From a virus, in IMG/VR virus record IMGVR_UViG_3300045452_000028, positions 1 through 38,153 of that record: a DNA stretch of 38,153 nucleotides. One strand, written 5' to 3'. The translations under genes were made by a program, and so were the position numbers. Position 1 is the first letter of the stretch. Every line of letters begins with the position of its first letter. A model generated the notes under the pieces. The model did no database searches, was not told the origin of the DNA, and worked only from the letters and a program-made list of their open reading frames with translations. Shown here in pieces: positions 1-38,153 of the stretch.

Positions 1-21
1 GTCAGCCCCAAATCATCTGAT

Positions 22-55
22 TGGGATAGCATGGGCTGGAATGGGCCTCAATGGG
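22..55 (+). promoter_or_regulatory. 10-bp-phased TGGG repeats (MraZ-box-like)
   Basis: TGGG occurs at 22, 32, 42 and 52, exactly 10 bp apart, and a further pair lies at 159 and 169 with the same spacing. MraZ, the regulator of the division and cell wall cluster, is known to bind tandem TGGG-containing boxes with a 10-bp period. In several alphaproteobacteria rnpB lies close to mraZ, so the dcw cluster may begin just left of this window. That neighbour is not visible, so the assignment is an inference from spacing alone. No gene is supported in positions 1-181. Confidence 0.4.
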
Positions 56-181
56 ATTGGTTGACGAGACTTTACCAAAGCCCGGGGGACAGCCTGTGGA
101 AAACCTCGGCCGGGCGAGAACATATACAGAACAGTTACAGTAACGGACCTCATCGACCTGGGCGGAAGTGGGAAAGGAGAG

Positions 182-564
182 GCGCCAGACGGCCTGTAAG
201 CCGGGTTCTGTACCCGCCCGGGGGCGGGTGACGATCATTCCTCTGGACCGCCCATCGCTGGGCGGTTCTCGCGACCTACCCGGGCGTCTCGGGCGGTGAA
301 CCCTGCGGACCGGAGTCCGCGCGACGCCCCTATTCGGTCTTGCTCCAGGCGGGGCTTGCCATGCCGGCCGCGTTACCGAAGCCGCGGTGGGCTCTTACCC
401 CACCCTTTCACCCTTCCCGGCCCCGCAGGGCCGGAGGTTTGCTTTCTGTGGCGCTATCCCTCGGGTCACCCCGGGCGGGCGTTACCCGCCGCCTTTTCAC
501 CGTGGAGCCCGGACTTTCCTCGACAGGGCGAACCCCGCCGCGACCGCCCGGCCGTCTGGCGGGC
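182..564 (-). ncRNA. rnpB: RNase P RNA, class A (rnpB)
   Basis: This is the catalytic RNA subunit of RNase P, which matures the 5' ends of tRNAs. On the minus strand the conserved block GAGGAAAGTCCGGGCTCCAC lies close to the 5' end, and ACAGAACCCGGCTTA followed by the P1 3' strand closes the molecule. The P1 helix is directly visible: the plus-strand segments 550-561 and 183-194 are perfect 12-nt reverse complements. About 380 nt is normal for an alphaproteobacterial class A RNA. The exact ends are uncertain by a few bases. Predicted reading frames across this interval are shadows of the structured RNA. Confidence 0.95.
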
Positions 565-566
565 CC

Positions 567-595
567 TAGGTGAGCCTCCGGACGCGCGCCGTCAA
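567..595 (-). promoter_or_regulatory. Putative rnpB promoter
   Basis: On the minus strand TTGACG (590-595) is a good -35 element. About 17 nt further on CACCTA (567-572) is a weak -10, which would place the start of transcription within a few bases of the RNA's P1 helix. The divergent toxin-antitoxin gene pair begins at 632, so both promoters share this roughly 65-bp gap. Confidence 0.45.
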
Positions 596-631
596 CTCGC
601 CGGCGCCCCCGCAGCGTGGTAGAGTCCCGTC

Positions 632-838
632 ATGTCCGAACCGGCGCCCGAGCTGCCCGTGGACCTTGAGTCCGAGACGCCGGCCCGGCGCGCGGCGCGG
701 CTGGCGTGGGAACGCGCCCGTCTGGACGAGGCGTTCGACGACATCGCCCATGGCCGGGTCATCTCGGGCCAGGCCGCTCTGGACTGGCTAGACCGCTGGG
801 CCGCAGGCGAGGACGTGAGCGCCGACTCCACAGACTAG
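632..838 (+). CDS. Putative antitoxin of a ParE-type toxin-antitoxin pair
   Basis: A 68-residue acidic protein whose stop codon is immediately followed by the start of a RelE/ParE-like toxin gene at 839. The centre (about residues 28-57) reads as an amphipathic helix followed by GRVISGQAALDWLDRW. This matches the pattern of small alphaproteobacterial antitoxins with an I-x-x-G-R-V...W-L-x-x-W signature that partner ParE toxins. A -10-like TAGAGT at 620-625 lies only 6 nt before the ATG and no Shine-Dalgarno is visible, suggesting a leaderless message. The family call rests on context and this short motif. Such pairs are commonly autoregulated by the complex, but no operator was identified here. 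Confidence 0.7.
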   Translation: MSEPAPELPVDLESETPARRAARLAWERARLDEAFDDIAHGRVISGQAALDWLDRWAAGEDVSADSTD

Positions 839-1135
839 ATGCCGGGCGACTACCACGTCCGCCTGACCCGTCAGGCGCGTCTGGACCTGCTGGCGACCCG
901 CCAGTGGCTGCTACAGGCCGGCAGCGGGGCCAAGGCTCGTGCCCGACTGAAACGGATCAACGCCGCCGTGGCCGACCTTGGCGTGGCCCCGGTCCGCTGG
1001 CCGAACATCGGATACCGAGCTGTCCGGGAACGGATAGTGGAGGGCTACGCCCTGCGGTATCACATCGATGAGACGGGCCGGATCGTAACGGTGCTCCGCA
1101 TCTTCGGCCCGTATCAGGACCGCCCGGAGTCCTAG
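839..1135 (+). CDS. RelE/ParE-family toxin
   Basis: A 98-residue basic protein with the ParE/RelE layout: an N-terminal strand (YHVRLTRQARLDLL), two helices, then the C-terminal strands GYALRYHID and IVTVLRIFGPYQD. The late arginine-rich strand and the V-L-R-I-F pattern are typical of this fold, whose members poison DNA gyrase (ParE) or cleave ribosome-bound mRNA (RelE). The sequence does not decide which. It abuts the antitoxin gene without spacing, implying one transcript and translational coupling. Its last codon overlaps the convergent amidase gene by 4 nt. I am fairly sure of the family and unsure of the target. Confidence 0.85.
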   Translation: MPGDYHVRLTRQARLDLLATRQWLLQAGSGAKARARLKRINAAVADLGVAPVRWPNIGYRAVRERIVEGYALRYHIDETGRIVTVLRIFGPYQDRPES

Positions 1136-1896
1136 TTCAGCACCCCGGTGACGCTCTCGGCCGAGGCCAGCTGCAGCAGGCCGACCAGCCGGGCGCGGGT
1201 CTCGCCGTCGGCGATGCCGTCGACCCGCGACGGCCGCCAGTGGCGCTGGAAGGCGGCCACGGTCAGACGCGTCTCCTCGTCATAGTCGCCGGACGGGGCC
1301 AGGCCATAGCCCAGCCGGTGCAGGCCCGAGCGCAGCACCAGCACCCCGACCCCGCCGTCGCCGGGCTGCAGCAGGCCGCCCAGCGCCGCGATCCGCTCCG
1401 GGGCGGGCTCAAACCACAGGCCGTGGCCGGCCTCGGCCAGCCGCTTCCAGGGGAAGCGCTCGCCGGGGTCCTCCTTGCGCGCCGGGGCGTAGTCGGAATG
1501 GCCAATGATGCGGGCGTCCGGGATGCTCCAGCGGCTACGGATGTCGGCCACCAGCGCCGTCACCGCGGCGATCTGGGCCTCGGGAAAGTCGCGATAGCCC
1601 CACTCGTGGCCCGGATTGACGATCTCGATGCCGATCGAGACGGAATTGAAGTCGGTCTCGCCCTGCCAGGCCCCCTGGCCGGCATGCCAGGCGCGGCGCG
1701 CCTCATCGACCAGCCGGAAGATACGGCCGTCTTCCTCGACCAGATAGTGGGACGAGACCTTCGCCTCCGGGTCGCGCAGGCGCGCCAGCGCCGCCTCGCC
1801 CGTCTGCATGCCGGTGTAGTGCAGGACGATGGCGTCCGGCGGGCCGCGCCGGGCGTTGAAGTTCGGCGACGGCGCCTCGATGAACTGCAGCGTCAC
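1132..1896 (-). CDS. N-acetylmuramoyl-L-alanine amidase (AmpD/AmiD type) with peptidoglycan-binding domain
   Basis: A 254-residue zinc amidase that cleaves the bond between N-acetylmuramic acid and the L-alanine of the stem peptide. Residues 20-165 form an Amidase_2 domain: the first zinc-ligand histidine is in IVLHYTG (H26), followed by SSHYLVEEDG, GIEIVNPG and the second ligand region GHSDYAPARKEDPG. Residues about 180-245 form a peptidoglycan-binding domain (GGLLQPG..., TVAAFQRHWRP). There is no signal peptide, so like AmpD it may act on cytoplasmic anhydro-muropeptides, although the extra binding domain is more typical of AmiD-like enzymes. It is the first gene right of the rnpB/toxin-antitoxin block and is probably followed by no cotranscribed gene. 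Confidence 0.9.
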   Translation of the reverse strand: MTLQFIEAPSPNFNARRGPPDAIVLHYTGMQTGEAALARLRDPEAKVSSHYLVEEDGRIFRLVDEARRAWHAGQGAWQGETDFNSVSIGIEIVNPGHEWGYRDFPEAQIAAVTALVADIRSRWSIPDARIIGHSDYAPARKEDPGERFPWKRLAEAGHGLWFEPAPERIAALGGLLQPGDGGVGVLVLRSGLHRLGYGLAPSGDYDEETRLTVAAFQRHWRPSRVDGIADGETRARLVGLLQLASAESVTGVLN

Positions 1897-1901
1897 CGGC
1901 C

Positions 1902-2219
1902 TCAGCGACCCTGACGGTCCCAGCCGTAGGTGACCCAGGTGTCGCCGACCTTGCGGGCGTCCAGCACCCCGTCGGCGGCCGAGTGGGCCCGCACCGTGCG
2001 CCGCGCCCTCAGCGCCATGCCGGTGAACAGCATGGTCACGCCGGCGACGAGCGCCAGCACGGCCACCGCCGCGGCGGTCAGCACCGCCAGCACGGCCCCG
2101 AGCGTGACGGCCACGCCGGTGGCGATGACCCCGAGCAGCCAGGTCAGCGGCCGCAGCACGCGCGGGCCTCCGGCGGCGCCGAGGCGGTAGTGGACGAAGC
2201 GGTCCTTGGTGCCGGTCAT
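1902..2219 (-). CDS. Small membrane protein of unknown function
   Basis: A 105-residue protein with a basic N-terminus, two hydrophobic segments (about residues 24-45 and 48-68, very rich in Ala and Val) and a soluble C-terminal tail of about 35 residues with several arginines. The tail ends in DTWVTYGWDRQGR. Only 5 nt separate it from the downstream amidase gene on the same strand, so the two are probably cotranscribed, with the membrane protein translated first. I do not recognise the family. The operon suggests a cell-envelope role, which is inference only. Confidence 0.75.
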   Translation of the reverse strand: MTGTKDRFVHYRLGAAGGPRVLRPLTWLLGVIATGVAVTLGAVLAVLTAAAVAVLALVAGVTMLFTGMALRARRTVRAHSAADGVLDARKVGDTWVTYGWDRQGR

Positions 2220-2325
2220 GTCAGCTGCCTCGCAGGGACGGCGTGCGCCGTGACGTCAATGTCGGACTCCGCACCCACGCGGTCAATGCGTCGGACGTTC
2301 ACAGCCCGGTGTGAGGGTCGGCGGC

Positions 2326-4104
2326 TCACCGCAGCGGCTGGTCGGCCAGAACGACCCCGCCCTGCGACCGCAGCTGCTCGGCCCGGGCCCGGGCCATGAG
2401 GGCCTGGGCCTCCGGATCGCTCATCACGGTCCCGACCGTGGCCAGCGCCCGGGCGCCCTCGGCCGAAACCCCGAAGATGGCGGACAGGGCCTCGAACGGC
2501 GACTTCTCGGCCGGGTAGCGGATCAGGCGCACCGGGGCGTCGGCCTCGATCTCCGCCAGCGCCTTGGCCCGGGCGATGGCCTCGTGCAGGCCGCCCAGCT
2601 CGTCCACCAGGCCCAGCTCGCGGGCCTGGGCCCCGGTCCAGACGCGACCGCGGGCGATCTCGCGCACCCGCGCTTCCGGCAGGTTGCGGCCCGTGGCCAC
2701 CCGGGTGATGAACTGGTCGTAGGTGCGGTCGATCGAGCTGGCGAAGGCGGTGCGGTCGGCGCCGTCGAAACGAGTCACCGGCGAGAAGGCGTCCGCGTAC
2801 TCGCCGCCCACCGACAGGGCGCGGATGTCGACCCCGAACCGGCCGAGCGCCTCGCTCAGCACAAACTTGCCGCCGAACACGCCGATCGAGCCGGTCAGGG
2901 TCGAGGGCTGGGCCACGATGGCCGAGGCCTCGGAGCTGATCCAGTAGCCGCCCGAGGCGGCGTAGGCGCCCATGGAGATGACCACCGGCTTGCCCGCGGC
3001 CTTGGCGGCGCGGATGGCGGCGAGGATCTGCTCCGACGCATCCGGCGAGCCGCCGGGCGAGGACACGCGCACGACGATGGCCTTCACCGCCCGGTTCTCG
3101 ATGGCGTCGTAGATCGCCTTGGCCGTATCGTCCGAATAGATCATGGCCCCGGAGCCGAAGCCGCCGCCGCTGTCGCGGCCGGTCACGATGGCGCCCTCGG
3201 CCTGGACGATGGCGATGGCGTCAGCGCCCGAGCCGGCCTGCAGACCGTGGCTGGAGACATAGTCGCGCAGCGGCACCAGCTTGGCGCCATTGCCGGCGCG
3301 GCGCAGGATTTCGGTCTGGGCCTCCTCGACCTGACCGACCTTGTCGATCAGCTTCAGGGCGACGGCGCGGTCCGCCGGATAGGGCCCGCCCTCGATGAGA
3401 TCGCGCATGGCGGCCGGGGTCATGCGCCGGTCCGCGGCCGCCGCGGCCAGGGCCTGGTCGTACAGCGACCGCATCCAGGACAGCATCGCCTCACGGTGCG
3501 CCGGGGTGAAATCGTTCTCGGTGTAGACGTTGACCGCGTTCTTGTACTCGTAGCGCTGCTCGAAATCGGCGGTCACGCCGTAGCGGCGGAAGGCGTCGCC
3601 GAGGAAGATCTCGTCGGCCGAGAAGCCGGTGGCCTGGAAGCTGGAGGTCTCCTGCATCCACAGCTCCGAGGCCGAGGCCCCGACCATGTAGCTGGACAGC
3701 ACCGCCCCGACCGGCAGGAAGCCCTGGCTGTGGGCGATGACCGGCTTGCCGGCGGCGCGGAAGCGGCGGATGGCCTGGCGCACCTCGTCGGCGGCGGCCG
3801 GGGTCATGCCCATCTCCGGCAGACGGATCAGCACCGCCTTGACGTTGCGGTCGTCCTCGGCGCGGTCGAGCGCATCGACCACCTCAAGCACCGACAGCTG
3901 CGCCCCGCCGAAACTGGCGAAGGGGTTGGTCGGCGGCTGGTCGGTCAAGCCCTCGCGAAGGTCCAGCTCGAGCACCGTGCCCGGGGCCGTGGTCGGGGCC
4001 GAGGAGCCCGCCGCGGCCAGCCCGATCAGGGCCACCGGAACGAGGATCACGAACAGAACCAGCCCGGCGAAGACGCCCGCCAGCGTGAGGAAGAACTGCT
4101 TCAT
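2326..4104 (-). CDS. sppA: Signal peptide peptidase SppA, 67K type
   Basis: A 592-residue S49-family serine protease that degrades cleaved signal peptides in the inner membrane. An N-terminal membrane anchor occupies about residues 4-31. Two tandem S49 domains follow, and the length matches the long (67K, E. coli-like) form. In the second domain SSPGGSPDASEQI is followed by the nucleophile region MGAYAASGGYWI, with the serine in ASGG. The general-base lysine of this form is expected in the N-terminal domain, where several candidates are seen. It lies divergently from panD across a roughly 210-bp gap that must hold both promoters. A long reading frame on the opposite strand covering the same span is a GC3 shadow. 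Confidence 0.95.
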   Translation of the reverse strand: MKQFFLTLAGVFAGLVLFVILVPVALIGLAAAGSSAPTTAPGTVLELDLREGLTDQPPTNPFASFGGAQLSVLEVVDALDRAEDDRNVKAVLIRLPEMGMTPAAADEVRQAIRRFRAAGKPVIAHSQGFLPVGAVLSSYMVGASASELWMQETSSFQATGFSADEIFLGDAFRRYGVTADFEQRYEYKNAVNVYTENDFTPAHREAMLSWMRSLYDQALAAAAADRRMTPAAMRDLIEGGPYPADRAVALKLIDKVGQVEEAQTEILRRAGNGAKLVPLRDYVSSHGLQAGSGADAIAIVQAEGAIVTGRDSGGGFGSGAMIYSDDTAKAIYDAIENRAVKAIVVRVSSPGGSPDASEQILAAIRAAKAAGKPVVISMGAYAASGGYWISSEASAIVAQPSTLTGSIGVFGGKFVLSEALGRFGVDIRALSVGGEYADAFSPVTRFDGADRTAFASSIDRTYDQFITRVATGRNLPEARVREIARGRVWTGAQARELGLVDELGGLHEAIARAKALAEIEADAPVRLIRYPAEKSPFEALSAIFGVSAEGARALATVGTVMSDPEAQALMARARAEQLRSQGGVVLADQPLR

Positions 4105-4314
4105 GGCCGAAATGCCGCCTTCTGCCGCCAGCCCGCCGTACGGGCCCGCTCAAACCATAGTGCGCGACCCCCTTAAATCAAATGAAGGCCCTGTAACGCG
4201 ACCTCCGGCCGCGTCCCTGCTGCAACGCAGCACGCACGATTGATGGCCGGGGCCGAAATCCCTATATGCGCCGCATCACGGGGCCCTGCCCCGCCCCAGT
4301 TCCGGAGACCGCCC

Positions 4315-4671
4315 ATGCTGGTCACCCTGATGAAGTCCAAGCTGCACCGGGCCGTGGTGACCCAGGCCGACCTCGACTACGAGGGCTCGATCGCCATCGA
4401 CCGCGACCTGCTGGACGCCGCCGACATCCTGCCGCACGAGCAGGTCGACGTGCTGAACATCACCACCGGCGCGCGCTTCACCACCTACGCCATCGAGGCG
4501 CCGCGCGGCTCGCGCGTGATCGGCGTCAATGGCGCGGCGGCCCGTCTGGTGCAGAAGAACGACCGCGTCATCATCGTCACCTACGGCCAGCTGCCGCAGG
4601 AAGAGGCCCGCAACTACAACCCGACCGTCGTCCTCCTCGACGACCGCAACGAGATCAAGCGCGCGGCGTGA
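4315..4671 (+). CDS. panD: Aspartate 1-decarboxylase
   Basis: PanD is a self-processing pyruvoyl enzyme making beta-alanine for pantothenate and coenzyme A. The start at 4315 is preferred over an upstream ATG because it gives the canonical N-terminus ([13 protein letters not shown]), follows a CCGGAGA ribosome site and places every key residue at its standard position. Those are K9, the cleavage pair G24-S25 (S25 becomes the pyruvoyl group) and Y58. At 118 residues the length is normal. It is monocistronic here and followed by a GC-rich hairpin at 4683-4703. Confidence 0.97.
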
Positions 4672-4682
4672 GGACCACGTCT

Positions 4683-4703
4683 CCCTCCCCGTCATGGGGA
4701 GGG
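4683..4703 (+). terminator. GC-rich hairpin after panD
   Basis: CCCTCCCC (4683-4690) and GGGGAGGG (4696-4703) form a perfect 8-bp stem around GTCAT, 11 nt after the panD stop codon. There is no T-run. It may act as a terminator or may be one arm of the palindromic repeats that fill this intergenic region. Confidence 0.5.
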
Positions 4704-4794
4704 TGGCTGAGGCCGCAGGCCGAAGCCGGGTGGGGGCGGCGCGGCGGACCGGGCGCCAACCCCGACCCCTTGCTGGTAGGGCGACCGTCGCCGG

Positions 4795-4960
4795 TTCATC
4801 ACAACGAGCACAGCGAAGACACAGAGGACACAGCGGGGTCGCGCCCGCTGCGCCGGAGGCGCCTTCTCTGGTCGACGTCAGACAGGAAGGCGCTTCGCGC
4901 GCCGCTGCAAAGGGCCCGTCGTGGTCGCCGTGACCTCGCTGTGGCCGCTGTGATCCCTTG
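4795..4960. repeat. Intergenic repeat-like element with inverted CACAGCG ends
   Basis: This stretch of the panD/DUF541 intergenic region (4672-5117) has no supportable gene. It begins with purine-rich CACAACGAGCACAGCGAAG and CACAGAGGACACAGCGGGG and ends with the inverse pattern CTCGCTGTGGCCGCTGTGAT. The ends therefore match as imperfect inverted repeats, with a GC-rich middle. It looks like a small palindromic intergenic element or MITE-like sequence. Copy number elsewhere in the genome cannot be seen. Confidence 0.4.
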
Positions 4961-4995
4961 ACCGGCGGGACGATCTCTCGCCCCCCTGACGCTCT

Positions 4996-5109
4996 CCTCC
5001 CCCTTTATGGGGGAGGTGGATCGTCGCGCAGCGACGAGACAGAGGGGGGGGGGCGCTGAAGCCCCCTCCACCGCTTCGCGGTCCCCCTCCCCCATAAAGG
5101 GGGAGGGGG
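4996..5109. repeat. REP/BIME-like paired palindromes
   Basis: Two hairpins in inverse orientation bracket the element. CCTCCCCC-TTTAT-GGGGGAGG lies at 4996-5016 (8-bp stem), and CCCCCTCCCCC-ATAAA-GGGGGAGGGGG at 5083-5109 (perfect 11-bp stem). Between them are shorter palindromes, including GTCGCGCAGCGAC and ACCGCTTCGCGGT. The last hairpin lies 8 nt beyond the stop of the minus-strand DUF541 gene and could terminate it. Paired inverse palindromes of this kind are typical of dispersed intergenic elements, but dispersal cannot be tested in this window. Confidence 0.6.
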
Positions 5110-5117
5110 AAGCGCCC

Positions 5118-5855
5118 TCACCGCTCCAGATCGTACACTCCGGTGATGTCGACCCGCACGGTCAGCTCGCCGCCGGACACCGGGGTCGAGGCGTCCATGC
5201 CCTCGGCGACGGCCGCCATCCGGTACATCGGCATCGGCGGCGGGGGCGCATAGCCGCCGCCCTCGGTCAGGCTGCGGATCCCGTCCAGCCGGACGCCCAG
5301 CGCCTCGGCGTAGAGCGCCGCCTTCGCCTGCAGCGCCCGCACCGCCAGACGGCGCGCCTGATCCTCGGCCGCCGACGGATCCTGCAGCCCGAAGCTGACG
5401 CCGTCGATCTGGTTGACCCCGGCGGCGACCACCGCGTCGGCCACCTGGCCCGTGCGGGCGAGGTCGCGCACGATCACCGTCACCCGGTTCGAGGCCTGGT
5501 AGCCGCGCAGGCGCGGGGCCTCGTTCTGCACATAGTCGTACTGGGCCGACAGGTTCAGCCCGGCGGTCTGGATGTCGCGTTCGGCAATGCCGGCGCGGCG
5601 GAGGGCGGCGCTGACCTCGGTCATGCGCCGGGCGTTCAGCTGCATGGCCTCGGCGGCGCTGGCCGCCTCGGTCACCACGCCGAAGGTGAGGGTGGCCATG
5701 TCGGGGGCCAGCTTCACCTCGCCGGTCGCCGAGAGGTTCAGCGACGGGGCCGGCTGCATCATCTGCACCGGCTGCACCTGGGCCACCGCCGGCGCAGTGG
5801 CGACGGTGGCGAGCATGGCGGCGCCCAGAGCAGCGGCGAGAACGGAACGGGACAT
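5118..5855 (-). CDS. Secreted SIMPL (DUF541) domain protein
   Basis: A 245-residue exported protein. The start at 5855 gives a clear signal peptide (MSRSVLAAALGAAMLATVATAPAVAQ, cleavage near AVAQ) and is preceded by AGGAGA 8 nt upstream, so the longer frame is rejected. The mature part has the SIMPL/DUF541 features: SLNLSATGEVKLAPDMATLTFGV near the start, AAEAMQLNARRMTEV, an internal IAERDIQTAGLNLSAQYDY and RGYQASNRVTVIVRD. Family members are periplasmic or outer-membrane associated proteins of poorly defined function, some linked to oxidative stress. A 30-bp sequence about 100 bp upstream is repeated in front of the next gene. Confidence 0.9.
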   Translation of the reverse strand: MSRSVLAAALGAAMLATVATAPAVAQVQPVQMMQPAPSLNLSATGEVKLAPDMATLTFGVVTEAASAAEAMQLNARRMTEVSAALRRAGIAERDIQTAGLNLSAQYDYVQNEAPRLRGYQASNRVTVIVRDLARTGQVADAVVAAGVNQIDGVSFGLQDPSAAEDQARRLAVRALQAKAALYAEALGVRLDGIRSLTEGGGYAPPPPMPMYRMAAVAEGMDASTPVSGGELTVRVDITGVYDLER

Positions 5856-5954
5856 GCGGACGTCTCCTGAAGACGGAAACCGGCGATCGCGCCGGTCGAC
5901 AGCCGGACACTGGCCCCGGCCGGCTGAATGAACGCGGTGGCCCTGCCTGCAGGT

Positions 5955-5984
5955 TCCGTTCATCTGCATGACATCCGGCTCACC
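5955..5984. repeat. 30-bp direct repeat, copy 1
   Basis: This 30-bp sequence matches 6791-6820 at 28 of 30 positions by my reading, in the same orientation. Both copies lie upstream of minus-strand genes encoding exported proteins (100 bp before the DUF541 gene, about 127 bp before the cysteine-rich gene). A shared regulatory site or a past duplication are the obvious explanations. Confidence 0.75.
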
Positions 5985-5992
5985 ACGCGCAC

Positions 5993-6664
5993 TCAGGGCA
6001 CGCAACACCCCGGCCTGTCGGGCAGGTTGTAATCGTAGCAGCAGCTGCCGGCTGAGCCACAGCACGTTACGGGGCCACTCTTGCAGCTGCTCGACCCTTC
6101 TTCGCCCCCGACTTCTCCGCTCGACTGCATGGACACATTTCTAGGGGCCTTCTGACCGAGAACGACAACCCTATAAGCATGACAGTCCTCGATGGGCTGG
6201 ACTTCGCTCAATTCGATTGTCCGGCCGGTTCGGGCCAGCGCGAAATGAACTCTATATGAATCCGACATTTGTGCAGCGGTCACATTGACGGACACTTCAG
6301 CTCCCGGCGCAAGAACCGCCACGGGCCTGCCCGCGACAACCCAACCGCCACGCCCGTCCGGGCGATGCAAAGTGCCATGGAGGGCAATACTACCGGCCCC
6401 GCCGCCCAACGCCTCGGGCTGGCGGAGTTGGATTCCCAGAGCATACCCATCAACATCCAGGACAGCGATCAAGGCGTCGCCGCCCTCGTGTATAAGCATG
6501 GTGGGCCGCCCCACCAATTGGTTGCCAACAAAGACTTGCGCATCGACACGATACAAGTCGGCGCGTCCGTCAGGCGCAACAGGCTCCGCGCGAGCCATGG
6601 CGATGAAAGAAAAAAGGACGAACGCGACAGAGAGGAAAAAGCGAAGCATCTTCGATCGCCCCAT
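5993..6664 (-). CDS. Exported cysteine-rich protein of unknown function
   Basis: A 223-residue protein. The start at 6664 is chosen because GAGGAGG lies 9 nt upstream. A basic N-terminus (MGRSKMLRFF) and a hydrophobic segment ending FIAMARA form a signal peptide. The middle (about residues 25-150) looks like a beta-rich domain without recognised motifs. The last 35 residues are striking: CKSGPVTCCGSAGSCCYDYN and then PGCCVP give eight cysteines in short spacing, probably disulfide-bonded or metal-binding after export. AT content is higher than in neighbouring host genes and it sits between 30-bp direct repeats beside an integration hotspot, so recent acquisition is possible. I do not recognise the family. 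Confidence 0.75.
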   Translation of the reverse strand: MGRSKMLRFFLSVAFVLFSFIAMARAEPVAPDGRADLYRVDAQVFVGNQLVGRPTMLIHEGGDALIAVLDVDGYALGIQLRQPEALGGGAGSIALHGTLHRPDGRGGWVVAGRPVAVLAPGAEVSVNVTAAQMSDSYRVHFALARTGRTIELSEVQPIEDCHAYRVVVLGQKAPRNVSMQSSGEVGGEEGSSSCKSGPVTCCGSAGSCCYDYNLPDRPGCCVP

Positions 6665-6790
6665 CAGGGACGCCTCCTCAAGCGTCGACCCCGATAACAA
6701 CGTTCGGGTTCGCGCTATAAGTTGTCAAGCTCAATCTTGGGAAGTTCCGCCAGATGGCTGTGTGACGTATCACCAAATCTATCGACAGGA

Positions 6791-6820
6791 TCCGTTCATC
6801 GGCATGACATCCTGCTCACC
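6791..6820. repeat. 30-bp direct repeat, copy 2
   Basis: Second copy of the repeat described at 5955-5984, two mismatches, same orientation. It lies between the tRNA gene and the cysteine-rich gene. Together the two copies bracket the cysteine-rich gene. Confidence 0.75.
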
Positions 6821-6875
6821 CCCGCCGCTTTTCCGCCGCGCCGGTCCCTGCTAGGCCAGCGCCTCGCGTCCGCGC

Positions 6876-6951
6876 GGGCCCGTAGCTCAATGGTTAGAGC
6901 CGACCGCTCATAACGGTCTGGTTGGGGGTTCGAGTCCCTCCGGGCCTACCA
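6876..6951 (+). tRNA. tRNA with CAU anticodon (probably tRNA-Ile2, possibly tRNA-Met)
   Basis: A 76-nt cloverleaf: acceptor GGGCCCG pairs with CGGGCCT (one G-U), D arm with GTAGCTC...GAGC, anticodon stem GACCG/CGGTC with loop CTCATAA (anticodon CAU), T arm GGGGG-TTCGAGT-CCCTC, and an encoded CCA end. CAU can be elongator methionine or the lysidine-modified minor isoleucine tRNA. The acceptor sequence suggests Ile2, but I cannot decide without comparison. The gene is the left boundary of the prophage: its 3' end faces the integrase gene 68 nt away. Confidence 0.95.
6933..6951 (+). other. Presumed left attachment site (attL core in tRNA 3' end)
   Basis: Tyrosine recombinases of temperate phages often integrate in the T arm and 3' end of a tRNA gene, with the phage restoring the end. 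Here the integrase gene lies immediately beyond this tRNA and phage genes fill everything to the right edge. The matching right copy would lie outside the window, so the core length is not established. Confidence 0.5.
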
Positions 6952-7019
6952 CCCCTTCAAAAACCCGTTTGGCTTCAATGCGCTGTAGGGTGTGACAGAA
7001 GGGTGTGACCGGATGCCGT

Positions 7020-8051
7020 TCACCCCTTGATCCGCAGGGCGTCAATCGCGGCGTCTGCCAAGCGCTCCTGATCCGCGTCGCGCGTGTAGCGGGCGACCTC
7101 GTTTAGCGATGCGTGTCCCAGCACGGCGGCGATCTGTTTCGCGCTGCATCCAGCCTCGGCCAGCCTGCGCCCGGCGGCCTTGCGGAGTCCGTGCGGGGAT
7201 AGATCGATCAGACCGGCGTCAACCGCCCGCGCGACAAACCACTTCGTGAACCCGGCGGCTGAAAATGGACGGCCATACTCCGTCCGCAGGAACGTCAGCG
7301 CGTCGGTCGGGCATTGGTCCAGCTCGGCCTTAAGCGCGTCGTGGATGCGGATGCTAAGCCGGGCGTCTGTCTTGACCTGGGCCACGCTGATCCGGCCCGC
7401 TTTGACGTGCTGGCGGCCCATGAGGACCACGTCGCTCCGCCGCTGGCCGGTGTAGAGCAAGAGCGCCAACGCCAGCCGGGGCTTTGTGCCGGCCTCCCAT
7501 CTGGCCTCGAATGCCGCTATGTCGTCCTCGGTCCAAGGGGCGAACCCGCCCGTCTTTGTGCGGGGGGCCTCGGTCTCGGCCACGGGGTTGTCGGATCGCC
7601 AGCCCAGCCGCACGGCCAGCCGGAAGAGTCGGCGCAGGCGCTTTCGGAGGTTCCGCGCCGCGCCGGGTGTGTCGCTCATCTGGTGGAAGATCGCCTCAAG
7701 GTGATGAGGCTGGATCGACGAGACGCCCCGGTGGCCATACTTGGCCCGGAAGCGCTCAAGGTGGTTGCGATAGCCCCGTTGGGTGCTGGGGCGCAGCGCC
7801 TTCCACTCGGCCGACCTGTAATACTCGACCACCAGCGCGTTAATGGATCTTGGCTGCGGCTGGGCCTTGGCCTTCGGAAGCGGGGCCGCCTGCATCGCCT
7901 CGGCATAGGCGATCATGAACTCGGCAGACCCCGGCTCGCCCGGCAGCGCCTTGCGCGGCCAGCCCGCCCGGCGGAAATACCGCTGCACCTTCCCGTGCCG
8001 ATTGGTGAAGGTCTGGACGTAGGGGATGTTCGCCGTGGCCATGCCGCTCAT
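7020..8051 (-). CDS. int: Tyrosine-type phage integrase
   Basis: A 343-residue site-specific recombinase that inserts and excises the prophage at the adjacent tRNA gene. An N-terminal arm-binding region (about 1-65) is followed by a core-binding SAM-like domain (about 70-155) and the catalytic domain. The catalytic residues are visible: R204 in YTGQRRSDV, H287 and R290 in SPHGLRK, H313 in LGHAS and the nucleophile Y322 in VARYTR. The start at 8051 is chosen because its ATGA overlaps the stop codon of the preceding gene, as throughout this operon. It is the promoter-distal gene of the leftward early operon. Confidence 0.95.
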   Translation of the reverse strand: MSGMATANIPYVQTFTNRHGKVQRYFRRAGWPRKALPGEPGSAEFMIAYAEAMQAAPLPKAKAQPQPRSINALVVEYYRSAEWKALRPSTQRGYRNHLERFRAKYGHRGVSSIQPHHLEAIFHQMSDTPGAARNLRKRLRRLFRLAVRLGWRSDNPVAETEAPRTKTGGFAPWTEDDIAAFEARWEAGTKPRLALALLLYTGQRRSDVVLMGRQHVKAGRISVAQVKTDARLSIRIHDALKAELDQCPTDALTFLRTEYGRPFSAAGFTKWFVARAVDAGLIDLSPHGLRKAAGRRLAEAGCSAKQIAAVLGHASLNEVARYTRDADQERLADAAIDALRIKG

Positions 8052-8254
8052 GCGGGCAGAACGTCGTCCCACTCGTTGACGGCGTTCGCGGCCCGCTCCA
8101 GGTCGATCTTCACCGGCTCGCCGATCAGGAGCCGGAAGCCACCTTGCTTCGGAAAGTCCACTGCGGCAACGGTCTGTCCAGCGGACACGGCGGCGCGGAT
8201 CGCACGCTTCACGTCAGCCGGGCGGAACCCGTTGTCGTTCGCGGGCTCTCGCAT
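8048..8254 (-). CDS. Small phage protein upstream of integrase (excisionase candidate)
   Basis: A 68-residue protein beginning MREPANDNGFRPADVKRAI. The first half looks like a helix pair (PADVKRAIRAAVSAG) and the second half FRLLIGEPVKIDL resembles a short strand pair. Its stop overlaps the integrase start by 4 nt and its own start overlaps the previous stop (TGATG). Position next to int suggests an accessory or excisionase role, but no excisionase motif is evident. Similar ANDN-containing small proteins are common in alphaproteobacterial prophages. Confidence 0.75.
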   Translation of the reverse strand: MREPANDNGFRPADVKRAIRAAVSAGQTVAAVDFPKQGGFRLLIGEPVKIDLERAANAVNEWDDVLPA

Positions 8255-8442
8255 CACCCCTCCCCCGGAGGATTGGGCCGGGGCATCCAGTGCGTCGCTC
8301 CGTCGATGGTCGAATGGAAGTCGCCGTCGTCCCATGATCTTCCATTCCAGGACGCGATCATGATGGTGTCTGACCCTTCGTAGCCGAGCAGCACCCACGT
8401 CCCATCCTTCGGCGCACTCTCGATAGGCTTCCACTCGCTCAT
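8254..8442 (-). CDS. Small phage protein with WKPIESAPKDG motif (DUF551-like)
   Basis: A 62-residue protein starting MSEWKPIESAPKDGTWVLLGY. The W-x-P-I-x-x-A-P-x-D-G start and later HWMPRPNPP are typical of a widespread small phage and prophage family (DUF551 type) of unknown function. The start at 8442 is preferred over a longer frame because it begins at the family motif. Confidence 0.8.
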   Translation of the reverse strand: MSEWKPIESAPKDGTWVLLGYEGSDTIMIASWNGRSWDDGDFHSTIDGATHWMPRPNPPGEG

Positions 8443-8446
8443 CTGT

Positions 8447-8632
8447 TCATTCCTTTGTGGTGGCCACATGCGGCCGGATACGCGCGGCAAGGGCTGATAA
8501 GCGTCCACGGTCGGCCGGCATCACCAGCCACACCCCATTGCGGAGAATGCTGGCCGCCCTCACCGCATCCCATGACCCGTAGCGAGCCAAGAGCTTGCGG
8601 CCTGTGGCGATTTGGGCGGGGGTGTTCATCAT
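8447..8632 (-). CDS. Small phage protein, unknown
   Basis: A 61-residue basic protein (MMNTPAQIATGRKLLARYGS...). It begins with a predicted helix and contains no motif I recognise. Its start overlaps the stop of the upstream gene by 4 nt, and the second Met at 8629 is an alternative start. Confidence 0.65.
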   Translation of the reverse strand: MMNTPAQIATGRKLLARYGSWDAVRAASILRNGVWLVMPADRGRLSALAARIRPHVATTKE

Positions 8633-8925
8633 GACTGGCTCCTCAGCAGAGAGAGGATGGCGTCGGCGGCTTCACGGATGCCCCGCACGCCGACCCATGC
8701 AACACCCTCGCTCTCGGCCTCGGCGTAGATGTGCTTGTCCAGCTGCGCTTCGATAGCCTCCCGCGTAGGTGTGGGCGGTGCGGCTGAGAGCATGGCGGCG
8801 TAGGTTGCCGCTGCGGCCTCTCGGTCCAGTTCGCGCGTGAAGCCCCAGCCCCACGTCTCGAACGTGCAAGCCGCCTCGATCATCTCCTCAGTCGGCTCCA
8901 CCGGAACCAGTCTATACTCAGTCAT
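8629..8925 (-). CDS. Small phage protein, unknown
   Basis: A 98-residue protein starting MTEYRLVPVEPTEEMIEAAC. The Y-R-L-V-P-x-x-P-T-x-E-M opening followed by an A-rich helix (YAAMLSAAP) recurs in many small phage proteins whose role is unknown. The start at 8925 overlaps the stop of a short upstream membrane-protein gene. Confidence 0.75.
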   Translation of the reverse strand: MTEYRLVPVEPTEEMIEAACTFETWGWGFTRELDREAAAATYAAMLSAAPPTPTREAIEAQLDKHIYAEAESEGVAWVGVRGIREAADAILSLLRSQS

Positions 8926-9080
8926 GACCAGAACTCCCAAATGAACGCGGCAAGGGGGATGAGGACTGCCCCAGCCAGCAGCACGACAAACGTAGCGAGG
9001 AGCGCTACAATGATGAGGGCGGCGAGCTGACCGAAGGCATAGCCAGGGTCGGTGCGGAGGTCGTAGAGCCAGTTTCTCAC
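8922..9080 (-). CDS. Small membrane protein (GTG start)
   Basis: A 52-residue protein. The GTG start at 9080 overlaps the preceding stop (GTGA) and follows GGAG 8 nt upstream; the stop overlaps the next start by 3 nt. After a short soluble head (RNWLYDLRTDPGYAFGQ) residues about 18-45 are continuously hydrophobic, enough for one membrane span. It then ends IWEFWS. No function is known; a holin-like or host-exclusion role is only speculation. Confidence 0.65.
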   Translation of the reverse strand: MRNWLYDLRTDPGYAFGQLAALIIVALLATFVVLLAGAVLIPLAAFIWEFWS

Positions 9081-9295
9081 GGGCGCTTCTCCATGACGGT
9101 CGCCACGGCATCGCGCGGGAGCCAGAGGACCAGGCCAAGGCGCTCAGTCCCCTGAGGGGTGATCCGCTGCTCCGTCCCGAAGGTAATGGTTGACCCCTTG
9201 CGGGCCGAGTAGTCGAGCGAGGTGGCCGCGTGGTCCAGGTTTTGGAACTGGACCTTGTCGTCTCCGATGGCGATGATGAGTTCGGAAAGGGTCAC
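9077..9295 (-). CDS. Small phage protein, unknown
   Basis: A 72-residue protein (MTLSELIIAIGDDKVQFQNL...). The opening resembles short phage proteins that start with an amphipathic helix and a K-V-Q-F-Q-N-L-D segment. No motif supports a function. Both ends overlap neighbours in the leftward operon. Confidence 0.7.
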   Translation of the reverse strand: MTLSELIIAIGDDKVQFQNLDHAATSLDYSARKGSTITFGTEQRITPQGTERLGLVLWLPRDAVATVMEKRP

Positions 9296-9744
9296 GGGCG
9301 TTGCTCCTTGATCTTGTCGAGGCAGATGTCCTGAGTGACCAGGAGGCCCTCAAGCTCTCGGTTCAGGTCGGTGAGGCGGGATACCTCTGCCTCTGCGGCT
9401 AGGGCGCGGGCTTCAAGAGACTTGATGCGAGCGGCGGCCTCGTCGGCCAAGCTCTCGGCCACGTGGTCGCTGACGCATACGCCGTCCGCTTCGGACGCGT
9501 CTGGGAAGTGGTCCTTGAACCAAGGGTAGCCAAGTGCTTTCCCGAGCACCTGACAGACTTCTTCGTTCTGTTGGGCGCAGGCATTCCGCAGCCTGTCGAT
9601 CTCGGCCTGTGCGGGGGCGTGAGGGGTGAGGGCTTGGCGCTGGCAGTAGTCACCCTGGGGCGGTTGATCCCGCATCACGTCCCATACGCCGTCAATCCAG
9701 TCTTGGCAGCGGGCGCGCCACCCCACCACTTCCAGCTTATCCAT
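9292..9744 (-). CDS. Phage protein with C-terminal coiled coil, unknown
   Basis: A 150-residue acidic protein. Residues about 100-148 (SLADEAAARIKSLEARALAA and onward) have the heptad-like Leu/Ala pattern of a coiled coil. Two cysteine-containing segments (ARCQDWIDGV, RNACAQQNEEVCQVLG) precede it without a clear metal-site spacing. The stop of the upstream gene does not reach its start, and its own stop overlaps the downstream start. Function unknown. Confidence 0.7.
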   Translation of the reverse strand: MDKLEVVGWRARCQDWIDGVWDVMRDQPPQGDYCQRQALTPHAPAQAEIDRLRNACAQQNEEVCQVLGKALGYPWFKDHFPDASEADGVCVSDHVAESLADEAAARIKSLEARALAAEAEVSRLTDLNRELEGLLVTQDICLDKIKEQRP

Positions 9745-9916
9745 GACCGGTCTCCCTCGCTTGCAGGGCGAGCAGGTCAGTCATGCCCTGAATGTAGCCG
9801 TCGCAGATCAGGTCGATGATCGCGCGGTCCTCCTGAACTAGCACACGCACCCGTCCGCGAATGAAGCTGCCAACATCGTGCGGCAGGGTGATGCTCTCTC
9901 GGGCCTGCCGCTTCAT
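9737..9916 (-). CDS. Small phage protein, unknown
   Basis: A 59-residue protein starting MKRQARESITLPHDVGSFIRGRVRVLVQEDRAII. The start at 9916 overlaps the preceding stop; the longer frame upstream runs into the neighbouring gene and is rejected. No function is apparent. Confidence 0.65.
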   Translation of the reverse strand: MKRQARESITLPHDVGSFIRGRVRVLVQEDRAIIDLICDGYIQGMTDLLALQARETGHG

Positions 9917-10167
9917 TGGCCGGGCTCCTGTAGGGCTGTGAGGCGCTTGGAGTGCTGCGCTTTTAAAACGGCCAGAAACGCCATAGCGCTGTCCCAAGTT
10001 TGGTTTTCCGCCGCCGTGTGCGGCTGACCTCCCTTGAGTGCGTCGATGGCGGCTTGCAGGCCAATGGCGACCCCTTCCGACACCGCCCGCCCCACATGTT
10101 TGCGAAGCATGGCGTCAAGTCGGTCGCCCACATCCCCACCCACCAGATCCGCGTTGATGTCGGTCAT
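9913..10167 (-). CDS. Small phage protein, unknown
   Basis: An 84-residue mainly helical acidic protein (MTDINADLVGGDVGDRLDAM...). Ala/Leu-rich helices are the only visible feature. It overlaps both neighbours by 4 nt. Confidence 0.7.
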   Translation of the reverse strand: MTDINADLVGGDVGDRLDAMLRKHVGRAVSEGVAIGLQAAIDALKGGQPHTAAENQTWDSAMAFLAVLKAQHSKRLTALQEPGQ

Positions 10168-10400
10168 CCTTCCTGTCCTTTCAGGGCTGCGGTGGCGATG
10201 CGGCGAAGGCCGTTAAACCCGATCCCGTATTGTGGCTGTGATATTTCCCGCAGCGCCCTCTCCAGCCGCTCGATGCGGTCGGCGGCTTCGGGGCCGTCGG
10301 GGTTGCGATACCAGTTGGTCGTGAACGCGCCGCGAGGACTGCCGCTCTCGACACGCCGCAGTCTCTGCTTCAGATCATCACGCTGGGTCTGGTCAGTCAT
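10164..10400 (-). CDS. Small phage protein, unknown
   Basis: A 78-residue protein beginning MTDQTQRDDLKQRLRRVESG. It contains a helical segment AADRIERLERALREI and ends GFNGLRRIATAALKGQEG, a pattern common in short phage proteins (a D-R-I-x-x-L-x-x-A-L repeat). The start at 10400 falls just inside the end of the preceding gene. Confidence 0.7.
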   Translation of the reverse strand: MTDQTQRDDLKQRLRRVESGSPRGAFTTNWYRNPDGPEAADRIERLERALREISQPQYGIGFNGLRRIATAALKGQEG

Positions 10401-10698
10401 CTGTGGCTCCTGTGGCGCGATCAAGGGCTCGTTCGCCCCGTTTGATGCCCCCGGACAGCGTGCGGATGGCCGTTGCCTTGGGAGCGCCAGTCTCAAGGTC
10501 AATCCGGGCGTTCCGCATGTATCCGAGCATGGCCGACAGCTCGTCGGTAAGGAGGCGCAGATCGGCGTCCAGTGTCATGATGCGCGCCGCCGCTACGCGC
10601 ATAGCCGCCTCTGCGCCCATGACATCCCGAGCGTCAGTGTGTCGGGCCACACCCATGTTAAGCCGATCCGCCAAGTCGGCGTTGCCCCAGATAGTCAT
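10393..10698 (-). CDS. Small helical phage protein, unknown
   Basis: A 101-residue protein (MTIWGNADLADRLNMGVARH...). Long helices at about residues 27-60 and a basic C-terminal part (IKRGERALDRATGATDD) are visible. No motif supports a function. It is translationally coupled to the HNH-type gene upstream. Confidence 0.65.
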   Translation of the reverse strand: MTIWGNADLADRLNMGVARHTDARDVMGAEAAMRVAAARIMTLDADLRLLTDELSAMLGYMRNARIDLETGAPKATAIRTLSGGIKRGERALDRATGATDD

Positions 10699-11171
10699 TC
10701 GTCATCTCCTGTCTCAGGCCCGTAGGCCAGTTCACGGGCTGCACGGATCACCAGGGTTGCGGCGGCGTCATCCCCGCTGACGGCATAGAGGCGGTCGGCT
10801 ACAGCGAATGGGTCGATCCCGCGCTCAGACCAGAACCGCGCCTCCGACCCGCCATGCTGGGTGGAATGACAGGTCCGGCAGAGAGGAACAGAAGATCGGT
10901 CACTCGGCTTGACCTGCATCCCGGTCGGGAGCTTCCCCCGCTCCGGTGAAGCCATGCGGATGTGCGCCGCGTCGTTCGGCGCCGGGGCCAGACAGGTGAC
11001 GCACGGAAGCCGCCGGACGAAAGCTAGGTGCGCCGCATCCCGCTCCCTGCCCCGGCTGCGCTTCTCTGCTGGCCGCTGGGCCTTGATCGACTGCCGGCGC
11101 TCGCGGTTCTTCTCCCGCTTCACCCGGTCCCATGCGGCCTTGATGGCGCGTTGCTCGTGGGAGAGGGTCAC
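10695..11171 (-). CDS. HNH-type/DUF968-like phage recombination-region protein
   Basis: A 158-residue protein with a basic N-terminal half and a zinc-binding core: PCVTC, then DAAHIR, then VPLCRTCHSTQHGG. The paired C-x-x-C knuckles with an intervening A-H-I and a final C-H-x-x-x-H are the layout of HNH-like phage proteins (DUF968/NinG-like) found beside recombination genes. It directly follows recT with a 4-nt overlap, consistent with processing of recombination intermediates, but activity is not proven by sequence. Confidence 0.75.
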   Translation of the reverse strand: MTLSHEQRAIKAAWDRVKREKNRERRQSIKAQRPAEKRSRGRERDAAHLAFVRRLPCVTCLAPAPNDAAHIRMASPERGKLPTGMQVKPSDRSSVPLCRTCHSTQHGGSEARFWSERGIDPFAVADRLYAVSGDDAAATLVIRAARELAYGPETGDDE

Positions 11172-12163
11172 CCGACCAACTCCCGCTTGCGCCGACCGAT
11201 GGCCCGGTTCAGGTCAAGCGCGACCTGGGGCTGTTCGGACTGGAGCTGGGCGAAGTTGGCCTTCTCGTTGTCGCTGGCGAGGATGGCGTCGATCTGCTCC
11301 AGCGAGAGCCCGTCCAGATCGGCCTTGAGGGTGTCGGCCCACGCCAGAAGCTCGACCGGGGAAAGGCCCGCAGCCGGTCCCGTTTCTTCAACGGCGTTGG
11401 CCTCGGCGAGACCGGCTGCGGCAGTGTCGCCCTCTGCCGGGGAGGAGTCGGCAGGGGCGGTTCCGGCGGCGTCAGGAGAGCCGTCGCCGAAGTCGGGGAT
11501 CTGGTCGTCGGGGTCGAGGCCGTTGACGGCGCCGAAGCCCTCGGTGGGAGTCTGCGCCGGGGCGGCGAGGCGGGCCTCAAGGCCGGTGTTCTGCCGGGGT
11601 GGGGTGATGTCGCGGACCACGGTCGCGGTCATGTCCTCGACCTCCTCCCTGACTTGGAACCCGCGGAGCATGTCGGCGCACCCGTCACGCAGAGCCCACG
11701 CCCGAGCGCGCATCTGCAGCATCCGCTTCGGGTAGGACTGCCACGGCCCCTGTTTGCCCCAGAGGCTGGCCTTGCGGGCGTCGGCGACGGAGAACGATCG
11801 GGCGATGACTTCCCCGGTGTCCGGGCGCGTCACCTCGCAGTGGGCCTCCAGATTGTCGCCCTCGCCGTCGATCCATTCCCGGCACTTGATGCCCTGCGCT
11901 CGCGCCACGGCCATGAGGCCGTCGCCCCACAGGGTCGGGCGGCCGTTGACCACGGCGAACGACTGGAGAGCCTGAAACGGGGCCAGCCCGAGTTCCGCCC
12001 CGGCGATGATGGCGACCGTGATCTGTTCGGGCTTGTCCATGCCCCTCGGCGCCAGACCCGACAGGGCGATGGCCTTGGACAGGCGGAAGGCGTCGTCCAG
12101 CGACTGCGGGATGATGGCGGCGACAGAACCGCCAGCGGTGAGAGCGGGGACTTGAGCGTTCAT
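11168..12163 (-). CDS. recT: RecT-family single-strand annealing protein
   Basis: A 331-residue protein. The first 190 residues carry RecT-like features: a helical start with DDAFRLSKAIALSGLAPRG, then ITVAIIAGAELGLAPFQALQ, VNGRPTLWGDGLMAVAR, and KMLQMRARAWALRDGCADML in variant form (YPKRMLQMRARAWALRDG). The rest (about 215-290) is acidic and low complexity. These proteins anneal complementary single strands during phage recombination. It sits 2 nt after the RecE-like nuclease gene, the usual exonuclease-annealase pairing. Confidence 0.85.
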   Translation of the reverse strand: MNAQVPALTAGGSVAAIIPQSLDDAFRLSKAIALSGLAPRGMDKPEQITVAIIAGAELGLAPFQALQSFAVVNGRPTLWGDGLMAVARAQGIKCREWIDGEGDNLEAHCEVTRPDTGEVIARSFSVADARKASLWGKQGPWQSYPKRMLQMRARAWALRDGCADMLRGFQVREEVEDMTATVVRDITPPRQNTGLEARLAAPAQTPTEGFGAVNGLDPDDQIPDFGDGSPDAAGTAPADSSPAEGDTAAAGLAEANAVEETGPAAGLSPVELLAWADTLKADLDGLSLEQIDAILASDNEKANFAQLQSEQPQVALDLNRAIGRRKRELVG

Positions 12164-12165
12164 GT

Positions 12166-13113
12166 TTAGGCGGCCTCGTCAGGAATGGCGGTGTCGTTGG
12201 ATGCGGTGGCGATCTGGAGTTCGGTATCGACCCGATTGGCGGCCCAGGTCGGGAGGCGGAGATATTCGGCGCGGTCGCCGCCGGGGCCGGGCCAGTGGCC
12301 GGTGTTCAGGCAGTGGGCGAAGGTGCGCAGGGCGGCCCGGACCTGACGCGCGCCGCGTTCGAGGTCGGCATCGTCCAGCGTCGTGACCCGGACGCAGAAG
12401 GGCGGCTCCTTCTCCACCCAGACGAGGGTGAAAGACTGCATCTTGAGCCCGAGGACGGCCTCGGAGGCCATCGCCACAAGGGCGCCCTGCATCGCGTAGT
12501 GATAGGACGCGAGGGACCGCTCCAGCGCGTCATAGGCGACGCTGGGCGTGGTCTTGAGATCGGAGAAGTCTCCGGAGGCGTTCGGGATCACGTCCGGCCG
12601 GGCCTTGAGCCACACCCCGGTTTCCGGGTCTTTCCAGATCAGGGACCGCTCTACGGCGCCGTCCAGAATGCCCGCCTTCACCAGAGGGTGAGCCGACAGC
12701 GACCGGGCCATGCCCTCAACCTTCTCAAGGTCGGATTGGGTGATGATGGTCCGGCCGGCGAGAACCTGTTCGTCCCGCCAGACCCTCGCCTCCTTGGTCC
12801 GGTAGTCGGGATACTCCTCCGGGCGCAGAGCGTAGTCCTTGAGCAGCCCGTCCCTACCCTCAAGGAGCAAGGTGTGCGCCACCCGGCCAAGGGCGAAGTG
12901 CGGCTTGTCCTCCTCCGGGAGCCGGTCGGGGTTTAGAGGCGACCGGCACCAGTAGTGCGCCGGGCTCTCCGCCCAGATCGTGCGAAGGCCGGACGAGCTG
13001 ATCGACGGGCCAAGGGTGGGCTGGCCATGATACCGGGCCAGGTCGAGCCCGACGAAGCATCCCGGCTCGGCAATGAGGCCCTTGGGGGCGGGGCGGTCCT
13101 GTGCGAGGCGCAT
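12166..13113 (-). CDS. RecE-like PD-(D/E)XK exonuclease
   Basis: A 315-residue nuclease. The start at 13113 is chosen because GGGGAG lies 8 nt upstream, although a Met six codons earlier is possible. Catalytic-core residues are visible: FALGRVAHTLLL (H80), KARPDVI (D174) and the D-x-K motif GDFSDLKTT (D185, K187). This matches the RecE C-terminal/YqaJ-like exonucleases that resect double-stranded ends and load the annealing protein. Its partner recT follows immediately. An 8-bp hairpin precedes the ribosome site. Confidence 0.88.
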   Translation of the reverse strand: MRLAQDRPAPKGLIAEPGCFVGLDLARYHGQPTLGPSISSSGLRTIWAESPAHYWCRSPLNPDRLPEEDKPHFALGRVAHTLLLEGRDGLLKDYALRPEEYPDYRTKEARVWRDEQVLAGRTIITQSDLEKVEGMARSLSAHPLVKAGILDGAVERSLIWKDPETGVWLKARPDVIPNASGDFSDLKTTPSVAYDALERSLASYHYAMQGALVAMASEAVLGLKMQSFTLVWVEKEPPFCVRVTTLDDADLERGARQVRAALRTFAHCLNTGHWPGPGGDRAEYLRLPTWAANRVDTELQIATASNDTAIPDEAA

Positions 13114-13131
13114 GGTGTATCTCCCCGGCAC

Positions 13132-13160
13132 CCCTGCCGCCGTTCTTAGCGACGGCAGGG
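13132..13160 (-). other. Hairpin in leader of the RecE-like gene
   Basis: CCCTGCCG (13132-13139) and CGGCAGGG (13153-13160) form a perfect 8-bp stem with a 13-nt loop, in the only sizeable gap (13114-13182) of this operon. It lies directly before the ribosome site of the nuclease gene and has no T-run, so attenuation or mRNA stabilisation is likelier than termination. Confidence 0.45.
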
Positions 13161-13182
13161 CTCTTGCCGGTTGGGAAAGGGG

Positions 13183-13338
13183 TTAGGACTTGCGGCGAGC
13201 CCACCACGGGGCCGGGACGTTCTGCGCTCGCATGGCCTCAAGCTCGGCGCGGCGCTCGCGGACGGCGGCCCACGACGGATGGTCAGACAGGCCCAGCGGA
13301 TGCGGCGGGTGCCAGGACGGGTCGGTGATGGTGCGCAT
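13183..13338 (-). CDS. Small phage protein, unknown
   Basis: A 51-residue protein (MRTITDPSWHPPHPLGLSDH...). GAGGAGC 8 nt upstream and a TGATG overlap with the previous stop support the start at 13338. It is rich in Trp, Pro and His at the N-terminus and basic at the C-terminus. No function is apparent. Confidence 0.65.
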   Translation of the reverse strand: MRTITDPSWHPPHPLGLSDHPSWAAVRERRAELEAMRAQNVPAPWWARRKS

Positions 13339-13478
13339 CAAATGCTCCTCATAAGAGCCGCCCCGATGCTCCACACGAAGCAGTAGGCGGCGAAGGTCAT
13401 TCCAGCCCACGCGACAGCGCAGGCGATGAGACGAGCCCATTGGGGGCCGGTCAGGGTGCGGAGGGTGTCGCGGATCAT
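13338..13478 (-). CDS. Small membrane protein
   Basis: A 46-residue protein starting MIRDTLRTLTGPQWARLIAC. Residues about 16-42 are hydrophobic (IACAVAWAGMTFAAYCFVW), enough for one membrane span. Start and stop both overlap neighbouring genes (ATGA and TGATG), which supports translation although the gene is very short. Function unknown. Confidence 0.6.
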   Translation of the reverse strand: MIRDTLRTLTGPQWARLIACAVAWAGMTFAAYCFVWSIGAALMRSI

Positions 13479-13732
13479 GCGGCGGCCCTCTCGATGGCGG
13501 CGCGCATTTTCTTGACCACGGCGGCCACCGCGCCCGGCTTGTAGGCGGGGTTGTCCTGCTCGCTCTCAGCGTAGGGGAGCGCCGTTAGAAGCGCGTCATG
13601 CGCCGCGTCGAGCGCCCCCACGGCGTCATACAGGTCCGCGAGCGGGACATAGACGATACGCCCGTTCACGAGGGGCGAATAACCTATGGCCGCGTCGATG
13701 ATGGCCTCAAGGCGTCGGGCGATGGTGCTCAC
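13475..13732 (-). CDS. Phage protein, unknown (GTG start)
   Basis: An 85-residue mostly helical protein. The GTG start at 13732 (GTGAGCACC) overlaps the previous stop in the same way as the rest of the operon; an upstream ATG lies inside the previous gene and is rejected. It contains IDAAIGYSPLVNGRIVYVPL and ends with a basic helix. Function unknown. Confidence 0.65.
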   Translation of the reverse strand: MSTIARRLEAIIDAAIGYSPLVNGRIVYVPLADLYDAVGALDAAHDALLTALPYAESEQDNPAYKPGAVAAVVKKMRAAIERAAA

Positions 13733-14046
13733 GCCGCCACCCCCTTCACGCTCGGCTCGCACTCGTAGGCCTCTGCCGCTGCGATGGCGGCGGACAGCTC
13801 GTCGGCGATGCTCAGGTGGTAGGCGATCTGCGCCACCCGGACGGCAGTCGCGGCGTCGCCGTCAACGGCCTGACGGGCGAGGTCGAGGTTCACGTCGCGC
13901 CATGTGCGGGCGCGCTCCGGTCTGATCACCGAACCCAGCGGGGACAGGATCAGGCCGTGTTCGGCGCGATACTTCCGGGGCTCACGCGGCGGGGCCGGGC
14001 GCAGCTTCTCCAGCACACGGCCAAGGGGGGCGGAGACGTGTTCCAT
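13729..14046 (-). CDS. Phage protein, unknown
   Basis: A 105-residue protein starting MEHVSAPLGRVLEKLRPAPP. The start at 14046 overlaps the previous stop as TGATG. A basic linker is followed by helices (DVNLDLARQAVDGDAATAVR). No family recognised. It is cotranscribed with the NlpC-like gene. Confidence 0.65.
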   Translation of the reverse strand: MEHVSAPLGRVLEKLRPAPPREPRKYRAEHGLILSPLGSVIRPERARTWRDVNLDLARQAVDGDAATAVRVAQIAYHLSIADELSAAIAAAEAYECEPSVKGVAA

Positions 14047-14501
14047 CACGCGGCCCTCGACGGCATCGGCCAAGTCAGCGCCGGGTTGTGGCGGAACGCG
14101 GCGACCGGCTCGATGTGAGACCCGACCTTGCCCTCAACGACACCGCCGCCTGGGATGCTGTGAATGAAGCGCGAGTTGCCTCCGTCCGGCCAGATCAGCA
14201 CCGCGACATGGATCCCTTCGCGGGCCATGTAGCGCATCCGGGGAACCCAGAACGCGATAACGTCGCCGGGCTTGGCCTCGACCACATCAATGCGCTCACA
14301 CAGCATGGCGCGGAATGATCGCGCCGCCATACTAGACAGACCGCAGTTGCTTCGTGGGGGCGACACCGACGACCCCAGCGCGTGAGCGACCACGCCCCAT
14401 GCATCGTAATGGTCCGGGCCGTGGCCATCTACGCGCCACGGCTTGCCGATCAGGGACGCAGCGCGGGCGACGATTTCGTATCTGTTGGCGGCGGTTGACA
14501 T
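14046..14501 (-). CDS. NlpC/P60-like protein lacking the catalytic cysteine
   Basis: A 151-residue protein with the layout of phage NlpC/P60 (papain-like) domains: SLIGKPWRVDGHGPDHYDAWGVVAHAL, then VEAKPGDVIAFWV, then GIHVAVLIWPDGG with the expected histidine (H98). At the position where these enzymes have D-C-W/S-G, this protein reads Y-D-A-W-G, so the catalytic cysteine is alanine (A34). If the alignment is right it cannot hydrolyse peptidoglycan and may instead be a binding or scaffolding protein. Its location in the early recombination operon rather than the tail module is also unusual. Confidence 0.6.
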   Translation of the reverse strand: MSTAANRYEIVARAASLIGKPWRVDGHGPDHYDAWGVVAHALGSSVSPPRSNCGLSSMAARSFRAMLCERIDVVEAKPGDVIAFWVPRMRYMAREGIHVAVLIWPDGGNSRFIHSIPGGGVVEGKVGSHIEPVAAFRHNPALTWPMPSRAA

Positions 14502-14989
14502 CAGCGCATGGCCTCCATCAGGCGTTGACCGACGATGGCGACCGGCTCCGGCCGGCGCTCGTGAACCTCCTGCGGCGCCGCGTTCTTGTCGCGGGACAGG
14601 TGCTCCAGGAGGCCCAGGACCGACAGTTCGGCGTTGGCCTTCCGCGCCGCGTCGGGCGACAGGCTGTTCTGGCGAGAGGTGGCGAACCGGATCAGCTTCC
14701 CGGCCTTGCGCGCCTTGCGCTTGATCGCGCTCCGGGCGGTCGAACCGATCGTGTGAGCGTCCTCAGCGGCGAGGCGGACATAGCCCTTGCCCCGCTCATT
14801 GCCGAAGATCGCGCCGTGATCGCGGGCGGCGACATCCATGGCCCTGAGGACGAGCCAGCGATGCTCACCGCGCACGTCGCGGCCGACCACGGCGGTCAAG
14901 GCGCCATAGGACACCAGATCGCCGGGCTTGCTGTCGATCAGCCGCTCCACCAAGGCGGCCACGTCGGGAGAGATTTCAGTCGAGATCAT
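14501..14989 (-). CDS. Phage protein, possible winged-helix DNA-binding protein
   Basis: A 162-residue basic protein. The N-terminal half (LIDSKPGDLVSYGALTAVVG, then LVLRAMDVAARDHGAIFGNE and GKGYVRL) matches the helix-turn-helix-wing rhythm seen in a group of small phage proteins with a G-R-D-V/P-x-G...V-x-G-x-G-x-x-R-L pattern. A lysine/arginine cluster (SAIKRKARKAGKLIRFA) follows. Its start codon lies directly after the long pentamer repeat array, so the array is its leader. DNA binding is inferred, not shown. Confidence 0.7.
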   Translation of the reverse strand: MISTEISPDVAALVERLIDSKPGDLVSYGALTAVVGRDVRGEHRWLVLRAMDVAARDHGAIFGNERGKGYVRLAAEDAHTIGSTARSAIKRKARKAGKLIRFATSRQNSLSPDAARKANAELSVLGLLEHLSRDKNAAPQEVHERRPEPVAIVGQRLMEAMR

Positions 14990-15153
14990 TGCGATGCCTT
15001 GTGCTGAGATGCGCTGCGCAGCGAGGCGAAGCCGAGCGGCGAGATGCGGAGCGGAGGGTCGTTGCGTTGCGTTGAGATGCGGAGCGGCAAGTAGCGGCGC
15101 GAAGCGGCGCGATGCGACGCAAAGCGGGACGGTGCGCTGCGAGGCGTATCCAT
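14986..15153 (-). CDS. Repeat-encoded 55-residue reading frame
   Basis: An ATG at 15153 overlaps the stop of the 197-residue gene (TGATG), and its stop overlaps the next start by 4 nt. The frame therefore fits the operon's coupling pattern. It is encoded entirely by the 5-nt-period array, giving a low-complexity protein rich in Arg, Ser, Ala and Leu (MDTPRSAPSRFASHRAASRR...). It may be a true small protein or simply a way for ribosomes to cross the array and reinitiate at the next gene. I favour the second view, weakly. Confidence 0.4.
   Translation of the reverse strand: MDTPRSAPSRFASHRAASRRYLPLRISTQRNDPPLRISPLGFASLRSASQHKASQ
14991..15148. repeat. Degenerate pentanucleotide array A (consensus GCGNN on plus strand)
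   Basis: The plus strand reads as two blocks of uninterrupted 5-nt units: 13 units at 14991-15055 and 17 units at 15064-15148, separated by 8 nt. Positions 1-3 of the unit are mostly GCG (21 of 30 units exactly, others such as GAG, GCC or GCA), whereas positions 4-5 vary freely. No indel breaks the period inside a block. Read in the transcript direction the unit is NNCGC. The array fills the space between the 197-residue gene and the following gene exactly. It differs from CRISPR arrays in having 3 fixed and 2 variable bases per unit. Confidence 0.85.
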
Positions 15154-15746
15154 CACGCCACCAGCTGGCGGTTGTCCTGCCAGTCCAGAGCCGTGATCTT
15201 GAAGCGGCCGTTCGTGCCGCCCTTCTCGGGGCGGAAGCGGCCGATGCCGATGAACATCCCGGCGATCTCGACCATCTCCCGGAACACGTCTTCGGTGATG
15301 ATCGGATCGAGGATGTAAACGTCGAAGGTCGTGGACCACTCGTTGATCACGGGAAACCGGCGCGGGACACGCTTGCCAGAACCGCGCACGCCGTCTGAGT
15401 TGGCCGAGATGGTGACGCAGGTCACATCGTCCGGGCTGACGCCGAGGCTGGGGCTTTCAACCAGCATGACGCCAGCGAGAAACTTGGCAGTCCAAGTCGC
15501 CTTGCCCTGACCGGGGATCTGGCGCTTGGAATACTTGGCGGCTGAGGCGAAGGCCTGCATCAGGCCGTGAGCCGGAACCACGACAACCGGCCGCCCGTCG
15601 CGGGTTTCGACGTTCAGCTTCTCGCGCCACGTGCGGGCGTCGTAGGCGTCCCTGTCCTCGCCCTCCAGCATCGGCGCGTCGTGCTGCCGAGACTGCGAAT
15701 AGGGGCTGACCGAGGACAGTGTGAGGCGGGCGATAGAGGTTTTCAT
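15153..15746 (-). CDS. Array-associated phage protein, possibly RAMP/Cas7-like
   Basis: A 197-residue protein. It opens with strand-like MKTSIARLTLSSVSPYSQSR and a conserved-looking block DAYDARTWREKLNV (residues 33-46). VPAHGLMQAFASAAKY (58-72) looks like a helix and FDVYILDPIITEDVFREMVE (141-160) a strand-turn-helix. Close to the C-terminus is a glycine-rich loop, FIGIGRFRPEKGGTNGRF (165-182). I recall similar proteins in other prophages, with the same loop and often next to repetitive sequence, of unknown function. The glycine-rich loop after a beta-alpha unit is reminiscent of RAMP (Cas7/Cas5-type) RNA-binding proteins, but no family can be proven by eye. It is bracketed by pentamer arrays on both sides, whose RNA would be on the same transcript. 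Confidence 0.7.
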   Translation of the reverse strand: MKTSIARLTLSSVSPYSQSRQHDAPMLEGEDRDAYDARTWREKLNVETRDGRPVVVVPAHGLMQAFASAAKYSKRQIPGQGKATWTAKFLAGVMLVESPSLGVSPDDVTCVTISANSDGVRGSGKRVPRRFPVINEWSTTFDVYILDPIITEDVFREMVEIAGMFIGIGRFRPEKGGTNGRFKITALDWQDNRQLVA

Positions 15747-16075
15747 TTGTCAGAGCCTTGCGTTGAGTTGAGACGCGGAGAGCTGCGGAGCCGAGCGGCG
15801 AGAGCGGCCCGGCACTTCGCAGCGCCCGTTTCATGCTCCCAGATGCCGTAGGAGTCGCCGAGTTGGACGTATTGCGCGTGGCGCTCGATATGGCGCGCCA
15901 GACGCGCCCGCACGGTCGGGATGTGCTGCATCTCCGCCGCCGCCAGTTGAGCCCGACAGCGATCCATCGCCGCCGTCAGCTCTGCATCCCAGCGGCTTTG
16001 GTTCGCCAGGTAGGTCAGGTGATCCTTGAGCCGCGCAATCTCCGCAGCGGCCTTGGCTTGATCCGGGATCGGCAT
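15743..16075 (-). CDS. First gene of leftward operon, helical protein of unknown function
   Basis: A 110-residue protein starting MPIPDQAKAAAEIARLKDHL, with a GGAGG ribosome site 7 nt upstream. Residues 1-75 are helical and rich in Ala, Arg and Leu. The last roughly 20 residues (ALAARLRSSPRLNSTQGSDK) are encoded by pentamer array B, so the end of the protein looks like a by-product of the array. Its stop overlaps the start of the 197-residue gene. It lies about 20 bp downstream of the presumed left promoter. Confidence 0.7.
   Translation of the reverse strand: MPIPDQAKAAAEIARLKDHLTYLANQSRWDAELTAAMDRCRAQLAAAEMQHIPTVRARLARHIERHAQYVQLGDSYGIWEHETGAAKCRAALAARLRSSPRLNSTQGSDK
15755..15804. repeat. 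Degenerate pentanucleotide array B
   Basis: Ten uninterrupted 5-nt units on the plus strand, all beginning with G and mostly GCGNN, GAGNN or GCCNN. The array lies immediately before the start codon of the 197-residue gene in the transcript direction. Units GCGGA, GCCGA and GCGGC occur in the same kind of order as in array A at 15031-15055, so the two arrays probably share ancestry. Confidence 0.8.
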
Positions 16076-16100
16076 GTCGCCCTCCGTCTTTCGATGGAGG

Positions 16101-16151
16101 GATAATATCGGAACGCCCGATTAGGTCAATCGGTTTTGACGATATTTATCG
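16101..16151. promoter_or_regulatory. Left operator cluster
   Basis: Three inverted repeats overlap the left promoter: GATA-A-TATC at 16101-16109 over the -10, CCGATT-AGGTC-AATCGG at 16117-16133 over the -35, and CGATA-TT-TATCG at 16140-16151 upstream. They share CGAT/ATCG half-sites with the three sites between cI and cro, so the CI repressor probably binds here. Confidence 0.65.
16102..16129 (-). promoter_or_regulatory. Putative left early promoter (PL-like)
   Basis: On the minus strand TTGACC (16124-16129) and TATTAT (16102-16107) are separated by 16 nt. This is the same hexamer spacing and the same -10 as the cro promoter. It would start transcription near 16095, about 20 bp before the first leftward gene, and drive the whole int-recombination operon. 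Confidence 0.7.
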
Positions 16152-16160
16152 GATGCCGAC

Positions 16161-16499
16161 CTAGCAGGCCAGCCGATAGCGGGCCTCGAACGCCAGCCGC
16201 TCGTAGTCGCTAGCCTCTGCCGTGGGATCGAACCAAACCCGCTCGCGCGTCAGGTCCACAACGAACCGCTGATAGCCTGAATAGGCGCCATAGCTGTTGC
16301 GGCCGTTGACCTCGCCGCAGACGTAAACTGTGGTCACGCCGCCCTCTGGCACGCTTTCCGAGGCGATGCCGCGGAACTGCGCCGAAGCCGGGTCTTTGAG
16401 TTGGTCGGCCACCAGCCGCCGGGCTTCACCCTCGGCCCCAAACTCGCCGCATCCGACCAGCGCCAGCGCTGCGACGATCACATACGCCTTGTGACCCAT
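16161..16499 (-). CDS. Prophage lipoprotein downstream of the repressor gene
   Basis: A 112-residue protein with a short lipoprotein signal (MGHKAYVIVAALALVGCGEF; lipobox LVGC, Cys17). The mature part has VADQLKDPASAQFRGI, then VYVCGEVNGRNSYGAYSGYQRFVVD, a pattern common in small lipoproteins of phages and plasmids with a D-P-x-S-A-x-F-R start and C-G-x-V-N-x-x-N-S-Y-G core. The start overlaps the 3' end of the repressor gene, so it should be made in the lysogen. Surface lipoproteins expressed with a repressor often exclude superinfecting phage; that role is inferred from position. Confidence 0.8.
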   Translation of the reverse strand: MGHKAYVIVAALALVGCGEFGAEGEARRLVADQLKDPASAQFRGIASESVPEGGVTTVYVCGEVNGRNSYGAYSGYQRFVVDLTRERVWFDPTAEASDYERLAFEARYRLAC

Positions 16500-17152
16500 C
16501 GAACCCTCCCGATAACGCGCACCCGGTCCTCGGGAACGCGATACTCGCCGTGGAGCGGGTTGTCGGACTTCAAGCGGACCTCCGATGGCTCCGCACCGGG
16601 AACGCGCTCCAGCCGCTTGCACACCAGGGCGTCGCCGTCCCACACCGCGAACACGCCCGGTAAGCCGATCCGTTGATCCGTCAGGTCTATCAGCACGTAG
16701 TCGCCGCTTTGCAGCGTCGGCTCCATGGAGTCGCCGATGACCTCCTGCACCGTAGCTTGGCCGGGGTCCAAGCCCAGCCGGTCAACGACAAGAAATCGGG
16801 GCAGAGACCAATAGCGACGGGTGGACTCCCGATCCACGACGAAGCCGTCGCCTGCTGAAAGGCGCACGTCATACTCGGGTATGGCGACGCTGCCGGGCAT
16901 GTCGGCCGCCGCGTCCACTTCGGGCGGAAGCTGCCCGACCTGAACGTCGCCCGGCTCAAAGAAGGCCCGCTTGCGCCCGAAGATTTTGGCGAGCGCGTCC
17001 CTGTGGACGTGCCAGCTTTGCAGCCCGCCGTTCTCAAGGTCGGAAACGGTCGATTGCCCCACGCCCAAGCGCTCGCCGAGCTGGGCCTGGGTCAGACCGA
17101 GCCGCTTCCGCTCCAGCTTAAGGCGCATCCCGGGTGGCAGGGCGTCGCTCAT
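16478..17152 (-). CDS. CI-like repressor (XRE helix-turn-helix plus S24 peptidase)
   Basis: A 224-residue lysogeny repressor. Residues 8-62 are an XRE helix-turn-helix (MRLKLERKRLGLTQAQLGER, then VGQSTVSDLENG). The C-terminal S24 domain carries the serine in IGDSMEPTL (S142) and the lysine in LVCKRLE (K179). An Ala-Gly pair at 100-101 (LSAGDG) is a plausible self-cleavage site for RecA-stimulated induction. The start at 17152 gives the standard N-terminus; a longer frame crosses the operators and the cro start. Divergent from cro, with three operators between. Confidence 0.93.
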   Translation of the reverse strand: MSDALPPGMRLKLERKRLGLTQAQLGERLGVGQSTVSDLENGGLQSWHVHRDALAKIFGRKRAFFEPGDVQVGQLPPEVDAAADMPGSVAIPEYDVRLSAGDGFVVDRESTRRYWSLPRFLVVDRLGLDPGQATVQEVIGDSMEPTLQSGDYVLIDLTDQRIGLPGVFAVWDGDALVCKRLERVPGAEPSEVRLKSDNPLHGEYRVPEDRVRVIGRVRWVTRRM

Positions 17153-17188
17153 CTGGCGGGTTTGCCCGATCAAAAATCGTCGCGCCTC

Positions 17189-17232
17189 CGATAAATCGCC
17201 CCTTGCGATTATCGTTTTACCCGATATTATCG
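17189..17232. promoter_or_regulatory. Three-operator intergenic switch (OR-like)
   Basis: Three perfect inverted repeats lie between cI and cro: CGAT-AA-ATCG (17189-17198), CGAT-T-ATCG (17206-17214) and CGATA-T-TATCG (17222-17232). Their centres are about 16-17 bp apart. Two of them overlap the cro -35 and -10 elements. The arrangement mirrors the three-site right operator of lambdoid phages, and the same half-sites recur at the left promoter. Confidence 0.75.
17203..17230 (+). promoter_or_regulatory. Putative cro promoter (PR-like), leaderless transcript
   Basis: TTGCGA (17203-17208) and TATTAT (17225-17230) with 16-nt spacing. The cro ATG at 17237 lies only 6 nt beyond the -10, so the message probably begins at the start codon and has no Shine-Dalgarno. 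Confidence 0.65.
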
Positions 17233-17236
17233 CCTC

Positions 17237-17473
17237 ATGACCGATACGAACGTCATCGACCATCTGACCCGCCGCTTTGGCAACCAGACGCGACTGGCCT
17301 CGGCCGCGGGCGTCACGCAGTCCACCATCGCGGGCCGGAAGAAGTCCAACTCCCTCAGTCATGACCAGATGCGGCGCATTTTGCGCGTCGCCCCTGACAT
17401 GGGCGTGGCCATCGAGCCGCACGACTTCTTTCCCGAGTTGGCCTCCACCCCTTCCGAACAGGCCGCTGCATGA
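17237..17473 (+). CDS. Cro-like helix-turn-helix protein
   Basis: A 78-residue protein. Residues 5-55 form a helix-turn-helix of the Cro/YdaS type: VIDHLTRRFGNQTRLASAAG, then VTQSTIAGRKKSN as the recognition helix, then LSHDQMRRILRVA. The C-terminus is flexible. Position divergent from cI with shared operators defines it as the lytic-side repressor. Translation is probably leaderless. Confidence 0.85.
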   Translation: MTDTNVIDHLTRRFGNQTRLASAAGVTQSTIAGRKKSNSLSHDQMRRILRVAPDMGVAIEPHDFFPELASTPSEQAAA

Positions 17474-17501
17474 CCGATGCCGCTTACACGCTTTTCGTCT
17501 T

Positions 17502-17996
17502 TCAGGCGCTGATCTTCGTCTGCAACGTGATCGTCCTGCGAATGATGCTGCGCGATCTGAGGACCATTCGCACTTCGGCGGTCATCAGCTCCGGGCTGTT
17601 GGGTGAGCTGACCGCGCGCGCGAGGAAGTCCAGCAGCAGGTGCGGAGAGTGCAGCGACTTCTGCGCCGACACCGGCTCGTGCAGCGACGGGGAGAACGGC
17701 TGATGTCCCGTCTCTTGATGGCTGCCGAAGCCGTCCCGCTCGTAGGTCGGCAGAGCCAGATCGAAGCCCTTGGCGGATATGCGCTCCACAGTGAGGGCGC
17801 CCCACTGCGGAAGCTCGACCATCATGCGGCAGCCGATCAGGCCGTCCTTGCGCGCCGACGCGGACAGCTGAGCTTCCAGCGGAAACTCCTTCCGCTGAAG
17901 GCGTTGCTCGATCAGCAGCCCGGTTCCGACAAGGGCCGCAACCGCTGCGATCAGTTCGACCGCGTTGCGCCCAGCCCATCCGGCAACCTCCTCCAT
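17502..17996 (-). CDS. Membrane-anchored protein of unknown function (moron candidate)
   Basis: A 164-residue protein. Residues about 11-30 (AVELIAAVAALVGTGLLIEQ) are a membrane anchor; the rest looks like a small beta domain (GCRMMVELPQWGALTVERIS, KGFDLALPTY) ending in a strand TAEVRMVLRSRS-IIRRTI. It is preferred over an overlapping plus-strand frame (17470-17703) because the protein is continuous and because its leader is duplicated before the next minus-strand gene. The two strands share their third codon positions here, so base composition cannot decide. It converges with cro and may be expressed independently of the lytic cycle. Confidence 0.55.
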   Translation of the reverse strand: MEEVAGWAGRNAVELIAAVAALVGTGLLIEQRLQRKEFPLEAQLSASARKDGLIGCRMMVELPQWGALTVERISAKGFDLALPTYERDGFGSHQETGHQPFSPSLHEPVSAQKSLHSPHLLLDFLARAVSSPNSPELMTAEVRMVLRSRSIIRRTITLQTKISA

Positions 17997-18001
17997 CCCT
18001 C

Positions 18002-18041
18002 AGCTCCAGTGGTGACGTTGAGCAGCTTTACCGTGACGGCC
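18002..18041 (-). promoter_or_regulatory. Duplicated leader/promoter block, copy 1
   Basis: On the plus strand AGCTCCAGTGG (18002-18012) and GTGACGGCC (18033-18041) are 31 nt apart start to start. The same two elements with identical spacing occur at 18364-18403. Each block sits just upstream of a minus-strand start codon and provides GGAG as a ribosome site. Confidence 0.55.
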
Positions 18042-18133
18042 GCTGCATGAGAACGACGCATCACTGCACCCTCCGCCTGACCGTCACGGGGCACGACCTG
18101 CTTTCCCGGCAGCTGTACCTGCTGGCCGCCAGC

Positions 18134-18355
18134 TTATCGGAAGCGCCGAAGGGCCTTTCGGAACTCATCGAGTCGCTTGCGGGCCGCGCCGAGGCCTTGG
18201 TCCAGTTGAGCGAGGTCAAGTTCCGTGACCCCGCCGCACGTCCGGCAGATGAGCTTCCCTTCCGCCTTGAGCTTACCGAGGACGCGGCGCGTCTGGTGGC
18301 CGCAGTGGCCGCAGCGGACGGTGATGCGCGGGTTATCGAGGACGCCCTTCGCCAT
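18134..18355 (-). CDS. Small zinc-ribbon protein
   Basis: A 73-residue protein starting MAKGVLDNPRITVRCGHCGH. Two C-x-x-C knuckles (CGHC at 15-18 and CRTC at 37-40) spaced by 18 residues form a classical zinc ribbon. A helical tail (LDQGLGAARKRLDEFRKALR) follows. It is clearly more protein-like than the antisense frame on the plus strand (18047-18472), which is rejected. The ribbon suggests nucleic-acid binding or a protein adaptor. It lies upstream of the membrane-anchored gene with its own copy of the duplicated leader. Confidence 0.8.
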   Translation of the reverse strand: MAKGVLDNPRITVRCGHCGHQTRRVLGKLKAEGKLICRTCGGVTELDLAQLDQGLGAARKRLDEFRKALRRFR

Positions 18356-18363
18356 TTTCTCGC

Positions 18364-18403
18364 AGCTCCAGTGGATGGGTTGGACACCACCACTGTGACG
18401 GCC
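18364..18403 (-). promoter_or_regulatory. Duplicated leader/promoter block, copy 2
   Basis: Second copy of the block at 18002-18041, with AGCTCCAGTGG and GTGACGGCC 31 nt apart. It precedes the zinc-ribbon gene start at 18355. Next to it, GGGGGAG-TCAC-CTCCCCC (about 18410-18427) forms a 7-bp hairpin in the leader of the rightward operon. Confidence 0.55.
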
Positions 18404-18468
18404 ACCGCCGGGGGAGTCACCTCCCCCCTCCCCGGCTCTCCCGGCGGTGTGCGTCCGGAGGCTGCGCG

Positions 18469-18732
18469 ATGAAGATCAGCCTCTGCGAAGTCGTCTGCAA
18501 CAGCGCCGACCGTCTGGCCGGGGCGGTTGAGCGTTACGTCATGTGGCACCGCAACGGGGCCAGCGAGGAGGCTCTTTCCAGCCTCCGCCGCGAGATGGTC
18601 GCCGACGCCGCCGCCGCCAAGGCGGTCAGCCAGTCCGCACGGGCAGTTCTGGCCCAGGCCGCAGCCGCCCTGCCCCACCTGTCCGATCAACCCGCCAACG
18701 ACACCCATCCGTCTCCTCCCTCTGTGGCCTGA
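18469..18732 (+). CDS. Small helical phage protein, unknown
   Basis: An 87-residue protein starting MKISLCEVVCNSADRLAGAV with GGAGG 7 nt upstream. It is almost entirely helical and Ala-rich, with a Pro-rich end. It is the first gene of the rightward early operon after the switch. No family recognised. Confidence 0.7.
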   Translation: MKISLCEVVCNSADRLAGAVERYVMWHRNGASEEALSSLRREMVADAAAAKAVSQSARAVLAQAAAALPHLSDQPANDTHPSPPSVA

Positions 18733-18786
18733 TTAGGCCCGAGGCCCGGAGGCGTCACCCGGAAACCCGAACGGAACATCCAGACG

Positions 18787-19239
18787 ATGCGCCCCCTGTC
18801 CAACCGAGAACACGCCAGACTGGCGAGGCAACTGATCGAGGCCTGTGGTGGCCTTGAGGAAGCGGCCAGCGCCTGCCGGGTCGGCAAGTCCGCCCTGTCG
18901 TCCTACCAGTCCCCGCACGAAGACCAGTGGATGCCGGTCGATGTCGTGGATGCGCTGGAAATCTACGCCGGTCGCGGCCCGATCTACTCCGGCGCTATCT
19001 CTGACCGCCGTGTCCCGGTGGCCGGGGCGGCGAACATCGGCGAGGCCGCCTGCAACCTGTCGGAGATGGTCCTTGAGGCGCAGGGCGTGGTCCGCCGCGC
19101 CATCGCTGACGGGCGGGTCTCGCCCCGCGAGCTGGACGCCATCCACGCCGCCGAGGCCGACTGCGAGCGCGCCCTCGACCAACTCAAAGCCGCCCGTCGC
19201 GCCATTGAGGCCGCGACGCCCAGCACCGTCAAGGGGTGA
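18787..19239 (+). CDS. CII-like phage regulatory protein
   Basis: A 150-residue protein. The N-terminal half resembles CII-type regulators of proteobacterial phages: HARLARQLIEACGGLEEAAS, CRVGKSALSSYQSPHEDQWM, then VDVVDALEIYAGRGPIYSGA. A helical C-terminal half (IADGRVSPRELDAIHAAEAD...) follows, typical for oligomerisation. CII proteins activate lysogeny promoters. The gene is in the classical position after cro, and is cotranscribed with the next gene. Confidence 0.75.
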   Translation: MRPLSNREHARLARQLIEACGGLEEAASACRVGKSALSSYQSPHEDQWMPVDVVDALEIYAGRGPIYSGAISDRRVPVAGAANIGEAACNLSEMVLEAQGVVRRAIADGRVSPRELDAIHAAEADCERALDQLKAARRAIEAATPSTVKG

Positions 19240-19244
19240 GCGCC

Positions 19245-19592
19245 ATGTCCTGTGACTTCAAGCCGGGCGACGAGGTTGTGTGCGTGTCTAAGGGCGAGCA
19301 CCCGGACTGGCGCTTTCTTACGGTTGGCGGGGTCTACACGGTCTCTCGCGTTTATCCGCCTGTGCCAGAGTGCGGTTGCGACGAGTGGGGCATCGACCTC
19401 GCGGAAGTGCCGGTCTCAGACCCCCTTGAGTTCGACGGGAATGGCCAGTTCTGGATGGCGCAAGGCTTTCTCGCCACTCGCTTCCGCAAGGTCCAGCGCC
19501 GCGACCTGACCGCATGGCTCTCCACCTCTGTCGGCAACACCGACAAGCTGGACCGCCCCCTGAAGGCTCCGAAGCGGGAGCGGGTGTCGTGA
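19245..19592 (+). CDS. Phage protein, unknown
   Basis: A 115-residue protein (MSCDFKPGDEVVCVSKGEHP...). The opening F-K-P-G-D-E-V-V-C-V suggests an SH3-like barrel, and two cysteines in ECGCDEWGIDL may bind metal. The ATG at 19245 has AGGGG 9 nt upstream; a GTG at 19236 overlapping the previous stop is an alternative. It ends with a region seen in similar small phage proteins (FLATRFRKVQRRDLTAWL). Function unknown. Confidence 0.7.
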   Translation: MSCDFKPGDEVVCVSKGEHPDWRFLTVGGVYTVSRVYPPVPECGCDEWGIDLAEVPVSDPLEFDGNGQFWMAQGFLATRFRKVQRRDLTAWLSTSVGNTDKLDRPLKAPKRERVS

Positions 19593-19819
19593 TGGCTTTC
19601 CAGCATGAACAGCCCGGCTTCTACGTCTGGAACCCGCAGGCAGGGCCGCCGCGCGTCCGTCACGACGATGCACTGAGCGCCAAGGCTGAGGCCAACCGTC
19701 TCGCCGCCTGCAATCCGGGGCAGACCTTCATCGTGCTCGCCACCGTTGGCGCCTCGTGCCTCCCGGCGCCGAGGCCGCAGTGGCTGGACCTGCTGCCGGA
19801 GACGGAGGTCCCCTTCTGA
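19592..19819 (+). CDS. Small phage protein, unknown
   Basis: A 75-residue protein. The start overlaps the previous stop as TGATG. The pattern GFYVWNPQAGPPRVRHDDAL followed by KAEANRLAACNPGQTFIVL is that of a small family found in phages (A-x-x-E-A-x-R-L-A...N-P-G-x-x-F-x-V-L), with no known function. Confidence 0.7.
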   Translation: MAFQHEQPGFYVWNPQAGPPRVRHDDALSAKAEANRLAACNPGQTFIVLATVGASCLPAPRPQWLDLLPETEVPF

Positions 19820-20010
19820 TGATCCGCACCCTGACCCGCAAGCCCGCTCCGACGCCCGACCCGCTCAAGGCCGCACAGGCCGAATACCTGGCCGCATGGA
19901 AGCGCCAGAAAGCGGCCATCCAGAACCGGGACGCCCGGGATCTTCAGGTGGCCTCGCTGCGCCTCCGAGACGCCACCACGGCCCTCCTGCGAGCGGAGGT
20001 CCGCTCGTGA
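19819..20010 (+). CDS. Small phage protein, unknown
   Basis: A 63-residue helical basic protein (MIRTLTRKPAPTPDPLKAAQ...). Long helix with regular Ala and Arg from residue 15 onward; start overlaps the previous stop (TGATG). No function apparent. Confidence 0.65.
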   Translation: MIRTLTRKPAPTPDPLKAAQAEYLAAWKRQKAAIQNRDARDLQVASLRLRDATTALLRAEVRS

Positions 20011-20159
20011 AGGTCTCCGTTGAGCACTGCACCCGCCGTCGGGATGGCCTGTGGCTGATCACCTACCGGGCCAACGGTCGCCCGCACTTCGCCACGTCGG
20101 ACAAGCCGGTCGAGATCGGGCGGGACGTGTTCGTTCAGGACGGAAAGGTGGTCGGATGA
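20007..20159 (+). CDS. Small phage protein, unknown (GTG start)
   Basis: A 50-residue protein. The GTG at 20007 overlaps the previous stop (GTGA) and its own stop overlaps the rusA start (ATGA). The sequence (RRDGLWLITYRANGRPHFAT) looks like a compact beta protein. The coupling at both ends is the main evidence for translation. Confidence 0.6.
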   Translation: MKVSVEHCTRRRDGLWLITYRANGRPHFATSDKPVEIGRDVFVQDGKVVG

Positions 20160-20539
20160 CCGTTGCCGTCGTCTTCTCGCTGCCCTTCCCGCCCTCGGTC
20201 AACAACCTGTTCCCGGGCAAGGAGCGCCGCTTCCCCTCGGACCAATACAAGGCGTGGCGGAAGGCTGCTGCGCCGATGGTTCCGGCTGTTCGGGTCGAGG
20301 GCGAATACGACCTGCACCTGCTCCTGGACCGGCCCGACCGTCGCCGCAGGGATGTCGGGAACTACGAAAAGGGGCCGAGTGACCTTCTCGTCGAGCGCGG
20401 CGTGATCGAGGGCGATCACCTCTGCGCTCGGCTCGTGGCCGAATGGTCCGGCCCCAACCCCGTTAAGGACCCGAAGGTGCGCGTGGCCATCGCCCCAGCC
20501 GGACGGCTGAACCCCCTTAGCTTTGGAGAGCTGCTGTGA
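20156..20539 (+). CDS. rusA: RusA-family Holliday junction resolvase
   Basis: A 127-residue endonuclease resolving four-way junctions during phage recombination and before packaging. It opens with FSLPFPPSVNNLF, the typical RusA start, and carries the catalytic acidic block RDVGNYEKGPSDLLVERGVI followed by EGDHL. The D-x-x-N-x-x-K-x-x-x-D pattern corresponds to the metal-binding aspartates of RusA. Length is normal. It overlaps the gcrA-like gene downstream by 4 nt. Confidence 0.92.
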   Translation: MTVAVVFSLPFPPSVNNLFPGKERRFPSDQYKAWRKAAAPMVPAVRVEGEYDLHLLLDRPDRRRRDVGNYEKGPSDLLVERGVIEGDHLCARLVAEWSGPNPVKDPKVRVAIAPAGRLNPLSFGELL

Positions 20540-21180
20540 CCGAAGTCACGCTGTGGTCGGTGGAGGACAAGGCCGACGTCGCCAAATGGTGGGCCGAAGG
20601 GCTTTCGGCCACCGAAATCTCGCGCCGCTTGCCCGGGCGGTCGAAGAACGCGGTCATCGGCATCGTTCATCGCATGGGCCTGATGCAAAACGGAGACCGC
20701 CCGGCGCGGCGGCAACCGGAGAAGCCAGCCGCACCGCGCCTGACCAAGCCCCGCGCCTCTCATCAGTCCCTCCGCTTCGGTTGGGGCTACCAGCCCTCCC
20801 CGGAGGAAGCCGAGGCCAAGCGCGCCGCGTTCCACGAAAAGGGAACTGCAATCCTGGCCGACTTTAAGGCCAAGGCCGCGCCCGCAGGAGACGCCATTCC
20901 GCTGATCGGCCGCCCGTTCGGTCGGTGCGCCTTCCCGGTCGGAACCCCGGCCACCCCGGGCGAGCAACTGTGCTGCGGAGCCGAGGTGCGCGAGGGCGCG
21001 CCCTACTGCCCTAGCCACTGCACGGTGGCCTATGCGCGGGCGGGGGCCGCGCCCCTGCGATCGACCACGGAGAATTTTGCCGCCTACGCGACGTGGGCCG
21101 AGCGCATCGACCGCTACGTTGCCAAGCGCCCGAAGCCCGCGCCGATCCGCACCCCGTGGGATGAGGCGCGCGTCGCCTGA
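20536..21180 (+). CDS. gcrA: GcrA-family cell cycle regulator (phage-encoded)
   Basis: A 214-residue protein with a GTG start overlapping the rusA stop. Residues 5-50 are the GcrA DNA-binding domain: LWSVEDKADVAKWWAEGLSA, then EISRRLPGRSKNAVIGIVHRM. After a variable linker, residues about 130-175 contain the C-terminal RNA-polymerase-interacting type motif (GRCAFPVGTPATPG, CCGAEVREGAPYCPSHCTVA). Both domains are intact, so it is not a remnant. In Caulobacter, GcrA binds sigma-70 holoenzyme and activates promoters carrying methylated GANTC sites. A phage copy could redirect host transcription or the phage's own promoters. It is about 40 residues longer than host GcrA. Confidence 0.9.
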   Translation: MTEVTLWSVEDKADVAKWWAEGLSATEISRRLPGRSKNAVIGIVHRMGLMQNGDRPARRQPEKPAAPRLTKPRASHQSLRFGWGYQPSPEEAEAKRAAFHEKGTAILADFKAKAAPAGDAIPLIGRPFGRCAFPVGTPATPGEQLCCGAEVREGAPYCPSHCTVAYARAGAAPLRSTTENFAAYATWAERIDRYVAKRPKPAPIRTPWDEARVA

Positions 21181-21184
21181 ACTA

Positions 21185-21199
21185 GAACAAAGTTGGAAC
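21185..21199 (+). promoter_or_regulatory. SOS box (alphaproteobacterial LexA site) before ssb
   Basis: GAAC-N7-GAAC with spacer AAAGTTG. This is exactly the direct-repeat LexA operator known for alphaproteobacteria (GTTC-N7-GTTC read on the other strand). It lies 45 bp before the ssb start in the 63-bp gap after gcrA, so the downstream genes probably gain a DNA-damage-inducible promoter. Confidence 0.7.
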
Positions 21200-21243
21200 A
21201 TCGGCCCGCCCGTGAGAAGGTTAGGCCAAGCAGAGAGCGACAC

Positions 21244-21630
21244 ATGCAGACCCTGATTATCGCCGGGAACGTGGGTAACGTTAAGGAGGTCAGAGACGCG
21301 GGCGGTGACCGTGTTCTGAACTTCTCCATCGCCGTGGACAACGGCAAAGACAAGAACGGCGAGAAGCGCGAGCCGACGTGGTTCGACTGCGCCCTCTGGG
21401 GCAAGCGGGCCGATGCGCTGGCACCCTACATCGCCAAGGGCTCCAAGCTCTGTGTCTCCGGTCGCCCGTCCGCCCGCGCCCATGAGGGCAAGGCATACCT
21501 GGGCCTAACCGTGAGCGATCTCACCTTCATGTCGGCCCGACAGGACGGCGGATCAGATGCTCGCGAGCCCGCGCCGCCGCCGCGCGAGAGCTACGACCTC
21601 AACGACGACAGCTCGGATGTGCCGTTTTGA
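21244..21630 (+). CDS. ssb: Single-stranded DNA-binding protein
   Basis: A 128-residue OB-fold protein. The start MQTLIIAGNVGNVKEVRDAG and the strands RVLNFSIAVDN, PTWFDCALWGKRADALAPYI and KLCVSGRPS follow the SSB pattern closely. A low-complexity acidic tail ends DDSSDVPF, equivalent to the host tip D-D-D-I-P-F that recruits replication and repair partners. It covers replication and recombination intermediates of the phage. An SOS box lies upstream. Confidence 0.93.
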   Translation: MQTLIIAGNVGNVKEVRDAGGDRVLNFSIAVDNGKDKNGEKREPTWFDCALWGKRADALAPYIAKGSKLCVSGRPSARAHEGKAYLGLTVSDLTFMSARQDGGSDAREPAPPPRESYDLNDDSSDVPF

Positions 21631-22061
21631 CCGCCGCCAACGACAACACCGCAGAGGTCTGGCGGCCGATCCCGTCGCTGCCGGAATACATCGCGTCGTC
21701 TCATGGTCGGATCATGCGCGTGCCCTATCTGGGGAAAATGCCGCACGGCGGCCTGCGCGCCTATGGAGGCGAGCCGTATTTCGGCGTGTGGAACGAAACG
21801 GACCTCCGGTTCGTGCTTCAGTTTCGCGGACGGAACTACAAGATCGCGCGGCTTGTCTGCGAAGCGTTTCACGGCCCGGCACCTGCCGGCAAGCCGGTGT
21901 GTATGCACCTGGACGAGAACAGCCGGAACAATCGACCCGAAAACCTCGCGTGGGGATCGCAGAAGGAGAACCTGAACGCGCCGGGGTTCATCGCCTACTG
22001 CAGGGGCCGCGCCGGCGACGACAACCCGTGGCGCAAGGGCCAGAAGGCGAAGGCCGCATGA
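21627..22061 (+). CDS. HNH endonuclease with NUMOD4-like start (TTG start)
   Basis: A 144-residue protein. The TTG at 21627 overlaps the ssb stop. The N-terminus EVWRPIPSLPEYIASSHGRI is a NUMOD4-type DNA-binding motif. It is followed by an HNH core (KIARLVCEAFHGPAPAGKPV, then CMHLDENSRNNRPENLAWGS) with the histidine and N-x-x-N-x-x-N-L of HNH homing nucleases, and a tail NPWRKGQKAK. Such free-standing nucleases are mobile passengers of phage genomes. It could also take part in replication or packaging, but that is less likely in this position. Confidence 0.88.
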   Translation: MTAANDNTAEVWRPIPSLPEYIASSHGRIMRVPYLGKMPHGGLRAYGGEPYFGVWNETDLRFVLQFRGRNYKIARLVCEAFHGPAPAGKPVCMHLDENSRNNRPENLAWGSQKENLNAPGFIAYCRGRAGDDNPWRKGQKAKAA

Positions 22062-22393
22062 CCCGCCGCGCCCCTAAAGCCTTCGACGTAGTGGACGGCA
22101 AGATCGACCGGGACCGCACCCGCGCCCGGTCTGCCGAACAGGCCAAGCACATCGAGGCCGCCGCCTACCATGCGGCCCAAGCCCGTCTCTGCCGGGTGGA
22201 AAAGGCCGACCTCGAACACCACGCCAAGGGAGAGCTTCGCGCCCTGCGGGACATCCTGACGGCCCATACAGACGCCGCCGGGGCCTCGTCCCTCATGTCC
22301 AGCATGGCGGTTCAGAACATCGTTCGCGCCCCCGTGGCGAGGGCAGAAGCGGAGCGGGTTTTCAGCGCCGGACGGGATGCAGCAAATGACTGA
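22058..22393 (+). CDS. Helical phage protein, unknown
   Basis: A 111-residue basic to neutral protein starting MTRRAPKAFDVVDGKIDRDR. Long helices from residue 20 to the end, no motif. The start overlaps the HNH stop (ATGA) and its 3' end overlaps the helicase gene. Several related phages carry an unassigned small protein in front of the helicase, so a helicase partner is possible but unproven. Confidence 0.65.
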   Translation: MTRRAPKAFDVVDGKIDRDRTRARSAEQAKHIEAAAYHAAQARLCRVEKADLEHHAKGELRALRDILTAHTDAAGASSLMSSMAVQNIVRAPVARAEAERVFSAGRDAAND

Positions 22394-23783
22394 CGCTTAT
22401 CGCTCGCTCGTGACCCGCTCTATCCTTCGCCATGAGGCGCGCGGGATTTCCTGTCGGACGCTCCCGGCTTGCCTTCACGCACATCAGGCGCACGCTGTTG
22501 AGTTTGCGCTTTCCAAGGGCCGGGCTGCGCTTTTTCTCGACACCGGCCTTGGCAAGAGCCTGTGCGCCTTCACTTGGGCGGACTCCGTCGCCGCCGAAAC
22601 TGGGAAGCCGGTGCTTATGCTGGCCCCCCTTGGGGTGACGGCTCAACACGCCAGCGAGGCCAAGCGCTTTGGCTATGAGGCGGTCACCATCTGCCGGTCG
22701 GCCGACGACGTGAGGCCAGGACTGAACCTGACCAACTATGAGCGACTGCATCTGTTTGATCCCGCCGTGTTCGGCGGTCTGGTGCTGGACGAGTCGTCGA
22801 TCATCAAAAACTTTTCCGGCGTCGTGACGCGCCAGCTCATGACGTTCGGGGCGCAAATCCCCTTCCGACTGGCCTGCACCGCGACGCCAGCCCCAAACGA
22901 CCATATGGAACTTGGACAGCACGCGCAATTCCTAGGCGTCATGTCGTCTAGCGAGATGCTGTCTCGCTGGTTCATCGCGGACCAATCGGAGATGGGGCGA
23001 TACCGACTGAAGCGTCACGCTGTCTCATCGTTTTGGGATTGGGTGTCGTCATGGGCGCGGTGCGCAGAAAAGCCCGCCGACCTGGGCGGAAGCAACGCCG
23101 GATACGACCTTCCGCCGCTCAATCTGCACCGACACATCGTCAAAACAGACATTCAATCCGAAGCGGGCGAAGAGAATGGGCAGGCCATGCTTTTCCGCAT
23201 TCCGTCCGCATCGGCGACATCGATTCATCAGGAAAAGCGCCGAACGGCTGACGACCGCGCGCGCCGGCTCGCCGATATCGTCAACGGCGAGCCGAGCGAG
23301 CCGTGGCTCATCTGGGTTGATACGGATTACGACGCGGACGCCATTCGCGCTTTACTGCCGGGTGCCGCTGAAGTGCACGGACGCATGACGGCCGATCAAA
23401 AAGAGGCGGGTCTATCGGCCTTTTCCGAGGGGCGCTCTCGCATCCTCATCACAAAGGCCAGCATCGCCGGGTTCGGCCTGAACTGGCAACACTGCGCCCG
23501 CGTCGGATTTGCTGGCCTGTCGTATTCGTATGAGGCGTTTTATCAGGCTGTGCGGCGGTGCTGGCGATATGGTCAAGCCCGGCCCGTTGAGGTGCATGTC
23601 ATGTGCGCTGAAACCGAAGAGGCCATCTGGCAGGCTGTGGTCCGCAAGCGCGATGACCACGACGCGATGAAAGTTCAGATGCGCGCCGCCATGGCCCGCG
23701 CTGTCGAAGAAACCCGCAACACAAAGCAGGACTATCAGCCCGCGACACCGGCGGTCCTGCCCTCATGGCTGGAGGCCGCATGA
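22377..23783 (+). CDS. SNF2-like superfamily 2 helicase/ATPase
   Basis: A 468-residue ATPase. HAHQAHAVEFALSKGRAALF is the Q/Ia region, DTGLGKSLCAF the Walker A (residues 55-65), VFGGLVLDESSIIKN the Walker B with DESS (138-141), and LACTATPAPND motif III. The second RecA domain has WLIWVDTDYDADAIRALLPG and ILITKASIAGFGLNWQ, with the arginines of motif VI in FYQAVRRCWRYGQ. This is the compact phage SNF2 type, implicated in replication or recombination. The start could also be 22386. The methyltransferase gene follows with a 4-nt overlap. Confidence 0.9.
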   Translation: MQQMTDAYRSLVTRSILRHEARGISCRTLPACLHAHQAHAVEFALSKGRAALFLDTGLGKSLCAFTWADSVAAETGKPVLMLAPLGVTAQHASEAKRFGYEAVTICRSADDVRPGLNLTNYERLHLFDPAVFGGLVLDESSIIKNFSGVVTRQLMTFGAQIPFRLACTATPAPNDHMELGQHAQFLGVMSSSEMLSRWFIADQSEMGRYRLKRHAVSSFWDWVSSWARCAEKPADLGGSNAGYDLPPLNLHRHIVKTDIQSEAGEENGQAMLFRIPSASATSIHQEKRRTADDRARRLADIVNGEPSEPWLIWVDTDYDADAIRALLPGAAEVHGRMTADQKEAGLSAFSEGRSRILITKASIAGFGLNWQHCARVGFAGLSYSYEAFYQAVRRCWRYGQARPVEVHVMCAETEEAIWQAVVRKRDDHDAMKVQMRAAMARAVEETRNTKQDYQPATPAVLPSWLEAA

Positions 23784-24739
23784 CTCACGTTCTCAATCAA
23801 TCGCATGGCGACGGCTGGAGTTTCTACAATGCCGATTGCGTCGATTTCGTCCGGGGACTGCCGGACAACTGCATTGACCTTTCGGTCTATTCCCCCCCGT
23901 TCAGTTCGCTCTATATTTACAGCGAAAGCGCCTTTGATATGGGCAACGTCGCGGACGATGCCGAGTTTATAGAGCGCTACCGCTTCCTCGTTCGTGAGAA
24001 GCTGCGCGTCACCCGTCCGGGCCGACTGACGGCCCTGCACGTCAAGGACTTGGTGTATTATCAGAACAGCAGCGAGCGCGGTGACGCTGGCCTGCGTCCG
24101 TTCTCAGATATGTGCACCCAGGTTCACTTGGAAGAGGGGTGGACCTTCCATTGCCGGATCACGATTTGGCGCGATCCGGTGCTTGAACGGTCCAAAACTA
24201 ACGCTCACGGCCTGCTCTGGAAAACGTTTCAGAAAGACGCCAGTTTCTGCCGGGTCGGGATGCCTGAGTATCTGCTTGTTTTCCGCAAGTGGGCCAAGCC
24301 AGGTGAGGAGGCGCTCGTCCGTCCCGTTGAGCATCCAAAGGTCGGCCAGTTTGAAACCGTGGCCCCGTGGCAGGACTTGGCGTCGCCGGTATGGAACTAT
24401 CAGCCGGGCCAGAGCGGCAACGGCGACCACGACCTTCCCGCGACTGACGTGCTCAACGTCAAGATGGCGGCCGACCCCGACGCGGAAAAGCACCTGTGCC
24501 CGATGCCGCTTAACATCACACGTCGCGCGCTCGATCTGTGGTCGAATGAGGGGGATACGATCCTCAGCCCGTTTGGCGGGATCGGCTCTGAAGGCGTAGC
24601 CTCCATCGGCAAGCGTCGCAAGTTCATCGGGACCGAGCTGCATCCGATCTACTGGGCGCAGGGCGTCAGAAACCTTGAGGCGGCCATGCCGGACACGGGC
24701 GACCTGTTTGGCGGCGGTGGCGCGAGAAAAGCCGCATGA
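23780..24739 (+). CDS. DNA methyltransferase (N4-cytosine/N6-adenine, SPPF type)
   Basis: A 319-residue amino-methyltransferase. The catalytic motif IV is SPPF (residues 38-41, in DLSVYSPPFSSLYIY) and the AdoMet-binding motif I is the late ILSPFGGIGSEGVA, so the order is beta-type (catalytic motif before AdoMet motif). S-P-P-F is common in cytosine-N4 enzymes but also in some adenine-N6 enzymes; the recognition sequence cannot be read from this. It lacks D-P-P-Y and is therefore not a simple CcrM copy. It is probably protective against host restriction or may mark phage DNA for regulation, given the gcrA-like gene in the same operon. Confidence 0.9.
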   Translation: MTHVLNQSHGDGWSFYNADCVDFVRGLPDNCIDLSVYSPPFSSLYIYSESAFDMGNVADDAEFIERYRFLVREKLRVTRPGRLTALHVKDLVYYQNSSERGDAGLRPFSDMCTQVHLEEGWTFHCRITIWRDPVLERSKTNAHGLLWKTFQKDASFCRVGMPEYLLVFRKWAKPGEEALVRPVEHPKVGQFETVAPWQDLASPVWNYQPGQSGNGDHDLPATDVLNVKMAADPDAEKHLCPMPLNITRRALDLWSNEGDTILSPFGGIGSEGVASIGKRRKFIGTELHPIYWAQGVRNLEAAMPDTGDLFGGGGARKAA

Positions 24740-26121
24740 GCGACGCCATCCTTGCCGTTGAACAGAACATCATCGGCTGCGCTCTCTACGAGCCGGACGC
24801 TTGCTCGGATGCCTTTGAGCGCCTGCGCCCGGATCACTTCGCCGAGCCTCTTCACCGGCTCTTGTGGGAGGAAATCGGCAAGGCCCGCTCACAAGGCCAG
24901 CCCGCCGACGCGGTGCTGCTGAACGCCCGGCTCAAGGGTGGCCTTGCCTATGAGCAGTTCGGCGGGGCGAGATACCTGGGGGACATGATCGACAAGGCCG
25001 CCGTCTGGAGCCTGTCGGGTCATGTCGAGGCCGTGGTGGACGCCGCCATGTCCCGCGCCATCGTTGAGCTTACAGAGCGCGTCAAGGTGGCGGAAGGTTC
25101 CTCGCTCGACCGTCTGGCCCTGATCGAGCGGGAAGCCGCCGAGATTGCCCGTAGGTGCGGCTCTGAGGCCATCGGGCGACCCATTGGGCTCACGGCCCTT
25201 GAGAACCTTGAGGCGGCTTGGGAGGGGCGCTTTCGCGGCCTCTCGACCGGCATGGCGTGTCTCGACCGGATCACGGGCGGAATGCAGCCGGACGACGTGT
25301 GGATTATCGGCGGGCGCACGTCGATGGGCAAGAGCGTGATGCTGCCCTGTCTGGCGCGCGGCGTGGCCGAGCATGGGCGCGGAGTCCTCATGTTCTCGCT
25401 GGAAATGAGCGAGCGCGCTGTGCAAGCCCGCATGATTGCCGACATCGCCTATGACCGCTCTATCGTCCCCTACGGCGGCGACGGCGGAAATGTGGAGTTC
25501 GCCGACCTGATCAACGGTCGTGGCACGTCGCAGCAGCGGGACCGCGCCCGAAACGCCGCTCGCAAGCTGGCCAGCCTGCCAATGATCGTTAACGACAGGG
25601 GCGGCCTTAACCTCGACCAGATCATCAGCATGTCCCGCCGCCAGATGCGGGCATGGGAGCGCAAGAGCATTGAGCCGGGCGTGGTGGTCATCGACCACAT
25701 CGGCCTGGTGCAATCGAGCATCGCCCGGGACAGCAAGGCCGCCGAGCGGGCTGACGTTGTGGACCGGCTGAAAGAGGCCGCCCGGCTGATCGGCGCGCCC
25801 ATCATCGCCGCCGCCCAGGTCAACCGTGGCCCGGAAGGCCGCAACGACAAGCGCCCGACGATGGGCGACCTGAACTGGTCCGGCTCCATTGAGCAGATCG
25901 CGGACTTCGTGGGCCTGCTCTACCGGGACGCCTACTATCTGGAGCGCTCGCCCAGCGACGAGGATCAGGCGCTGGCCGTCGGAAAGCGCAATGAACTTGA
26001 GATCATCGTCCCGAAGAACCGGTCCGGCCCGACCTGCACGCTTCACGCCCATGTCGAGATCGCGTGCAGCGCCATTCGGGACGAAGATCATCCAATCCAA
26101 TACGCAGGAGCGCATGCCTGA
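24736..26121 (+). CDS. dnaB: Replicative DnaB-like helicase
   Basis: A 461-residue hexameric helicase. The N-terminal DnaB domain covers about residues 1-105 (VEQNIIGCALYEPDAC). The C-terminal RecA-like domain has Walker A IIGGRTSMGKSV (190-201), ALARGVA, VLMFSLEMSERAVQARM, Walker B in GVVVIDHIGLVQ and late AAAQVNRG and SIEQIADFVGLLYR. It unwinds the replication fork. Start at 24736 overlaps the methyltransferase stop, and a TGATG links it to the next gene. Confidence 0.93.
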   Translation: MSDAILAVEQNIIGCALYEPDACSDAFERLRPDHFAEPLHRLLWEEIGKARSQGQPADAVLLNARLKGGLAYEQFGGARYLGDMIDKAAVWSLSGHVEAVVDAAMSRAIVELTERVKVAEGSSLDRLALIEREAAEIARRCGSEAIGRPIGLTALENLEAAWEGRFRGLSTGMACLDRITGGMQPDDVWIIGGRTSMGKSVMLPCLARGVAEHGRGVLMFSLEMSERAVQARMIADIAYDRSIVPYGGDGGNVEFADLINGRGTSQQRDRARNAARKLASLPMIVNDRGGLNLDQIISMSRRQMRAWERKSIEPGVVVIDHIGLVQSSIARDSKAAERADVVDRLKEAARLIGAPIIAAAQVNRGPEGRNDKRPTMGDLNWSGSIEQIADFVGLLYRDAYYLERSPSDEDQALAVGKRNELEIIVPKNRSGPTCTLHAHVEIACSAIRDEDHPIQYAGAHA

Positions 26122-26663
26122 TGCCGTTTCAAGCCATCGCCTACGCCCGCCGCATTCGCACCGGCACTCCCGTCTCGAAGCTGATCTGGATTGATCTCGT
26201 CGCGCGCTGCCAACTTGACGGCTACGTCGACATTGAGGTGGAGGCGCTGATCGCGTTCACCCATGCCGGCCGTCGCGAAGTTCTAGACGGCCTCGCCACT
26301 CTGAAGAACCTCGGACTCATTTACTGGCCTGAGGATCAGTTCCGGCATCCGGATGATTGGATGTGCTGCATCGTGAAGTTGCCGCTCTCCGATGAGAGCC
26401 ATAAGGACCGCAAGCGGCCGAAGCTCACCTCGGACCAGCTCAAGGCCATGGACACGTTTACCTGTCCAGGCTGCATGAGGCATCAGGCGCACGGAGACGG
26501 CTCTTCTGAGGAGCCGGGCACTTACTTCGTCGGCGAGTTCCACGTAGACCACATCATTCCGCGGTCTCTAGGCGGGGCGGACGTTGAGGAAAACCTTCAG
26601 CTTCTCTGCCCGCGATGCAATGCGAGGAAGGGTGGTCGTGCCGGTTGGGTAGATTTGCTGTGA
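26121..26663 (+). CDS. HNH endonuclease with N-terminal helical domain
   Basis: A 180-residue protein. Residues 1-85 look like a winged-helix DNA-binding region (YVDIEVEALIAFTHAGRREV, LDGLATLKNLGLIYWPED). The HNH nuclease follows: FTCPGCMRHQ, EFHVDHIIPRSLGGADVEEN, LQLLCPRCNARKGG. The two C-x-x-C pairs bind structural zinc and the D-H...N...R-C-N-x-x-K pattern is canonical. The combined architecture suggests replication-origin or regulatory DNA recognition joined to cleavage. Overlaps neighbours at both ends. Confidence 0.85.
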   Translation: MPFQAIAYARRIRTGTPVSKLIWIDLVARCQLDGYVDIEVEALIAFTHAGRREVLDGLATLKNLGLIYWPEDQFRHPDDWMCCIVKLPLSDESHKDRKRPKLTSDQLKAMDTFTCPGCMRHQAHGDGSSEEPGTYFVGEFHVDHIIPRSLGGADVEENLQLLCPRCNARKGGRAGWVDLL

Positions 26664-27541
26664 GCGGCACGACCTGGACCAAGTTCTATTGGTCGGATTG
26701 GGAATCTGATCCGGCCCTCCGCCTCTGCTCCCTCGCGGCGCAGGGGCTCTGGATGCGCATGCTCTGCATCGCGTCAGCACACGACCCTATCGGCTACGTC
26801 GCGGTAGCTGGTCGAGGCCTTGACGAAACCGCGCTCGCTCGAATGACCGGGTGCTCGGGATCTGAGGCTGCCGACCTGCTTGGCGAGCTAGAACGAAACG
26901 GCGTGTTCTCGCGTGACCGCGCCGGTCGCATCTTCTCCCGTCGCATGGTGAATGACGCCAGGCGCGCGGCAATCGCCCGAAAAAACGGAAAAATGGGAGG
27001 CAACCCAACACTCGGAAAACGTGAAGGAAAAATGCAGTCGGATAACCCACAGGATAACACCCCGCTTAAGACCCAAGAGCCAGAAGCCAGATACCAGAAA
27101 GAAGAACTGGAGGCTTCGCCTCCTGTGGCGGCGAAGGCCGGCGAGCCATGGCTGCGCGACCAGCATTTCGCGGCCGCCTGGGATGCGTGCACGCCGGAGA
27201 TGCGAAAGCGCGCGAAGAGCAAGGGAGCGGCATGGCGAGAGTGGGTTCGCGCGGTCAAGCTCGAAGAGCCGTCGCGCATCGCTGCTGCAGTTCGCGCATA
27301 CGTCCGCAGCGATCCAGACGTCCACCGCACCGGAGGCCCTGGCCTCCAGCGGTGGCTGAAAGACCGAGCGTGGGAAAGCTGCGCGCCTGACGCGGCGCCA
27401 ACGCCGCCCGTCTCGCCCGATCCGGCCCTTGCCGCCCACCGCCTTCAGCACTTCGCCAAGACCGGCGAGTGGAAACCGACCTGGGGGCCGAAGCCGCACG
27501 CCAACGACCACCACACCCCCGACCAAGGAGCCGCAGCGTGA
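26660..27541 (+). CDS. Phage replisome-organiser-like protein
   Basis: A 293-residue protein with a GTG start overlapping the HNH stop. The N-terminal third resembles phage replication proteins: FYWSDWESDPALRLCSLAAQ, GLWMRMLCIASAHDPIGYV, then a winged-helix-like LARMTGCSGSEAADLLGELE, NGVFSRDRAGRIFSRRM and K-N-G-K-M-G-G-N. A charged linker precedes a C-terminal domain (WDACTPEMRKRAKSKGAAWR, RSDPDVHRTGGPGLQRWLKD). Such proteins recognise the origin and load the helicase, here probably the DnaB-like protein two genes upstream. Function is inferred from architecture and position. Confidence 0.75.
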   Translation: MSGTTWTKFYWSDWESDPALRLCSLAAQGLWMRMLCIASAHDPIGYVAVAGRGLDETALARMTGCSGSEAADLLGELERNGVFSRDRAGRIFSRRMVNDARRAAIARKNGKMGGNPTLGKREGKMQSDNPQDNTPLKTQEPEARYQKEELEASPPVAAKAGEPWLRDQHFAAAWDACTPEMRKRAKSKGAAWREWVRAVKLEEPSRIAAAVRAYVRSDPDVHRTGGPGLQRWLKDRAWESCAPDAAPTPPVSPDPALAAHRLQHFAKTGEWKPTWGPKPHANDHHTPDQGAAA

Positions 27542-28242
27542 CCCGCATGACCGCCAAAGCCGAGGCCCGCATGGCCCTTGAGCGCCGCAAGCTGATCGAC
27601 CGGGCAGAGATTGTCCGGGGCCGGGCCGAGGCATTCCCGCAGTTGCAGCTAGGGCGTCTGATGGCCCAGGTCGATCAGGCCCTGTCGCTGGCGTTCTACT
27701 CCAAGGCCGCTGACCTGCTGGACGACATCGACGACCGCATTCAACGGCACATGGCGGACATTGAGGCGGCGGACCTTGCCCGAGCCGGTCAGATGCAGGA
27801 CCAGCTCCTCGGGGATCGTGGTGTGGAGACGCACAAGACCGGCGCAGTCCGCACCCGCGATGGCTGGCGCATCGTGTGCAGCGCCAATCGCCTGACGGCC
27901 CGGCAGATGCGAGCGGGGGACATGTTCCGGGCTCAGTGGGATTGCGCGCACCGGGACGGCCTGTCGAGCGCCAACGACAACGGGGCTGGTGGCGAGGTTG
28001 ACATGATCCAGCGCCGTGTGGCGGCCCGCGAGCGTCTGATGCAGGTCCGCGCGGCGATCCGCTACGCAACAGGGTCTGAGGGGCTCTATGCCCTGCTGTC
28101 CATGGTCTGCGGCGAAGGCCACACCCTGCGCCAGATCGGCCAGCAATCCCAGGCCCGGGACAAGGAGCGCGAGGCCCTGATCATGGAGGGTGACCTCCGC
28201 GTGGCGCTGGACATGACGGCGCAGGCGCTGGATCTCGTTTAG
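27538..28242 (+). CDS. DUF6456-like phage protein (end of early operon)
   Basis: A 234-residue protein with a GTG start overlapping the previous stop. The N-terminal half is helical. The C-terminal part (about 100-234) resembles DUF6456-type domains: SANRLTARQMRAGDMFRAQW at the start and GDLRVALDMTAQALDLV at the end, with LRQIGQQSQARDKEREALI resembling a helix-turn-helix. In alphaproteobacterial phages such proteins lie at the end of the early operon, a position held by late-gene activators or antiterminators in other phages. That role is inference. Confidence 0.65.
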   Translation: MTRMTAKAEARMALERRKLIDRAEIVRGRAEAFPQLQLGRLMAQVDQALSLAFYSKAADLLDDIDDRIQRHMADIEAADLARAGQMQDQLLGDRGVETHKTGAVRTRDGWRIVCSANRLTARQMRAGDMFRAQWDCAHRDGLSSANDNGAGGEVDMIQRRVAARERLMQVRAAIRYATGSEGLYALLSMVCGEGHTLRQIGQQSQARDKEREALIMEGDLRVALDMTAQALDLV

Positions 28243-28356
28243 GCGGTAGTGTCTCAGTCTGGTTGACCGTCGCCGCATACGTCGGCATCTTCCATGCGTC
28301 GCCCTTGACGGGGCGCGGATCGAAACGACACCGCCGTTGATTGGCGCAGTCGAAAA

Positions 28357-28387
28357 AGAGCCCCGCAGGTCCGACCGGCGGGGCTCT
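28357..28387. terminator. Bidirectional hairpin terminator
   Basis: AGAGCCCCGC (28357-28366) and GCGGGGCTCT (28378-28387) form a perfect 10-bp stem around an 11-nt loop. On the minus strand it is followed by TTTTT, a complete intrinsic terminator for the two-gene minus-strand unit ending at 28390. It would also stop the rightward early operon about 115 nt after its last gene. The gap 28243-28356 holds no gene I can support. Confidence 0.85.
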
Positions 28388-28389
28388 GT

Positions 28390-28593
28390 CTATTCGGGGG
28401 CGTCAGCTAAGGCGGCGTCGCGCCATTCCGGCGGTAGCATCATGATCGTGCGGATGGCGCGCGCGGCTGGCGGGCTTGGCCCCTCAGTCGCGTAGTTCTG
28501 GGCTGTCCTCTTGGATACACCCAGCCACCGGCCCGCCGCGAGTTGCGACAGGCCAAGTTCGGTCAGGGCGGCGCGGTATTGGTCGGCGGTCAC
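28390..28593 (-). CDS. Helix-turn-helix protein
   Basis: A 67-residue protein. Residues 5-35 are a helix-turn-helix (YRAALTELGLSQLAAGRWLG, VSKRTAQNYATEG), of the short phage/plasmid type with a P-P-A-A-R tail. Probably a DNA-binding regulator. It is the second gene of a minus-strand pair and could bind the twin operators in the pair's promoter. Confidence 0.8.
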   Translation of the reverse strand: MTADQYRAALTELGLSQLAAGRWLGVSKRTAQNYATEGPSPPAARAIRTIMMLPPEWRDAALADAPE

Positions 28594-28901
28594 AGGTCCT
28601 GCCCGGTGATGATGTCGTAAATGTCGCTGTCGATGTAGGTAGCCGCGAGGAAGTCTTCGACGTTGCCGGAGATCAGCAGGGCGATGGTGTCGCTGTCCGC
28701 GATGCCGAGGGTAACAAACTCGGGCTCAACACCATCGGCAACGGCGGCGGCGTAAGAATGGTGGCCGTCCATAACCAGTTGGACTTGCTCGCCAAACAGC
28801 TCAAACGCAGGAGACAGCGACACGGTGTAGTCGGCGCTGGCGCGCTTGGCGGCGACGATTTCTTCGTTGATGTGACGCTGAGTGCTAACGAGCTTGGCCA
28901 T
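28590..28901 (-). CDS. ParB/Srx-like small protein
   Basis: A 103-residue protein starting MAKLVSTQRHINEEIVAAKR. The core VQLVMDGHHSYAAAVADGVE has the D-G-H-H/N-x-x-x-A-A pattern of ParB/sulfiredoxin-fold nucleotide-binding domains. It is much shorter than partition proteins and lacks their helix-turn-helix, which is supplied by the next gene (28390-28593) as a separate protein with a 4-nt overlap. Together the pair resembles a split ParB-type regulator. Function unknown. Confidence 0.65.
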   Translation of the reverse strand: MAKLVSTQRHINEEIVAAKRASADYTVSLSPAFELFGEQVQLVMDGHHSYAAAVADGVEPEFVTLGIADSDTIALLISGNVEDFLAATYIDSDIYDIITGQDL

Positions 28902-28950
28902 CTGTCTCTGTCCTGTCGGCTGCTGCCCTATTGCCGCCCGCCGATGACTT

Positions 28951-28979
28951 GTTATCTCACATGCGCAGGATTTGCGCAA
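28951..28979 (-). promoter_or_regulatory. Promoter of the ParB-like/HTH pair
   Basis: On the minus strand TTGCGC (28974-28979) and GATAAC (28951-28956) with 17-nt spacing. It lies about 50 bp before the ATG at 28901 and overlaps the first of two operators. Confidence 0.55.
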
Positions 28980-29003
28980 TAGGGTCTGTGCATTTTTTGC
29001 GCA
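28962..29003. promoter_or_regulatory. Twin operators TGCGCA-N5-TGCGCA
   Basis: TGCGCA-GGATT-TGCGCA (28962-28978) and TGTGCA-TTTTT-TGCGCA (28987-29003) have the same architecture, 25 bp apart centre to centre. The first covers the -35 of the minus-strand promoter, so a repressor binding both is likely, the adjacent HTH protein being the obvious candidate. Confidence 0.6.
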
Positions 29004-29345
29004 CCCTCCGCCCCTGACGCATTTGTGGGGCCCTGCTGCCTCGGTCCGCAAAGCGGCGCTTGACTGGTTCGGCGAATCCCGGCATCAAACAGATACCCAC
29101 AAGACGTGCGTCTGGAGCCCCGCGCCACACCGGCCGGGGCTTCGCCGTTTGCGGGCACAGCCGCGCCATTTTCCGCTGGTCCAGTCCCGGGCCAAGGCAG
29201 CGCAAACACGCCTGACCATAGATCGAGAAGATCACGCCGGCGCGGCCCCCTGACCGGGCGCATTGAGAGGCGGATGGCGGGCACGCCCGGACACCTCAAG
29301 CCGACATAATCGGCCTCACCCCGTCCTCTGTCGGAGGCTAGCCAC
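29004..29345. other. Non-coding gap before late operon
   Basis: I see no convincing gene here. Several frames are open, but none has a ribosome site or protein-like sequence; a minus-strand frame at 28957-29235 is the least bad. At 29303-29315 CCGA-CATAA-TCGG is a short inverted repeat with a -10-like centre that may belong to the late promoter, and GGAGG at about 29333-29337 is the ribosome site of the next gene. Confidence 0.5.
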
Positions 29346-29717
29346 GTGGCGAAGACGGGAAGCAGGCTGAAGCAGTTAGGCCCGAGGATCACTCCTCTAC
29401 CGGCACGGATCACCCGCGCGCCGGAGGTGGAGCCTACCACCAGGGCAAACGCCCCATGGCGAAACTGGTATAGCCTCGCCCGATGGAGGCGCCTCCGCAT
29501 GGAGACCTTCACCCGGGACCGCTTCGCCTGCTCCATGTGCGGTCAGCTACAGGGCGACACGTCCAAGCTGGTGGCCGACCACATCAAGCCGCACCGAGGC
29601 AACCCGACCCTGTTCTGGGACCGGGAGAACCTCACCACGCTGTGCGCCCCGTGCCATGCGGGACCAAAGCAGCGGCAGGAGCAGGCCGGCATCAAGCACA
29701 AGGGAGTGTGGGACTGA
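29346..29717 (+). CDS. HNH endonuclease of the packaging module
   Basis: A 123-residue protein with a GTG start and GGAGG upstream. Zinc-binding HNH core: FACSMCGQLQGDTSKLVADHI, KPHRGNPTLFWDRENLTTLC, APCHAGPKQRQE. HNH proteins next to terminase genes are required for cos-type DNA cleavage and packaging in HK97-like phages, where they work with the large terminase. This is the first gene of the late operon. Confidence 0.9.
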   Translation: MAKTGSRLKQLGPRITPLPARITRAPEVEPTTRANAPWRNWYSLARWRRLRMETFTRDRFACSMCGQLQGDTSKLVADHIKPHRGNPTLFWDRENLTTLCAPCHAGPKQRQEQAGIKHKGVWD

Positions 29718-29947
29718 TGTCCAACCTCGACCCTCTGGTGGCCCGCGTTGAGCAGGCATCGCGTGACCTCGCGCTCGCCGTGGCCTCACTCAATGAGACC
29801 GTAGCCAACCGGCGGCGCGTCCTCCCGCCGTGGGCGTGGCTGTTCAGGCCCGTTCGCCTCAACGGCCGCATGGTCGGGATCGCCGTGTCGGTCGAGGCCG
29901 AAGGCGATTGGCGCAGGTGGACCAAGATGCTGCGGACCAAGGGGTAG
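29717..29947 (+). CDS. Small phage protein, unknown
   Basis: A 76-residue protein (MSNLDPLVARVEQASRDLAL...). A helix with heptad-like spacing followed by RVLPPWAWLFRPVRLNGRMV. The start overlaps the HNH stop (TGATG). It may be a packaging accessory by position. The gap 29948-30060 holds only a weak hairpin (CCGGG...CCCGG). Confidence 0.6.
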   Translation: MSNLDPLVARVEQASRDLALAVASLNETVANRRRVLPPWAWLFRPVRLNGRMVGIAVSVEAEGDWRRWTKMLRTKG

Positions 29948-30060
29948 GGGGGGTGCAAATCCTCCGAAAACGCTCCGGGTGCTGACAGCCCGGCCAATCA
30001 CGCACACTTTTTATCATCGCCTATGATTTCAAGGCAGTCCATAAGCTGAGGTTATCAATC

Positions 30061-30399
30061 ATGCCCCGAGGCGGTTACAGGCCCGGCGCAGGGCGGCCCA
30101 AGGGGTCGAAGACGGCGAAGGCCGAGGTCATCGCCAAGGCCCCGGCTGACGTGAAGAAGGCGGCGCGCAAGTCCGGCATGGACCCGCTGACCTACATGCT
30201 GTCGGTCATGAACGACGACGGCGCGGATGAGGCCCGGCGGGACCGTATGGCCATTGCGGCGGCGCCCTTCGTCCACGCGAAGGCGGCGGACGCGGCTCCG
30301 GGCAAGAAGGAGCAGCGGCAACAGGCGGCGGAGGACGTGGCGAGCGCTGGGCGCTTTGCTCCCCGGACGCCGCCGAAGCTGGTGGTCAATAACGACTGA
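30061..30399 (+). CDS. Small terminase subunit (putative)
   Basis: A 112-residue protein opening [20 protein letters not shown], the glycine/arginine-rich start typical of small terminase subunits and of some other DNA-binding phage proteins. The central helix [20 protein letters not shown] follows, then a disordered tail. GAGG lies about 10 nt upstream. It overlaps the large terminase gene by 1 nt. It recognises phage DNA for packaging. Confidence 0.8.
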
Positions 30400-32078
30400 T
30401 GCAGGCGAGCACGGCGTGTCTGGACTGGCGGGAACGGATCGTTGCCCGGCAGTCTCTGATCCCTGCCCCGCTGTTTGCGGAGACGGCGGCGCACGCGCTG
30501 GAAGTGTTCAAGAGCCTGCGGATCGTTGATGCGGCGGGCCAGCCGACGTTCGGCGAGGCTTGCGAGCCGTGGGTGTTTGACTTCGTGTCGGCCATCTTCG
30601 GGGCGGAGCGGCCGGACACCGGGCAGCGCCTGATCCGAGAGTTTTTCTTGCTCATTGCAAAGAAGAACAGCAAATCGACGATAGCGGCCGGGATCATGGT
30701 CACAGCCCTGATCGTGAACTGGCGGCACTCGGCTGAACTGCTGATCCTGGCGCCGACGATTGAGGTGGCGCAGAACGCCTTTCTCCCGGCGCGGGACATG
30801 GTGAAGGCCGATCCCGAGCTGGACCGCCTGATCCATGTGCAAGAGCACACCCGGACGATCACGCACCGGACCACGAAAGCGGTCCTGAAGGTGGTCGCCG
30901 CCGACAACGAGACGGTGTCGGGCAAGAAGGCGGCGTTCGTCCTGGTGGATGAGCTGTGGCTGTTCGGGAAGAAGCCGAAGGCTGACTCGATGCTTCGGGA
31001 GGCGACGGGCGGTTTGGTGTCGCGGCCCGAAGGGTTCGTGATCTACCTCTCAACGCAGTCGGACGAGGAACCGGCCGGGGTTTTCAAGTCCAAGCTGGAC
31101 TATTTCCGTCAGGTGCGGGACGGCGAGGTCAACGACCCGAAGTCGCTCCCGGTGCTCTATGAGTTCCCCGAGGAGATGGTCGAGGCGCAGGCGTATCTGG
31201 AGCCCCGGAACTTCTACGTCACGAACCCGAACCTGGGCCGGTCGGTTGATCGGGATTGGCTAGAGGACGAGCTGAAGAAGGTCCGCAACGCCACGGGCGG
31301 GGAGCTTCAGGTCTTTCTGGCCAAGCACCTGAACGTCGAGATCGGCTTGAAGCTGGCGAACAATCGCTGGCCGGGCGCGGACTACTGGGAAGGCGCGGCC
31401 GACCCGACGCTGGCCAACCTGCCGGATTTGCTGGCGCGGTCTGAGGTGGCGGTGGTCGGGATCGACGGCGGCGGTCTGGACGACCTGTTCGGCGTCGGGG
31501 TCATTGGCAGGTGTCGCACGACGCGGGACTGGCTGTGCTGGTCGAAGGCGTGGGCTCATGACGATGTTCTGGAGCGCCGCAAGGAGATCGCCACGGTCCT
31601 GCGGGACTTTGAGCGTGACGGTGATCTGGTGATCACCGATGACCCTCTGTTGCCTATTCGGGAGACGGCTGAAATCTGCGCTCAAGTCCGAGACAGCGGG
31701 CTAATGCCTAGTGAGGGTGGCGTCGGCTGCGACGCCTTCGCGATTGGCGCTTTGGTGGATGAGCTAGCGATGCTTTCCATCTCGGAGCCGCAGGTGCTGT
31801 CGATCCGGCAGGGGGCGGCGCTCTCTCCTGCGACTTGGCACCTGCCGCTTAAGCTAAAGAACGGCACGCTGTGGCACTCCGGCTCGCGGATGATGGCCTG
31901 GTGTGTCGGCAACGCGAAGGTTGAGACGCGCGGTGGCGCTGACCTGATTACAAAGCAGACGGCCGGGCGGGCGAAGATCGACCCGCTGGTGGCGCTGTTC
32001 AACGCGGCCATTCTGATGAGCCGGAACCCGGAGGGTGGAATGAAGATCACCGGCTCCGACATTCTGGTGATGGTCTGA
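30399..32078 (+). CDS. Large terminase subunit
   Basis: A 559-residue packaging motor of HK97 type. The ATPase domain has Walker A in [16 protein letters not shown] (residues 83-98) and Walker [11 protein letters not shown] (181-190, with D184 and E185). The nuclease domain shows [29 protein letters not shown] and a late [17 protein letters not shown], consistent with metal-binding aspartates of the RNase H-like fold. It pumps DNA into the prohead and cuts it. It is followed by the portal gene with a 1-nt overlap. Confidence 0.93.
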
Positions 32079-33334
32079 TGAACATCGTTCAGCGGGCTGT
32101 CGCGGTGATGGCCTCGGGCGTCGGCCTGAGCACAACGACGCGCGACGCCGGGAACGACCGCTGGTGGGTTCCTCCCCTGCCCCCGACGATGGCGGGCGAG
32201 GTTGTGGACGCGACGACCGCGCGCCAGCATTGGGCCGTGCGGGCGTGCGAGGAGGCGCTTGCAGGCCCGATCTCGACTCTACCGATGAAGGTCTTTCGTC
32301 GGCTGGACGATGACCGCCGCGAGGTGGTGCGGGATCACCCGGCCTATCGGCTGCTGCACAAGCGTCCGAACCGGCGCCAGACGGCGCAGGAGTTCCGCGA
32401 CGAGCTTCAGCGTCACCTGTCGTTCTGGCGCAATGCCTATGCCCGGATCATCCCGGCGTCGGATGGCGGCCCCCTTGGCGAGCTTGACCCCATCCACCCG
32501 GCGCGGGTGCTGCGGGTTTTCCGCCAAGGCGACCAGGTGTTCTACGAGGTCAAGCGTCTGGAGCCGGAGGTCGGGAGCGACATCTACTCCGACGAGGAGA
32601 TCTGGCACATCCGCAAGGCCCCTCTGACCGAGGACGGTTTGCGCGGCCGGCCGGTGTTTGAGACTGACCGGGAGACGCTGGCGAAGGCCATGGCGGTCGA
32701 GCGGTTCGGGGCGCTGTATTTCTCGAACGGAGGGTCCGGCGGCGGGGTTATCAAGCACCCCGGGTCGTTCAAGTCGAAGCAGGATCAGGCGGACTTTCTG
32801 GCCGCGTGGCGCGAAGGCGGGACGGGGCTGAACCGTCACCGGGACCGGCTGCTGCTGCAAGGCGCGGAATACACGCCGTTCTCTGTCCAAAACGATGAGG
32901 CGCAGTTCCTCGAAACGAAAAAGCAGTGCGGCTACGAAGTCGCGTCGATCTGGAACATGCCCCCGCACCGCGTCGGGATGCTGGAGCGGGCGACGAACAA
33001 CAACATCGAACAGCAGTCGATCGAGTTCGTGATGTACACTCTCGCGCCCTACGTGGCGGCGTGGGAGCAGGCCGCAGAACGGGCGCTGCTGATCGGCTCA
33101 GACGCTGACGATCACTACGTCGAGATCAACGTGGCGGGCCTGCTGCGGGGCGACATTCGCGCCCGCTGGGATAGCTACGCCAAGGGCCGCCAGTGGGGCT
33201 GGCTCTCGATCAACGATGTGCGCCGCCTTGAGAACCTGGACCCGATTGGGCCGAGCGGTGACGTTTATGAGACCCCGCTGAACATGACGCCTGCCGGGTC
33301 CAGCCCGGCGGAACGTGAGGAGCCGCCGGAATGA
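32078..33334 (+). CDS. HK97-family portal protein
   Basis: A 418-residue portal. The typical pattern is visible: ARQHWAVRACEEALAGPIST, LPMKVFRRLDD, HPAYRLLHKRPNRRQTAQEF, NAYARIIP, then EEIWHIRK, the crown/clip region, and late YEVASIWNMPPHRVGMLERA and NNNIEQQSIEFVMYTLAPYV. It forms the dodecameric gate for DNA entry and the tail. The start overlaps the terminase stop (TGATG). Confidence 0.94.
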   Translation: MNIVQRAVAVMASGVGLSTTTRDAGNDRWWVPPLPPTMAGEVVDATTARQHWAVRACEEALAGPISTLPMKVFRRLDDDRREVVRDHPAYRLLHKRPNRRQTAQEFRDELQRHLSFWRNAYARIIPASDGGPLGELDPIHPARVLRVFRQGDQVFYEVKRLEPEVGSDIYSDEEIWHIRKAPLTEDGLRGRPVFETDRETLAKAMAVERFGALYFSNGGSGGGVIKHPGSFKSKQDQADFLAAWREGGTGLNRHRDRLLLQGAEYTPFSVQNDEAQFLETKKQCGYEVASIWNMPPHRVGMLERATNNNIEQQSIEFVMYTLAPYVAAWEQAAERALLIGSDADDHYVEINVAGLLRGDIRARWDSYAKGRQWGWLSINDVRRLENLDPIGPSGDVYETPLNMTPAGSSPAEREEPPE

Positions 33335-34113
33335 CCGACAACCCCCTGCTGATGCGCTTCGCCGGGATTGCCGGTGAGCGCCTTCTGGCCGTCGATGAGG
33401 AGCGTTTCGCGCGCGAGAGCCGGACGGTGTCGCCGGAGGCCCCGCGCGGGATTGCCATCCTCGGCCTTCAGGGCGCCCTGTCGAACCGTGGGTCGATGGC
33501 GGCCTTCCGGGCGTCTCTGGCCCGTGCGGTGGCGAACGCCGATGTCGGGACGATTGTTCTGGACGTGGACTCCCCCGGGGGCACCGTGGCGGGCACGGCC
33601 GAGACGGCGGCGGCGGTGGCGGAAGCGGCCGGTCAGAAGCGCGTGATCGCGGTGGCGGACAGCCTCATGGCTTCGGCGGCCTACTGGATCGGCGCGCAGG
33701 CCAGCGAGGTCGTGGTGTCTCCCTCGGCTGAGGTGGGCTCGATTGGCGTTCTGGCGGTTCACATGGATCTGTCCAAGGCGCTGGAAGACTTCGGGGTGAA
33801 GACCACGATCATGCGCTCGACGCCCTTCAAGGCGGAGGGGAGCCCGTTTGAGCCCCTGACCGAGGAGGCGCGGGCCAGCATCATGGGCTCGGTCAACGAG
33901 GCGCATGATGACTTTGTGCGCGCCGTGGCTGCGGGACGGGGCGTTTCGCTGACCAAGGTGCGCGAGGACTTCGGCCAGGGCCGTGTTGTGTCGGCTCAAC
34001 GCGCTGTCGCTGTCGGCATGGCTGACCGCGTCGCCACCATGACCGAGGTTCTGGCGGGTCTGACCGCTGGCTCGCGCAAGTATCGCAGGCGTTCGGCGCT
34101 CGCCTTCGCCTGA
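33331..34113 (+). CDS. S49-family head maturation protease
   Basis: A 260-residue ClpP/SppA-fold protease. GIAILGLQGALSNRGS begins the core, DVDSPGGTVAGTAETA the oxyanion region (79-94), and the nucleophile serine lies in SLMASAAYWIG (S115). VGSIGVLAVHMDLSKALEDF follows. In this class of phage it processes the capsid and then degrades itself, replacing the usual U35 prohead protease. Located between portal and capsid genes as expected. Confidence 0.92.
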   Translation: MTDNPLLMRFAGIAGERLLAVDEERFARESRTVSPEAPRGIAILGLQGALSNRGSMAAFRASLARAVANADVGTIVLDVDSPGGTVAGTAETAAAVAEAAGQKRVIAVADSLMASAAYWIGAQASEVVVSPSAEVGSIGVLAVHMDLSKALEDFGVKTTIMRSTPFKAEGSPFEPLTEEARASIMGSVNEAHDDFVRAVAAGRGVSLTKVREDFGQGRVVSAQRAVAVGMADRVATMTEVLAGLTAGSRKYRRRSALAFA

Positions 34114-34204
34114 CCTTCCCCATCCCTACAGGATCGCCGCCTGTGCTCCGCCGGGGCCACAGGACGACGGCGCATTGCCCCGGCTGCTTATGGAGTTGAG
34201 GTCC

Positions 34205-35509
34205 ATGACCCTGAACGAACTCCGCCAGCAGCGCACCCAGAAGGCCACGCGCGGCAAGGCGGCGATGACCGAGTATAACGCTCTGGCTGACAAGGCCGAG
34301 CGCACCGCAGAAGAGGACGCCCGTCTGGCGGCTCTGGACGGCGAGATTTCGGCCCTTGAGGCCGAGGTCGTCGATCTGGACGCCAAGATCGAGGCGAAGG
34401 AAAAGGCTAACCGCCGCGCGGGCATGTTCTCCGCTCCGGCCCCGGCCCGTTCGACCGCCCGCACCGTGGGCGAGGCGAACCCGGAGACCACTGGCGGCTT
34501 CCGCAACCTCGCGGACTTCGCCCTGTCGGTTCGCAATGCGTCGGTCGATCACGTCGTCGATCCGCGCCTCGCGGCCCTGCCGGGCAACTCGCACGAGTCC
34601 AGCGGCACCAGCGGCGAAGGCTACCTGATCCCGGCGGAGTTCCGTCAGCAGGTGATGGAACTGGTCTTCAACGGCGACGACCTGCTGAACCTGGTCACGC
34701 CGGAGCCGACCTCGTCCAACGTGGTCCGCGTCCTGCGGGACGAAACCACCCCGTGGGGCTCCTCGGGCGTGCAGGCGTCGTGGCGCGCCGAGGGCTCGCA
34801 GATGACCCCGTCGAAGCTCGACACCAAGGGCTCGGACGTTCGTCTCCACGAGCTGTATGCGTTCGTGGTGGCCACCGACGAGCTGATCTCGGACGCTCCC
34901 CGCCTGAACGACCGCCTGACCCGTCAGGCCGCCCGCGCCATCCGCTGGAAGGCGTCGGACGCGATCATGTGGGGTGACGGCGTCGGCAAGCCGCTGGGCT
35001 TCATGAACTCGGCCGCTCTGGTCGAGGTCGCCAAGGAGTCGGGTCAGGCCGCTGACACTCTGGTCGCCGCCAACGTCGCCAAGATGTTCTCGCGCATCCT
35101 GCCGGGCAACATCGCTAACACGGTGTGGGTCGCTAACCCGGACGTGATCCCGCAACTGACCACGATGGTGCTGGGTAACCAGCCGATCTGGACCCCGCCG
35201 GCCACCGGCTTCCAGAACGCTCCGGGCGGCTTCCTGTTCGGGCGTCCGGTGATCCTGAGCGAGCACGCCGACACCCTGGGCGACAAGGGCGACATCGTCC
35301 TGTTCGACCCGGCGGGCTACTACGCCATCACGAAGCAGGGCGGCGGCATCGACTTCGCGTCGAGCATCCACCTGTATTTCGACTATGGCGCGCAGGCGTT
35401 CCGCTGGACCTTCCGCATGGGCGGCCAGCCGCACCTGTCGGCCCCGGTGACCCCGGCTCGCTCCGCCGCGACCAAGTCGCACTTCGTCGCCCTGGCGGAT
35501 CGCGCCTGA
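34205..35509 (+). CDS. Major capsid protein, HK97 fold
   Basis: A 434-residue capsid subunit. The start at 34205 (GGAG and GAGG upstream) gives an N-terminal coiled-coil delta domain (about 1-75; LRQQRTQKATRGKAAMTEYN, LDGEISALEAEVVDLDAKIE) that acts as scaffold and is removed by the protease. The fold proper has EGYLIPAEFRQQVMELVFNG, WRAEGSQMTPSKLDTKGSDV, LYAFVVATDELISDAP and a late FRWTFRMGGQPHLSAPVTPA. High codon bias fits strong expression. Confidence 0.95.
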   Translation: MTLNELRQQRTQKATRGKAAMTEYNALADKAERTAEEDARLAALDGEISALEAEVVDLDAKIEAKEKANRRAGMFSAPAPARSTARTVGEANPETTGGFRNLADFALSVRNASVDHVVDPRLAALPGNSHESSGTSGEGYLIPAEFRQQVMELVFNGDDLLNLVTPEPTSSNVVRVLRDETTPWGSSGVQASWRAEGSQMTPSKLDTKGSDVRLHELYAFVVATDELISDAPRLNDRLTRQAARAIRWKASDAIMWGDGVGKPLGFMNSAALVEVAKESGQAADTLVAANVAKMFSRILPGNIANTVWVANPDVIPQLTTMVLGNQPIWTPPATGFQNAPGGFLFGRPVILSEHADTLGDKGDIVLFDPAGYYAITKQGGGIDFASSIHLYFDYGAQAFRWTFRMGGQPHLSAPVTPARSAATKSHFVALADRA

Positions 35510-35515
35510 CGGCAA

Positions 35516-35539
35516 GGGCCGGGGTAATCGCCCCGGCCC
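35516..35539 (+). terminator. Hairpin after the capsid gene
   Basis: GGGCCGGGG and CCCCGGCCC form a perfect 9-bp stem around TAATCG, 6 nt after the capsid stop. No T-run follows. It may partly terminate or stabilise the abundant capsid mRNA, and lies in the 58-nt gap before the next gene. Confidence 0.6.
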
Positions 35540-35567
35540 ATCCCCCACAATCTGAGGAGTAGGTCAC

Positions 35568-36020
35568 ATGACCCCGACCCTTCTGCCGTCGCAGCGCGTT
35601 GCGCTGGTCGGCATCATCGACCCGGACGCCTACGCGGCGGGCGCTGTCTCGACCGGCTGGATCGCCGCGAAGGACTTTCTGTCGTTCATGGCGGTGGTGA
35701 CTGCCGGTGATCTGGGCACTTCGGCCACCGTCGATGCCAAGCTGGAGCAGGCCACCTCGTCGGCCGGCGCTGGCGCCAAGGACATCACCGGCAAGGCCAT
35801 CACCCAACTGACCAAGGCCGGCACCGACGACAACAAGCAGGCGTTCATCAACCTGCGTCAGGAAGAGCTGGACGTGAACAACGGCTTCACGCACTTCCGC
35901 CTGACCGTCACTGTCGGCACCGCGACCTCCGACGCCGGCGGCTTCGTGATCGGCCTCGACCCGGCCTATGGCCCGGCCAATGAGCGCGACCTGGCCTCGG
36001 TTGACGAGATCGTGGCCTGA
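35568..36020 (+). CDS. Virion structural protein, unknown
   Basis: A 150-residue beta-rich protein (GTSATVDAKLEQATSSAGAG, HFRLTVTVGTATSDAGGFVI) located between the capsid and connector genes. Highly biased codon use matches the capsid gene, suggesting abundance in virions; head decoration is one possibility. GAGGAGTAGG upstream supports the start. No family recognised. Confidence 0.75.
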   Translation: MTPTLLPSQRVALVGIIDPDAYAAGAVSTGWIAAKDFLSFMAVVTAGDLGTSATVDAKLEQATSSAGAGAKDITGKAITQLTKAGTDDNKQAFINLRQEELDVNNGFTHFRLTVTVGTATSDAGGFVIGLDPAYGPANERDLASVDEIVA

Positions 36021-36022
36021 CC

Positions 36023-36574
36023 ATGACCGTGCGCGTCGTCACTCCGCCTTCCGGGCTGCTGGTGTCGCTGGCCGACACGAAGCAGCACTTGAAGGTGCTC
36101 CACACCGAGGACGACGCGCGGATCACCTCCCTGATCGGCGCTGCGACGGATGCCCTTGAGGCCACGACGCAGCGCCGGTTCCTTTCGCAGGGCCTTGAGT
36201 GGGTTCTGCCGGGCTGGCGCTATCCGATGCGCCTGCCGATTGCCGGGGTCGATGCGTCCTCGGTTGAAGTGACCTACGCCGACGAAGTCCTCGGGGCGGT
36301 GGCCCTGCCTGAAGCGGATTACGTGGTGCGCCCGCGTGGCCAGACGGTGGCCATCTTCGCTACGGACGGTTCGGTCTGGCCTGTGCTGGACCCGGACGCG
36401 GCCGAGCGGGTGGTGATCGCCTTCACGGCTGGCGAGGCGACCGCTCCGGCCGGTGTGGCCGAGGCGTGCAAGCTGATGGTCGAATATCTCTACATGGCCC
36501 GCGACTGGCCTCTGGCGCCCTCGGGGCTGCCGGTGGTGGTCGAGAGCCTGATCGCTTCGTGGCGGTGGTCCTGA
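36023..36574 (+). CDS. Head-tail connector (gp6-like adaptor)
   Basis: A 183-residue protein with the head-tail adaptor layout: LLVSLADTKQHLKVLHTEDD, ITSLIGAATDALEATTQRRF, then VYADEVL-type strands and a C-terminal helix VAEACKLMVEYLYMARDW. The L-x-x-x-K-x-x-L...D-x-x-I-x-x-L-I pattern is characteristic. It docks under the portal. Confidence 0.9.
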   Translation: MTVRVVTPPSGLLVSLADTKQHLKVLHTEDDARITSLIGAATDALEATTQRRFLSQGLEWVLPGWRYPMRLPIAGVDASSVEVTYADEVLGAVALPEADYVVRPRGQTVAIFATDGSVWPVLDPDAAERVVIAFTAGEATAPAGVAEACKLMVEYLYMARDWPLAPSGLPVVVESLIASWRWS

Positions 36575-36789
36575 TGCCTTGGATCAATGTGACCCGCCCG
36601 TTCGACTTTGTGCCGGAGGCGGATCGTCGGGTGACGGTCGCCTATCCGGTCGGAACCTTCAACGTCACGCGCGAGTGCGCCGAGCGGGCGGTTGCCCGAG
36701 GCGATGCAGTGCGGACGCAAAGCCCCAAGCGAGGCCCGGATGCGCCAGACCCCGAAGCTGACGGCCCGGATCAAGTTTCAGCGCCGTAG
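36574..36789 (+). CDS. Small phage protein between head-tail genes
   Basis: A 71-residue protein starting MPWINVTRPFDFVPEADRRV. The V-T-R-P-F-D-F and VGTFNVTRECAERAVARGDA patterns recur in short proteins of head-tail modules. Function unknown. Start overlaps the connector stop (TGATG), and its 3' end overlaps the next gene by about 50 nt in another frame. Confidence 0.75.
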   Translation: MPWINVTRPFDFVPEADRRVTVAYPVGTFNVTRECAERAVARGDAVRTQSPKRGPDAPDPEADGPDQVSAP

Positions 36790-37087
36790 CATCGTCCGCG
36801 ATCAATACGGCAACGAGGAGGGCAACTTCGCCGACCTCGGGGTTGAGCGCTACGGCGAGTTGAAGCCGACGCGGGGCGGCGAAGACGTGCAGGCGTCCCG
36901 ACTGACGGGCAACACGCTGTTTGACTTCTGGGTGGCGTCGGATGCCGGAACCCGCGGGATCGGCCCCGGGGACCGGGCGGTTGATGTGCGCTCGGGCCGG
37001 ACGTTCAACGTGCGGTTCAACGAGGACATGGACGGCCTGAACCACTGGCGGCTCATGACCCTTGAGGCTGGAGTGGCGGACGGATGA
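36740..37087 (+). CDS. Head-tail joining (head closure) protein
   Basis: A 115-residue beta protein of the SPP1 gp16/HK97 gp7-like class: LTARIKFQRRSIVRDQYGNE, then ERYGELKPTRGGEDVQASRL, WVASDAGTRGIGPGDRAVDV and FNVRFNEDMDGLNHWRLMTL. The position between connector and gp10-like protein fits. It overlaps the preceding gene. Confidence 0.88.
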   Translation: MRQTPKLTARIKFQRRSIVRDQYGNEEGNFADLGVERYGELKPTRGGEDVQASRLTGNTLFDFWVASDAGTRGIGPGDRAVDVRSGRTFNVRFNEDMDGLNHWRLMTLEAGVADG

Positions 37088-37485
37088 CCCGAGGGATTGA
37101 GGGTCTGGAGCGCCTGCGCCGCCGTCTGGACGCCATGCCTGCCAAGGCTCGCGCTGCTGCGGTCAAGATGGTGAACAAGTCGGCTGACGAGCTGGTGGCG
37201 CAGATGAAGGCCATCGCCCCGGTCAGTCAGGACAAGAACCCCGGCCAGCTACGGGACTCGGTGCGTAAAGAGGAAGGCCGCCTCGGGGACGTATCGGCCG
37301 TGGTTCTGGCGGACGCCAAGGACGAAAAGGGCCGCCCCTACGCGGCGCGGGTTGAGCTTGGTCACATGGCCCCGGACGGGTCTCAGGTTCCGGCCGAGCC
37401 GTTCTTCTATCCGGTGGTCCGGGTGAACCGGGCGCGCATCAAGCGCCGTCTGGCGCGGGCGATTTCCAAGGGGCTGCGGGAATGA
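37084..37485 (+). CDS. HK97 gp10-family tail completion protein
   Basis: A 133-residue protein with GLERLRRRLDAMPAKARAAA and VNKSADELVAQMKAIAPVSQ, followed by the conserved GQLRDSVRKEEG and AEPFFYPVVRVNRARIKRRL. This matches the gp10-like family that finishes the head-tail interface. It overlaps neighbours by 4 nt on both sides. Confidence 0.9.
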   Translation: MTRGIEGLERLRRRLDAMPAKARAAAVKMVNKSADELVAQMKAIAPVSQDKNPGQLRDSVRKEEGRLGDVSAVVLADAKDEKGRPYAARVELGHMAPDGSQVPAEPFFYPVVRVNRARIKRRLARAISKGLRE

Positions 37486-37904
37486 TCGACGCCCAGGCCC
37501 CGCTTCAAGCGGCCATCGTCGCGGCGGTCGAGGCCGACGCCGGGCTTGGCGCGCTCATCGGCGACCGGATCTACGACAAGGTGCCGACGACCGGCGCGGG
37601 ACAGGTGAGTGCGACCTTCCCCTATGTGTCGTTCGGGCCGATGCAGAGCGTGCCGAGCGATGACGAGTGCCACGACGGGGTCGAGGTGACAGTCCAGCTT
37701 GATGCGTGGTCGCGCAAGCCGGGGACCGTTGAGGTCCGGCAGATCGTGGCCGGGCTGACGCGGCTGCTCGACGCGGCGCTGACTGTAACCGGGTTCGAGG
37801 TCGTGACCTTTGAGGTCCAGAGCGCCCGCACCGGCCGGGAGGCTGACGGGCTGACAAGCCGGGGCATCGTGCAGCTTCGCTACGAGCTGGCCCCGACCAC
37901 CTGA
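37482..37904 (+). CDS. Tail completion protein (DUF3168 family)
   Basis: A 140-residue protein of the DUF3168 family: APLQAAIVAAVEADAGLGAL, IGDRIYDKVPTTGAGQVSAT, FPYVSFGPMQSVPSDDECHD and VEVTVQLDAWSRKPGTVEVR. It is the tail terminator type component capping the tail tube. The start overlaps the gp10-like stop. Confidence 0.92.
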   Translation: MIDAQAPLQAAIVAAVEADAGLGALIGDRIYDKVPTTGAGQVSATFPYVSFGPMQSVPSDDECHDGVEVTVQLDAWSRKPGTVEVRQIVAGLTRLLDAALTVTGFEVVTFEVQSARTGREADGLTSRGIVQLRYELAPTT

Positions 37905-37965
37905 AATACCGCCTCGCGCGGATCACAGGCCCCATTCAGGGGCCGCCTGCCTATGGAGCAATGAC

Positions 37966-38153
37966 ATGGCCCAAGTGGACGTGGTCAGCGGCGAGAAGCT
38001 TCTGATCCAGATTGGCAACGGCGCGACGCCTGAGGTTTTCGCGCACCCCTGCCTCATTAATACGGATCGGGGGATCACGTTCTCCTCGACCACGACGACC
38101 GACATCATCCCCGATTGTTCGGACCCTTCCGCCCCGGCGTGGCAGCAGACCGA
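37966..38153 (+). CDS. Major tail tube protein, partial at window edge
   Basis: The first 62 residues of a protein beginning MAQVDVVSGEKLLIQIGNGA. The P-x-V-F-x-H-P-C pattern and ITFSSTTTTDIIPDCSDPSA are typical of siphophage tail tube proteins of TP901-1 type. GGAG lies about 8 nt upstream. The gene continues beyond the right edge. Confidence 0.88.
   Translation, partial: MAQVDVVSGEKLLIQIGNGATPEVFAHPCLINTDRGITFSSTTTTDIIPDCSDPSAPAWQQT

Follow-up and report, generated by a model that had tools for sequence, protein, structure and literature searches.

Pentamer guide arrays of a probable prophage-borne VIPR system of CNC/NN type, with candidate targets in phage head genes

Introduction

What could strictly periodic 5-nt repeats be doing on both sides of one small phage gene? 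The question is raised by a viral DNA record of 38 153 nt (IMGVR_UViG_3300045452_000028, positions 1–38 153; the whole stretch is called here ‘the window’), in which three blocks of degenerate pentamers bracket a gene for a 197-aa protein. A preliminary description of the window had seen in the array RNA or ssDNA a possible ligand of this protein, or of a nearby RecT-like annealase, and had stated that no described system was known to show such an arrangement. The latter statement proved wrong: the same arrangement is found in VIPR (Viral Interference Programmable Repeat), which a 2026 preprint describes for types from Escherichia phage SUSP1 and from a P. fulva prophage (PMC13142463). There, the phage RAMP protein Vipr is loaded with guide RNAs of triplet/NN structure and reads dsDNA as ‘NN, skip one base’; the skipped base usually is the codon wobble position; a vap gene is included in the system; and satellites as well as competing prophages are repressed (PMC13142463). 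The guides (vrRNAs) are described as 9–16 pentamers GGY/NN ‘or a related consensus’ (fig. S17) followed by a 3′ tail (PMC13142463).

We computed the arrays, homology, protein fold, synteny and target matches of the window locus. It is, very likely, a prophage-borne VIPR system of CNC/NN type with guides aimed at competitors.

Results and discussion

Arrays with period five

On the strand of the gene (minus), which corrects the preliminary description, the arrays read as putative vrRNA guides made of CGC/NN units. Array A3 (14989–15053, minus strand) has 13 units, with guide dinucleotides tc at gc tc tt ct tg ag at ag, after which its constant end enters the start codon of vap. Array A2 (15062–15146, minus strand) has 17 units, with dinucleotides ct ag ac cc tt gt at gc tt gc ta gc tc at and then constant aa aa aa. 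The unit counts of both agree with those given earlier. The weakest block, A1 (about 15758–15797, minus strand), was said to have 10 units; it has about 8–10, 8 of them clear, with dinucleotides (gc) tc tc ag tc gt aa aa aa, and it ends at the ribosome-binding region of vipr. A1 partly overlaps an open reading frame of 110 aa (15743–16075, minus strand; no family found), the C-terminal end of which reads through the array; this frame is possibly a real gene.

In all three blocks deviations from the triplet are few and, as observed before, no indel breaks the period. The lag-5 identity of 14989–15150 is 0.586 versus a shuffled mean of 0.292 (z 7.6), that of 15752–15815 is 0.542 (z 4.0), and in neither case did any of 2000 dinucleotide shuffles reach the value; the strict periodicity is therefore real. 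There is no such signal inside the vipr gene (0.234), and elsewhere in the window no 100-nt stretch has a lag-5 identity above 0.44. Entropies at the five unit positions (24 window units) are 0.50, 0.54, 0.41, 1.90 and 1.68 bits, thus each unit has three fixed and two free positions. Free variation of the dinucleotide, claimed earlier for the blocks at large, is seen in most units; the final three units of each block are near-constant (CTCAACGCAACG-like), unlike the variable units before them. Coding constraint as the cause of the arrays, or as the sole cause of the variable positions, was ruled out: the arrays are intergenic, and the NN entropy is near-maximal.

Blocks A2 and A3 abut, with no structured tail between them; they resemble in this the staggered arrays that the preprint mentions (PMC13142463).

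The Vipr and Vap proteins and the prophage context

The gene between the arrays, vipr (15153–15746, minus strand), encodes a RAMP (Cas7-like) protein of 197 aa with a C-terminal G-loop; assignment was made by phrog_4652, by the profile match to PDB 36pp and by the AF2 fold. While the protein has no Pfam family, it falls into phrog_4652 (2.3e-10), to which SUSP1 Vipr belongs; this family takes in SUSP1 ALH47069.1 (1.4e-96) and LESphi2 P21_9. A profile of 33 homologues aligned by hhalign with the LESphi2 Vipr-like protein (98%, 3e-13) and with SUSP1 Vipr (92%, 6e-7); against PDB this profile found entry 36pp (4.4e-5). The entry (chain D; 6 chains), titled ‘SUSP1 Vipr protein’, is an experimentally solved structure and was matched by sequence profile; it was absent among the results of the fold search, with a library up to April 2026.

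The AF2 model of the window Vipr (pLDDT 86.7, low in loop residues 171–175) has its best structural matches in Cas7 of type VII and in Csm3 (Foldseek 7e-6; VIA Z 11.2). The predicted fold is Cas7/Csm3-like with an RRM core and a G-loop, in line with the RAMP/Cas7-like nature proposed for the protein at the outset; the glycine-rich C-terminal loop noticed then is present as GIGRFRPEKGGTNGRF.

Directly downstream lies vap (14501–14989, minus strand), a position conserved in homologous loci, which codes for an accessory protein of 162 aa with an N-terminal winged helix, as judged by synteny, AF2 and weak profile matches. In the AF2 model (pLDDT 89.3) residues 1–75 match winged-helix folds and a helical tail follows. 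Profile comparison gave weak matches to SUSP1 Vap1 (E 2.8e-4, prob 41%) and to the LESphi2 equivalent (1.2e-4, 55%); BLASTP detected no similarity of the window Vap to SUSP1 Vap1.

The window carries genes of a temperate phage: integrase (PF00589), CI-like repressor, helicases, methyltransferase, terminase, portal, protease and capsid. Its left part should be host chromosome, since an RNase P RNA (181–559, minus strand; Rfam) is followed by a tRNA (6876–6948, plus strand) directly beside the tyrosine integrase gene (PF00589; 7020–8072, minus strand); this tRNA probably is the attachment site. Rfam models at gathering scores found, over nine sources, only these two RNAs of the window and no hammerhead ribozymes, which the VIPR preprint mentions. 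RecT-like and exonuclease VIII-like genes are indeed located downstream, as the annealase and nuclease neighbours described previously; RecT as the ligand of the arrays found no support and was dropped, and RecT is not needed for the system.

Conservation of the locus and turnover of guides

One IMG/VR scan produced 42 loci with vipr homologues, and a genome scan added 5 more, all from Alphaproteobacteria. Counting an array if its lag-5 value exceeded the 99th percentile of background within 350 nt of the gene, we found, among representative loci only, that 32 of 35 have an upstream array and 31 of 33 a downstream one; the association of gene and arrays that had been suspected is thus kept in other phages.

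The triplet is CGC in most loci, L051 from Ancylobacter amanitiformis DSM 15561 being one example, CAC in L023, L027, L031, L036, L039 and L041, CTC in L035 and CGA in L032. The middle base is mixed in L024, L030 and L049, where the outer Cs have near-zero entropy and the NN positions 1.7–2.0 bits; the Rhizobium-type loci L037, L038 and L050 have degenerate CNC-like arrays only (L050 by eye). As the middle base varies among loci and the outer Cs are kept, the scaffold is better written CNC/NN. Triplet types are clustered on the Vipr tree (7 changes versus 11.6 in shuffled data).

Close relatives differ in their guides. L012 and L015 have 100% identical vipr genes and two identical upstream guides, and the downstream guide is wholly different; the swapped guides stand directly 3′ of vipr (L012 1480–1534, L015 6596–6675). 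Between L012 and L013 (99.0%) both upstream guides differ. The guides turn over as whole units, faster than vipr, in a cassette-like replacement.

In a group of relatives (L001, L002, L003, L005, L025, L033 and L040) the region after the array forms two hairpins of 22 pairs, nine of them compensated, which is expected of an RNA tail; a combined alignment of spacers of the L024 type and of the L009/L034 type gave no consensus fold.

Several other arrangements were seen. Around a single vipr, L024 (5920–8149) has 12 consecutive CGC/NN arrays, mostly parted by strong hairpins whose tips vary and which share a ...CGGGTCGAGAG end. L041 (6995–7349) has four tandem near-identical CAC/NN arrays with a few units inserted or changed, as if guides were growing by slippage or duplication. 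In loci without a hairpin tail (L012, L020, L028, L011 and L013) the motif GATTYGTTTG comes directly after CGCAACGCAAC at array ends; it is probably the vrRNA tail or end signal of such hairpin-less loci.

Candidate targets of the window guides

IMG/VR was scanned with the skip-1 pattern of each array, requiring nine exact units (18 bases); across IMG/VR skip 1 was the only spacing scanned, and skips 0, 2 and 3 were compared on the target set. The A2 pattern had a single match, which extends to 26 contiguous guide bases; it covers units 2–13 completely and units 1 and 14 by half, leaving the constant aa units unmatched. The site lies in a gene for a portal protein of 401 aa (PHROG portal, 8e-89) on a 16.4-kb contig, L060, that also has genes for an integrase and a tape-measure-like protein. 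The A3 pattern hit one site in the related contigs L053, L054 and L056, besides one unrelated, unextended and chance-like match in L055. The shared site lies in the major capsid gene (PF05065, 6.9e-29), and the match there extends to 20 contiguous bases. For A1 there was a weak match of 6 out of 6 units in L056. Judged by these matches, support for the putative target is strong for A2, moderate for A3 and weak for A1.

At both the A2 and the A3 site the 1-nt skip falls, in frame, on codon position 3 (wobble). More distant satellites keep the capsid peptide LILQSNEAIE; L064, L065 and L067 retain 18 of the 20 A3 guide bases, with every skip base differing in L067, and the two mismatches of these three fall at a serine, encoded by TCN instead of AGY (codons by eye). 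On the target set, skip 1 scores 26 and 20, and skips 0, 2 and 3 as well as 284 shuffled guides score at most 15; with the set picked by skip-1 matches, this comparison illustrates the rule rather than proves it.

One could argue that the matches arose by chance and that the real targets are elsewhere. Guides of other loci gave none or unextended matches: there were no IMG/VR matches for L036 a3 (CAC), L035 a2 (CTC) and L005 a4 (CGC), and L036 a1 (CAC) matched one family, without extension and chance-like. In these scans 18-base chance matches occur, about one independent match per three scans, but do not extend; the scans being unconvincing, the support for the skip rule is confined to the window’s CGC guides. 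Against chance for the window guides, an assumed 1e11 bases would give only about 4e-5 fortuitous matches of 26 contiguous bases (and about 0.18 of 20 bases), and both sites are wobble-phased and both are in phage head genes. We regard a chance origin as very improbable; by computation, the window guides would recognize foreign targets with a 1-nt skip.

Other searches were negative. No self-target was found, and the window’s own portal is divergent and unmatched; 141 guides compared with 1.24 Mb of the homologues’ own loci gave no signal above shuffled guides; and 240 alphaproteobacterial genomes contained no match.

The same matches bear on a second alternative, in which the arrays serve as DNA sites for protein binding or as linkers for recombination (RecT annealing or mosaic junctions), with uninformative dinucleotides. 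The arrays do sit at gene junctions with RecT-like and exonuclease genes nearby, and loci with identical vipr may differ by the swap of one array; however, in-frame skip-1 matches of 26 and 20 bases to foreign head genes, dinucleotides of near-maximal entropy, compensated tail helices in relatives and an association with vipr conserved across phages all argue for guides, which makes this alternative extremely improbable. Homology to VIPR together with the target matches supports the early idea of array RNA as the ligand, with informative dinucleotides.

A third possibility is a VIPR-like RNP that pairs with target mRNA (antisense silencing) and not with DNA. Both well-supported guides, A2 and A3, are complementary to the coding strand, that is, to the mRNA, and the best structural matches of Vipr are RAMPs of types III and VII, which bind RNA. 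Yet one orientation in two or three guides can be chance, and for SUSP1 VIPR, the relative with experimental tests, dsDNA binding was shown as well as silencing by guides on either strand (PMC13142463). We consider mRNA pairing unlikely.

The elements that carry the A3 site

The A3 target element, of about 10 kb, has genes for capsid, portal, protease, head–tail adaptor, terminase, HNH, helicase-like ATPase and integrase; it adjoins a RecJ-like gene, and this gene looks chromosomal. L053, L054/L061 (4507–14194), L056 and L064–L067 make up one family of roughly 8–11 kb, alphaproteobacterial in appearance, with genes for integrase, helicase, HNH, terminase and HK97-type head proteins. The genes listed for capsid-forming PICIs are those for a capsid of their own, protease, portal, connector, terminase, HNH and integrase, with no tail (PMC10690885). 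L053, L054 and L056 have the gene content of this list, with no separate small terminase subunit identified in the three; the family is consistent with capsid-forming satellites.

Proposed mechanism and significance

With the VIPR reading preferred, the locus could work as follows. Transcription of the intergenic arrays on the gene strand would yield vrRNA guides, each with 9–14 [CGC]NN units and then the near-constant end, next to which a structured 3′ tail would come in relatives. Vipr subunits would hold each 5-nt unit by its fixed triplet and expose its two free bases; the complex would read DNA in the pattern NN-skip-NN-skip, passing over the codon wobble base, and would silence the target with assistance from Vap. 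The window guides would be directed at head genes (portal and major capsid) of rival integrative elements, a capsid-encoding phage satellite among them. By analogy with the other VIPR types of the preprint, we propose transcription, RNP assembly, DNA binding and repression here.

VIPR as a kind has already been described; new are the CNC/NN code, the whole-guide replacement between loci with identical vipr and the candidate targets in satellite head genes. A non-contiguous guide code, for which a single 2026 preprint had been the only source (PMC13142463), is thereby supported independently from raw sequence: despite a different scaffold triplet, the skip rule predicts in-frame, wobble-phased foreign targets in head genes. 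The natural CGC, CAC and CTC variants make scaffold recognition by Vipr testable, and close pairs with swapped guides do the same for guide acquisition; no Cas1-like adaptation gene is in view. We put forward, tentatively, a distinct CNC/NN type of VIPR, with a lineage-dependent middle base (CGC, CAC, CTC), cassette exchange of guides and head genes of satellites as targets; if it is true, the Vipr residues that read the scaffold and the route of guide acquisition become approachable.

Comparison with known systems

With Cas7 and Csm3 of class 1 CRISPR systems (types III and VII) the window Vipr shares the RAMP/RRM fold with a G-loop, and a guide-RNA filament would be expected of it. However, the window has a 5-nt repeat code and a single small protein, without a CRISPR array or Cas1, Cas2, Cas5, Cas6 or Cas10. 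Identity with CRISPR-Cas was rejected, as the arrays are 5-nt degenerate repeats and the immediate neighbourhood has neither cas genes nor a CRISPR repeat–spacer array.

Another related locus is that of Pseudomonas phage LESphi2 (OQ594955), where P21_9 is homologous to Vipr (tblastn, 38.7% across 62 aa; hhalign, 98%), the next gene, P21_8, is Vap-like, and arrays lie upstream of the Vipr-like gene on the gene strand. These arrays are GGY/NN, and P21_9/P21_8 are nearer to SUSP1 (38% identity) than to the window. This VIPR locus (L043 4190–4510) is unannotated.

In SUSP1 itself, ALH47069.1 and ALH47068.1 are flanked on either side by GGY/NN arrays, which read on the gene strand. The window differs from the VIPR of SUSP1 and the P. 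fulva prophage in its family triplet, CNC (CGC, CAC or CTC, with CGA also in a relative) instead of GGY, so that only the pyrimidine before NN is kept; in a Vap without BLASTP-detectable similarity to SUSP1 Vap1; in arrays that abut without a structured tail; and in having portal and capsid genes as putative targets. It agrees with VIPR in a RAMP protein homologous to Vipr and of the same PHROG; in tandem 5-nt repeats (within the range of 9–16 units) of fixed triplet and hypervariable NN, on the gene strand and on both sides of vipr; in a small DNA-binding-type Vap downstream, a conserved winged-helix gene with weak homology to SUSP1 Vap1; and in the 1-nt skip at the wobble position, with candidate targets in satellites and competing elements. 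As the preprint permits ‘a related consensus’, the non-GGY triplet bears on the type of VIPR and not on membership; the type is probably CNC/NN, which may or may not belong to the seven types described there (PMC13142463).
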